Positions 1 to 49,273 of a DNA stretch of 49,273 nt are shown here, in pieces. Under the pieces are notes generated by a model. That model saw only the letters and a list, made by a program, of their open reading frames with translations, had not been told where the DNA came from and did not search any database. The DNA comes from an uncultured Deferribacteraceae bacterium (GTDB taxonomy: Bacteria > Chrysiogenota > Deferribacteres > CAMZNJ01). Made by a program: the position numbers and the translations under genes. The stretch spans positions 1 to 49,273 of the forward strand of contig CAMZNJ010000005.1 of NCBI GenBank assembly GCA_947313825.1, given 5' to 3'. The stretch's first letter is position 1. Each line of letters begins with the position of its first letter.

Positions 1-112
1 TGGACAGTACGCTTGTCAACGCTGCTGTTAGTGTGGTTTTTCCGTGGTCAACATGACCGATTGTCCCAACGTTAACGTGGGGTTTAGTACGCTCAAACTT
101 TGCTTTCGACAT
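1..112 (-). CDS. tuf: Elongation factor Tu, N-terminal part (truncated by window edge)
   Basis: Reverse complement of 1-112 translates [37 protein letters not shown], including the GHVDHGKT P-loop. Confidence 0.97.
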
Positions 113-213
113 AAACAACCTCTTCTCTATTTAAACTTTTATTTTTTGAGCGAATCTTGAAAACCCAAATCCCACTCAGTTATTACCATTATTATATATG
201 TATGATGCAGACC

Positions 214-278
214 CGTCGGTGTGCCTCGGCGTGTTCCAGTATTTCGTCGGTGTGCCTCGGTGTGCCTCGGTGTGCCTC
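214..278. repeat. Minisatellite, about 10-bp unit (cggtgtgcct)
   Basis: Core cggtgtgcct x3 at 249-278 plus diverged copies upstream; between tuf and tRNA-Thr. Confidence 0.85.
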
Positions 279-586
279 TATTGCAGACCGCATCCTACAG
301 GCAAAGCCTCGAATACCGCCCAACCCCCAACTCTCAAGTCAGCCATTCAGCCGTCAATCCCAGCAAGTAGGCAAGCATAAGCATTCGGAAACCAAGCTTA
401 GCAAGGTTCCAGACGTTTGTCAACGTTTTTCTAAAATTTTGGCTTCGGCAAAGAGGTCGTCAACAAAAGTATTATTTAGAGGGGTGCCTTTTAGTAAAAA
501 CTGCGTACATATAATATAATACAATTTATGCGTACATTTAATTTAGTTAAAGGGGGAGGCACAGGGGAGCAATAAGGATTGCGGGA

Positions 587-660
<74 letters not shown>

Positions 661-701
661 GTTACGGTATCCAGATATCCATCAAGCATTACCAAACACG
701 A

Positions 702-730
702 ATTATACACGAAAAGCACACTAATTGCAA
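702..730 (-). promoter_or_regulatory. Sigma70-type promoter for tRNA-Thr/tuf
   Basis: Minus strand TTGCAA-N17-TATAAT (725-730 and 702-707). Confidence 0.75.
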
Positions 731-780
731 GATTATTTTTGCAAACAAGATTATTTTTGCAAAGATGACAACTTTGTGCC

Positions 781-1530
781 CTAGAACCCATTTTCGATAA
801 GGTAGCGTTTCATCTTGGCACCAGGGAAATACCCGCCAAGCTTGTCATCTGCCGTGTTTGCGAGTGTGTTTTGAGCTCGGTCGTCCATATAAATAAGCCC
901 CTCCTGCCCCATGAGCTCTGTTTCCACAGGCACTAGTTTGGGCACTAGGCTCGATGGTATAACGCGGTGGCACGGAATAAGTATGTAGAAGGGGTTATTA
1001 CGCATCATGGTGCCCACTGCCCTGCTTGCCCTCGCCATCCCTGCAAACCTCGCCAAGTCCCCATACGTAACCATAAACGGTGCAGGGATAGTGCTCAGCA
1101 GTGTGTACACCGATCTTGCACGTGCGGTAATCAGCCCCATGGTTTCTGCCTGTGCGAGGGTATCCGCCACAACACTGTCCACCGCCAGCTCTGTGGCACT
1201 GTAGTGCCTGCTCCCATTGGCGTCGGATCTGTTCCCATGGCGATCCTGCCCGTAATTTTGGAGCCAACGACTCACCTGCGGATGTTCCTTGTTGAGCTTG
1301 GCGTAATGTTCGTTCGCACCGTGTCCGTTCGCACCGTGTCCGTTCGCACCGTGCCAAAAGGGGGATATTTTATGAATAGCATCTGCATTGAAGGACACGT
1401 CCACGTTAATGGGCAGTCTGCCCTCCCCTGTGCCACCGAGGCACACCGTTGCTGTATATTGTGGCATTGTATTGTTTGCTCCCGTATAATTTTCAGTCAG
1501 TGTACCCTTTAACGGACTCAATTGCAACAC
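781..1530 (-). CDS. Methylated-DNA--protein-cysteine methyltransferase family protein
   Basis: Contains PCHRV active-site motif and VTYGDLARFAG...AVGTMMRNNP. Confidence 0.85.
   Translation of the reverse strand: MLQLSPLKGTLTENYTGANNTMPQYTATVCLGGTGEGRLPINVDVSFNADAIHKISPFWHGANGHGANGHGANEHYAKLNKEHPQVSRWLQNYGQDRHGNRSDANGSRHYSATELAVDSVVADTLAQAETMGLITARARSVYTLLSTIPAPFMVTYGDLARFAGMARASRAVGTMMRNNPFYILIPCHRVIPSSLVPKLVPVETELMGQEGLIYMDDRAQNTLANTADDKLGGYFPGAKMKRYLIENGF
1311..1354. repeat. In-frame 15-bp tandem repeat (HGANG) in the methyltransferase gene
   Basis: gttcgcaccgtgtcc x about 3; protein HGANGHGANGHGANEH. Confidence 0.9.
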
Positions 1531-1628
1531 TCACCGCAACCGCCCTGTTTCTCAAAAATATTATTTGTTTGTCAGTGCGACTAGATAGGCATTTCGGTAT
1601 CCCCTCCTGAGTTTGCGTAAAATAATTG

Positions 1629-1657
1629 TTGACAGTCCCCCTGTTTTGTAATATTAT
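1629..1657 (+). promoter_or_regulatory. Sigma70-type promoter for the tRNA Thr-Tyr-Gly operon
   Basis: TTGACA (1629-1634) - N17 - TATTAT (1652-1657), about 48 bp upstream of the first tRNA. Confidence 0.8.
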
Positions 1658-1704
1658 GCACAGGTTGACTTTTCAGAATACTAAATACTTAAGAGTTGGC
1701 GTAT

Positions 1705-1777
1705 GCTGGTGTAGCTCAATCCGGTAGAGCAACTGATTTGTAATCAGTAGGTTGTAGGTTCAATTCCTATCACCAGC
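1705..1777 (+). tRNA. tRNA-Thr (anticodon TGT)
   Basis: Cloverleaf gctggtgtagctc...actgatttgtaatcagt...ggttcaattcctatcaccagc. Confidence 0.95.
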
Positions 1778-1789
1778 CTGTGATTTTTA

Positions 1790-1872
1790 GGGGAGATACC
1801 CAAGTGGACAAAGGGGGCTGACTGTAAATCAGTTGCTGTATGGCTTCGCAGGTTCGAATCCTGCTCTCCCCA
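1790..1872 (+). tRNA. tRNA-Tyr (anticodon GTA), long variable arm
   Basis: ggggagatacccaagtgg...ctgactgtaaatcag...ggttcgaatcctgctctcccca. Confidence 0.95.
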
Positions 1873-1888
1873 CTTGATTTCATTAACT

Positions 1889-1961
1889 GCGGATGTAGCT
1901 CAATTGGTAGAGTATCAGCCTTCCAAGCTGAGGGTTGCGGGTTCGAGGCCCGTCATCCGCT
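1889..1961 (+). tRNA. tRNA-Gly (anticodon TCC)
   Basis: gcggatgtagctcaattggtagag...cagccttccaagctg...ggttcgaggcccgtcatccgc. Confidence 0.95.
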
Positions 1962-1979
1962 TCTTCAACTTCCCACACA

Positions 1980-2103
1980 GCTTGCACAACGACTCAGATT
2001 CACGGCAACAGCATGCACAACGACTCAGATTCACGGCAACAGCTTGCGACCGGCTCACAACAACAGCTTGCACAACGACTCAAACTCACGGCAACAGCAT
2101 GCT
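1980..2103. repeat. Minisatellite, 31-bp unit
   Basis: gcacaacgactcagattcacggcaacagcat repeated, with one shortened copy; directly downstream of tRNA-Gly. Confidence 0.9.
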
Positions 2104-2185
2104 ACTCCATAAACTACTACCCCAACCTTTGTTATTCTGTTATAATCGTGTCAGTATATTTTGGCATTTATGAGGGTTATTTACG

Positions 2186-3370
2186 ATGCAGTTGGTGAAA
2201 TTGTTCATGGGTTTGGCGAGTTCATTGGGTATGCTTGCCCTTTCGTTGGCGTTGGGCGTGGTGAGTAATCACACGACAAACCCTCCGCCACCTCCCACCG
2301 TCCTCCCCCTCGAGTCTACTCCCCCCGTGTTGATGAGCTCGTCGCCATCTTCATCGTTTGACAACATTGTTCTTGAGAGTCCGTTGTCGTCCGATGCACT
2401 TGCCACTCCTTCCACGTACCCTGGTTGTACCGTTATGGCGAACCACCCTATTTTTGAGGCGTCAAGGTCTGGCAATCGCAAGGAGTTGCTCCGTCTTCTT
2501 AGTGCTAACGTTGAGGTTGTGAACTATTGCGACAACGCTTGGCAAACCCCCATATTTTATACCTCACTCAATACGGATATTGCCAACACTCTTCTGCTGT
2601 CGAGCTATGGTGCGGACATCGATCATCAGGACGCCATGGGCAACACACCGCTAATGTACAGCATCGCTCGCGATAACCTCACAATGGTGCGAAACCTTCT
2701 GGAGCTCCAAGCTCGCACGGATATCCCCAACATTAACATGGACATTGCTAGCCATCAGGCGTTACGCTATGCGTCCAACGATATTTTCATGGAGTTGCTT
2801 CGCTACCGTGCTCCGTCGGACATACCCAACGCCAAGGGGGAGTACCCTATTCACATTGCAGCACGACGGGGGAACTTGGACGGTATCTCGTACCTCGTGC
2901 AAATAGGTTCGAGCCTCGAAGCAAGGGACAATTTTGGTCGTACCCCCCTCATGTTTGCGGCAGCAGCTGACAGGCTCGACGCCGTCAAGCACCTTCTTAG
3001 CCTTGGGGCACGCATCGACGCAACATCAACAACTTGCGACACACCGCTGTCCATTGCAAAAAACTCTGGCAGTAGTAATGTTATCGCTTACTTGACAAAT
3101 CTTGGTGCACCCGACAAAATGATTTTGACAGCAGAATCTGTCTGTCGTCCGAGTATCGCTGGCAGTAGCATACCGCAACTGACTACTGCTCCGTCGACGG
3201 ATACCGTTGTTGACGGTGCTGACGGTGCTGTTGTTGACGGTGGTGTTGCTGACGGTGTTGACGGTGGTGCTGTTGTTGACGTTGGTGTTGCTGACGGTGG
3301 TGTTGTTGACGTTGCACCCACAGCTGAAACACCCACAACCACAAATATTCCTACCATAGTGAATAATTAA
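2186..3370 (+). CDS. Ankyrin-repeat protein with N-terminal hydrophobic segment
   Basis: Multiple ANK motifs (GNTPLMYSIARDN, GEYPIHIAARRGNLDGISYLVQIGSSLEARDNFGRTPLMFAAAADRLDAVKHLLSLGA); low-complexity V/D/G tail. Confidence 0.85.
   Translation: MQLVKLFMGLASSLGMLALSLALGVVSNHTTNPPPPPTVLPLESTPPVLMSSSPSSSFDNIVLESPLSSDALATPSTYPGCTVMANHPIFEASRSGNRKELLRLLSANVEVVNYCDNAWQTPIFYTSLNTDIANTLLLSSYGADIDHQDAMGNTPLMYSIARDNLTMVRNLLELQARTDIPNINMDIASHQALRYASNDIFMELLRYRAPSDIPNAKGEYPIHIAARRGNLDGISYLVQIGSSLEARDNFGRTPLMFAAAADRLDAVKHLLSLGARIDATSTTCDTPLSIAKNSGSSNVIAYLTNLGAPDKMILTAESVCRPSIAGSSIPQLTTAPSTDTVVDGADGAVVDGGVADGVDGGAVVDVGVADGGVVDVAPTAETPTTTNIPTIVNN
3205..3315. repeat. In-frame degenerate tandem repeat encoding VDGAVVDGG-like tail
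   Basis: gttgacggtg/gctgacggtg variants at the 3' end of the ankyrin gene. Confidence 0.85.
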
Positions 3371-3412
3371 ATGTTATAGTATCTGAAAATACAACACGGG
3401 AGATTATATTTT

Positions 3413-4249
3413 ATGTTTAACAATTTCAGGGCTTTTTCCCTACTTTTTGGACTAACATTTATAATGATTATTGTTGGTGGTGCCATCGGTGGAGGTGGTG
3501 GCATGGTCATCGCACTAGGGTTCGCCATTTTTACCAACTTCAGTGCCTACTTCTACTCCCACAAACTTGTGCTCAAGATGTACAAAGCTGTCCATGTAAC
3601 CGAACTTGAAGCACCCGGATTCCATCAAATTGTTCGTGAAATGGTAACAAAAAACAACCTGCCCATGCCTGAATTGTACATCGTGCAAAATAGTACGCCG
3701 AACGCTTTTGCCACAGGTCGCAACCCCCAACACTCTGTTGTTGCCGTTACCACAGGGCTAATCGACACACTTGACGAACGCGAAATAGCCGGCGTCATCG
3801 CCCACGAACTCGCCCACATTCACGGTCGCGACATACTCATCTCCACCGTTGCCGCTACCATTGCTGGTGCCGTATCATCCATGGCACTTTTCGCCCAATT
3901 CGCCTACATATTCGGCAGGGGCAACAATAACTCCAACCCTTTCGGCGGGCTTCTCCTAATCATCTTTGCACCCATTGCCGCGGGTATTATCCAAATGACC
4001 ATCAGTCGCACAAGGGAATACCGTGCCGATGCTGTTGGTGCTAGGTTTTGCGGAGATCCGCAGGGGCTTGCCAATGCCTTACGCAAAATATCTCAGAAAG
4101 CAACCAGCCTCCCTGAGCCCGATATCAACCCCTCAACAGCCCACATGCTTATTTATAACCCCCTTCGAGGTCGTTCCATGTCTTCTTTATTCTCCACACA
4201 CCCCCCAGTGCAAGAGCGTATTAGCCGCTTAGAAAATATGACACTGTAG
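3413..4249 (+). CDS. htpX: Protease HtpX (M48 family)
   Basis: MFNNFRAFSLLFGLTFIMIIVGGAIGG, HELAHIHGRD zinc motif. Confidence 0.95.
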   Translation: MFNNFRAFSLLFGLTFIMIIVGGAIGGGGGMVIALGFAIFTNFSAYFYSHKLVLKMYKAVHVTELEAPGFHQIVREMVTKNNLPMPELYIVQNSTPNAFATGRNPQHSVVAVTTGLIDTLDEREIAGVIAHELAHIHGRDILISTVAATIAGAVSSMALFAQFAYIFGRGNNNSNPFGGLLLIIFAPIAAGIIQMTISRTREYRADAVGARFCGDPQGLANALRKISQKATSLPEPDINPSTAHMLIYNPLRGRSMSSLFSTHPPVQERISRLENMTL

Positions 4250-4306
4250 GGCAACCCCTACTACTCATCACAACGAACGGACAACTACCAACAAGAGGGT
4301 ACCACA

Positions 4307-5263
4307 ATGATAATGCTATCCAATCCCCTACGCAAAATAGATCCATGGGGAGTTTTGAACATCACATTCGCAACAGTAATCCTCATGCTCGCCACCCTAA
4401 TCATGACGCCAACACAACAGGTTTTCGCCGACAGCAAAGGCTCCAACCTGCTCACAAAAACACTGAAAATAAACAAAGTACCACCCGTCCTTATCGCCTA
4501 CAAACAAGCATACCCCGAAACCATTACCGAAATTCGACTAATTCGTGGCGAATGGGCAATCATAACACGTAGCAACACAACATTATACTGGGCAAACGGA
4601 CGGATACTCCCCGAACACCTCAAAGATAAATGGGAAACATACCGCTCATACATCTACTACACGTACCCCAAACATATGCAAGACCCTAAGAGTATACCGC
4701 AACAACGTGTGGAATCCCTAAACAAGTACGCCAAGAGAATACGCAAAACATCGAAATCCACAGCACAAGAAAACACATTCGCAAAAGAACTCTACGGTGC
4801 AAATACGGCAGCCGGTATCGCCAATTATATCGTGCCCACAACACTTTTTGGCAAAAAAATACGCGTACACGCACTAATTGAACCACACCTCAAAAGTGTT
4901 GACAATGCTGTGTTCGAACGTGCCAAAACAGATACGGAAGTCAGAGAATTCCTCAAAAACATAAAGTCGGTCTGGGGCTACAGCTGGCGTGATATTAGTG
5001 GCACACAGATTATCAGCTACCACAGCTACGGTCTGGCTGTGGATATCCTACCGTACAACCCGAAAAACAAAATCATCTACTGGCAGTGGGCAAGCCAATT
5101 CCGTGATGACTGGCTACAGGTTCCGCTAAAAGAACGTTGGTCGCCACCCCTATCCGTCATCAATATTTTTGAGCAGAACGGCTTTATTTGGGGTGGGAAA
5201 TGGACACTTTACGACACCATGCATTTCGAGTACCGTCCGGAGATGCTAATCCTGTCCAAGTAG
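4307..5263 (+). CDS. Peptidase M15 (D-Ala-D-Ala carboxypeptidase-like) domain protein
   Basis: N-terminal signal-like segment; SYHSYGLAVDILPYN ... FIWGGKWTLYDTMHFEYRPE resembles M15 zinc-binding motifs. Confidence 0.8.
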   Translation: MIMLSNPLRKIDPWGVLNITFATVILMLATLIMTPTQQVFADSKGSNLLTKTLKINKVPPVLIAYKQAYPETITEIRLIRGEWAIITRSNTTLYWANGRILPEHLKDKWETYRSYIYYTYPKHMQDPKSIPQQRVESLNKYAKRIRKTSKSTAQENTFAKELYGANTAAGIANYIVPTTLFGKKIRVHALIEPHLKSVDNAVFERAKTDTEVREFLKNIKSVWGYSWRDISGTQIISYHSYGLAVDILPYNPKNKIIYWQWASQFRDDWLQVPLKERWSPPLSVINIFEQNGFIWGGKWTLYDTMHFEYRPEMLILSK

Positions 5264-5308
5264 TGGGGGCTCGCACCGAGGCGAACCGTCGCACCGCTCC
5301 ATTCACCC

Positions 5309-5436
5309 GTGAGCCTGTGAGCCTGTGAGCCTGTGAGCCCGTGAGCCCGTGAGCCCGTGAGCCTGTGAGCCCGTGAGCCTGTGAGCCCGTGAGCCCGTGA
5401 GCCCGTGAACCCGTGAACCCGTGAGCCCGTGAACCC
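5309..5436. repeat. Minisatellite, 8-bp unit (gtgagccY)
   Basis: About 16 copies of gtgagcct/gtgagccc in 128 bp, downstream of the M15 gene. Confidence 0.95.
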
Positions 5437-5536
5437 AATGACCACTAAGGCGGGGAATACCTAGCAACACAAAAAAGCACCCCCGTACGAGATTGTGCTC
5501 GGCAGGGATGCTCTTCTGCGTTTCCGTAATGTTATT

Positions 5537-5692
5537 GCGTCAGTACGTCGGCGTCGGCTCGTCAGTACGTCGGTGCGTCGGTACGTCGGCACGTCGGCGT
5601 CGGCTCGTCGGCTCGTCGGTGCGTCGGCGTCGGCTCGTCGGTGCGTCGGCGTCGGCTCGTCAGTACGTCGTCGTCGGTGCGTCGTGTTCAAC
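5537..5692. repeat. Minisatellite, 8-bp unit (cgtcggNN, with 6-bp variants)
   Basis: cgtcggtg/cgtcggta/cgtcggca/cgtcggct variants, ending a few bp from the rpoD stop codon. Confidence 0.95.
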
Positions 5693-5698
5693 CACCGG

Positions 5699-7558
5699 CT
5701 ACTTGATGTCGATGAACGTCTGCAGAGGTCTGCTCCTCGTAACGTGTCTCAGCTTGCGTAACGCCTTGGCTTCTATCTGCCGAATACGTTCCCTCGTAAC
5801 GTGAAACTTTTTGCCCACCTCTTCCAACGTGTGATCCGTTTCGCAATCGATACCAAATCGTAATTTTAGGACATTAGCTTCCCGTTCGTTCAGCGTGCTG
5901 AATGTTTGTAGTATTAGGTCTTTGAGTTTCATGGACATCACTTCGTCCATGGGGTTTTTCGCTGATTTGTCTTCGATGAAGTCCCTTAGTGAGCTGTCTT
6001 CGTCTTCGCCTATGGGTGTTTCTAGTGATATTGGTTCTTTGGCTATTTTGGCGACTTTTTTGACTTTGGCAACATCCATGCCTGCTTTTTCGGCAATTTC
6101 TTCAGGTGTTGGCACTCGTCCTAGTGATTGTTGCAATGTTCTGGAGATTCGTCCTAGTTTGTTCATTGTTTCGATCATGTGTACTGGTATTCGTATTGTT
6201 CGGGCTTGATCGGCGATGGATCGTGTAATGGCTTGTCGAATCCACCATGTTGCGTACGTGGAGAATTTGTATCCCCTTCGGTACTCAAATTTTTCTACAG
6301 CTTTCATGAGTCCCATGTTCCCTTCTTGAATGAGGTCAAGGAACTGCAGTCCTCTGTTGGTGTATTTTTTGGCTATGGATACAACGAGTCTTAGGTTTGA
6401 TTTGACGAGTAGTTCTTTTGATCGTGTGTAGTTTCGGACACCGACTTGTGTATCTTTGTATATTTGGTAGAATGTTTCGTAATCTTGCTCGTATATTTCT
6501 AGCACCCCTTCACAGTCGCCAACATAGGATGCATATTTGCCGCAAAGTACGTCTGTGTCGTTTTTGTTCATTCCTAGCGATTTGCAATGTTCGACTAGTT
6601 CGTCCACACTGGGGTAAACGGCGTTGTATTTGTAGCCGAGTATTTTCATAATATCACGCATTTTGTATCGATGTTGTTGTAGAGCGGAATAGTTTTCTTC
6701 TAGTTCGGCGAGATATTCTTCGAACAGCTTAGTGTGCATGTGTATTTTGACGATGAGCAGTTCGGCTAGTGAGTCGATGTAGTGTTGTTTTTTCTTGTAT
6801 CGTTTGTATTTTTTGATTAGTTTGAGGCAGTCGTTAACCATCCCCATGAGTGCTTCTTCTCTCTGTGCGACCATGACTTCGTGTATTGATGGGTCTTCGG
6901 TTTCGGGTATGGTATTTTCGGAATTGGTGTTTAGTGTTAGTTCTTCTGTTTTGTCTTTTGCTTTGCTATCTTCGTCAGCCGTGGTGTTGCCATGGTTTTT
7001 CGTATCCACTTCGGGGGAGCCATCCTCTTCATTCTCTTTGTTTGCTCCTGTGTCGAGGTGTAGGTCGGCAAGGTCTTTGATGGTATTTTCCCCTGTTGCT
7101 ATGTCGTTTAGGAAGTCGGTGAAGTCTCTGAGCACAACGTCATATCGGAAGATGTTGCTTAAGGCTTCGATTTTTCCTTTTTCGATATTTTGTGCAACGG
7201 CACGTTCTTTTTCACGATTGAGGAGGTCGATGTCGCCCATTTCTTTGAGATAGAGACGCACGGGGTCGTCAATGGGCGAGGCTTCGAGTAGGTGTTCGTT
7301 TGTCAATGGTCCTGCTACCCCTTCGCTGTGTTCCCCATTTGTATTTGATGGTTCTGAGTATTCCATGATTGATTCTCCAGCGTCTTGGCTATCCACAATA
7401 TCTATTCCTGCTGCTTTTAGGTCGAGTATTGCGGTTTCGATCATAGCCCCAGACATCGAGTTTGGTAGGGCGTTACGAACTTGCTCTGTTGTTAGGAACC
7501 CTTTTTTTTCAGATAGTTCGGTTAGGTGTTGCATGTTATCATCGTTTAAAGATTTCAT
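5699..7558 (-). CDS. rpoD: RNA polymerase sigma-70 factor RpoD
   Basis: [78 protein letters not shown]-terminal region 4. Confidence 0.98.
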
Positions 7559-7681
7559 ATAACCTCTTTTTATATTTTGGTTTATATTTGTGTTAAGTTT
7601 GTTGTTGTAATATGCTAGTTATTGTTGTACGTTTTGGTAACGCTTGGCGTGTGCTTTTGGGCACTTTCAGTTATATTTACC

Positions 7682-9706
7682 TTATCGGCGTTTACGCTTT
7701 TTTACTAACTCAATATATTCGTTACCTAGCTGTAATGCCCTGTTTAAGGCGTCGTATTTTTTTTGTTTGTTATTGTTGTCATCATCTTGTTTGTTTATGT
7801 TTTCGTATTCGCCGTATTCGTTCACACCCTCTCCCTTTAGTGTGTTTAGTGTGGTGGAAAGGGTTTTTATGGCGTATTGTTCTGAGTTTGTCAGTTGTTT
7901 TTTCAGATTCAGAATATATTTTTCAAAATCATCCTCAGGCATACTTGCGAGGTTACGCGTGTAAATGATTGAGAATTTTCCACTATCCCTACGAGTGAAG
8001 AAGGTGGTTAAAGGTTCACCAGATGTGTAGTAAGCTTGCAGTATTTGGTAGAACTCCCTGCAAAGGGTATCATAGAAGTGGTCAGGTCGCAAACCATCCA
8101 TGTAGAGGGGGACGTTATCATGGGAGCTGTGTAGCAACAAGTATGCCAGAAAATCACGCTCCCGTAAAGACACCATTCCGAGGTAGTTGGAATCTTCCCT
8201 TGCGTGGTTTGAATACCCTGCCCCTGAATCCCCTTGAATATACAAAGACGAAGATTTCGGCGTAAAGTTCATATAATTTTTGACAAAAATATCATGGGGG
8301 ATGTTGCAAACTCTGCTTACAAGGTGTGCGTAGTATTCTCGGTGGTAAGCGTGGGGGAACGACTGAACAAGCTCACCCGCCCACGCCAAAATCTTATGGG
8401 ACTCATTGGGGGAACTCGCTCCCGCCACCTGTTGAACAACAGCGTATTCTAGCAGATCCTTCTCCCCCGCCAGCAGGGTTGCCATGGCATCATCACCACC
8501 ACCACCAGCATCATCACCACCACCACCAGCAGCACCACCAGCAGCACCACCAGCAGCACCACCAGCAGCACCACCAGCAGCAACAGCACCAGCACCACTC
8601 GCAAGGAAGTCCACAATATAGTCGTCAGGATCCTGCCCATTAGGCACAAACGCAACCATGGGTGCAACACCCTCCTGAGCGAATACGGGTAGCGATTTCA
8701 ACGCCGCCTTCTGTCCTGCTTCATCCCCGTCGAAGACTAGTGTGAACTCCTCGAAGTATTTTTTCATATTAACAACATGTTGCTGTGTAATGGCTGTTCC
8801 CATTGTTGCCACAACGTTTGCGTAGCCGATTGTGTCCATACGCATGACGTCGAAATACCCTTCAACAATGAGCAGTTTTTTGTTTGTTTTGAAGTTTCTT
8901 GCGTTATGAAAGTTGTAGAGCAGGTTACTTTTGCGAAAGATAATCGAGTCTTTGGAGTTGAGGTATTTTGGTTGTCGCGTGTTGTCCATTATTCGTCCGG
9001 AGAATCCGGCGAGGTTGCCACGTACGTCGCGTATGGGGAATACAATCCTGCCGTAGAATGGTGAGTATATTCGTCCTTTGGCACTTACGGCAAAAACTCC
9101 ACTTTCGATAAGTTCTTCACGTGGGAAGTTTGTGTTGAGGTTGTCGGGAGTGATGTTGTCGGGCACGAACCCTATTTGGTATCGTTGTATAATTTCGAGT
9201 GTGAACCCCCTGTTGCGAATGTAGTTGAGTGCTTCAGCATGTTCGTTTTTCATGATAGATTTGCATGCGTACCGCAACAATTCTTCATTGATGGTACGCA
9301 TGATGGTTGTGCGTGATCTATCTGCAACGGAGCTCCCCCCTGTAACAACAAACTCGATACCGTACGTATCGCACAGGGATTCCACTGCATCGACGAATGA
9401 GAGGTTTTGTCGTTCCATGACGAAGGCTATTGTGTCCCCCGACGCTCCACACCCGAAGCAGTGGTAGAACCCTTTTGCTCTATCCACGCTGAATGATGGT
9501 GTTTTTTCGTTATGGAATGGGCAGAGTCCTTTGTGAGTGTTGCCGGCAGGTTTCAGCTCTAGGTGTGCTGAGATTAGCTCCACAATGTCCACTCTGTCTT
9601 TCAGTTCTTCCAGTGTTTTTTCAGCTACTTTCCCCACATACCACTCCCGTTTTGTTGGGAAGTCCTGTTCCCTGAAAACTCCCGTCCTGTGGAGCTGTTT
9701 GTGCAA
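7682..9706 (-). CDS. dnaG: DNA primase (start may lie further downstream)
   Basis: Zinc finger CPFHNEKTPSFSV...FHCFGCGASGD-type region, TOPRIM VEGYFDVMRM ... FDGDEAGQKAALKSLP. Confidence 0.97.
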   Translation of the reverse strand: MHKQLHRTGVFREQDFPTKREWYVGKVAEKTLEELKDRVDIVELISAHLELKPAGNTHKGLCPFHNEKTPSFSVDRAKGFYHCFGCGASGDTIAFVMERQNLSFVDAVESLCDTYGIEFVVTGGSSVADRSRTTIMRTINEELLRYACKSIMKNEHAEALNYIRNRGFTLEIIQRYQIGFVPDNITPDNLNTNFPREELIESGVFAVSAKGRIYSPFYGRIVFPIRDVRGNLAGFSGRIMDNTRQPKYLNSKDSIIFRKSNLLYNFHNARNFKTNKKLLIVEGYFDVMRMDTIGYANVVATMGTAITQQHVVNMKKYFEEFTLVFDGDEAGQKAALKSLPVFAQEGVAPMVAFVPNGQDPDDYIVDFLASGAGAVAAGGAAGGAAGGAAGGAAGGGGDDAGGGGDDAMATLLAGEKDLLEYAVVQQVAGASSPNESHKILAWAGELVQSFPHAYHREYYAHLVSRVCNIPHDIFVKNYMNFTPKSSSLYIQGDSGAGYSNHAREDSNYLGMVSLRERDFLAYLLLHSSHDNVPLYMDGLRPDHFYDTLCREFYQILQAYYTSGEPLTTFFTRRDSGKFSIIYTRNLASMPEDDFEKYILNLKKQLTNSEQYAIKTLSTTLNTLKGEGVNEYGEYENINKQDDDNNNKQKKYDALNRALQLGNEYIELVKKRKRR
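8498..8590. repeat. In-frame repeat in dnaG, 12-bp unit (GGAA) plus GGGGDDA
   Basis: caccagcagcac-type units; protein AAGGAAGGAAGGAAGGAAGGGGDDAGGGGDDA. Confidence 0.9.
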
Positions 9707-9726
9707 CTTACTGAGTTATTGAGCCA

Positions 9727-10788
9727 CTATTTTTCTGTGAAAACGGTATTTTCTTGCTCCATGACACGAATAAACGTTGTGCGTTTGGTGAGTTCTTTGA
9801 GTCGTTTTGCCCCAACGTATGTGCATGCTGATCGAACGCCTCCAAGGATATCCCGTACGACGGTGTCAACAGAGCCACGGTATGGCAACCGCACAACCTT
9901 CCCCTCAGAGGCTTTGTACTCGGCAACACCACCGGAATAGCGTTCCATCGCCTCTTTGGAGCTCATGCCGTAAAACAGCATAACTTTGGTGCCATCCTCT
10001 TCTTCGATAATGTCCATTTCAGATTCAGTGTGTCCTGCAAACATGCCACCAATCATGACGAAATCTGCACCAGCACCGAACGCCTTGGCAACATCACCGG
10101 GGGCAAGGCAGCCACCGTCGGAGATTATTAGCCCGCCAAGCCCATGGGCGGAATCGGCACAATCGATAACAGCGGAGAGTTGGGGATACCCCACGCCAGT
10201 TTTGACGCGAGTGGTGCATACGCTCCCCGGTCCGATACCAACTTTCACAATGTCAGCACCGGCAAGGATAAGTTGTTCGGTCATTTCGCCGGTAACCACG
10301 TTGCCCGCAATGATGACGTAATCGGGGAACATGGAGCGAACCTTCGCAACAAATAGCACAAACGATTCGGTGTACCCGTTGGCAACGTCGATGCATATCA
10401 TTTTGAGTAGTGGTGAGAGTGCGAGAATGCCTCTCAGTGCGTTGAAGTCGGTATCGCTAATGCCGATGCTTACTGCCACGTGTTTGAGTGTGCTTTCCAG
10501 CGTATTGTCTTTTTTGAGTGATACGATGAAATTGCCCCAGTCTTCAACGGAGTAGTGTTTGTGTACGGCAACCATCATCCCACTTTTGGAGAGTTCTTTT
10601 GCCATGGTAAACGTTCCCACAGTGTCCATATTTGCGGCGATGATGGGCACGCAGGTGATGGTGTGGTTGGAGTGTTTGGTTGTAAATGTTCGTTCCAAGC
10701 TGACCTCGGATCGGCTTGATAGTGTTGACCTTTTTGGTCGTATGAGTACATCTTTGAAACCAAGTTTGATATCGTTTTCTATTTTCAC
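9727..10788 (-). CDS. guaC: GMP reductase
   Basis: [36 protein letters not shown]...[13 protein letters not shown]...[27 protein letters not shown]. Confidence 0.93.
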
Positions 10789-10870
10789 AGCAGTCCTCCA
10801 GCAGGTTCATGCCTATTTTGTTTTGTTTTTATATTTGTTTTCGTTTCTGTTTTGTTTAAGTAAACCTTTG

Positions 10871-10958
10871 CACCATGTTGCCATGTTGCCACGCCGTTAC
10901 GTTGTTACAGCACCATGTTGCCATGTTGCCACGCCGTTACGTTGTTACGTTGTTACAG
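10871..10958. repeat. Tandem duplication, about 40-bp unit built from gttgNNac-like octamers
   Basis: caccatgttgccatgttgccacgccgttacgttgttacag x2, last copy with an extra octamer; overlaps the stop codon of the response regulator. Confidence 0.9.
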
Positions 10959-12446
10959 CGAGTCGGTTCCTTTGTCTCGGTATTCGTTGAGTTTGTTACG
11001 CAATGTGCGTACTGATATGCCTAGAGCTTCGGCAGCCCGTGTTTTGTTTCCGTCCGTTTTTTCTAGGGTTTGCAGAATCATGATACGTTCAGCGTCTGCT
11101 AGTGTTCCGTCTCCCATGTTTGGTTCTGAGTCTGTGTTTTCTCCAGTATCTCCAGTATCGTCTTTGTGTTCGTTTAGTTTGTTGTTAACTTCTAGGGGTT
11201 GCACTTCCAGTGTGGAACGCATTGTGTTGAGTGTTATTCCGTGTAGGAAGAGTGAGGTTTTGGTAATTGTTTCGTCTTTGGTGAGTATTACGGCTCTTTC
11301 GATTGTGTGTTCTAGTTCACGTATGTTTCCGGGGAATTCGTACGATTGCAGTATTTTGAGGCATTCGTTATCCAGCCCTTTGACTTTTTTCATGTTCACC
11401 GTTGCGTATTTGGCGATGAAGTGGTTGGCTAGGGGTTCGATGTCTCCCACTCTTTGTCTGAGCGGGGGCAGCTCTACGGCGATGACGTTGAGTCGGTAGT
11501 AGAGGTCTTCCCTGAAGTCCCCTTCTTTTATCATTTCGAGTAGGTCGCGGTTTGTTGTTGCTAAGATACGCACATCGATTTTGCGAGATTTTGTTGATCC
11601 GATGCGATCTATTTCCCTTTCTTGGAGTACACGGAGCAGTTTTGCCTGTAGGTGCATGGGTATTTCGCCGATTTCGTCTAGTAGTAGTGTGCCTTCATGG
11701 GCAATTTCGAATTTCCCTAGTTTGGTGGATATTGCTCCTGTGAAGGCTCCTTTTTCGTGTCCAAAGAGTTCGCTTTCGATGAGTGTTTCGGGTAGAGCGG
11801 CACAGTTTACTGCGACAAAAGGTTTGTCTTTGCGTAAGGAGTGTTGGTGAATGTATCGTGCGAACACCTCTTTCCCCGTGCCACTTTCGCCGGTAATTAG
11901 GATGGTGGAGCTTGTGGGTGCGACCTCTTTTGCCAATCCGAATACCATGCTCATTTCGGGGGAGGCGAACACAGCACCGTTGCCACTGGATGGGGTTGTT
12001 TCGGTTGGGGAGCCGTCCATGCGGTTTTGGTGCTCTGCAATGTAGAATGTTCGTCGCACAAGTTCTTCGATAACTTCGGGTGAGAAGGGTTTGAGAACAT
12101 AGTCTGTTGCCCCCTCTTTTATGCATTCCACAGCACTGTCTACGGTGCCGTAAGCGGTGATGAAGCAGAGTGGTGTTTGAATACCGGCTTGACGTAGTTT
12201 GCGAAACATCCCATGTCCGTCCAGCACGGGCATACGCATGTCGCTAATGATGAAGTCGTAATGTTGTTTTGTTGCTTTTTCAAACCCTTCTTCGCCATGG
12301 GAGGCTGTGTCAACGTGAATTCCCATACGTTTGATGGTTTCGTACACAGCAGAACGCATGTTGTCGTCGTCGTCCACAACTAATACCTTTTTTTTCGTAT
12401 CGTTGTTTGTATCAGTTTTGGTTTTGGTTTTGATTTTGATAGACAT
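10953..12446 (-). CDS. Sigma54-dependent response regulator (FlrC/NtrC-like)
   Basis: Receiver VLVVDDDDNMRSAV...DMRMP; AAA with GESGTGKE, GAFTGA, LLLDEIGE; Fis-type HTH. Confidence 0.93.
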   Translation of the reverse strand: MSIKIKTKTKTDTNNDTKKKVLVVDDDDNMRSAVYETIKRMGIHVDTASHGEEGFEKATKQHYDFIISDMRMPVLDGHGMFRKLRQAGIQTPLCFITAYGTVDSAVECIKEGATDYVLKPFSPEVIEELVRRTFYIAEHQNRMDGSPTETTPSSGNGAVFASPEMSMVFGLAKEVAPTSSTILITGESGTGKEVFARYIHQHSLRKDKPFVAVNCAALPETLIESELFGHEKGAFTGAISTKLGKFEIAHEGTLLLDEIGEIPMHLQAKLLRVLQEREIDRIGSTKSRKIDVRILATTNRDLLEMIKEGDFREDLYYRLNVIAVELPPLRQRVGDIEPLANHFIAKYATVNMKKVKGLDNECLKILQSYEFPGNIRELEHTIERAVILTKDETITKTSLFLHGITLNTMRSTLEVQPLEVNNKLNEHKDDTGDTGENTDSEPNMGDGTLADAERIMILQTLEKTDGNKTRAAEALGISVRTLRNKLNEYRDKGTDSL

Positions 12447-12586
12447 AAAAACACCACACACAGAAGCTTAGCACTATTATCATTTAGTGCCATTAAATAA
12501 AGGACAAGGGGTAAGGGCTAGTATTGAGCGGTATTCGATGGGTATTCAGGGTAAAGCATCGAACACAGCTGAAGCAATTTACAATT

Positions 12587-13900
12587 TTACCCTATTTTTA
12601 GAGGTATTTCAATAATAAACTCAGTATATGTTTGCGAGTCGGTGTCCACGTTGATTCGGAAGCCGTGGGCTTGCACTAATTTGTACACAATGGATAGCCC
12701 CAAACCTGTCCCTTTCGCTTTGGTTGTTTGGAAGGGCATAAACAACCGCTCCAGCATATCTTCAGGGATACCGGAACCGCTATCGTAAAACATGAGCATG
12801 AGTGTGTTGTTGTTTACGGTGGAGGATAGGCGGATATTGCCACCAGAATCGCTTTCGATTGCATCCACGGCGTTGTTGATGATGTTCATGAATACACGTT
12901 TCATGAGTTCGCCGTCGCAAACAATAACTGCGTCTTCATCTATGGTGTTCGTAAAATTAATACCCTTATCGCGAATCATGTGCACAAGGTACATGACAAC
13001 CTCGTCCACAAGGGTGCGAACGTTGTGCTCTTTGGGCGATATGTTGAGATCACGTGTGAAGATTAGCATGTTGGATATGATGGAGTCCACGGTACGCACG
13101 GCGACGCCTATTTTTTTCACAAGTTTTTGACTTTCGTGATTCGTGCTCAGATCTCGCCCCAACAAGGAGGCAAACAGCTCGATGGAGCCTAAGGGGTTAC
13201 GAATATCGTGGGCAATGTTGGCGGCCATCTCCCCCATCATCCTGAGGTTTTGATCCCTTTGCGACTCCTTCTCTAGGTTACGCAAGCGTGTAATCTCGTC
13301 GATAACATACACGCGACCCTGATACTCTGAGCTATCAAGGGGGTGGTAGCTTACTTTGAAGTAGCGGAATCCGTCTTCAACAACATTAATGTCGTCGTGG
13401 CGAGCTTCGCGAATAAGGTTCTGGAATGCGTCCTTGCCCAAATCGGCAATGAGCATCTTGCTACGGGAGTTGCTGAGTAGCTCGGTGCCGTCGGAATCGA
13501 TAACATAGATGGCGTTGGTGGTGTTGTCGATAACCGTTTCCAAAAGGTTGTGTACGCTGGCAAGTTCGCGATTTTTCTCCTCAACCTCTTCACGAAGAGT
13601 ATCGAAACTGCTGGATATCTTGTCCACAGCGTTGTCGTAGATACTGTTAAACGCCTGCATCTGTTCCATCATGTGGGCAAAGGGATCGTCGCCACCGGGT
13701 AGTTCGGGCATGGGTTCCACCGTATGGAGCCCTGCCGCTATGGCTGTGTTTGCCGTGTGAGGCGTGCCCGTGTGAGGCGTGCCCGTGTGAGGCGTGCCCG
13801 TGTGAGGCGTGCCCGTGTGAGGCGTGCCGCCCATCTCTGAGCCACTGCTCCCCTTTCCATGGAGGTTGTTACCCTTAGTCGGGTTGTTGTTATCAGTCAT
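12587..13900 (-). CDS. PAS-containing sensor histidine kinase (FlrB/NtrB-like)
   Basis: H-box NIAHDIRNPLGSIELFASLL; N, G1 and G2 boxes (FMNIINNAVDAIE, DSGSGIPEDM, KGTGLGLSIVYK). Confidence 0.93.
   Translation of the reverse strand: MTDNNNPTKGNNLHGKGSSGSEMGGTPHTGTPHTGTPHTGTPHTGTPHTANTAIAAGLHTVEPMPELPGGDDPFAHMMEQMQAFNSIYDNAVDKISSSFDTLREEVEEKNRELASVHNLLETVIDNTTNAIYVIDSDGTELLSNSRSKMLIADLGKDAFQNLIREARHDDINVVEDGFRYFKVSYHPLDSSEYQGRVYVIDEITRLRNLEKESQRDQNLRMMGEMAANIAHDIRNPLGSIELFASLLGRDLSTNHESQKLVKKIGVAVRTVDSIISNMLIFTRDLNISPKEHNVRTLVDEVVMYLVHMIRDKGINFTNTIDEDAVIVCDGELMKRVFMNIINNAVDAIESDSGGNIRLSSTVNNNTLMLMFYDSGSGIPEDMLERLFMPFQTTKAKGTGLGLSIVYKLVQAHGFRINVDTDSQTYTEFIIEIPLKIG
13755..13829. repeat. In-frame 15-bp repeat (TGTPH x5) near the kinase N-terminus
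   Basis: gtgtgaggcgtgccc x5; protein HTGTPHTGTPHTGTPHTGTPHT. Confidence 0.95.
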
Positions 13901-13949
13901 AAGTGGGCTACTCTCTTCGTTTTAATACTTCCTCCACCTGCCTACACTG

Positions 13950-14076
13950 CCACTGCCTTGCCACTGCCTTGCCACTGCCTTGCCACTGCCCTGCCACTGC
14001 CCTGCCACTGCCCTGCCACTGCCTTGCCACTGCCTTGCCACTGCCCTGCCACTGCCCTGCCACTGCCTTGCCACTC
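13950..14076. repeat. Minisatellite, 11-bp unit (gccactgccYt)
   Basis: About 11-12 copies of gccactgcctt/gccactgccct ending a few bp from the TAG stop of the TPR gene. Confidence 0.95.
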
Positions 14077-14078
14077 TG

Positions 14079-16823
14079 CTACTGCCTTGATACCCCTGAA
14101 CGCCACTGTGTTGAGCTCAGTTCGCTTTGAGCAAGGTTGGCATAAATCGACGACGGAGCATTTTCGCCGACCATTTCGTAATATACTTGTGCCCTTTCGA
14201 TGTCGCCCATGTTGTGGTATGATTTTGCTAGGAAGTAGAGTCCTTGTGCTGTGGCGTCGTCTGTTTGTCGGTACATTCTGATAAAGGTTGAGAGGCTTGC
14301 AATTGCGTCGCCGTATCGTCCTTGGTCGTATCGGCTAACGCCGTAGTCTAGGTAAACAAAGTGTGCGTTGTCGAATGTAACTGCTTGGTTGTTTGTTAGG
14401 TCGGCGTACAGGGATTCCACCATGACCAATTTTTTCACGTTATCGGTTTCGCCTGAGTAGAGTTTGTATTTCATGGCAAGTGCGTGGGAGGCGTTTCGCG
14501 TATATTTTTGTGCAAGCCTGTAGGCGTCGTCCCTGTTTCTTTTGGCAACATTGTTGACGACAAAGTCCATTTCGTTTTCGTTGAATATGTTTGGATCTGG
14601 GTTTTCGTCTCCAATAATCAGTCCCAGTGCTGTGTAGAGTCGGCTGTCCACTTTTTCGCCGTCATCTGGTGGTATCTGGTAGTAGATTCCTGCAGCTTCA
14701 TCGTAGTTGTCCATATTTATGAGTGATAGTCCGAGTAGAATCCCTGTTCCTGCTGTGAGTGTTTTGTTTTGGCTTAGTGCGATGTATTCTTTGTTTCTGT
14801 TGAAAATATCCAATACGTCGCCGTAGAGTCCTTTGTTGTAGAGTTCGTTTATTGAGGAGTAGAGGAGCGTGTCCACAACTTCACCCACGTCGTTGTATGT
14901 TTCGTTGGCGTAATTTTCTTCAAAGTCTTTTGCCATTGCTAGCCCTACTGTTTGTGCATCGTTTCCGGTCATGGCGAGTTTGTCTTTGACTTCTAGGTAG
15001 TATGCTTGTCGGAACAGGTCGTCCCACCGTGTTGAGTTTGTTAGTAGGTCGCGTCTATTCATGGTGTAGCTTTGTGCGGCACTCATTGCGTCTAGGAAGT
15101 GTCCGTCTTCCACGAGTTTGCTGACGTAAGTGTAGCTTTCTTCGTCTTCCACAGCGTAAAGTGAGTCTATGAATGCACCGTCGGGGTATGTTTTGTAGTA
15201 GAGAGCCATTATGTTTTTGGCATCGTCGGTTTTTCCGTTGGCGTAAAGTTCGACTCCTGTTTTAAATATTGCTTCCTCTTTGAGGTATGATTGATCGTTG
15301 TACCTTTTGGAGGTGTCGTATTTGGAGTGGAATAGGTCTACGGCGTCAATGACTCCTTTGTAGTCGCCGGATTGTAGCATGCTAAGTGTTAGTATGTAGA
15401 ATACTTCGTCGTCGAATTTGCCTAGGTCGCTGAGTTCGTTTACGCCAAAGAACCCTCTCCAGTAGTTGTATTCGCGTTCTTCTAGGTGAGCCAGTGCGTA
15501 TTCCCAAGATGATCTTTTGCAGTATTCTGCTTCGGGGTACATGTCGATGCATTCGAGGAAGAGTTTGTCGCGTTGCACAGTGTCCCCTAGTTTTTCGTAT
15601 ATTTTTGCTTGTTCGTATGTAACATAGGCGAATGCTGTGGGGTTTTCCCGTGATGTTTTGAGGATGTATTGCGACATTTGGGTTGCTTTTTCACTTTTCC
15701 CACGTTTTCTGTAGCTGTTGTACATGCTTAGTAGTATTTCGTCTGAGTAGTTGTCTAGTATGGGTTCGTAAATGTCGAATCTGTCGTAGTAGTAGTTTGA
15801 TACAACGTGGAGGTTTTGTTGTTCGTAGAGGAAGCCCAGTTTGGGGAGTATTTCCATGGAGTCTTTGGGGTAGTTGTCGGTAAATTTTTCGTAAATTGCT
15901 AACGCTTCTTGTAGGTTCCCTTGCATGAGGTTTGTGTCTGCAAGGTCTAGGGTAGCCTCTTTTTGTGAGGCAACGTCGGGTGCAAGGCTGAGTAGCATTG
16001 TGTAGAGTTCGATGGATCGAATGTAGTTGAAGGAGTTACGTTCGGCATCGGCTGCTTGTCGAATGAGCGTTAGTGGTAGGTAAGCATTGGGGTAGTTTTT
16101 CATTAGTTGTTCAAAGTATTTTGCTGATTGTCGGTAGAGGTCTTCCCGACCTGTCGATTCTGCTTCGTCGTAAAATGCTTGTCCCGCGGCCAATAGGGAG
16201 CGTTGAGCGTACACTGTGCCCCTTGTGAGGTTTAGTGCCCTGTCAAAAAGTTGGACTGCTGTGTTATAGTCTTGCATATCGAGGCGTTTCTTCCCTTCAT
16301 TGAAGATATTGTCGGGGATGTCGGGGGAGCCCCCCTGCACACCGGGGGTTGGTATGGAGGGGAATAGTATGTAACTAGATAGTGCCGTATCGGTGGTTTC
16401 AAGCTTTGAGGCGGCTATCCTCACCCTATCGCGACCGATGGTTGCCCCTACTTTTGCCCCTTTTTGTGCACGCACGATAATGCTGTTTCCGGTGGAGGTG
16501 ATGCTGTAGATAAATTCGTCATCTATGATATTATTTATGGGCTCAGATATGTTTCGCGTTAGTACAATCTCCACTTGGGATTGCGATTTTATCACTTGCG
16601 ATACATCTTTTTCGTCGATATTGATTTTAATCGAGGAGTACAGCTTGCTTTGCAGTATGGATATCTCTTCAGCTACGGCAATGCTAGGAGCAAGGCTCAT
16701 CACTAGCAATGCCACCACCGTTGCCGTTGCCGTTGCCATAGCCTTAGCCTTAGCCATAGCCATAGCCATTGACATTGACATTGACATCGCCATATATTTT
16801 GAGTAAAATTTTTTCACATGCAT
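14079..16823 (-). CDS. Exported TPR-repeat protein
   Basis: Signal-like N-terminus; multiple TPR-like motifs (FNEGKKRLDMQDYNTAVQLFDRALNL, LADTNLMQGNLQEALAIYEKFTDNYP). Confidence 0.8.
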   Translation of the reverse strand: MHVKKFYSKYMAMSMSMSMAMAMAKAKAMATATATVVALLVMSLAPSIAVAEEISILQSKLYSSIKINIDEKDVSQVIKSQSQVEIVLTRNISEPINNIIDDEFIYSITSTGNSIIVRAQKGAKVGATIGRDRVRIAASKLETTDTALSSYILFPSIPTPGVQGGSPDIPDNIFNEGKKRLDMQDYNTAVQLFDRALNLTRGTVYAQRSLLAAGQAFYDEAESTGREDLYRQSAKYFEQLMKNYPNAYLPLTLIRQAADAERNSFNYIRSIELYTMLLSLAPDVASQKEATLDLADTNLMQGNLQEALAIYEKFTDNYPKDSMEILPKLGFLYEQQNLHVVSNYYYDRFDIYEPILDNYSDEILLSMYNSYRKRGKSEKATQMSQYILKTSRENPTAFAYVTYEQAKIYEKLGDTVQRDKLFLECIDMYPEAEYCKRSSWEYALAHLEEREYNYWRGFFGVNELSDLGKFDDEVFYILTLSMLQSGDYKGVIDAVDLFHSKYDTSKRYNDQSYLKEEAIFKTGVELYANGKTDDAKNIMALYYKTYPDGAFIDSLYAVEDEESYTYVSKLVEDGHFLDAMSAAQSYTMNRRDLLTNSTRWDDLFRQAYYLEVKDKLAMTGNDAQTVGLAMAKDFEENYANETYNDVGEVVDTLLYSSINELYNKGLYGDVLDIFNRNKEYIALSQNKTLTAGTGILLGLSLINMDNYDEAAGIYYQIPPDDGEKVDSRLYTALGLIIGDENPDPNIFNENEMDFVVNNVAKRNRDDAYRLAQKYTRNASHALAMKYKLYSGETDNVKKLVMVESLYADLTNNQAVTFDNAHFVYLDYGVSRYDQGRYGDAIASLSTFIRMYRQTDDATAQGLYFLAKSYHNMGDIERAQVYYEMVGENAPSSIYANLAQSELSSTQWRSGVSRQ
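16715..16795. repeat. In-frame 6-bp microsatellite in the signal-peptide region
   Basis: gacatt/gccata/gcctta/gccgtt hexamers; protein MAMSMSMSMAMAMAKAKAMATATATVVA. Confidence 0.95.
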
Positions 16824-16989
16824 ACTTAAATTTTAGTTCGAAACGCCCCCTCTTTACAAGAATTATTTTTATAGTTTTTTCGTATAACTATTGATTTTAT
16901 ATACTTACGGTGTTATATATAGCTTGTGTAAGGGTGTCGTATGTTGAGTAAAAACAACATATATCTTGTGTGTCGCTTCAATTAAATAA

Positions 16990-17180
16990 AGCCTCGCCTC
17001 CGCTAACCACTCCCAACTTCCAATGAAGGTTAGCTAATACTAAGGCAGGGCTACTTCCAGACTTATCAGCTTACGCTGTCGTACAAAAATAACTGACAGC
17101 ACAACCGGAAAAGCTCAGTCGCCAACAGGTTACTGCTACCAACTCAGTAGCAAACAGAAAGCTCACCACTAATAACCCCC
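16990..17180. ncRNA. Candidate structured RNA (family and strand unknown)
   Basis: Three stem-loops: gctaacc/ggttagc (17002-17034), gctgtc/gacagc (17075-17100), tgctac/gtagca (about 17134-17152), with no credible ORF. Confidence 0.35.
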
Positions 17181-17228
17181 ATTACACAAAAACCGACTAT
17201 TTAAAAATATAGGGGGAACTATTTCACT

Positions 17229-18218
17229 ATGCCAACACATGCTGACGCTCAAAATACAACCCTTATTGATAGCCAACAAAACATGTCCTTCATCGAGTTC
17301 ACACTCTTCAAAAACGGCAAACCACTACACTACTGCATCAATATCGACCATGTTATTGAAATTTCCGAATTCCCCAAAGTTATCTCAGAAGTGAGCTCAC
17401 AAGACGACTTCGTTTACGGGATTATCAACATACGGAAAAATGTCTTCCTACCACTCTACAACATCGCCTACCGACTACAGCTCGATCACGACGTACTGCC
17501 CAACAAAGCAAAAATCATCGTACTCTACATAAACAGCTCCCTAGTTTCAATACTTGTCAACCAAGTGAGCCGTATTCACAACATCTCTGCAAGACGAATC
17601 ACACTGGCAAGCCCATTCATCAACGCCTCCGTACCCTGCACCTCAGGCTACTTCAAAGTCAAAAACAAAATCGTTCAAATACTCGACATCGAAGACCTGC
17701 TCCAAGCTGCTCAAACCACACACAGTGCCACACACAGTGCCACACACAGTGCCACACACAACAACCCCACTGTGGCAAGCGAACTCCTACAGCGAAACAT
17801 CCTCTTGGTCAACAACTCACACATCCTAAGCAACTACATCAAATACGCACTAAACAACGCCCACACCGGCAACAACACCACAATCGCAAACACCAACCAA
17901 GACGCCATGGCAACCCTCACAACCCTCGAACAAAACCACAACGAACTACCCAGCATCATCATCTGCACCGCCGACTCCCAAGGGAACAAACTCATACACC
18001 AAATACAACACAACCCCAAATACACCATGCCCATCCTCGTCATCCCCCCTGCACATCAGTCCGACGAAGACAAAAACTCCTTCCAAAAACAAATGGAACA
18101 AATGGAACACTTACAGCTCACCAACAAACTACTCATACTCAACAAACCCACAATAACAGACATCACAAACTCCGTTACGCAACTACTCTCGCACTCCGAA
18201 AAACAAACAAATAAATAA
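17229..18218 (+). CDS. CheV-like chemotaxis coupling protein (CheW domain plus degenerate receiver)
   Basis: CheW-like MSFIEFTLFKNGKPLHYCINIDHVIEI...DDFVYGIINIRKNVFLPLYNIAYRL; C-terminal receiver-like NILLVNNSHIL...SIIICTADSQ...ILNKP. Confidence 0.75.
   Translation: MPTHADAQNTTLIDSQQNMSFIEFTLFKNGKPLHYCINIDHVIEISEFPKVISEVSSQDDFVYGIINIRKNVFLPLYNIAYRLQLDHDVLPNKAKIIVLYINSSLVSILVNQVSRIHNISARRITLASPFINASVPCTSGYFKVKNKIVQILDIEDLLQAAQTTHSATHSATHSATHNNPTVASELLQRNILLVNNSHILSNYIKYALNNAHTGNNTTIANTNQDAMATLTTLEQNHNELPSIIICTADSQGNKLIHQIQHNPKYTMPILVIPPAHQSDEDKNSFQKQMEQMEHLQLTNKLLILNKPTITDITNSVTQLLSHSEKQTNK
17726..17761. repeat. In-frame 12-bp repeat (THSA x3) linking CheW and receiver domains
   Basis: cacacacagtgc x3. 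Confidence 0.92.
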
Positions 18219-18252
18219 ATAAATCATACTACCCAATAAGGGGGGACACACA

Positions 18253-19206
18253 ATGAAAACCACCAAAATACGTAACCTACAAAGCATTCTCAGAGCAACC
18301 CTAATATTAACACTCGTGCCAATACTCTACGCATGTGCACCAGTGGGAAGCACCGGAGGAGATAACTACAACCGCAACGTCGCAAACCTAAACGACGAAG
18401 TTGTCGGACTCAAACAAAGCATCACCGAACTGCAAATCGAAGTTGAACAACAACGACAATTTGTCGACCAACTATCCAACAGCCAAAGCATACAAGACGA
18501 CCTACTCGTTAACCTCAACCAACGCAACAATACCATACAAAACACCGATACACTAAACAACACAGGGTATGTGGCACCAATAACAACAACCACAACAACC
18601 ACAGCTCCCACAGACACAAACCTCAACACTAGCGAAGCATTCAACGCCAATACCGTAACCCTCGAACCTCTGCAAAATGGTGAGGAAGACGAAGTTGTGT
18701 CCAACATCATCATAACACCAGCTAATTCCGGATTCGGACCAAGCTCCCAACCCATAATCGCCACTGAAGCACAGATAAACGAAATAGTGGACAGCGGCAC
18801 CGCAACCGTTGCACAACCACTCCTCATTGTTGCAGAAGGGGAACTATCCCGCAAAGACCTCTACAACCGTGGCTACAGCGAATACTCAAACCAAAACTAC
18901 GCCATGGCCATCAACACCTTCAACGCCTACATCAACCGCTACAACGACGACCTCACCGACAACGCACAATACTGGATAGGGGAAAGCTACTACGCTGAAG
19001 GGAACTATGACCGTGCTTACGTCGCTTTCGAGAAGGTTGGCAAAAACTACCCCGATAGCAACAAAATCTCCGACTCGCTCTACAAAATGGCTGTCATACG
19101 CAACAAACAAGGTGATAGCGTTGCCGCACGGAGCATCGCCGAAAAACTGGTGCAAATGTACCCCGCAACCTCTGCTGCACGTTACGCACGACAAAATATT
19201 CTGTAG
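18253..19206 (+). CDS. Tol-Pal system TPR protein (YbgF/CpoB-like), predicted lipoprotein
   Basis: Lipobox-like ILYAC; C-terminal LYNRGYSEYSNQNYAMAINTFNAYINRY...NAQYWIGESYYAEGNYDRAYVAFEKVGKNYPDS. Confidence 0.88.
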   Translation: MKTTKIRNLQSILRATLILTLVPILYACAPVGSTGGDNYNRNVANLNDEVVGLKQSITELQIEVEQQRQFVDQLSNSQSIQDDLLVNLNQRNNTIQNTDTLNNTGYVAPITTTTTTTAPTDTNLNTSEAFNANTVTLEPLQNGEEDEVVSNIIITPANSGFGPSSQPIIATEAQINEIVDSGTATVAQPLLIVAEGELSRKDLYNRGYSEYSNQNYAMAINTFNAYINRYNDDLTDNAQYWIGESYYAEGNYDRAYVAFEKVGKNYPDSNKISDSLYKMAVIRNKQGDSVAARSIAEKLVQMYPATSAARYARQNIL

Positions 19207-19257
19207 CCTCAAGCTCTGAGCTGGTGGTGCAAATGGGGGGGGGACGTACCCCTGTTA

Positions 19258-19438
19258 CGCACCACCATGCACCACCACGCACCGCCATGCACCACCAACC
19301 GCACCGCCATGCACCGCCACGCACCGCCATGCACCGCCATGCACCGCCATGCACCGCCAACGCACCACCATGCACCACCATGCACCACCACGCACCGCCA
19401 TGCACCACCAACCGCACCGCCATGCACCACCAACCGCG
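19258..19438. repeat. Minisatellite, 10-bp unit (gcaccRccaY) with 12-bp variants
   Basis: gcaccaccat/gcaccgccat/gcaccgccac copies and gcaccaccaacc variants downstream of ybgF. Confidence 0.95.
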
Positions 19439-19846
19439 AACATATTAGCCAATTGTATAGTATATGTTATATTATCACACACCCCACAATCCCCCGCATG
19501 CAAAGGCTTTCAGCCTATTCCCCTTGCACCACCGCCCATCACCCAACATTTTATGCAAATAAAATATAAAAAAGCTTGCAATACGTGCAAAAATAAAGTA
19601 TGGTTAGTAGATATTACTTTTTGTAGTGGCTTTGCCCTTCCTTAGCTAACAGAAACAGGGCACCCACTTCAAAAAACAGATATCAGGCTAACCCACCCTT
19701 CTAATATCGATGGCTACCCTGCTAATCTTGCATTTACAACAAAATAACTACTAAGTTAAGTGGTGAAAAGCATAACACTCATCCTGTTTTTTTATAAACT
19801 TTTCATACCTGTCTTCATCACATTTAATACACTTAGGAGGTGCTTT

Positions 19847-21178
19847 ATGAGAGAAAGTTGGGGATCACAATTCGCGTTTCTAATGGCTGCGGCAGGTTCT
19901 GCTGTTGGTCTTGGTAACGTTTGGAAGTTTCCATACGAAGTAAGTAGTGCGGGGGGTGGTGCATTCCTTGTTGCCTATTTGGTAATTATTTTTGCCATCG
20001 GTATCCCGCTAATGCTTGCTGAGTTTGCTATTGGTCGTGCTGGTCAAGGTTCTGGTATTACGGCATTCGTTAATTTGGGCAAGAAAAACTGGGCTGTCAT
20101 CGGTTTAGTCGGTGTTTTTTCTGGTTTCCTTATCCTTAGCTTCTACAATGTTGTTGCTGGTTGGGCGTTGTTCTACTTCAAGGACAGTGTTACGGGCTCG
20201 CTATTCGCTCCTGGTATCGACTATGCTGGCGTATTCACTGGTCAGATTACTGCTGACCTCAGCCCCATATTCTACACTGCGATTATTACCTTTGCTTCCC
20301 TTGGTATTATTGTTATGGGCGTTCAAAAGGGTATTGGTATGTTTGCTACGATATTCATGCCCCTGCTCATTGTGCTCCTTGTAATATTGATGGTGCTCGC
20401 ATTGCGTCTTGACGGTGCCATGGCTGGTGTGAAAATATACCTCACACCCGACTTTGCACGCCTAGCCACTGCTGAAGTTTGGTCTCGTGCTGCTGCACAG
20501 GCGTTCTTCTCCATTAGTATCGGTATGGCTGTGCTGTTGACTTATGCGTCCTACTTGGGCAAAGAGCTTAGTCTTCGTCGTGCGGCTATTACTGTTTCGT
20601 TGGTGGATACGGCTATTGCGTTCCTAGCAGGGTTCATCGTAATGCCTATTGTTGCTGCATTGGGTCTCGATCCTCAAGCGGGTCCATCATTGGTATTTAT
20701 CGCTGTACCGTCGTTGCTTGCAACTATCCCTGGTGGTCAGATATTCTCCATTATGTTCTTCGTAATGCTTCTGATTGCTGCTATTACCTCCATCGTTTCC
20801 ATTATGGAGGGTGCCATTGCCATCTTGAAGGATAGCTTTAATCTTCCTCGTAAGGTAAGTATTTTCATCCTTGGTGGTGCGTTAACAGTTACATCCACAA
20901 TTGCTTCTCTATCGTTGCATCTGTGGTCGGGCTTTACCATCGGCGGAATGAACATGTTCGACTTGTTCTCGTTTGTGGCAGAAACTGTGGGCTTGCCACT
21001 TGGTGCTCTATTGGTATCCATCTTCTTCGGCTACATCATGCCTGCACGCATGAAGCAAGAGATTGATGGTGATGAGCCAAATATGATTACCACTTTGGTA
21101 ATTTGGTCTACAAGAACCATTGCTCCAGCTGTATGTTTGTTCCTACTTTACACAGGAATTACAGGCGTGCTTGCTTAG
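19847..21178 (+). CDS. Sodium-dependent transporter (NSS/SNF family)
   Basis: RBS aggaggt then MRESWGSQFAFLMAAAGSAVGLGNVWKFPYEVSSAGGGAFLVAYL; polytopic. Confidence 0.93.
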   Translation: MRESWGSQFAFLMAAAGSAVGLGNVWKFPYEVSSAGGGAFLVAYLVIIFAIGIPLMLAEFAIGRAGQGSGITAFVNLGKKNWAVIGLVGVFSGFLILSFYNVVAGWALFYFKDSVTGSLFAPGIDYAGVFTGQITADLSPIFYTAIITFASLGIIVMGVQKGIGMFATIFMPLLIVLLVILMVLALRLDGAMAGVKIYLTPDFARLATAEVWSRAAAQAFFSISIGMAVLLTYASYLGKELSLRRAAITVSLVDTAIAFLAGFIVMPIVAALGLDPQAGPSLVFIAVPSLLATIPGGQIFSIMFFVMLLIAAITSIVSIMEGAIAILKDSFNLPRKVSIFILGGALTVTSTIASLSLHLWSGFTIGGMNMFDLFSFVAETVGLPLGALLVSIFFGYIMPARMKQEIDGDEPNMITTLVIWSTRTIAPAVCLFLLYTGITGVLA

Positions 21179-21206
21179 AGCGTACCAAGCAAACATATTC
21201 GACGCA

Positions 21207-21246
21207 AATAACCCCCGAGAGTTGTATTACTTTCGGGGGTTATTTT
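21207..21246. terminator. Rho-independent terminator
   Basis: aataacccccgaGAGTTGTATTACtttcgggggttattttgt: GC-rich hairpin with A/T flanks. Confidence 0.85.
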
Positions 21247-21274
21247 GTGTTCGGTATTCTTGCGAGTGGTTGTG

Positions 21275-21352
21275 TGCGGAACAGCCAGCGGAACAGCCAA
21301 CTGAACAGCCGTGCGTAACAGTCAGCTGAGCAGCCAGCGTAACAGCCGTGCG
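21275..21352. repeat. Minisatellite, about 12-13-bp unit (gaacagccagcg)
   Basis: gaacagccagcg/gaacagccaact/gaacagccgtgcg/taacagtcagct... between convergent genes. Confidence 0.85.
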
Positions 21353-21381
21353 TGCTAGTCGTTGTGCTAATTCTCCCGCCG

Positions 21382-22818
21382 TTACAGAATTCCGAAAATC
21401 TTACGTTTTGTCATCGTGGGGCTAGACAGGTTTTCCGGCACAAGTAGTGCGTCAATCTCTTCCATGGTCATAATCCCTTTGTCCACAGCAATATCTATGA
21501 CCGATCGTCCTGTTGCCAGTGATTCTTTTGCTATGATTGATGCTTTTTCGTACCCTATGTGCGGATTGAGCAGTGTTGCAATACCTATTGAGTTGTAAAC
21601 ACTGTCGTAGCACACTTTTTCGTTTGCTGTAATGTCGGCAATGCAGTTGTGTGCTAGTGTTGAGCAGGCACCTTGCATCCCTTTGATACCTGTGAAGAGT
21701 GAGTACGCTATTATTGGTTCCATGACGTTTAGTTCAAGTTGTCCTGCTTCGCAAGCCATTGTGATTGTGGTGTCGAACCCTACAACTTGGAAGCAGACTT
21801 GGTTTACGACTTCGGGTATGACAGGGTTGACCTTACCGGGCATGATTGATGAGCCGGGTGTCATGGGTGGCAGATTGATTTCGTTGAATCCGGCACGCGG
21901 ACCAGAGGACATAAGTCTTAGGTCGTTGCAGATTTTTGAGAGTTTTACAGCTAGTCGTTTCATGGTTCCTGAGAGGTAGATGTATGCTCCTGTGTCTTGT
22001 GTTGCTTCCACAAGGTTTGAAGATGTTTTCATGGGTAGCCCTGAGAGGTCGGACAGTTTTTTGATTACTTTTGCGGTGTATTTGGGGTGCGAGTTGATAC
22101 GTGTGCCCACCGCTGTGCCTCCCAGATTGACTTCCAGCAATAGTTTCGCGGCTTCACGAACGCGAGTTACGTCTTCGAGGAGTGTGGACGACCATGCACC
22201 GAACTCCATGCCAAGTGTTATGGGCACAGCTTCTTGCAGCTGTGTTCGCCCGATTTTTATAACGCCGCTGAATTCATCCCTTTTGTTGGCGAGTATGCTT
22301 ATTAGTACACCCATGCTGTCTAGTAGTTCTTCGAGCATGAGGTACAGTGCCATGCGTAGGGCTGTGGGGTAAACGTCGTTTGTGGATTGGGAGAGGTTGA
22401 CGTCATCGTTTGGGTGCAGGTGTTGGTAGTCTCCTAGGTTGTAACCGAGGTGTTCAAGTCCGATATTTGCAATGACTTCGTTGAAGTTCATATTAGTGGA
22501 TGTGCCTGCCCCACCTTGAATTGCGTCCACAACAATATATTCGTGGTATTTGCCGGCGAGTAGTTCATCGCAAGCGAATGTTATGCCTGTCAGTGCTTCG
22601 TCAGAGATAAGTCCGAGGTTGTGGTTTGTGATTGCTGCCGCCTTCTTGATGTACGCGAACGAATAAACGAAATGCTCAAATGAGCCAACACTAACATGGC
22701 TAATATCGTACAGACTCATGGCACGTTTGGTTTGTCCACCGTAGTAGACCCCTGCTGGTACACGCACCTCGCCAAGGGAGTCGTGCTCTATGCGATACTT
22801 TGCTTTGTTTTCAGGCAT
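21382..22818 (-). CDS. aspA: Aspartate ammonia-lyase
   Basis: GGAGTSTNMNFNEVIAN, VNLSQSTNDVYPTA, GSSIMPGKVNPVIPEVVNQV. Confidence 0.93.
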   Translation of the reverse strand: MPENKAKYRIEHDSLGEVRVPAGVYYGGQTKRAMSLYDISHVSVGSFEHFVYSFAYIKKAAAITNHNLGLISDEALTGITFACDELLAGKYHEYIVVDAIQGGAGTSTNMNFNEVIANIGLEHLGYNLGDYQHLHPNDDVNLSQSTNDVYPTALRMALYLMLEELLDSMGVLISILANKRDEFSGVIKIGRTQLQEAVPITLGMEFGAWSSTLLEDVTRVREAAKLLLEVNLGGTAVGTRINSHPKYTAKVIKKLSDLSGLPMKTSSNLVEATQDTGAYIYLSGTMKRLAVKLSKICNDLRLMSSGPRAGFNEINLPPMTPGSSIMPGKVNPVIPEVVNQVCFQVVGFDTTITMACEAGQLELNVMEPIIAYSLFTGIKGMQGACSTLAHNCIADITANEKVCYDSVYNSIGIATLLNPHIGYEKASIIAKESLATGRSVIDIAVDKGIMTMEEIDALLVPENLSSPTMTKRKIFGIL

Positions 22819-22885
22819 AATAGCCTCCTGAATAAATTTTATAAGAACCGTCTATGTTTAATATTTTTAGGTGGTTTTTATACAA

Positions 22886-22945
22886 AAAAAAGGCAACCCC
22901 CCCAAAAAATCATACGTAATGACTTGTGTTAGCGAGTTGCCCTCT
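22886..22945 (-). terminator. Rho-independent terminator downstream of the cyclophilin gene
   Basis: Minus strand gggcaactcgc...gggttgccttttttttg. Confidence 0.7.
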
Positions 22946-22991
22946 TAAAATATTGTTGTAAGTGTTCTAGTGGTAACGATAAATGGAGCCG

Positions 22992-23579
22992 TTACTTTTT
23001 ACCTTTCTTAAATGTTACGTTTTTGATAACAATGGGCTCAACGGGAACATTTTGACGCGAACCAACACTCCTAGTCTTCATTTTGGCAATGGCGTCAACA
23101 ACATCCATACCCGAAGTTACCTTGCCGAATACTGTGTATCCGTAACCTAAGGCTGTTTCGTCTTTGAAATCGAGGAAGCTGTTGTCAACAAGGTTGATGA
23201 AGAATTGGTTGGTGGCGGAGTTAGGATCACCGGTGCGAGCCATGGCGATGGTGCCACGAAGGTTTTTGAGTCCGTTATTGGATTCGATTTTAATCGGTGC
23301 ACGTGTTGGCTTGGGTTTTAGTCCAAGATCCAAGCCACCCCCCTGAATCATGAATCCGGGGATAACCCTGTGGAATATGGTGCCTTTGTAGGAGCCGTCT
23401 TCAACGTAGCTCATGAAGTTTGCAACCGTTACCGGTGCTTTTTCGGGGTAAACTTCCACTGTTATGTTTCCGTACAGAGTTTCAAAAGTTACCATATCTT
23501 TAGCAAGCCCCACAGATGCAATCATTGTCATAGCCAGCATGGGCAGTAGTAGTCGTGATCGTTGTAGTATTGTTTTCAT
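22992..23579 (-). CDS. Exported peptidyl-prolyl cis-trans isomerase (cyclophilin type)
   Basis: Signal peptide; YKGTIFHRVIPGFMIQGGG...GTIAMARTGDPNSATNQFFIN. Confidence 0.93.
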   Translation of the reverse strand: MKTILQRSRLLLPMLAMTMIASVGLAKDMVTFETLYGNITVEVYPEKAPVTVANFMSYVEDGSYKGTIFHRVIPGFMIQGGGLDLGLKPKPTRAPIKIESNNGLKNLRGTIAMARTGDPNSATNQFFINLVDNSFLDFKDETALGYGYTVFGKVTSGMDVVDAIAKMKTRSVGSRQNVPVEPIVIKNVTFKKGKK

Positions 23580-23690
23580 CTATTCCTCTCAAAGCTGATA
23601 AAATCAGTTGTTTGGTCGCTCGTTAAGTGGAGTCTTGCTCCTATCCAGATTCACACCAGCAGGAGGGCTGTGGGCAATGCTTGTCGCCGT

Positions 23691-23868
23691 GTGTGGCGTC
23701 GCTGTGCGTTGTGTGTGGCGTCGCTGTGCGTTGTGTGTGGCGTCGCCGTGCGTTCTATCGCCGTGCGTTGTGTGTGGCGTCGCCGTGTGCCGTGTGCGGT
23801 GCTTGTCGCCGTGCGTGGCGTCGCCGTGCATTGTGTGTGGCGTCGCCGTGTGCCGTGTGCCAGTTACC
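23691..23868. repeat. Minisatellite, about 22-bp unit
   Basis: gtgtgtggcgtcgctgtgcgtt copies and diverged variants; ends about 8 bp from the TAG of the next minus-strand ORF. Confidence 0.93.
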
Positions 23869-23875
23869 TGTTGTG

Positions 23876-24523
23876 CTACGCGTAAGTATTTATGAACGAC
23901 TTCGTTGCAGCATCAGCATACCCTTTGTTGGCGGACATGGATTTCATTCCGTATGCCTCGGTGGTGGTGGGTCGTTGCTCGGTATCCGTTGGGTTGGCGG
24001 CGTTCATACGCATGCCCGCACCAAGTCGAAGGGCTAGCTCAGACGATAACCCCGCCATCATCTCTTCACCGGCAACGCCAGAGGCTGCCTCTGTGTAGGT
24101 ATCGGCACCTGTCATGTTGCTCGCCATTACACCGCGAACGGTTTCGGGGGAGTACGTTGTAGGTGTGGTGGAGCTAGGTTGTGGCTGTTGTGGCTGTTGC
24201 ACAAAGCTGTTTTGGAATGAGTCTGACGGCATGGTTCCAAAGGTATTGGCGTTGTTGACGCCATAGTAGGCCATCCCCTCAGGTGAGAAGGAGGCTGTGT
24301 CCGTAACGTTGATAGTTGATTGCGTGGACGTAGTGCCTGTAATCGGTGTGTTTATCCCTTGTGATGGCGACACCATGTTTGTGGCGTTGGTTTCGGTCAT
24401 TTTGTTGGTTGATTTGTTTTCTGATGCGGAGTCCATTTTGGGGGAGTTGCCACTATTGGGCGAAGAGAAATAGTCGTAGTAGCCACCGCTTACAGCACCG
24501 CTGAGTAACGAGTTTATCTGCAT
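23876..24523 (-). CDS. Uncharacterised protein
   Basis: 215-aa ORF, MQINSLLSGAVSGGYYDYF..., no family recognised; S/T/N-rich with a more structured C-terminus. Confidence 0.6.
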   Translation of the reverse strand: MQINSLLSGAVSGGYYDYFSSPNSGNSPKMDSASENKSTNKMTETNATNMVSPSQGINTPITGTTSTQSTINVTDTASFSPEGMAYYGVNNANTFGTMPSDSFQNSFVQQPQQPQPSSTTPTTYSPETVRGVMASNMTGADTYTEAASGVAGEEMMAGLSSELALRLGAGMRMNAANPTDTEQRPTTTEAYGMKSMSANKGYADAATKSFINTYA

Positions 24524-24726
24524 GTTGGCTCCTCCTATTTTTCTATTTTCTATTTTTTATGCTTCAGCAGTAACAGTTGTGGCAATGGCGTCGCAAGAAC
24601 TGTAACAACTGTAAGTATTGTTGTGGTATCTAAGTGGGACGCCTGAGAACCATCTTTGTTCCATTATAAATAAATATAAATCAACTTGCAAGTATTTTCA
24701 GTGTCTAAACAATAATTTTTGAGATA

Positions 24727-24932
24727 TGCCGACGTGCCGACGTGTGGTGGTGTGTGTTTGTGTGCTGACGTGCCGACGTGCGGACGTGCCGACGTGCGGT
24801 GGTGTGTGTTTGTGTGCTGACGTGCCGACGTGCGGACGTGCCGACGTGCGGTGGTGTGTGTTTGTGTGCGGACGTGCTGACGTGCGGACGTGCCGACGTG
24901 CGGTGGTGCGTGTTTGTGTGCTGATGTGCTAA
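24727..24932. repeat. Higher-order minisatellite: octamers (cNgacgtg) in a 52-bp superunit
   Basis: ctgacgtgccgacgtgcggacgtgccgacgtgcggtggtgtgtgtttgtgtg repeated. Confidence 0.95.
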
Positions 24933-24937
24933 TAAAA

Positions 24938-24986
24938 AAGGCACCCACCTCCAGAGCCAGAGCCCTAAGTGTGGATGCCTATCTAC
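24938..24986 (-). terminator. Rho-independent terminator downstream of the orphan S1 ORF
   Basis: Minus strand ggcatccacac...gtgggtgccttttttatt. Confidence 0.7.
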
Positions 24987-25017
24987 TAAACTAGTTTAGC
25001 AGGTGAAGCGTATGTTA

Positions 25018-25290
25018 CTACCCTTCGATTAGTACTTTGTGGGAGATCTCGAAACGACCGTTCCTGTCAAGCCCAAGTACTTTAACGTCAACCATGTCGC
25101 CTTCGTTTAGGTATTCACGAATATCTTCAACACGTTTGTGGTCGATTTGGGAGATGTGTAGCAATGCTTCAACTCCCGGAACAAGTTCAACGAATGCACC
25201 GTATTCCATAATCTTCTTAACTTTAGCGTTGTAGATTTCACCAATGTCCACACCTTCGGTGGAGCGTGCGTTTCTCTTAAAGTCTGACAA
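25018..25290 (-). CDS. Stand-alone S1 RNA-binding domain protein, paralogous to the PNPase C-terminus (TTG start)
   Basis: VKKIMEYGAFVELVPGVEALLHISQ...REYLNEGD...DRNGRFEISHKVLI matches the last ~75 aa of the adjacent pnp. Confidence 0.88.
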   Translation of the reverse strand: MSDFKRNARSTEGVDIGEIYNAKVKKIMEYGAFVELVPGVEALLHISQIDHKRVEDIREYLNEGDMVDVKVLGLDRNGRFEISHKVLIEG

Positions 25291-25436
25291 AATAAACCTC
25301 TCTTCTTGGCAACTCGTGCCTTCTTCTCAACGCAATTGCTACTCTGTTTGTAAAGTTAGTATCGGATGTGTAGCAACAGCTTTTTTTCGTCCTTCCCCGT
25401 GATACTTCCCAGGGTGCCCGTTTTATTTATTATTTT

Positions 25437-27566
25437 TTATTCGTTATCGTCGCCGATGAGTACTTTGTGTGATATTTCGAAACGTCCGTTCCTATCTTTC
25501 CCCATGACTTTTACCCGCACAGTGTCCCCTTCGTTGAGGTATTCGCGAATATTTTCAACACGTTCGTTTGCCACTTGCGAAATATGCAGTAGGGCTTCGG
25601 TGGATGGTATGAGTTCGACGAACGCACCGTATTCCATGATTTTTTTCACAGTGGCGTCATAGGTTTTGCCTACTTCCACTTCATCGGTAAAGCGTGCGAT
25701 ATATTTTTTCACTTCGTCTAGTACGGCTTCATCTTTCGCAAAGATGCTTACAACACCCTCTTCGCCGATATTCACACTTGCACCAGTATCGGCAACAATG
25801 GCTTTGATATTTTTGCCTTGTGGTCCGATGAGTGCACCGATTTTTTCGGAAGATATGGTTACCATGGCATACCGTGGTGCGTGGGATGATAGTGCTTCTT
25901 GCGGTTGTTCGAGTGTTGCGTTCATTTTGTCAAGGATATGCATGCGTCCTGCATAGGCTTGGCGTAATGCTTCTTCTAGGATGCTCCTTGATAGCCCGTC
26001 AACTTTGATGTCCATTTGCAGGGCAGTGATACCATCTTTGGAGCCAGCAACTTTGAAGTCCATGTCGCCTAGGTGGTCTTCGAGCCCCATGATGTCTGAG
26101 AGAACAACGTAATTGCTGTTACCGTTGTCGTCGGTTTCGTGAATTAGTCCCATGGCGATACCGCTGATGGGTGCTTTCATGGGTACGCCGGCGTCCATGA
26201 GTGCTAGTGAGCCGCCACACACCGACGCCATGGATGATGATCCGTTGGATTCGAGTATTTCGGATACAACGCGAATGGTGTAGGGGAAGTCGTCGTGATT
26301 AGGCAGGCTACGTACGAGTGCTCGTTCTGCGAGGGATGAGTGTCCTACTTCGCGACGCCCGGGGGGTCCCATCCTGCCTACTTCGCCCACTGAGTATGGT
26401 GGGAAGTTGTAGTGTAGGAAGTAGTAGTTGTTTTTGAAGCCGACCATTTCGTCTGCCATTTGGTTGCTTTCGGTGGCAGCAAGTGTGATTGCGACCATGG
26501 CTTGTGTTTCGCCTCGTGTGAATAGTGATGAGCCGTGAGCTCGTGGTAGCACTCTGTTTTCGATGTGAATGGGTCGAACTTCGTCTAAGGCACGCCCATC
26601 GAATCGCACCTTGCTTTCAAGGACGCTCCTGCGGAACACACGTTTTTCCACCTCTTTGAAGTAGTCTTTTTCCATGGATTCCACGTATTCCCCTTCGGGT
26701 AGTTCCTCTTTGCGTTTCGCGAGGAATTCTGCGGATACTTCGGCAATGGCCTCGTATTTTTCTAGTTTGGTGGGTAGTGAGAGGGCTTTTAGAATGGCTG
26801 GCGAGAGTTGTGTTTCGAATTTATCGAGAAGGTCGCCGTCTAGTGAGAAGTCTTCGTAAGCCATGTCGGGTTTGCCTATTTCGTTTTTGGCTTGTAGTTG
26901 TAGTGCGATTACCTCTTTGATGCGTTCGTGTCCGAATTCGAGTGCTTCGAGAATTACGTCTTCGGTGAGGAAGTCCATGCCCCCTTCAACCATAACGAGT
27001 GCATCTTGTGTGCCTGAGAGGATGATGTTGAGGTCGAGTTCGTCGAACGAGTCGAAAGGTGGGTTGACGATGAAGTTGCCCCCGTCTTTGCGTCCGATAC
27101 GCACTGAGCCTACGGGGTTGTTGAACGGTATGTCGGATATGATGAGAGCCATGCTTGCGGCGTTGAGTGCAAGGATATCGGTCATGTATTCTTCGTCGTA
27201 AGACATTACTGTTGCGATAATTTGTGTTTCGTTTTTGAAGCCACTGGGGAAGAGTGGTCGTAACGGTCTGTCGATTAGTCGGGAGGTGAGAGTTTCCCTT
27301 TCGCTGGGTTTTGTTTCCCTTTTGATGAATCCACCGGGGATTTTCCCTGCGGCGTAGAATTTTTCGAGGTAGTTGACAGTCATGGGGAAGAAGTCCATGT
27401 AGTCGGCGGGTGATTTGCTACGTGATACAGCCGTAACGAGGACAGCGGTGTCGCCTTGGGTAACCCATATGGAGCCGTTTGCTTGGCGTGCTTTGTGCCC
27501 TGTTTCGAAAACCATGGGTGCAGCGTTGTCGCCCATATTGAGTTCGTATCGTTTAATATCAAACAT
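25437..27566 (-). CDS. pnp: Polyribonucleotide nucleotidyltransferase
   Basis: Two RNase PH domains, KH domain IGALIGPQGKNIKAI, S1 domain. Confidence 0.98.
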   Translation of the reverse strand: MFDIKRYELNMGDNAAPMVFETGHKARQANGSIWVTQGDTAVLVTAVSRSKSPADYMDFFPMTVNYLEKFYAAGKIPGGFIKRETKPSERETLTSRLIDRPLRPLFPSGFKNETQIIATVMSYDEEYMTDILALNAASMALIISDIPFNNPVGSVRIGRKDGGNFIVNPPFDSFDELDLNIILSGTQDALVMVEGGMDFLTEDVILEALEFGHERIKEVIALQLQAKNEIGKPDMAYEDFSLDGDLLDKFETQLSPAILKALSLPTKLEKYEAIAEVSAEFLAKRKEELPEGEYVESMEKDYFKEVEKRVFRRSVLESKVRFDGRALDEVRPIHIENRVLPRAHGSSLFTRGETQAMVAITLAATESNQMADEMVGFKNNYYFLHYNFPPYSVGEVGRMGPPGRREVGHSSLAERALVRSLPNHDDFPYTIRVVSEILESNGSSSMASVCGGSLALMDAGVPMKAPISGIAMGLIHETDDNGNSNYVVLSDIMGLEDHLGDMDFKVAGSKDGITALQMDIKVDGLSRSILEEALRQAYAGRMHILDKMNATLEQPQEALSSHAPRYAMVTISSEKIGALIGPQGKNIKAIVADTGASVNIGEEGVVSIFAKDEAVLDEVKKYIARFTDEVEVGKTYDATVKKIMEYGAFVELIPSTEALLHISQVANERVENIREYLNEGDTVRVKVMGKDRNGRFEISHKVLIGDDNE

Positions 27567-27904
27567 AAATCTTATTTCCTTAGGTGTGTGCTGAGTATTT
27601 TGGTATTGGGAGCACGGTGTCTATTTTCAACATTTCGTCAAACGAGCTACTTGTTGTACCAATAGTATTTCAATTAAATTAAAATTTCAACATAATCATT
27701 TTTTATATTTAAAATAATATTCAAAAAAAGGCAACGCACCTTGTATATCTTTTATCGAAAGGGCTTTCAGAGCCCCACAACTTAAACTTTTTTTATTTAA
27801 TGACTTGAGTACCCCTTTATTTGCGTTAAAATATGTGCACAACATACTGTTGCGTTGGCGTGTTGCGTCATGGTGTTGGCGTTGTCGCATTAGGCACCGT
27901 AATG

Positions 27905-28052
27905 TTGGGCACCGCAACATATCGACCAAAACCGACCACAGCCATCTAGCCACAATCGACCACAGCTGCCTAGCCATAACCATCTAGCCACAGCCGACCA
28001 CAACCGCCTAGCCCAAAACCGACCAGAGCCGTCTAGCCCAGAGCCATCTAGC
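27905..28052. repeat. Degenerate about 22-25-bp repeat with CTAG cores between rpsO and pnp
   Basis: cgaccacagcYgYctagcc... and ccatctagccaca... motifs, six ctag occurrences. Confidence 0.75.
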
Positions 28053-28178
28053 CCTTTTTAGCCAGCGTTGCAAAAATAAAGTGGAGGTGTCTTACTATCT
28101 AGGGGTAGAGCCCCCTGATGAGGTGAGTATCTAGTACTTATAACACGTCTACAGTCAAAAAGTTTAAGGTGCTTGGTA

Positions 28179-28451
28179 TTATTTACGAATACCAAGCTTT
28201 TGGATAACATTAGCGTACCGTTCGAAATCGTTGCGTCGTAGGTAGTCGAGTAGGCTTCTACGTTTTGCAACCATTTTTAGGAGTCCGCGTCTTCCGTGGT
28301 GATCTTTTTTGTTAACTTTGAAGTGTTCAGTTAGTCGAACAATCCTTGTGGTCAAAATAGCAACCTGTACTTCAGGGGTGCCAGTGTTTGTTTCGCTACC
28401 GCCGTACTCTTTGGCTATGGCAGCTTTTTCATCTCTAGTCAATTTAGACAT
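28179..28451 (-). CDS. rpsO: 30S ribosomal protein S15
   Basis: [74 protein letters not shown] track start is further upstream. Confidence 0.97.
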
Positions 28452-28521
28452 GGGGTCGTACCTCTCAATTACGCATATTAAGTTGGTATAATACCCTACT
28501 TCAGCACAGATTACAACACAT

Positions 28522-30741
28522 TTATTTACGTCGCCCCCTTTTCCCCCTTTTTTTGTTGCTACTCTTGGATTTATTTTGTCCATGTTGGCGTTTGCCCCGC
28601 TGTTTTCTTAGGGTATGGAAGGGGTTGGCGGTTTCGTCGTTTAGGTCGCTCAGTATCATTTCTGCTTCGAGGGTTGTGAATTTCACCTTGTGAAGGCTTA
28701 CGTTAACGCTCCCGCCGACTTTGAGCTTGACGTTATCGGGTTGCACGGTAACCATCATTTTGGATTTGGATGTTTCGAAATGTTTGTAATCCATGGCACT
28801 GAATGGCACCACCCCCCTCAGCATGATTTTGGGCAGGTAGATGGCTATTGCGTGGGGTACGATTCGTGTTATGTGTGCTTCGTATGTTTTGTGTCCATGT
28901 TGTCCGGCTATGAGCTGAAGTTTTTTGAATGTTTCGCAATACCGTTGTGCTGATGTTGCCATGTCTTCGCGTCTGTTGCATGTTTCGAGCATTGTGGTTA
29001 TTTCGCTACGAGTGTACGTTGGCGGGCGTCCGTCTTGAATATTTTTCAGCAACCGATGTACGATTATGTCGGGGTAGCGTCTGATTGGGCTTGTGAAGTG
29101 TGTGTATTCTTGCGATGACAGTGCGAAGTGTGTGGTGCTATTGGTGTCGTATGATGCTTTCTGCATGGAGCGTATGAGCATGGGTGTGAGGAGCGACTCC
29201 ATGGGATGACCTTCAACAGCTTTCACCATGCTTTGGACACCTTTGGACGTGATATTTTCGGGGTTAATGTGTGGTAGTTTGATGCTGTTGAGCGTGCAGA
29301 ACTCTTTGAACGCCATGATATTTTTGGGATCGGGATCGGGGTGGATGCGGAACACGCCGTATCCGTACTCTTCGTTAATTATGTGTGCTGCTAGTTCGTT
29401 TGCTTCGAGCATGAACATTTCGATGAGTTTTTCAGCTTTGCCGCTTTGTTTTGGTGTTAGTCCGACTAGTTTCCAGTTTTCGTCGAAATAGAAGTATGGT
29501 TCTTCACTTTTGAACTCGATGTACCCTTCACCGAGTCGTCTTGTTCGTAATATTTCGGAGAAGTCGTACATGAGGTTTATTTGTTTGAGTAGTTGTTCAT
29601 CTTTGGGCAGGATTTCTTCGTTTATGATTTGGTTTACGTAGTCGTATGTTAGTCGTTGGTTGCTTGTGATTACCGTTTGTCTTATGCTCCCTTTTAGTCG
29701 TTTGCCGTTTTTGTCAAACACTATGTGTGCGGTCATTGCGAAGCGTTCTCGCCCCGGTTTGAGTGAGCATATGTCTCCTGCTAGTATTTCGGGTAGCATG
29801 TGTGATGTGTATGTTGGTAGGTACACGGATGTGCCTCGCCTTAGTGCGTCTTCATCGATGACGGATCCGGGTCGCACGTAGTGTGTAACGTCGGCAACGT
29901 GTACGTACAAGTGGTATTCCCCTGTTTTCTTGATGTATTCCAGTGATATTGCGTCGTCGAAGTCTTTGGAAGTTGCCCCGTCGATGGTGATGGTGAACAT
30001 GGCGTTGTGGCTGTGTCGTCCGTCGGTGTTGTTTTTGTGTTGGCGAATAACTTCTAGTGCTTCGTCGTTCATCTCTTTTGAGTAGCCCATCATTACGCCG
30101 AACCGCACACTTGCAATGAGTACGTCTATGTTTTCGTCAGCCATGCTGCCGAGTTTTGCGTGCAGTTTCACCTTCATCTGTTGTGAGTCGACTATTTTGC
30201 ATACGACAACGTCTCTGTCTTTGAGTCCTAGTTTTGCGGGGTCTGAGAGTGGTATGAGCATGTGCATGCCGTCTTCAAAGGGGTCGACGTAGTAGTGTCC
30301 GTCAATCTCTTCCACTAGTCCGACAATCATGGTTGAGCGTCGTTTTAGTATCTCTTCTACTTTTCCGGCTGTGCCTTCCCTTGAGTTGTGTGGTTTTGAT
30401 TTTTCGAGTCGAACGCGTACTGTATCCCCTGACATTGCTCCCCCCGTGGCGTGTGCGGGGATGAATATGTCTTCAGGGAATTGTTTTTTATCTTCGGCGG
30501 TAACGAAACCGAAACCGCCTCGTGTTATTTCGATTGTTCCTACAATGGTTTTGTGTTGTATGTTGGTGTAAGCACCACTGGTGCAGTCTATTTCGCCACT
30601 ACGTTCCATGTATTTGATGTATCTGGCTATCTTTTTTTCGGGCACGTTAATGCTTTGTGCAATCCCTTGTTGTGTTTGGTTGGGTTGTGCTTGTAGGGTT
30701 GCTTTGATTTGTGCCCTTATGGATGTATTTTTCTTTTTCAT
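28522..30741 (-). CDS. rnr: Ribonuclease R
   Basis: RNB domain [18 protein letters not shown]...[31 protein letters not shown]. Confidence 0.96.
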
Positions 30742-30829
30742 TTAATTTTTAACCATTGTTTTTGTGTGATTGTTTTGAGTTATTTGTGGGCGTGGCGTTG
30801 GTTGATGTTTCGGTTGTGTTCGGTTGATG

Positions 30830-32611
30830 TTAGGGGTTTGAGTCGTCAATCAGGTCGTAGTCTGTCAATTTTTTACGCAATGTTGTTCGTGATAACCCTA
30901 GGATAAATGCTGTTTGCGTCTTGTTCCCCTTAGTATAATCTAGTACGGCACGAAATAAAGGTTTTTCCACGATTTTTGTGTACTCTTCGAGTGCAAACTG
31001 TCCCCCTGTGGTATCGGATGAGCTGGCGAGTCGTATTCCTAGTAGGTAGAGCCCGCTGTCCATGCTAATATTTATGCCCGCATCATCGCGACCGAACCCT
31101 TTCGATCGTATCCCCATTATTAGCTGTTGAATATTGACACTGGGGTAGCCGTGAACAACATACCTGACAATACGGTTGAGTTCGTCGATGTTGCCTTGGT
31201 AGTAGTATGTTGCGAGGGTGTCCCATAGTTGCCCTTTGAGGAGGATTTTTCTCAGAACTTGCAAGTGTTTCCCTGAGTCGGTGGCATTTTCAGTTGTTTG
31301 TGCCTGCACTGCTGTGTTTCGGTTTTTCGTGTGTGTTGTAATGAACGACGCGACAAAGTGGGGGATGTCTTCAGGTCTGTCCCGCAGGGGGGGGATGTAC
31401 ATGGCGTCCATGTCGGCAAGCTCATAAATATCATTGTGGAAGCTCCCCCTACGCTTTGACGACAGTGTGGGTTGCGTTGCCTTTCTGAGGGGGGTGTCGT
31501 CCTCGGAAGGGGTAAGCACAATCCTCGGCATGGGCACTGTGGCGTGTGCGTTGTGTGCGTTGTGTGCGTTGTGTGTGGCGTGGTCATGGTGAGCGTCGCC
31601 ATCAATAGCGATGGGTGTCCCCGCAGGGTGCCTGTCCATGAACGCCATAACACGCTTCTGCAGTCGGCTACTCAGTAGGTTAACCCCCTGCAAAATCACC
31701 ATGCCAAAACCTTGCTGACATATGGCGTTTTGCATGGTTGTTGCCGTTTTGTCTGAAGAGGTTTCGGCACCGAAAACATAGTCCAAAATCCTCCCCCCCG
31801 ATACACTAGCACAACTTGCCAACTTGCCAACATTAACAATAACCGCACCACCAGTATTGCGAGAGGATTCATTCGCTCCCACGGCGTGAATGGCGAGGGC
31901 AAGGGCAGTTTTCCCAACACCCTGCTCCCCCTCAATGAGTATGTGTGTTTCGCTCTCTGCCAGTTTCGGAACCTGTCGGAAAAGTGATTTCATCTTAAAG
32001 CTACTAGTGTGGTAGTACCCCTTGCTGTAAACCCCTTCTTGGTTCATATCGATATGCGTAGTGTGTCTGTGGAATATTGCAGGCACGGTGTCTTCAGGCG
32101 TTGTGGACGTTGTGGACGTTGTGGACGCTGTGGACGTTGTGGACGCTGTGGACGCTGTGGACGCCATAATCATATTAATCGGCAGAAAATACTCCAACTG
32201 TGTGAGGGTACGCGAGTCGGCGGATACCCCACCAACAGTGCAACAAAATGCCCCTGTGAGGTATCGCTTCACAAACCCCTGAATACCTTTCGAGCCTTCA
32301 GTATTCGTTAGCATGAGAATATTGTTGCCCGAAATATCTGGCGAAGGTTTCCCCGAGCTGTTAATTACGACATAGTAGGTTCCGATTGAGGCGTTCATCA
32401 CCTCCACAACCTGCTTCCACGTCCATCGGGTGGTGTCATCCATATGGATAATGCATGCATCGCAGTGGGCACCATGGAGCACCGACAACGCATCGTCCAA
32501 CATGGTTACCACCGTTAGGGATAGGTGAAACCTCTCTAGATACGCAATTAGCCCGTTTAAAGTGCTTTTGGTTTGTGAATACAACAGAATACTGCCACCG
32601 AAAAACTGCAT
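30830..32611 (-). CDS. Sigma54-activator-like regulator with degenerate AAA+ domain and Fis-type HTH
   Basis: Walker A EGEQGVGKTALAL; IYELADMDAMYIPPLRDRPEDIPHFV; C-terminal NKTQTAFILGLSRTTLRKKLTDYDL; no GAFTGA. Confidence 0.8.
   Translation of the reverse strand: MQFFGGSILLYSQTKSTLNGLIAYLERFHLSLTVVTMLDDALSVLHGAHCDACIIHMDDTTRWTWKQVVEVMNASIGTYYVVINSSGKPSPDISGNNILMLTNTEGSKGIQGFVKRYLTGAFCCTVGGVSADSRTLTQLEYFLPINMIMASTASTASTTSTASTTSTTSTTPEDTVPAIFHRHTTHIDMNQEGVYSKGYYHTSSFKMKSLFRQVPKLAESETHILIEGEQGVGKTALALAIHAVGANESSRNTGGAVIVNVGKLASCASVSGGRILDYVFGAETSSDKTATTMQNAICQQGFGMVILQGVNLLSSRLQKRVMAFMDRHPAGTPIAIDGDAHHDHATHNAHNAHNAHATVPMPRIVLTPSEDDTPLRKATQPTLSSKRRGSFHNDIYELADMDAMYIPPLRDRPEDIPHFVASFITTHTKNRNTAVQAQTTENATDSGKHLQVLRKILLKGQLWDTLATYYYQGNIDELNRIVRYVVHGYPSVNIQQLIMGIRSKGFGRDDAGINISMDSGLYLLGIRLASSSDTTGGQFALEEYTKIVEKPLFRAVLDYTKGNKTQTAFILGLSRTTLRKKLTDYDLIDDSNP
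31548..31583. repeat. In-frame 9-bp repeat (HNA)
   Basis: gtgtgcgtt x3; protein HATHNAHNAHNAHATV. Confidence 0.85.
32097..32163. repeat. In-frame 9-bp repeat (STA/STT)
   Basis: gttgtggac/gctgtggac x7; protein STASTASTTSTASTTSTTSTT. Confidence 0.93.
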
Positions 32612-32648
32612 ACCTGAAAGCCCACCCTGTAAAATAGTAGGGCATACC

Positions 32649-32698
32649 CCACCACTGTCGAACACCGTCGAGCACCGCCGAACACCGCCGAACACTAA
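32649..32698. repeat. Minisatellite, 10-bp unit (cgaacaccgc/cgagcaccgc)
   Basis: Four or five copies between tmk and the upstream regulator. Confidence 0.85.
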
Positions 32699-32708
32699 AC
32701 TACGTTCA

Positions 32709-33518
32709 CTACTTGCCCGTGATACTGTTTACCTCTGCCAACAACCTTGCAAACACGTCATCACTACTCCCCGACGCATCCACAATCCGAACATCAACAC
32801 GGCTACTTTTGGCGTAGTTGTGAAACCCTTGTCGAATGCTTTTGTAGTAGTCCAGTCCCCTCGATTCGAACCGCCCCTCTTTGTCCATGAGGTTGTTCGC
32901 CCCTGTGGGGATTGCCCCTGTGGGTGTCTGACCCTGTGGGGATTGACCCTGTGGGGATTGCCCCTGTGGGGATTGCCCCTGTGGGGATTGCCCCTGTGGG
33001 GATTGCCCCTGTGGGGATTGCCCCTGTGGGGATTGAGCCAGCCTGTTCAAAGCTCGCTCTAAAGCGATACTTTCGTCCAAGTCGAGGAGTAGCACAAGGT
33101 TTGGTTCCACCATGCCCGATATTTTTTCTAGTGATGCCATGAGGTTCATGTCAAAGCGACCTGAGCTGTACTGGTAGGCGTATGTTGAGGGCATGCCCCT
33201 GTCGCTGAGCACTACTACAGGTTTGCCTTTGTTCTGTTCCCCCAACATTTTGGTTTCGTCTAGTTCACGGCGAATAGTTTCGTGATGGAGCTGTGCCCTG
33301 TCGGCAAAAAACAGTAGCACCTCCGTTGCGGGGCTAATATTGTCAGAGCTTTTGTTCAGTAGTATGGATCGTATTTGTGCACCTATCTTCGTGCCACCCG
33401 GTTCACGCACCTGCACAACTTTCATCCCTCTGTTTTCGAGTTCGGTTGCAATGCGTTTAACTTGCGTGGTTTTCCCTACGCCATCAATGCCATCTACAAT
33501 TATGTATAAAAAATCCAT
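32709..33518 (-). CDS. tmk: Thymidylate kinase
   Basis: VDGIDGVGKTTQVKRIATELENRG..., VREPGGTKIGAQIRSILL, LLLDLDESIALERAL. Confidence 0.94.
   Translation of the reverse strand: MDFLYIIVDGIDGVGKTTQVKRIATELENRGMKVVQVREPGGTKIGAQIRSILLNKSSDNISPATEVLLFFADRAQLHHETIRRELDETKMLGEQNKGKPVVVLSDRGMPSTYAYQYSSGRFDMNLMASLEKISGMVEPNLVLLLDLDESIALERALNRLAQSPQGQSPQGQSPQGQSPQGQSPQGQSPQGQSPQGQTPTGAIPTGANNLMDKEGRFESRGLDYYKSIRQGFHNYAKSSRVDVRIVDASGSSDDVFARLLAEVNSITGK
32902..33032. repeat. In-frame 15-bp repeat (QSPQG) inside tmk
   Basis: gggattgcccctgtg-type units; protein QSPQG x about 7 then QTPTGAIPTGA. Confidence 0.95.
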
Positions 33519-33573
33519 GCACCCCTCGGCTCCTAGTCATAAGTTGTATTGTTGTTTTGTTCGTTGTGGTTAT

Positions 33574-34476
33574 TTAGCCCATTTGTGGGAGCCAAGCCGC
33601 CCCGCGAACACCGCTGGAGTCGCCATGCATCGCCTTACGCACAACAGGAACATAGTCGCCGTAAATGGATAGCTCTTTGAATTTTTCGGGTATGAGTTCG
33701 TATATTTTGTCGATGTTGGACATTCCGCCCCCAAGAACAAATACTTCGGGATCGATGAGAGCCACAACGGCGAGTATCCCTTTGGCGATGTTTGTTGCTA
33801 GGTCGTCAATGGCACCTATGGCGTGTTCGTCCCCTTTGTCTGCCAAGGCTACTATCTCTTCGCCGTGAGCCTCTTTTCCGGATCGGATTTTGTAGAGCAG
33901 TGCCAATCCGCCCCCTGTGAGCCACGTGTCCATGCACCCTTTCAGCCCGCATACGTTGCATTTTTGTGCGTTGTTGAATTCTTCGGCACTTTGTCCAGGT
34001 AGTCCTACGTGTCCTAGTTCTCCGGCGAATCCGTTTGAGCCTTCGTATATTTGTCCATTGATGACAATCCCTTGTCCGAACCCTGTTCCTACGATGAGCC
34101 CCACGGCTGTGTTGAACCCTTGTGCTGCTCCGTCGGTAAACTCTGAGTATATGAAACAGTTGGCGTCGTTTGCGACCCTTGCCGGCACGTTGAATATTCT
34201 GCTCAGATCGTCCGCAACATTTGTGCCTTCTAGGCATGGTCGTGATACTAGTGATACCCTTGTTTTGGGATCGAGTATTCCGGGGATACCCACGCCGATG
34301 CTGATGAGTTCTTCCCCTGCTTCTTTTTTGGCTGTGTTGATGAGTTTTTCCAGTATTTCCAGTAATTCTTTGTTTGTTTTTGGTGTTGAGCCCCTTTGTG
34401 TGTAGATTACTTTTCCATTACTGTCTAACGCCACCAGTTCTATTTTTGTTCCGCCGATGTCTATTCCGATACGCAT
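33574..34476 (-). CDS. ROK-family sugar kinase
   Basis: MRIGIDIGGTKIELVALD...GELGHV...CNVCGLKGCMDTW zinc motif. Confidence 0.92.
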   Translation of the reverse strand: MRIGIDIGGTKIELVALDSNGKVIYTQRGSTPKTNKELLEILEKLINTAKKEAGEELISIGVGIPGILDPKTRVSLVSRPCLEGTNVADDLSRIFNVPARVANDANCFIYSEFTDGAAQGFNTAVGLIVGTGFGQGIVINGQIYEGSNGFAGELGHVGLPGQSAEEFNNAQKCNVCGLKGCMDTWLTGGGLALLYKIRSGKEAHGEEIVALADKGDEHAIGAIDDLATNIAKGILAVVALIDPEVFVLGGGMSNIDKIYELIPEKFKELSIYGDYVPVVRKAMHGDSSGVRGAAWLPQMG

Positions 34477-34513
34477 AAAAACCTCCTGAAGTTGTTGTAA
34501 AAACTAAATATAT

Positions 34514-35758
34514 CTATTTTATTGCAAGTTCTAAGATTTGCAGAGCATTGATTGCTGCCCCTTTGCGAAGCTGATCCCCTGAAACGAACATGTGCAGGCG
34601 TTTCGGATCGTATTTGTCTTTGCGTAATCGACCGACGTAAACCTTGTGTGTATTGGATGACACAAGTGGCATGGGGTATTCCCCCTCGAGGTGGTTGTTG
34701 TACAGCACAACACCGGGAGCATTACGCAACACAGCTTCAACCTCAGGAAGGGTAAACTCATCACGAAACTGCAAGGCGATGGACATGGAGTGGGATGTTA
34801 GGGTTGGAACGCGTACACAAGTTGCCGTGCACCTCACTGGCGTTTGAAGTATTTTTTGCAACTCGAAACGAATTTTGTCCTCCTCTTCGGTGGTTCCGTC
34901 CCCGTGGAAGTCCCCTATTTGCGGGATAACGTTAAACAGTAGGGGGTGGGCAAACTGTCTTGTTGCACCGTCGTCATCAGGGTTGCGGGGGTTGTGCAGT
35001 GTGCTAAGGTCGTCCATGGTGGTGAATGACGACGCCTGACTCACAAGCTCATTCATGGCAGCCATACCTGCCCCCGATGCCGATTGGAATGTTGTCATCT
35101 CCACCGACTCCAAACCATAAGCATGGTGCAGAGGGTTTATGGCAACAGCGGATATGATTGCGACACAGTTCGGATTGGCGATAATCATGGGGGGTGTTGG
35201 GAGGTGATGTTGTTCGCCACGGTTGTCAGCATGGGCAACGCTATCATGGGCAACGCTATCATGGGCAACGCCAGCATGGGCAACGCCAGCACGAATAATG
35301 CTAGCCGCGTTCACCTCAGGCACAACGAGGGGGATGGTGGTATCGGTTCGGAATGCCGACGAGTTGTCGATAACCACAGCACCATCGCCAACCGCCAAAG
35401 GGGCATAACGCCGACTAACCGTTGCACCTGCGGCAAATAGTGCGATGTCCACACCTTTAAACGAGGATTCTGTCAGCTCCTGAACAATCGGATTTACGGA
35501 CAAGCCTGCTGTTGCGGGCAGGTTGATTTTGGTTCCTGCAGAGCGTTTTGAGGCGAATAGTCGTATTTCGAGGGTGGTGCCTGTGTTGAGTGTATTGAGT
35601 GTGTTGAGTGCGTCCATGGTTGCTAGTTCGCGAGCCATGAGGGATCCCACAGCCCCCGTTGCCCCCACAATCGCCACAACTAAGGGGGGCGTCGCGGTAT
35701 CCAGCCCCTTCCTTGGCTCACCTTTGTTGTTAGTGTTTGGTTGGCTGTAAGCGTCCAC
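34514..35758 (-). CDS. asd: Aspartate-semialdehyde dehydrogenase
   Basis: VAIVGATGAVGSLMARELA, VIDNSSAFR, VPEVN, NPNCVAI, FQSASGAG. Confidence 0.95.
   Translation of the reverse strand: MDAYSQPNTNNKGEPRKGLDTATPPLVVAIVGATGAVGSLMARELATMDALNTLNTLNTGTTLEIRLFASKRSAGTKINLPATAGLSVNPIVQELTESSFKGVDIALFAAGATVSRRYAPLAVGDGAVVIDNSSAFRTDTTIPLVVPEVNAASIIRAGVAHAGVAHDSVAHDSVAHADNRGEQHHLPTPPMIIANPNCVAIISAVAINPLHHAYGLESVEMTTFQSASGAGMAAMNELVSQASSFTTMDDLSTLHNPRNPDDDGATRQFAHPLLFNVIPQIGDFHGDGTTEEEDKIRFELQKILQTPVRCTATCVRVPTLTSHSMSIALQFRDEFTLPEVEAVLRNAPGVVLYNNHLEGEYPMPLVSSNTHKVYVGRLRKDKYDPKRLHMFVSGDQLRKGAAINALQILELAIK
35229..35292. repeat. In-frame 15-bp repeat (VAHDS/VAHAG) inside asd
   Basis: catgggcaacgctat x2 and catgggcaacgccag x2. 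Confidence 0.93.
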
Positions 35759-36005
35759 TGCAACCCCTCCCCTGCACTACTCTGCTCCCTCGGAACGACC
35801 AAGGTCGAGACTAAGCAAAGACTTTAATTCCACCATGATACCACGACGGCGTCTTAATGTAAATCAATACAATAAGCCTAAATCGCTGAACTCCCCGTAA
35901 CTTGTATGCTCTATTTAATTGTAGAATTATTTGGGTTGAAAAAACGGTATAAATAGTGGATAATAATTAATTACTGGCATGTACGTGCTGGCATACAGAT
36001 TATTG

Positions 36006-36079
36006 GGGCGGTTAGCTCAGTTGGATAGAGTGCAGGCCTCCGAAGCCTGAGGTCAGTGGTTCGATTCCACTACCGCCCG
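36006..36079 (+). tRNA. tRNA-Arg (anticodon CCG)
   Basis: gggcggttagctcagttggatagag...caggcctccgaagcctg...ggttcgattccactaccgccc. Confidence 0.95.
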
Positions 36080-36147
36080 TACCCGTTTGCGTTATTTCAC
36101 AAATAACACAACTATGTCCAAATTTTAACCCATGGAGGGTCATCCGC

Positions 36148-37155
36148 ATGAGAATCGCTTTTTTCGACAAACACAAACACGACGAACTATCTTTCAACAG
36201 CGTCATCAAAAAAACTGAAGGTGGCGACGACATCAAAATGACGTACATTATCAACCGCCTCACCGTGAAAACCGTACGCCTCGCCAAAGGACACGATGCC
36301 ATTTGCATATTCGTAAACGATACTGTGGACAAAGACGTTATCGAAAAACTAGTGGAGTACGACGTTAAACTTATTCTGCTACGCTGTGCTGGGTTCAACA
36401 ATATCGACAACGTTGCCCTAGGGCACCGTATCCCCGTTGTACGCGTCCCCGCATACTCACCCTACGCTGTAGCCGAACACACATTCGCACTACTACTCTC
36501 CCTCAACAGGCGGATACACCGTGCTTACGGTCGCACAAGGGATTACGATTTTCGCCTCAAAGGGCTACTCGGCTTCGACCTCAACGGCAAAACCATGGGG
36601 CTCATCGGCACAGGGAAAATAGGACAAGTTACAGCAGGCATCGCAAAAGGGTTCGGTATGAAGGTGTTGGCGTACGATCCTTACCCTGTCAACGATATTG
36701 CCAAATCCATCGGCTACGAATACACCACCTTGGATGACCTATTCGCTCAATCGGATATCGTATCCCTACACTGCCCACTCACCGACAGCACCAAACATAT
36801 TATCAACGCCGAAAGTATTAGCAAAATGAAGGATGGCGTTTTCGTTATCAACACTAGTCGGGGAGCGTTGGTGGACACCAAATCACTTGTAGACGGACTC
36901 GTCTCCAAAAAAATTGGCAGTGCCGCCCTAGACGTGTACGAAGAGGAAGAAGCATACTTCTTTGAAGATCACTCCATGGAAAACTTCATTGCAGACGAAA
37001 CACTATCGCGACTCCTAGGGATGAACAACGTTATTGTTACTGCACACCAAGCGTTTTTTACTGAAGAGGCACTGGAAAATATTGCCACAACCACAATCGG
37101 CAACCTACTCGCATTCTTCAACGACGGAAAACTTACCAACCAAGTTGAGTTTTAG
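36148..37155 (+). CDS. D-2-hydroxyacid (D-lactate-type) dehydrogenase
   Basis: NAD-binding GLIGTGKIGQVTAGIAKGFGMKVLAYDPYP; HCPLTDSTKHIINAESISKMKDGVFVINTSRGALVDT. Confidence 0.92.
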   Translation: MRIAFFDKHKHDELSFNSVIKKTEGGDDIKMTYIINRLTVKTVRLAKGHDAICIFVNDTVDKDVIEKLVEYDVKLILLRCAGFNNIDNVALGHRIPVVRVPAYSPYAVAEHTFALLLSLNRRIHRAYGRTRDYDFRLKGLLGFDLNGKTMGLIGTGKIGQVTAGIAKGFGMKVLAYDPYPVNDIAKSIGYEYTTLDDLFAQSDIVSLHCPLTDSTKHIINAESISKMKDGVFVINTSRGALVDTKSLVDGLVSKKIGSAALDVYEEEEAYFFEDHSMENFIADETLSRLLGMNNVIVTAHQAFFTEEALENIATTTIGNLLAFFNDGKLTNQVEF

Positions 37156-37156
37156 G

Positions 37157-37551
37157 CGTGAGCGTGGCGTGTGCGTCGTGGTGGCGTGGTAGCGTGGTGG
37201 CGTCGTGGTAGCGTCGTGGCGTGGTAGCGTGGTGGCGTCGTGGTGGCGTGGCGTGAGCGGTGCCCAGTGGCGTGAGCGGTGCCCAGTGGCGTGAGCGTGT
37301 GCGTGGCGTCGTGGCGTGGCGTGAGCGGTGCCCAGTGGCGTGAGCGTGTGAGCGTGGCGTGGTAGCGTCGTGGTGGCGTCGTGGCGTGAGCGGTGCCCAG
37401 TGGCGTGAGCGTGGCGTGTGCGTGGCGTGGTAGCGTCGTATCGTCGTGGTGGCGTGGTGGCGTCGTGGCGTGGTAGCGTCGTGGCGTGGTAGCGTGAGCG
37501 TGTGAGCGTGTGCGTGGCGTGGTAGCGTCGTGGCGTGGTAGCGTGAGCGGT
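37157..37551. repeat. Large compound G/T-rich minisatellite filling a convergent intergenic region
   Basis: gtggcgtggtagcgtcgtggc and gcgtgagcggtgcccagtg units over about 395 bp, stop codon to stop codon. Confidence 0.95.
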
Positions 37552-37554
37552 GCC

Positions 37555-38496
37555 CTAGTCCACTGTAAACGAGTATGTGCCGAGTAGCGTAGCTGTTTTT
37601 GCGTTGTTCCGCACAATATTTGCACCTTGCGACAAGATACTCCCGTCGTTATTTAGCGACCTAGTGTCGGTGGTGTAGAACCCGAACAGCGACTTTGTTG
37701 TGGCATCCTGTGCCCCGCCCCCATCTTTAATATGATAGATGTACACACTCCAGCTCCCCCTCTCGGTGCCTTCAATGATTTTAGATGAGTACGTCCGCCA
37801 ACTTGCACTGCCAACGTTGAGCGGTATTTCGGCGGCGACCATCCCCTTGTACACCCATACGTGCAGTATGTTGGTGGGGTATATTGCTGTTTGGATGTCG
37901 GAAAATGCGTACAGGGTAATCGATTTTTCTCCATTTGGGATGGCGAAATTCCTACCGATGCCCGACGGTTTCAGGTTTTCCACCCTTAGGGCAATATCAA
38001 ACTGCGTAATGCTAATCAGTGGTAACTCCTCATCACGTGCTAGGTTTTCCTGTTGTGCTGCTAGATTGGTGTAAATACCGATGTGTGCGAGACGAGCACT
38101 ACGCCATACGGTGCTAGCACTAGTGTTAGCACCGTCGCACACCGTATCAACTCGCCTACTCGCCTCGTCGCGGGCACAGTTCAGGGCTTCTCTCACAGTG
38201 TACACGGAGCTCAGGATTGTGGAGAGATGAATGGCTGCTCGCCCTTCCGGTGAGTCGTCTATGGCGTACCCTGTGTTTACTCCTTGAGCGTACAGGGGGT
38301 TATGGTTTGTGGTGCTTATGACCACAAGCACCATTGCCATTGCCATTACCATCGCCACTGGTAGCACTAGCATGGTAGTTGCCATAGGTGCCACAGTGGT
38401 CATAAATTTCATCACCCTTGTGGTGGTTAGTTCTGTCATCTCTCTGCAAGATGTTTCGAGTTTGTTCCCCTGCTTAGCAAGCATTTTGGTACCCAC
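37555..38496 (-). CDS. Membrane-anchored or exported protein with DUF2914-like C-terminal domain
   Basis: Hydrophobic N-terminal segment; ILHVWVYKGMVAAEIPLNVGSASWRTYSSKIIEGTERGSWSVYIYH resembles DUF2914. Confidence 0.65.
   Translation of the reverse strand: MGTKMLAKQGNKLETSCREMTELTTTRVMKFMTTVAPMATTMLVLPVAMVMAMAMVLVVISTTNHNPLYAQGVNTGYAIDDSPEGRAAIHLSTILSSVYTVREALNCARDEASRRVDTVCDGANTSASTVWRSARLAHIGIYTNLAAQQENLARDEELPLISITQFDIALRVENLKPSGIGRNFAIPNGEKSITLYAFSDIQTAIYPTNILHVWVYKGMVAAEIPLNVGSASWRTYSSKIIEGTERGSWSVYIYHIKDGGGAQDATTKSLFGFYTTDTRSLNNDGSILSQGANIVRNNAKTATLLGTYSFTVD
38334..38358. repeat. In-frame 6-bp microsatellite in an N-terminal hydrophobic segment
   Basis: accattgccattgccattaccatcgcc; protein VAMVMAMAMV. 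Confidence 0.8.
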
Positions 38497-39453
38497 TTAG
38501 AAGTTTTCGATGATAAACTTAGTTGCCCCTTTGGCGGCTAGTGTGCCGTCGTTTGTTGCGGTGGTGATTTGGTATACCTCTTTTTTGCGACAGTCGCCAG
38601 CGGCAAACACCCCTTCGACTCCTGTGTTCATGAGGTTGTCAGTGATAAAGTAGCCGTTGGAGTCTATTTCTGTTGCCATGTTTTCGAACCCTTCACTGTT
38701 TGCGGTTGATCCTACGAAAACGAATAGTCCGTCAACTTTGAGTTCTGTTGTTTCCCCTGTTTTGGTATTTTCTAGGATGAGTGTTTCGAGGAAAGGATCC
38801 CCCTCCATGGATTTGACAACGGTGTCGAGTATGGTTTCGACTTTTGGTGATCCTAGGAATCTGTCCAGAGCGACTTTTGCGGCTCTAAACCCAACACGTC
38901 TGTGTATGAGGAATATTTTGTCCACATGTCGAGTTAGGTATTCCCCTTCCTCCACGGCAGCATCGCCTCCGCCAATAACGGCAACGGTTTTGCCTTTGTA
39001 GAATACTCCATCACAGGTTGCACAAACTGATAACCCTTTGCCGAAGAATTTGTCTTCATTGGTAGCCCCAGGGAGTCGCGGTGAGGCACCGGTGCATAGG
39101 ATGACTGTTTTTGCACGGATAGGTTTGTCCATGCCGTCAACGTGTATCAGTTTTATCTTCCCTTCTTTTTCGATTCTAGTGCATGTTCCATTGCGGATGT
39201 GTGCCCCTAGGTTTTCGGCGTGTTGGTAGAATCTTTTTGCGAGATCCACGCCGCTGATTGTTTCGGGTATTCCGGGGTAGTTTTCCACTTCATAGGTTGT
39301 TATGAGTGCCCCCCCCATGAATTGTTTTTCGAGTATGAGTACGCTTAAGTCGTCCCTTTTCCCGTAAATAGCGGCAGTACACCCTGCTGGTCCACCGCCG
39401 ATGATAACCAAATCGTATTCTGCTTCGATGGATGTCAAGTCGTAGTAACTCAT
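38497..39453 (-). CDS. trxB: Thioredoxin reductase
   Basis: VIIGGGPAGCTAAIYGKR, CATCDGVFYKGKTVAVIGGGDAAVEE, GVFAAGDCR. Confidence 0.94.
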   Translation of the reverse strand: MSYYDLTSIEAEYDLVIIGGGPAGCTAAIYGKRDDLSVLILEKQFMGGALITTYEVENYPGIPETISGVDLAKRFYQHAENLGAHIRNGTCTRIEKEGKIKLIHVDGMDKPIRAKTVILCTGASPRLPGATNEDKFFGKGLSVCATCDGVFYKGKTVAVIGGGDAAVEEGEYLTRHVDKIFLIHRRVGFRAAKVALDRFLGSPKVETILDTVVKSMEGDPFLETLILENTKTGETTELKVDGLFVFVGSTANSEGFENMATEIDSNGYFITDNLMNTGVEGVFAAGDCRKKEVYQITTATNDGTLAAKGATKFIIENF

Positions 39454-39546
39454 ATGTTTCTCCTGTGCATACATGATGTAGCAAAGATATTGCTCATGGT
39501 CTTGTATGGTTTCAAGTTTGTTTTAGTTTTGTTGTTTAAGTATAAT

Positions 39547-40101
39547 TTAAATATATATGTGTCGGCAGGTGTATTCGTTGTTTTGTATGTTTATTACGGC
39601 GTATGTTGCTAGCCCTGTTCGTGGTTCGATTAGTGAGCCGGGGTTGAGGAATAGTGTTTCCTTGCCGTTAAGTTGTTCTTTTTTGATGTGTACTCTGTGG
39701 CTGTGTCCGAATATGATAATATCGAAGCCGTGGTTTTTGTATCGTCGTGCTAGCCTTTGCGGGATATCGTAGTATGATCCTGAGCCATGGTTGACCCCGA
39801 TATGAATGTTACCGACGGTAATATCTAGGTCGTCGGGGAGCTCGAAAATACTTTTATCAGCAAGTTTTACGCTCCCCATATCGTTGTTGCCACGAACGGC
39901 AAACACGGTGTTGGATAGTTCCTTCAGGTTATCGATAACGCTACCGGATGTCAAGTCTCCAGCATGGATAATCATATCTGCACCGTGGGCATCGTCGCAA
40001 AAGCTTTTGGGCATGGACGCGGCAGCGTTTCGCCAAATGTGTGTGTCAGAGAGCACAACAACACGCATGGGTTTGCTACTCCCTTTTAAAATATTGAACA
40101 T
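39547..40101 (-). CDS. YfcE/MJ0936-type metallophosphoesterase
   Basis: VVLSDTHIW, IIHAGDLTSG, VRGNND, GVNHGSG, FGHSH, LNPGS. Confidence 0.9.
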   Translation of the reverse strand: MFNILKGSSKPMRVVVLSDTHIWRNAAASMPKSFCDDAHGADMIIHAGDLTSGSVIDNLKELSNTVFAVRGNNDMGSVKLADKSIFELPDDLDITVGNIHIGVNHGSGSYYDIPQRLARRYKNHGFDIIIFGHSHRVHIKKEQLNGKETLFLNPGSLIEPRTGLATYAVINIQNNEYTCRHIYI

Positions 40102-40109
40102 GTTGCCCC

Positions 40110-41759
40110 CTACTCTTCGGAATTGATTAAGTTGTAAATAGCGGTTGCGTATATTTTTGTGGAATCAATGAGGTCGTCGATGTAAATATATTCGTCAGCC
40201 TGATGTATTACTAGTTCTTTGTTGCGAATGGCGAATCCTATGGCAACGAAGTTGTCGAACCAGCGTGCATATGTTCCACCGCCAGACGACTGTGGTAGAG
40301 CGTTCGCGTCCCCTGTAATACTTTTGTACGCCTCTGATACAGCATTTATTAGTCGTGTGTCTTTTTCAAGATAAAGTGGTGGGAGGTGGTTGGTATCTCG
40401 AACCGTAACAGCGAACTCGCGGGCATCATACTGCACCAACCTGTTGGTAATCTCGTTGCCTAGTGTGTCCCAGCTGAGTGTTACGCAGTAGCGAATATTG
40501 TGGGTGATGGCGAATGTGAAGTTGGTTTCGGCTTTGTTTGAGGGTATTTCGCCCTTGTAGTGGATGATGGCTGTGTTCCATGTTAGTTCGCCACTCGGTT
40601 CGTCCCGATGGTTTGCCCCAACGCACTTGCCACGGGTATCGCACCCTTCAATGCGGTGTTCGTCCCCAACGTAGTATGTTTGGAAGTAGTCGAGGAGTGT
40701 GTTCGACTCTCCCACGGCGGCGAACACTCGTGTGAGTGTATTCATCATGATGGCGATGGCGTTTACCCCTTCAGCAGGTGCCATGGCGTGGGCAGAGAGT
40801 CCACTAGCGTTGATGGTTGCTTGGTATGGGTACTGATAGGCACCACTTGCATTAACGTTAGTGTCGGCATCAGTGTTAGCGTCCGTTGGCGTTACGACCC
40901 ACGATAATTTTGCACCATTACCATTGGTCAGTTCAGCAACCACACCGTTGAGCACAGTTTCCATACGTGCAACCACTTCGTTGCTCCCGAGTAGGATGTG
41001 GCTGTTGCAGTTTTCGGGTACTTTGTTGTCTTTGTCGCCACCGTCAATGGTTGTGATGGTGATGGCGGGTATGTTGGTGTTTTCCGTATCGTTTGCGTTG
41101 TGTGTGGCATCAGGATCGGCAATGCCTCTCCCCTCAACAATGCTCGTAACAATCCCTTTTTCGGCAAAAATGGCGGGGTAACCACCGTCGGGCGTAAACC
41201 CTATGGTTGGTGTCTCTCCCACTTCACAGTAGTACTCCATGTCCCCCATTCCGGCTTCTTCGTCGCAACCGAGTAGGAGTCGTACCCGTTTGTTGTTCAG
41301 TGATGTGCCTGTTTCGGCGAGTGCACGAAGTGCGTAAAGTGATGCCACGGCTGGACCTTTGTCGTCCTCAGTGCCTCGTCCATACATACGCAAGGCACCG
41401 TTATTGTCGGCAATAGTTTTCCCTTCGTAAGGTGGTTGTGTCCAACCGTTCCCTTCGGGTACAACGTCTAAGTGTGCGAGTAGTGCGATGAGTTCCCCGT
41501 CGGATTCTGTTGAGCCATAAACACGCCCCGATCCGCCAATTTCCACATGCCCAATACGGTTGTCGTAGTTGTGTGTGTGCATCCCAAAGCGTACGCCACG
41601 CTCTAGCATGTAGTTGAGTGCCAGTGCAACCTGTTTGCCGTAAGGTTCTGTTTCGGTGCCTTGTTGTTTGTACGATTCGAACTTCACAAGTGCTTGTAGG
41701 TCGGCGATGATTTCATCACGCCATTCGTCTATTTTGTTCAGTACTCTGTTCAGTTCCAT
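40110..41759 (-). CDS. M20-family dipeptidase (PepV/Sapep-like)
   Basis: LIALLAHLDVVPEGNGWTQPPYEG..YGRGTEDDKGPAVASLYALRAL, GCDEEAGMGDMEYY. Confidence 0.9.
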   Translation of the reverse strand: MELNRVLNKIDEWRDEIIADLQALVKFESYKQQGTETEPYGKQVALALNYMLERGVRFGMHTHNYDNRIGHVEIGGSGRVYGSTESDGELIALLAHLDVVPEGNGWTQPPYEGKTIADNNGALRMYGRGTEDDKGPAVASLYALRALAETGTSLNNKRVRLLLGCDEEAGMGDMEYYCEVGETPTIGFTPDGGYPAIFAEKGIVTSIVEGRGIADPDATHNANDTENTNIPAITITTIDGGDKDNKVPENCNSHILLGSNEVVARMETVLNGVVAELTNGNGAKLSWVVTPTDANTDADTNVNASGAYQYPYQATINASGLSAHAMAPAEGVNAIAIMMNTLTRVFAAVGESNTLLDYFQTYYVGDEHRIEGCDTRGKCVGANHRDEPSGELTWNTAIIHYKGEIPSNKAETNFTFAITHNIRYCVTLSWDTLGNEITNRLVQYDAREFAVTVRDTNHLPPLYLEKDTRLINAVSEAYKSITGDANALPQSSGGGTYARWFDNFVAIGFAIRNKELVIHQADEYIYIDDLIDSTKIYATAIYNLINSEE

Positions 41760-41829
41760 ATTTTTCATTCGCTTGTTTGCTCCATCGGTTGTGGTATTGT
41801 TGGTGTTCGTGGCGTTGATTTTGTGAGCA

Positions 41830-42378
41830 CTAGGTTTGCTTGGTGTGCAATAGGTATGCCAAGAATACTGCATACATTAGTGAGTGCGTAATTTTGTTTG
41901 TTGTAAAGTAGTTTACAACTTCGTCGTACGTTAGTAGTTTGATGGCAGATATGTCTTCGAACTCGTCAAACTTTGTTTGTCCTGCAGGAGTGCACCCTGT
42001 TGCGAGTACGATGTTGAATGTATTTGTCATGAATGCGGGGTTTGGGTTTTGCACCGAGATTGTTTGTACATGGTTGGTGGTGTACCCTGTTTCCTCTTCC
42101 AGTTCCCTTGCGGCTGCCTGTGCGGGGTCTTCGTTTGAGTCGATGGCACCCCCAGGGAATTCGAGGGATACGCTTTTGCTGCCGAAACGGTATTGTTCCA
42201 CCATGATAAATTTGCCGTCGTCAGTTATGGGGAGTATTGTTGCCCAGTCGTTTGTGTCTACTGTAACGAATGATGCTTCGCGGTTATTGTTTTGGTAGAG
42301 GTATGAGTCTTCGAATATTGACAGTATTCGTGCGAATGCAACTTTTTTTCTCCCTTTGAAGATCCAGTTTGCACTCAT
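41830..42378 (-). CDS. NUDIX hydrolase (ADP-ribose pyrophosphatase-like)
   Basis: GGAIDSNEDPAQAAARELEEETGY Nudix box; ATGA overlap with the upstream ORF. Confidence 0.92.
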   Translation of the reverse strand: MSANWIFKGRKKVAFARILSIFEDSYLYQNNNREASFVTVDTNDWATILPITDDGKFIMVEQYRFGSKSVSLEFPGGAIDSNEDPAQAAARELEEETGYTTNHVQTISVQNPNPAFMTNTFNIVLATGCTPAGQTKFDEFEDISAIKLLTYDEVVNYFTTNKITHSLMYAVFLAYLLHTKQT

Positions 42379-42689
42379 AGGATTATCCCTGAGTTCCCAC
42401 TTGACAGGGGTGTTTTTTGTATTGTGATGTTGCTACGTGTTTCGATATATTTGTTTACGAGGTCTTCAGAAACATTTGAGAAGGTGTAAACAATATGATC
42501 AGCACTGATTACGCCCTCCACAGATTCTTCAAAAGGGAACCCGTATGGTAGTATGGCGATTTGCATATCGTTGCTGGAGATGGGCACAACTTGCACCAGT
42601 GCTATCCCTTCGAGTTTGTCGCCTTCGCGTACACCAATCACCATCTCGCCTGTAACAATCTTAACCAGCTGAATATTGTCGTAGTTCAT
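42375..42689 (-). CDS. Small protein with possible LSm/Sm-like fold
   Basis: NIQLVKIVTGEMVIGVREGDKLEGIALVQVVPI...ISADHIVYTFSNVSEDLVNKYIE resembles the Sm1-type pattern (VKLxTGEExIG). Confidence 0.5.
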   Translation of the reverse strand: MNYDNIQLVKIVTGEMVIGVREGDKLEGIALVQVVPISSNDMQIAILPYGFPFEESVEGVISADHIVYTFSNVSEDLVNKYIETRSNITIQKTPLSSGNSGIIL

Positions 42690-42762
42690 GGAAAACTCCC
42701 CTGCTAATTTGTGTTGCTAGTGTTCGTTGTGCATAATTTGTACAACCAACACAATAATACCA

Positions 42763-43761
42763 CTACGACGGCACACTTTCAATAAAAATATCGGTGTAGA
42801 TTTGGCGAAACTCCTGTGTGGTTTGCGAATCAGCAGTGGTTTGCGAGTCAGCAGTGGTCGCCATTTTTATCAGCGGCGGCATAACGGATAATCCAGCGGT
42901 GCCCCCCTTCACAAACTCCATGAGAGCAATACCACTAGCTGACTGAGTATTTTCGTGTACAAAGCGTATATTTTTCACTTCAAAACCGTACTTGCGTGCC
43001 AAGATGAGTGCGTCGTGGAGGAACACACTCGGGTACGACATGAATAGTATGCCGTTGTGCCGCACATATTTTTTGCCGAATCGGAAAATATCCCCCAAAC
43101 CCATACCATACCCTTCGCCGCTAAAACGTGCTATTGCTTTGGCGGTATTCGGGGGTATGCGACCCTTATTGGCAGGGTAGTACGGCGGGTTGCATACAGC
43201 GTAATCGTACAAACAGCCGTTGGCATCCACGGTAGCGTTTGTGCCGTTGGGGATTTTCCCTGGCGAAAACTCACTTATCCCGCTCAAAATAGGCACAACA
43301 CTCCGGTCGGGCAGTGTGCCTGCCTCCATGTTGAGGCGGATGTTTTCGGTTAGGGTGTTGTAGAGCTCTTGTTGCAGTTCGATGGCATGGATGTGGAGCC
43401 CCCCGCTGGTGTTGGTGGTGTTGGTGGTGTTGGTGGTGTTGGCGATGTTGGTGGTGTTGGCGATGTTGGTGGTGTTGGTGGTGGTGGCGGTGGTGGCGAT
43501 GTTGGTGGTGTTGGCGGTGTTGGCGGCGGACTTAGCAAGCTCGGCGGACTCACGGGCAACACAACCTAATACAATCGCAATCACACCACTCCCTGCCCCC
43601 ATATCCACCATGGTGGTTTGGCGTTTTGGCGGTGTAGCCTCCCCCTTCGGCAAAAAACCCATGGCGGTGGCAGCAAAATGCGACAGTAGAATAGAGTCTT
43701 CGTTGTATCGATACCCTTCACCTTGATTTATCTGTATTCCTGCCATACTCGCACGCCTCAC
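42763..43761 (-). CDS. tRNA1(Val) adenine-N6 methyltransferase-like (TrmN6 family)
   Basis: EGYRYNEDSILLSHFA, VDMGAGSGVIAIVL, IHAIELQQELYNTL, CNPPYY. Confidence 0.85.
   Translation of the reverse strand: MRRASMAGIQINQGEGYRYNEDSILLSHFAATAMGFLPKGEATPPKRQTTMVDMGAGSGVIAIVLGCVARESAELAKSAANTANTTNIATTATTTNTTNIANTTNIANTTNTTNTTNTSGGLHIHAIELQQELYNTLTENIRLNMEAGTLPDRSVVPILSGISEFSPGKIPNGTNATVDANGCLYDYAVCNPPYYPANKGRIPPNTAKAIARFSGEGYGMGLGDIFRFGKKYVRHNGILFMSYPSVFLHDALILARKYGFEVKNIRFVHENTQSASGIALMEFVKGGTAGLSVMPPLIKMATTADSQTTADSQTTQEFRQIYTDIFIESVPS
42819..42857. repeat. In-frame 18-bp repeat (TTADSQ)
   Basis: tggtttgcgaatcagcag / tggtttgcgagtcagcag; protein TTADSQTTADSQTT. Confidence 0.85.
43408..43535. repeat. 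In-frame 9-bp-type repeat (N/A/I-T-T) inside the TrmN6-like gene
   Basis: gttggtggtgttggcgatgtt...; protein NTTNIATTATTTNTTNIANTTNIANTTNTTNTTNT. Confidence 0.95.
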
Positions 43762-43780
43762 TAGTCGTCATAATGCGACG

Positions 43781-45238
43781 TTAATACCGTTGCTCCCAAG
43801 GTGTTACGTCGATAACGTCAACCGCCTCACCGTTGGGGTAGGAAAACACTGAAGCCCTCGTTGCAACGCATGTTAGTTGCCACATGCTCCCCTTGCAAAA
43901 CCCACTTGTGTAGGTATGGTTGATGGGGTTCTCCACAATACTCTTCACACGTTGATACAGCTCTGTTGCGGGGGGCACTGTAATGGCAACATGGTTTTGG
44001 CTGTTGATGTCCACGTAAAGCATTGCCGTGCCACCTTGGAACTGTACCGACGACAACGTTGCAACCATGCTGACCACCAAGGAGCCGTCATCAACTACAA
44101 TATTGGCTTCACCTTCGTGCTCAGGGTGGATGCTCATGCTCCCGCTCCCATATTTGGGGCGACACTGAACCAAATCCACTAGTGTAATACTCTCCCCACG
44201 TATCCCCATGTATATTTCATGGCTCTGTTGCTGGCTCTGTTGCTGGCTCTGTTGCTGAATAATGTCAGACGCCACAAACAACCGTAACCCCAACTGATAC
44301 TGTTCGCTGTGGGGGTGGTTGTTGTAGTTTATCCCTTTGTAGGACACGCTATTGACCATGGTTGTGCCGTCCGCGGTTACTGTTGTGCAGTGGATAATAT
44401 TCATGGGTGGCGATCCGAGGAATGTTGCGACAAAGGTGTTCACGGGGTTGTTGTAGACCTCTTCTGGCGTGCCAACCTGCTGAATGGTGCCGTTGTTCAT
44501 AATCACAACTCTGTGTCCTAGTGCTAGCCCTTCGCTTTGATCGTGGGTAACGTATACGGCAATGCCACCGTTGTTATTGACGTTGTTGCGGTGCATCTCG
44601 CTTATTCCCATTCGTAAGTCGTGTCGCAATCCCATGTCGAGGTTGGATAATGGTTCGTCGAACAGGGATATTTGTGGCGTATGCACCAAGGCTCTGGCAA
44701 GTGCCACACGTTGACGTTCCCCCCCTGAAATCTCTTTGGGGTATCGAAGCATCAGCTTCTCGACGCCAACGGTATGTGCCATCCCGAAAACATTACCCGT
44801 TACCCTATCAGCATCAGCCTTACGCCTTTTTCTGCTCGCAAATAATGGACGTTTGTTTGTCAACTGCAACCCGAAACCCATATTCTGCTCCACAGTCATG
44901 TGCGGGTACAGACCATGATCCTGAAACACCATGGCGACGCCCCTTTTGTGTGGCGGGAGGTTGGTGATGTCCTCACCATGGAGGTGGATTGTGCCCGATG
45001 TTGGCGTCTCCAAACCGCTGATGATTCGCAACAGTGTGGATTTACCGCAACCTGAAGGTCCCATGATGGCGATGAGTTCACCGTCGCGAACTTCGAGGTT
45101 AAAGTTCTCCACAGCAGCACGGTCGCTTGTGTTACGGTCGCTTGTGTCGCCATTACGGCTAGTGCTCCCCCCACGTTGCGATTTGTATATTTTCGTAATG
45201 CCCCTAATCACCAATGCCATAATCCTCTTCCTCAGCAC
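43781..45238 (-). CDS. ABC transporter ATP-binding protein (MalK/UgpC-like)
   Basis: GPSGCGKSTLLRIISGLETPTSGTI, MVFQDHGLYPHMTV, ISGGERQRVALARALV, VTHDQSEGLALGHRVVIMNNGTIQQVGTPEEVYNNP. Confidence 0.94.
   Translation of the reverse strand: MLRKRIMALVIRGITKIYKSQRGGSTSRNGDTSDRNTSDRAAVENFNLEVRDGELIAIMGPSGCGKSTLLRIISGLETPTSGTIHLHGEDITNLPPHKRGVAMVFQDHGLYPHMTVEQNMGFGLQLTNKRPLFASRKRRKADADRVTGNVFGMAHTVGVEKLMLRYPKEISGGERQRVALARALVHTPQISLFDEPLSNLDMGLRHDLRMGISEMHRNNVNNNGGIAVYVTHDQSEGLALGHRVVIMNNGTIQQVGTPEEVYNNPVNTFVATFLGSPPMNIIHCTTVTADGTTMVNSVSYKGINYNNHPHSEQYQLGLRLFVASDIIQQQSQQQSQQQSHEIYMGIRGESITLVDLVQCRPKYGSGSMSIHPEHEGEANIVVDDGSLVVSMVATLSSVQFQGGTAMLYVDINSQNHVAITVPPATELYQRVKSIVENPINHTYTSGFCKGSMWQLTCVATRASVFSYPNGEAVDVIDVTPWEQRY
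44221..44256. repeat. In-frame 12-bp repeat (SQQQ) in the ABC ATPase gene
   Basis: tggctctgttgc x3. Confidence 0.93.
45119..45153. repeat. In-frame 15-bp repeat near the ABC ATPase N-terminus
   Basis: cggtcgcttgtgtta/cggtcgcttgtgtcg; protein GDTSDRNTSDRAA. Confidence 0.75.
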
Positions 45239-45260
45239 TCACCCATAAGCCTAACCGATA

Positions 45261-46004
45261 TTAATCTTCCCCAGCACCGCCACCAGTAGCACCGCTACTA
45301 ACTCGACGCATCATGTAAAGGAACGGCGTATCGATAATAGCAATGAACACTTTTACCATGTACATAAATATTATAATACCACCCAAAACACTCCAAGGCA
45401 AGGGTTGCACACCCTCAACGCTTATCAAAGACGGGATAATCTTGAACACCAAAATAGTGAAAAACACCGTATCCAAAACCTGCGAAAGTGCTGTGCTAAG
45501 ATTATTCCGCACCCACAAAGGTGTCCCCCTACCCTTCAGCAACGAATAAACAAAAATATCCACACGCTGAGAGATTGTGTACACAAGTAAACCAACAACA
45601 GTAAACATAATCACAGCAGCATTCGGTGCAAACAATGCACTAATATTAGCACTAACACCACCATCGTACTCATTCGGAACAAAAAACGTGGTGGCGACCA
45701 TGGACAACATAAACACACTAGTCAAAACCATGGACAATACTACTGCCATCTGTGCACGCCTCTTGCCATAAAACTCGTTCAACGCATCCGTAGCAAGATA
45801 AATGGACGAATACAGAATATTACCCATGCTCACATTCATACCAAACAACACAATCTGCTTGCTACCCTGAATATTCGCACCGATGAGTGCCAAAACCATC
45901 CAGCCAACTAACCCCACACGACCAAAATAAGCATGCACCAACACCAACGAAAACATGGTAACAAGCAGCACAATAATCCAAAGTAATGTATTTATACTAT
46001 CCAT
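45261..46004 (-). CDS. Queuosine precursor transporter (YhhQ/VUT family)
   Basis: MDSINTLLWIIVLLVTMFSLVLVHAYFGRVGLVGW...ASNIQ-type ANIQGSKQI...YLATDALNEFYGKRRAQ. Confidence 0.88.
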   Translation of the reverse strand: MDSINTLLWIIVLLVTMFSLVLVHAYFGRVGLVGWMVLALIGANIQGSKQIVLFGMNVSMGNILYSSIYLATDALNEFYGKRRAQMAVVLSMVLTSVFMLSMVATTFFVPNEYDGGVSANISALFAPNAAVIMFTVVGLLVYTISQRVDIFVYSLLKGRGTPLWVRNNLSTALSQVLDTVFFTILVFKIIPSLISVEGVQPLPWSVLGGIIIFMYMVKVFIAIIDTPFLYMMRRVSSGATGGGAGED

Positions 46005-46141
46005 AACACTCCCACTAAATGGCAATAACAACTCCCTCAAGTACAACTTGTTATTGCCAACACCAACTTTTTATAATAACATAAGTGTTGGAATAATGTT
46101 ATTTGTAACCAATATGTTACAACCACAGGAGAACCCCCGCA

Positions 46142-46714
46142 ATGGAAACACAATACCACAAGTACAACAAGGTAACACTAGCAAAAACAATACTAGTAAC
46201 CACCGCTGTTTTATTAATCGCACTCACAACAATGGCATGCTCACAAAACTCATACAAAGAAACTGACGCACGCAAAGGGGTAGGAAACAAACAAGAAGTC
46301 AGCGTTGACGGCAACTACTCCAACACCGTCAACTACGACTACGACAAACTCTACTTCGAAATTGTCGCTATCGACAAAGATACACAAACTTCTCAAGTCT
46401 TCCAAATAAACATCAACAGTACCACAAACATCTCAGAAAATGTTAGCTTTATCGTACAAGACTTTATCCCCGACTTTGTCATCGATGAAGACGGCAAAAT
46501 CGCCACCAAAAGCGATACTCTCTCAAACCCTGCCATAAAGGTTGTCGTATACCGCGATGGTGAAGCAACGTTTGACAGCTGGCTGTTTCAGCTGTACCCC
46601 GACATACACCCGTTTATCGATGCTAGCTACCACATACTCTACACCGACACACTTGTACTTGTAGAGCAGGACGACGATACAACCGACACAGAGGGGAACA
46701 GCTCAGACAGCTAG
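46142..46714 (+). CDS. Lipoprotein with DUF2155-like domain
   Basis: Lipobox-like TTMACSQ; VQDFIPDFVIDEDGKIATKSDTLSNPAIKVVVYRDGEATFDSWLFQLYPDIHPFIDASYHILYTD. Confidence 0.65.
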   Translation: METQYHKYNKVTLAKTILVTTAVLLIALTTMACSQNSYKETDARKGVGNKQEVSVDGNYSNTVNYDYDKLYFEIVAIDKDTQTSQVFQININSTTNISENVSFIVQDFIPDFVIDEDGKIATKSDTLSNPAIKVVVYRDGEATFDSWLFQLYPDIHPFIDASYHILYTDTLVLVEQDDDTTDTEGNSSDS

Positions 46715-46721
46715 TCAGCCA

Positions 46722-46781
46722 AGACTAACCAGCCAAGACTAGCCAGCCAAGACTAGCCAGCCAAGACTAGCCAGCCAAGGG
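46722..46781. repeat. Minisatellite, 14-bp unit (ccaagactagccag)
   Basis: ccaagactaaccag / ccaagactagccag x3-4. Confidence 0.93.
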
Positions 46782-46795
46782 GGCACTGTGTCCAA

Positions 46796-46816
46796 CGCAA
46801 CGCAACGCAACGCAAT
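46796..46816. repeat. Microsatellite, 5-bp unit (caacg)
   Basis: caacgcaacgcaacgcaacgcaat. Confidence 0.9.
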
Positions 46817-46819
46817 GCA

Positions 46820-46927
46820 GTGCCGTGCTCCCTCCCCTCAACACCTACCTAGGGCGTCAGGACGCTCGACGACATGCCGTGCTCCCTCCCCTCAACACCT
46901 ACCTAGGGCGTCAGGACGCTCGACACC
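46820..46927. repeat. 54-bp tandem duplication overlapping the miaB 3' end
   Basis: gccgtgctccctcccctcaacacctacctagggcgtcaggacgctcgac present twice. Confidence 0.95.
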
Positions 46928-48297
46928 GCCCCCACATGAGTCCCCTGCAGTGCATACCGTCGCACCTCATCCACCCTCACCGTTACCAGCGACCCCGGCG
47001 GTATCTCTGTTTGCGGTTGTGCCACGAAATTCACCACCATATTTTGCCGACTACGTCCTGTGTAGGTTGTGCTATCCGTTTTGCTTGCTCCCGTTACAAG
47101 CACCTCCACAGTACTACCTTGCAAAATGGCTCTATCTTTTGCTCGCCTTGCGTCGGCTGCGTCCATCATCATTGCGAGACGCCTTTTTTGTTCATGGAGT
47201 GGCACCGAGATATTTCTGCTCTCCTTTTGTGCACGCTCCTCCATTGCCAACGATTTTGTATTCGGTCGCGGTGAGTAGATAAACGCGTAAACCATGTCAT
47301 AACCGATAGTGTCCATGGCTTCCATGGTTTTTTGGAAATCCTCCTCAGTTTCGCCAGGGAACCCCACGATAAAGTCGGAAGATAGTGTGAGCCCCGGTAT
47401 TTTCGCCTTAGCGTACTCCACCTTGCGAATGTACTCTTCTATGGTATGATTGCGACGCATACTTTTCAAAACCTTGTTGCTACCCGACTGCAAGGGCAGG
47501 TGCAAGTACTCGCACACCTTATGACATTCCGCCATGGCATCCACAATATTTTCGTCGAAATCCCACGGATTGGAGGTCATGAAGCGGATACGCTCAATAC
47601 CAGCAACACCATTCACTGCACGAAGAAGGGTCGCAAAATTAACATCGCCACTACCATCACTGTCGTTGCCTAGATTCTTCCCGTATGAATTAATATTTTG
47701 CCCCAGCAGGGTAATCTCCTTTGTGCCCCCCAGTGCCAACCGTTCAATCTCCCCTATTACATCTGCCAGCGGGCGAGAAACCTCCCTGCCACGAACAAAC
47801 GGCACGATACAGTAGGAGCAGTACTTGTCGCACCCCTTCATCACCGAAACATACATGGATATATTTGGTGCCACCTTGAAGCTATCGATATGATAATCAG
47901 CAGGGTTCATGGCAATATCAACAACACGCTCCCCTGCCATTACACGGGGGAATATTTGGGGGAAACGAACAAGGGCATCAGTACCCATAACACAACTTAC
48001 CTGAGAAAATCGCGACAAAATCCTCTCCCCCTCCTGCTGAGCAATGCAACCCATTATCCCAACCTTAACACCCTTGCTGCCACCACTATCCTTGTAAATA
48101 CGACCCAAAAGACTCTCCATCTTGTGGAACGGCTTCTCGCGTACGGTACAAGTATTTATCAACACAAAACTAGCATCCTCAACACTCGACCCCTGAATAT
48201 AACCGAAACTCTCAAGAACAGCCTCAGCACGTTGCGAGTCGTATTCGTTCATTTGGCACCCGTATGTAACAATGTAGTACGTTCCTGAATTTACCAT
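46903..48297 (-). CDS. miaB: tRNA-2-methylthio-N6-dimethylallyladenosine synthase
   Basis: YYIVTYGCQMNEYDSQ, radical-SAM CDKYCSYCIVPFVRGREVSRP, TLLGQNINSYG. Confidence 0.96.
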   Translation of the reverse strand: MVNSGTYYIVTYGCQMNEYDSQRAEAVLESFGYIQGSSVEDASFVLINTCTVREKPFHKMESLLGRIYKDSGGSKGVKVGIMGCIAQQEGERILSRFSQVSCVMGTDALVRFPQIFPRVMAGERVVDIAMNPADYHIDSFKVAPNISMYVSVMKGCDKYCSYCIVPFVRGREVSRPLADVIGEIERLALGGTKEITLLGQNINSYGKNLGNDSDGSGDVNFATLLRAVNGVAGIERIRFMTSNPWDFDENIVDAMAECHKVCEYLHLPLQSGSNKVLKSMRRNHTIEEYIRKVEYAKAKIPGLTLSSDFIVGFPGETEEDFQKTMEAMDTIGYDMVYAFIYSPRPNTKSLAMEERAQKESRNISVPLHEQKRRLAMMMDAADARRAKDRAILQGSTVEVLVTGASKTDSTTYTGRSRQNMVVNFVAQPQTEIPPGSLVTVRVDEVRRYALQGTHVGAVSSVLTP

Positions 48298-48638
48298 GGC
48301 AAAACATTCCTCGAATAATCTCTAAAACAAAACTTGCACAAGAGGCATGACCCAAGGACATTCCCCAAGGACATTGTCCAAAATGCAAGTAACTTAACCT
48401 CAACAGTATACGCAATACGGACAAACCAAACAACTACTATTTAACATCAAAGAAGTAGAAATAATCTAGCAAGCAAGGAGCAAAGCAGGGGAAATACTAG
48501 GGAGGGCACAACGAAAAAAGATATTTTGCCACTGGTCAAATTTTGACCACCCCCCCTGAATTCTTATGAAATCGAAGCTATTGAAGGGATGGGAAAGGGT
48601 TTTACACAGCTTCTGCAAAAAATATTTCAAATAAGTGC

Positions 48639-48665
48639 TTGACACCACCTGAAGGGCGATAAAAT
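48639..48665 (+). promoter_or_regulatory. Possible sigma70 promoter with no plus-strand CDS downstream
   Basis: TTGACA (48639-48644), 15-nt spacer, TAAAAT (48660-48665). Confidence 0.4.
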
Positions 48666-48667
48666 AA

Positions 48668-48820
48668 GGGATGTGGAAGGAAGACCGCTGAAAGCCTTAC
48701 TACACGGGAATAGGGGGTTTCGAGCGTTGCAAACTGTTATTTAAAAAAACTATGGAAAATACTTATGAACACCATTTGCACAATTTTAGCACACCCACCA
48801 ATACCCCTATTCCTAAGGAT
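48668..48820 (+). ncRNA. Candidate non-coding RNA (strand tentative)
   Basis: Perfect 10-bp long-range inverted repeat ggaatagggg (48707-48716) / cccctattcc (48804-48813), nested tgcaaa/tttgca; no ORF; possible promoter upstream. Confidence 0.35.
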
Positions 48821-48862
48821 ATAACATAGCAAGTAACTAATATTGCCAAAAAATATGCTGAC

Positions 48863-49273
48863 CTACTGTAACGAAACAACAAAAGCCTTCGGATAATCTT
48901 TCTTGATTACCTTCAAGCTCGACTTCGCCTCAGAACGAGTAGCAAAACCATCGATAATAACGCGAGAGTAAATGGTATCATCAACCCAAATATCAACAAC
49001 CTTGGACCCGTCAACAACATCTGCAAGCTTAATCGCATTTGCAAGTTGGCTGAACGAACCCAACTGAATACCATACTTACCCGATACATCACCGGAATAA
49101 CTCTTCCAACTAGAACTGCCGTCAACGCTGGTACTCTGCTCAACTGGCACCTCAATCGCCATAGGTGCAATCGACACAGGTGCAATCGCCATAGAACTGT
49201 TTGCCTCAGCACTATCAACAACAGCCATGGGCTCCGACATGGGCAAAACTTCATCTTCAGGCACCACAGGTGC
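48863..49273 (-). CDS. SPOR-domain protein, C-terminal part (possibly RlpA-like), truncated by window edge
   Basis: KYGIQLGSFSQLANAIKLADVV...YSRVIIDGFATRSEAKSSLKVIKKDYPKAFVVSL. Confidence 0.75.
   Translation of the reverse strand, partial: APVVPEDEVLPMSEPMAVVDSAEANSSMAIAPVSIAPMAIEVPVEQSTSVDGSSSWKSYSGDVSGKYGIQLGSFSQLANAIKLADVVDGSKVVDIWVDDTIYSRVIIDGFATRSEAKSSLKVIKKDYPKAFVVSLQ
49157..49195. repeat. In-frame 15-bp repeat (IAPMA/IAPVS)
   Basis: gccataggtgcaatc / gacacaggtgcaatc / gccatag. Confidence 0.75.

Follow-up and report, generated by a model that had tools for sequence, protein, structure and literature searches.

What the loss of the GAFTGA loop, of Walker B or of the arginine fingers does to sigma54 activation is established knowledge for the bEBPs. 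In canonical activators, a second loop that contacts sigma54 lies after the Walker B strand and before sensor I. TyrR has no GAFTGA and acts with sigma70; its N-terminal domains are of the ACT/PAS kind and include no receiver. VpsR of Vibrio cholerae responds to c-di-GMP. Action at sigma70 promoters without GAFTGA is described for the NtrC proteins of Caulobacter and Rhodobacter capsulatus, and for VpsR (PMC10274813). ATP binding is reported to be essential for the R. capsulatus protein, and hydrolysis not; VpsR, a noncanonical bEBP, does without ATP (PMC10274813).

The gene treated here lies in a stretch of 49,273 nucleotides, the window, and codes for a protein that resembles each of these in part. 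Like the Caulobacter and R. capsulatus proteins, it is of NtrC type, with Walker A and HTH present and the L1 GAFTGA loop absent (PMC10274813); those two proteins keep the phosphorylation site, however, and Caulobacter NtrC keeps a functional Walker B Asp, and the window regulator has neither. VpsR keeps its receiver Asp, which the window regulator does not, and no specific sequence affinity to VpsR was found. With TyrR it shares the lack of GAFTGA; instead of ACT/PAS domains it has a receiver-like N-terminus. The likeness goes furthest with the canonical NtrC-type regulator linked to rnr: both lie upstream of rnr, follow the order receiver (in the window regulator a putative pseudo-receiver), AAA+, lid, linker and Fis-type HTH, and have Walker A and the linker and HTH signatures in common. 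The window regulator differs in lacking the phospho-Asp, GAFTGA, Walker B, the fingers, the sensor I and II residues and a partner kinase. The features are as follows.

30830–32611, minus strand: degenerate NtrC-type regulator gene, 593 aa (ORF and alignment)
32258–32611, minus strand: putative pseudo-receiver domain (collinear alignment, AlphaFold secondary structure, Foldseek)
32099–32163, minus strand: STT/STA repeat tract in the inter-domain linker (TRF, period 9, 7.2 copies)
31907–31930, minus strand: Walker A GEQGVGKT, kept (Pfam and alignment)
31742–31780, minus strand: position of the L1/GAFTGA loop, now YVFGAETSSDKTA (alignment, all-frame scan)
31676–31705, minus strand: position of Walker B, now GMVILQGVNL (alignment)
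31544–31575, minus strand: HNA repeat tract, Walker B strand to sensor I (TRF, alignment with the sister genome)
31409–31447, minus strand: arginine-finger segment, both Arg gone, GSFHNDIYELADM (alignment; dN/dS 0.04)
31175–31201, minus strand: sensor II segment YQGNIDELN, Arg gone (alignment)
30944–31072, minus strand: pre-HTH linker of the rnr-linked-family type (consensus comparison)
30857–30970, minus strand: Fis-type HTH, kept, with recognition segment SRTTLRKK (PF02954 and alignment)
28522–30741, minus strand: rnr (ribonuclease R), conserved downstream neighbour (synteny)
32709–33518, minus strand: tmk, upstream neighbour, new in the window's family only (ORF, Pfam, synteny)
10953–12461, minus strand: FlrC-like gene, canonical (Pfam)

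The start adopted is an ATG, M29 of the longest ORF; the ORF of the sister genome begins at this same Met, and a GTG at 32695 is a possible longer start.

A sequence-only reading had described the gene as a pseudo sigma54-activator that retained Walker A and the Fis-type HTH and had neither GAFTGA nor Walker B, and closer comparison bears this out. Pfam Sigma54_activat matches at E 1e-10, covering only positions 4–119 of 168, and HTH_8 (PF02954) at E 1.6e-10; the FlrC-like gene of the same window, rightly taken as canonical in that reading, scores E 1.2e-72. In the alignment, the arginine-finger segment FREDLYYRLNV has become FHNDIYELADM, the sensor I Asn is gone (ATN to TPS) and so is the sensor II Arg (GNIREL to GNIDEL). 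The recognition segment of the HTH, ancestrally NRNTLRKK, is SRTTLRKK in the window's family. The same reading had allowed that GAFTGA and Walker B might be conserved and merely displaced by the repeats. This idea fails: no GAFTGA-like or hhhDE motif occurs in the whole protein or in the three minus-strand frames over 30501–32900, where the sole DE lies within YQGNIDELN. Nor is assembly error to blame, as the sister genome, a separate assembly (record CAMZNS010000045.1), has identical replacements. With GAFTGA, Walker B and the arginine fingers all missing, the known mechanism of sigma54 activation is in all likelihood closed to the protein, and ATPase activity has presumably been lost. An AlphaFold model of the AAA+ to HTH part, run with two sequences, reached a mean pLDDT of 33 and was discarded; putative ATP binding is accordingly argued from the motif.

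At the N-terminus, the acidic pair of the receiver is gone (LDDE to YSQT, that is, DDE to SQT) and the phospho-acceptor Asp has become His (CIVDIF to CIIHMD). The first 118 residues, in a low-confidence AlphaFold model, run through strands and helices in receiver-like order; Foldseek returned mostly receiver domains as best matches to that model (E ~0.003–0.01). Against the receiver profile the match is collinear but weak, 27 and 18 of 5000 shuffles being equally good; hhalign against canonical receivers gave 2% probability, and a PDB profile search with the segment gave no match. That this is a degenerate receiver, a pseudo-receiver, can be held with moderate confidence. No partner histidine kinase is found at the window locus, and the kinases of the genome that match best are NtrY-like and FlrB-like ones, at ~31%. 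As there is neither a phospho-Asp nor a kinase, control by phosphorylation is unlikely.

A TyrR kinship had been suggested, and family scores and orthology both speak against it: TIGR01818 (NtrC, NR-I) gives 78 bits (cut-off 558.6) and TyrR 46 (cut-off 576), both far under cut-off, NtrC being the best curated match. Roughly 15–22 sigma54-activator domains occur per genome in those relatives that were counted; the protein that matches the window regulator best is, in most relatives, encoded immediately upstream of rnr. In a tree with paralogous activators, the window regulator joins 14 other rnr-linked regulators with support of 100/99, apart from FlrC and NtrX. Ancestrally in Deferribacterota, uvrB comes first, followed by the genes for a PBP1A-type penicillin-binding protein, a small histidine kinase and the regulator, and then by rnr. 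One family (f2) keeps the regulator-rnr pair without the other cluster genes; in two others (f7 and f8) the kinase is absent and PBP1A directly precedes the regulator, and in one f7 genus (g11) rnr no longer adjoins it. In the window's own family (f1) the regulator sits between tmk and rnr, and a different contig carries uvrB and PBP1A, with neither kinase nor regulator beside them. Judged by synteny and tree together, the window gene is the orthologue of the rnr-linked NtrC-type response regulator of Deferribacterota. A phylum-level sequence (G050, family f10) was considered as an outgroup orthologue and rejected, since the paralogue tree groups it with NtrX-like proteins; the rnr-linked locus is therefore claimed no further than class level.

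Several other features of these genomes deserve mention. At 35759–36147, upstream of the row asd-ROK-tmk-regulator-rnr, is a tRNA-like sequence that shows strong conservation between the window and the sister genome. The window also holds a sodium:neurotransmitter symporter family protein (19760–21178), here in a gut symbiont, and an ankyrin-repeat protein adjoining an M48 peptidase gene (2186–3370). Close behind pnp in the sister genome (L032:12253–12525) is an ORF of 90 aa that resembles a detached S1 domain, with 74% identity to the S1-domain end of PNPase.

The motif table for the orthologues has 40 rows. Canonical rows come from six families (f2–f6 and f9); all 18 have the receiver DD, the phospho-Asp, DE and both finger Arg, and all 18 have GAFTGA or a close variant. 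The degenerate full-length rows come from the window's family and two others, f7 and f8, which we take to be the Mucispirillaceae and Termitispirillaceae; the host labels (shrimp gut for f1, vertebrate gut for f7, insect gut for f8), like the label ‘free-living’ for the remaining families, are inferred. The degenerate full-length rows number 21; in them GAFTGA is absent throughout, the second finger Arg is gone from every one and the first survives only in G020; GxxGxGK and the HTH are kept in 21 of 21. As for Walker B, one f8 row has DE, two f7 rows have DD and the rest are altered. The receiver domain is missing in f7 and f8 and degenerate in f1.

Two histories could produce this pattern: one loss in a gut-associated ancestor, or parallel losses. 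The regulator tree places f1, f7 and f8 on one side of a branch whose support, 80/78, is not firm, and the rnr tree also brings them together (95/92); all three are long-branched, and the program warns of joins between long branches. The stem of f1 is very long, at 4.34 substitutions per column, so that function may have changed further along it. That the receiver was deleted in some families and degenerated in another shows that decay was at least partly independent or stepwise. Genome sizes are 1.26 Mb for the window's genome (86% complete), ~1.3 Mb for its sister G001 (50 contigs, 90% complete), 2.35 Mb for a complete f7 genome and 1.6 Mb for an f8 example (~260 contigs, 78% complete).

Such features invite the idea that the gene is a decaying relic, a pseudogene in the making in the reduced genome of a symbiont: the genome is small, the catalytic parts are gone, repeat tracts have entered and the stem branch is long. 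Selection argues strongly against it. In the f1 species pair, full-length intact frames persist in both species at dS ~0.44; dN/dS is 0.15 for the regulator, 0.11 for its pseudo-receiver, 0.04 for the finger-lid segment and 0.10 for the HTH, and the regulator's value equals those of its neighbours (tmk 0.144, rnr 0.165; pnp is at 0.037). Equivalent degenerate forms are kept in three families, and in f7 species pairs the regulator runs at 0.03–0.09, near or under its PBP1A or rnr neighbours; canonical pairs give 0.02–0.05, with dS saturated in several. Low dN/dS, like that of the neighbours, marks a maintained gene: the regulator is under purifying selection, and the relic explanation is improbable. 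What is kept is uneven. The window regulator retains 54% of canonical-consensus positions in the linker and 61% in the HTH, its best-kept parts, and 16–31% in the AAA+ core.

The repeats have a wider setting. The sequence-only reading had the STT and HNA tracts interrupting the protein; both exist, as in-frame tandem repeats, and no canonical core is interrupted, the HNA tract falling after the Walker B strand and before sensor I. This position is consistent with release from the constraint of the second sigma54 loop; in the sister genome the tract is longer by 18 residues. Tandem repeats make up 6.7% of the f1 bases examined, as against 0–1.4% in other families. Since they are common throughout the genome and tmk has a tract of its own, the repeats are a genome-wide trait of f1 and not particular to the regulator. 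Across the whole window, L032 and L088 they take up ~5–10% of bases, many of them in frame inside housekeeping genes. The tract in tmk (thymidylate kinase, 32709–33518) repeats the unit QSPQG about nine times in frame; the tmk ORF is 269 aa long in the window and 254 aa in the sister genome. The PBP1A of the window's genome (L088:8790–11834) carries a repeated DDELLATDTAT segment inside its transpeptidase part.

The rest of the sigma54 system is in place. RpoN was found in 40 of 40 genomes searched, among them genomes of f1, f7 and f8, and the window's genome has two canonical activators besides the regulator, FlrC in the window and an NtrX-like protein on contig C45; the degeneration is thus specific to the rnr-linked regulator. 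One might suppose, as the sequence-only reading did, that the regulator antagonizes FlrC; it would then act in a dominant-negative manner, damping flagellar sigma54 promoters through mixed oligomers or occupation of FlrC sites. The two proteins belong to the same broad family, and FlrC is canonical in this genome, which has 12 sigma54-type sites (1 for a reversed control pattern); some appear, on our own reading of the ORFs, to precede flagellar-looking genes (FlgI-like and sigma-factor-like ORFs). However, no link between the two was found. In free-living relatives the orthologue and FlrC exist independently, each a canonical system with a kinase of its own, and both lie on L035. The pre-HTH linker keeps 54% of rnr-linked-family consensus positions, compared with 18% for FlrC; the recognition segments differ (SRTTLRKK, as against SVRTLRNK in FlrC); the regulator has no arginine fingers and is not near flagellar genes. 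Antagonism of FlrC is very improbable.

The selective retention of P-loop, linker and HTH points instead to a DNA-binding regulator. It is reasonably probable that the window protein is a kinase-independent, catalytically dead NtrC-type orthologue that acts as a site-specific DNA-binding regulator at promoters of ordinary sigma factors. That is, the canonical ancestor would have been an ATP-using sigma54 response regulator linked to rnr; gut-associated families would have lost the histidine kinase, the phosphorylatable receiver and the sigma54-contacting GAFTGA loop, and with them the Walker B and arginine-finger residues for ATP hydrolysis; the P-loop, the family-specific linker and the Fis-type HTH would have been kept. 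The product may dimerize through linker and HTH, perhaps with ATP bound and without hydrolysis, and would serve as a repressor or non-catalytic activator. Action at sigma70 promoters is plausible by analogy with the bEBPs that lack GAFTGA (PMC10274813). The envelope-linked PBP1A neighbourhood and rnr are candidate targets by proximity only.

A different account would make the protein a Fis-like architectural or nucleoid-type DNA-binding protein, the AAA+ part serving only as an oligomerization scaffold. Its HTH region matches Fis structures, and just three Fis-type HTH proteins, with no stand-alone Fis, were found in the window's genome; that genome is 86% complete, however, and a separate Fis could be missing from it. 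The constraint on the pseudo-receiver and finger-lid segment (dN/dS 0.11 and 0.04) also exceeds what a bare scaffold would lead one to expect, and this account is quite unlikely. Also unlikely is a switch in which ATP or another nucleotide or ligand, sensed at the intact P-loop, controls DNA binding without hydrolysis, in the manner of R. capsulatus NtrC, or a c-di-GMP analogue does so as in VpsR and FleQ. The persistence of GxxGxGK in all 21 full-length degenerate rows, while Walker B and the fingers vary, fits such a switch, as does the precedent of R. capsulatus NtrC, which needs ATP binding and not hydrolysis (PMC10274813); retention of the P-loop could, however, be purely structural.

For a site-specific regulator of ordinary promoters, four points count on the other side: the failure of the AAA+ model, the very long f1 stem with its room for further drift of function, the change from NRNTL to SRTTL in f1, and a target search that found no site. 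A scan of 40 loci for sigma54-type promoters around the cluster showed no shared site, and none at the regulator locus; footprinting of the upstream regions in f7 and f1 brought out no clear operator, and a scan for NtrC-like palindromes found none at the cluster.

A broader reading can be offered tentatively, as a possibility a little short of even: that the gut lifestyle went with the conversion, once or three parallel times, of a sigma54 regulator linked to the envelope and RNA decay. The end product would be a kinase-free, ATPase-dead transcription factor, essential enough to be held by strong selection; two families would have deleted the receiver, and the third would have turned it into a pseudo-receiver. 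One orthologous sigma54 activator thus appears to run from complete to fully dead within one phylum, split along host association. The series lets one ask which parts of an AAA+ activator go, and in what order, while the gene is still useful, and it bears on whether bEBPs can turn into plain transcription factors. In Mucispirillum schaedleri, which belongs to the gut group and is in culture, a direct test would be possible.
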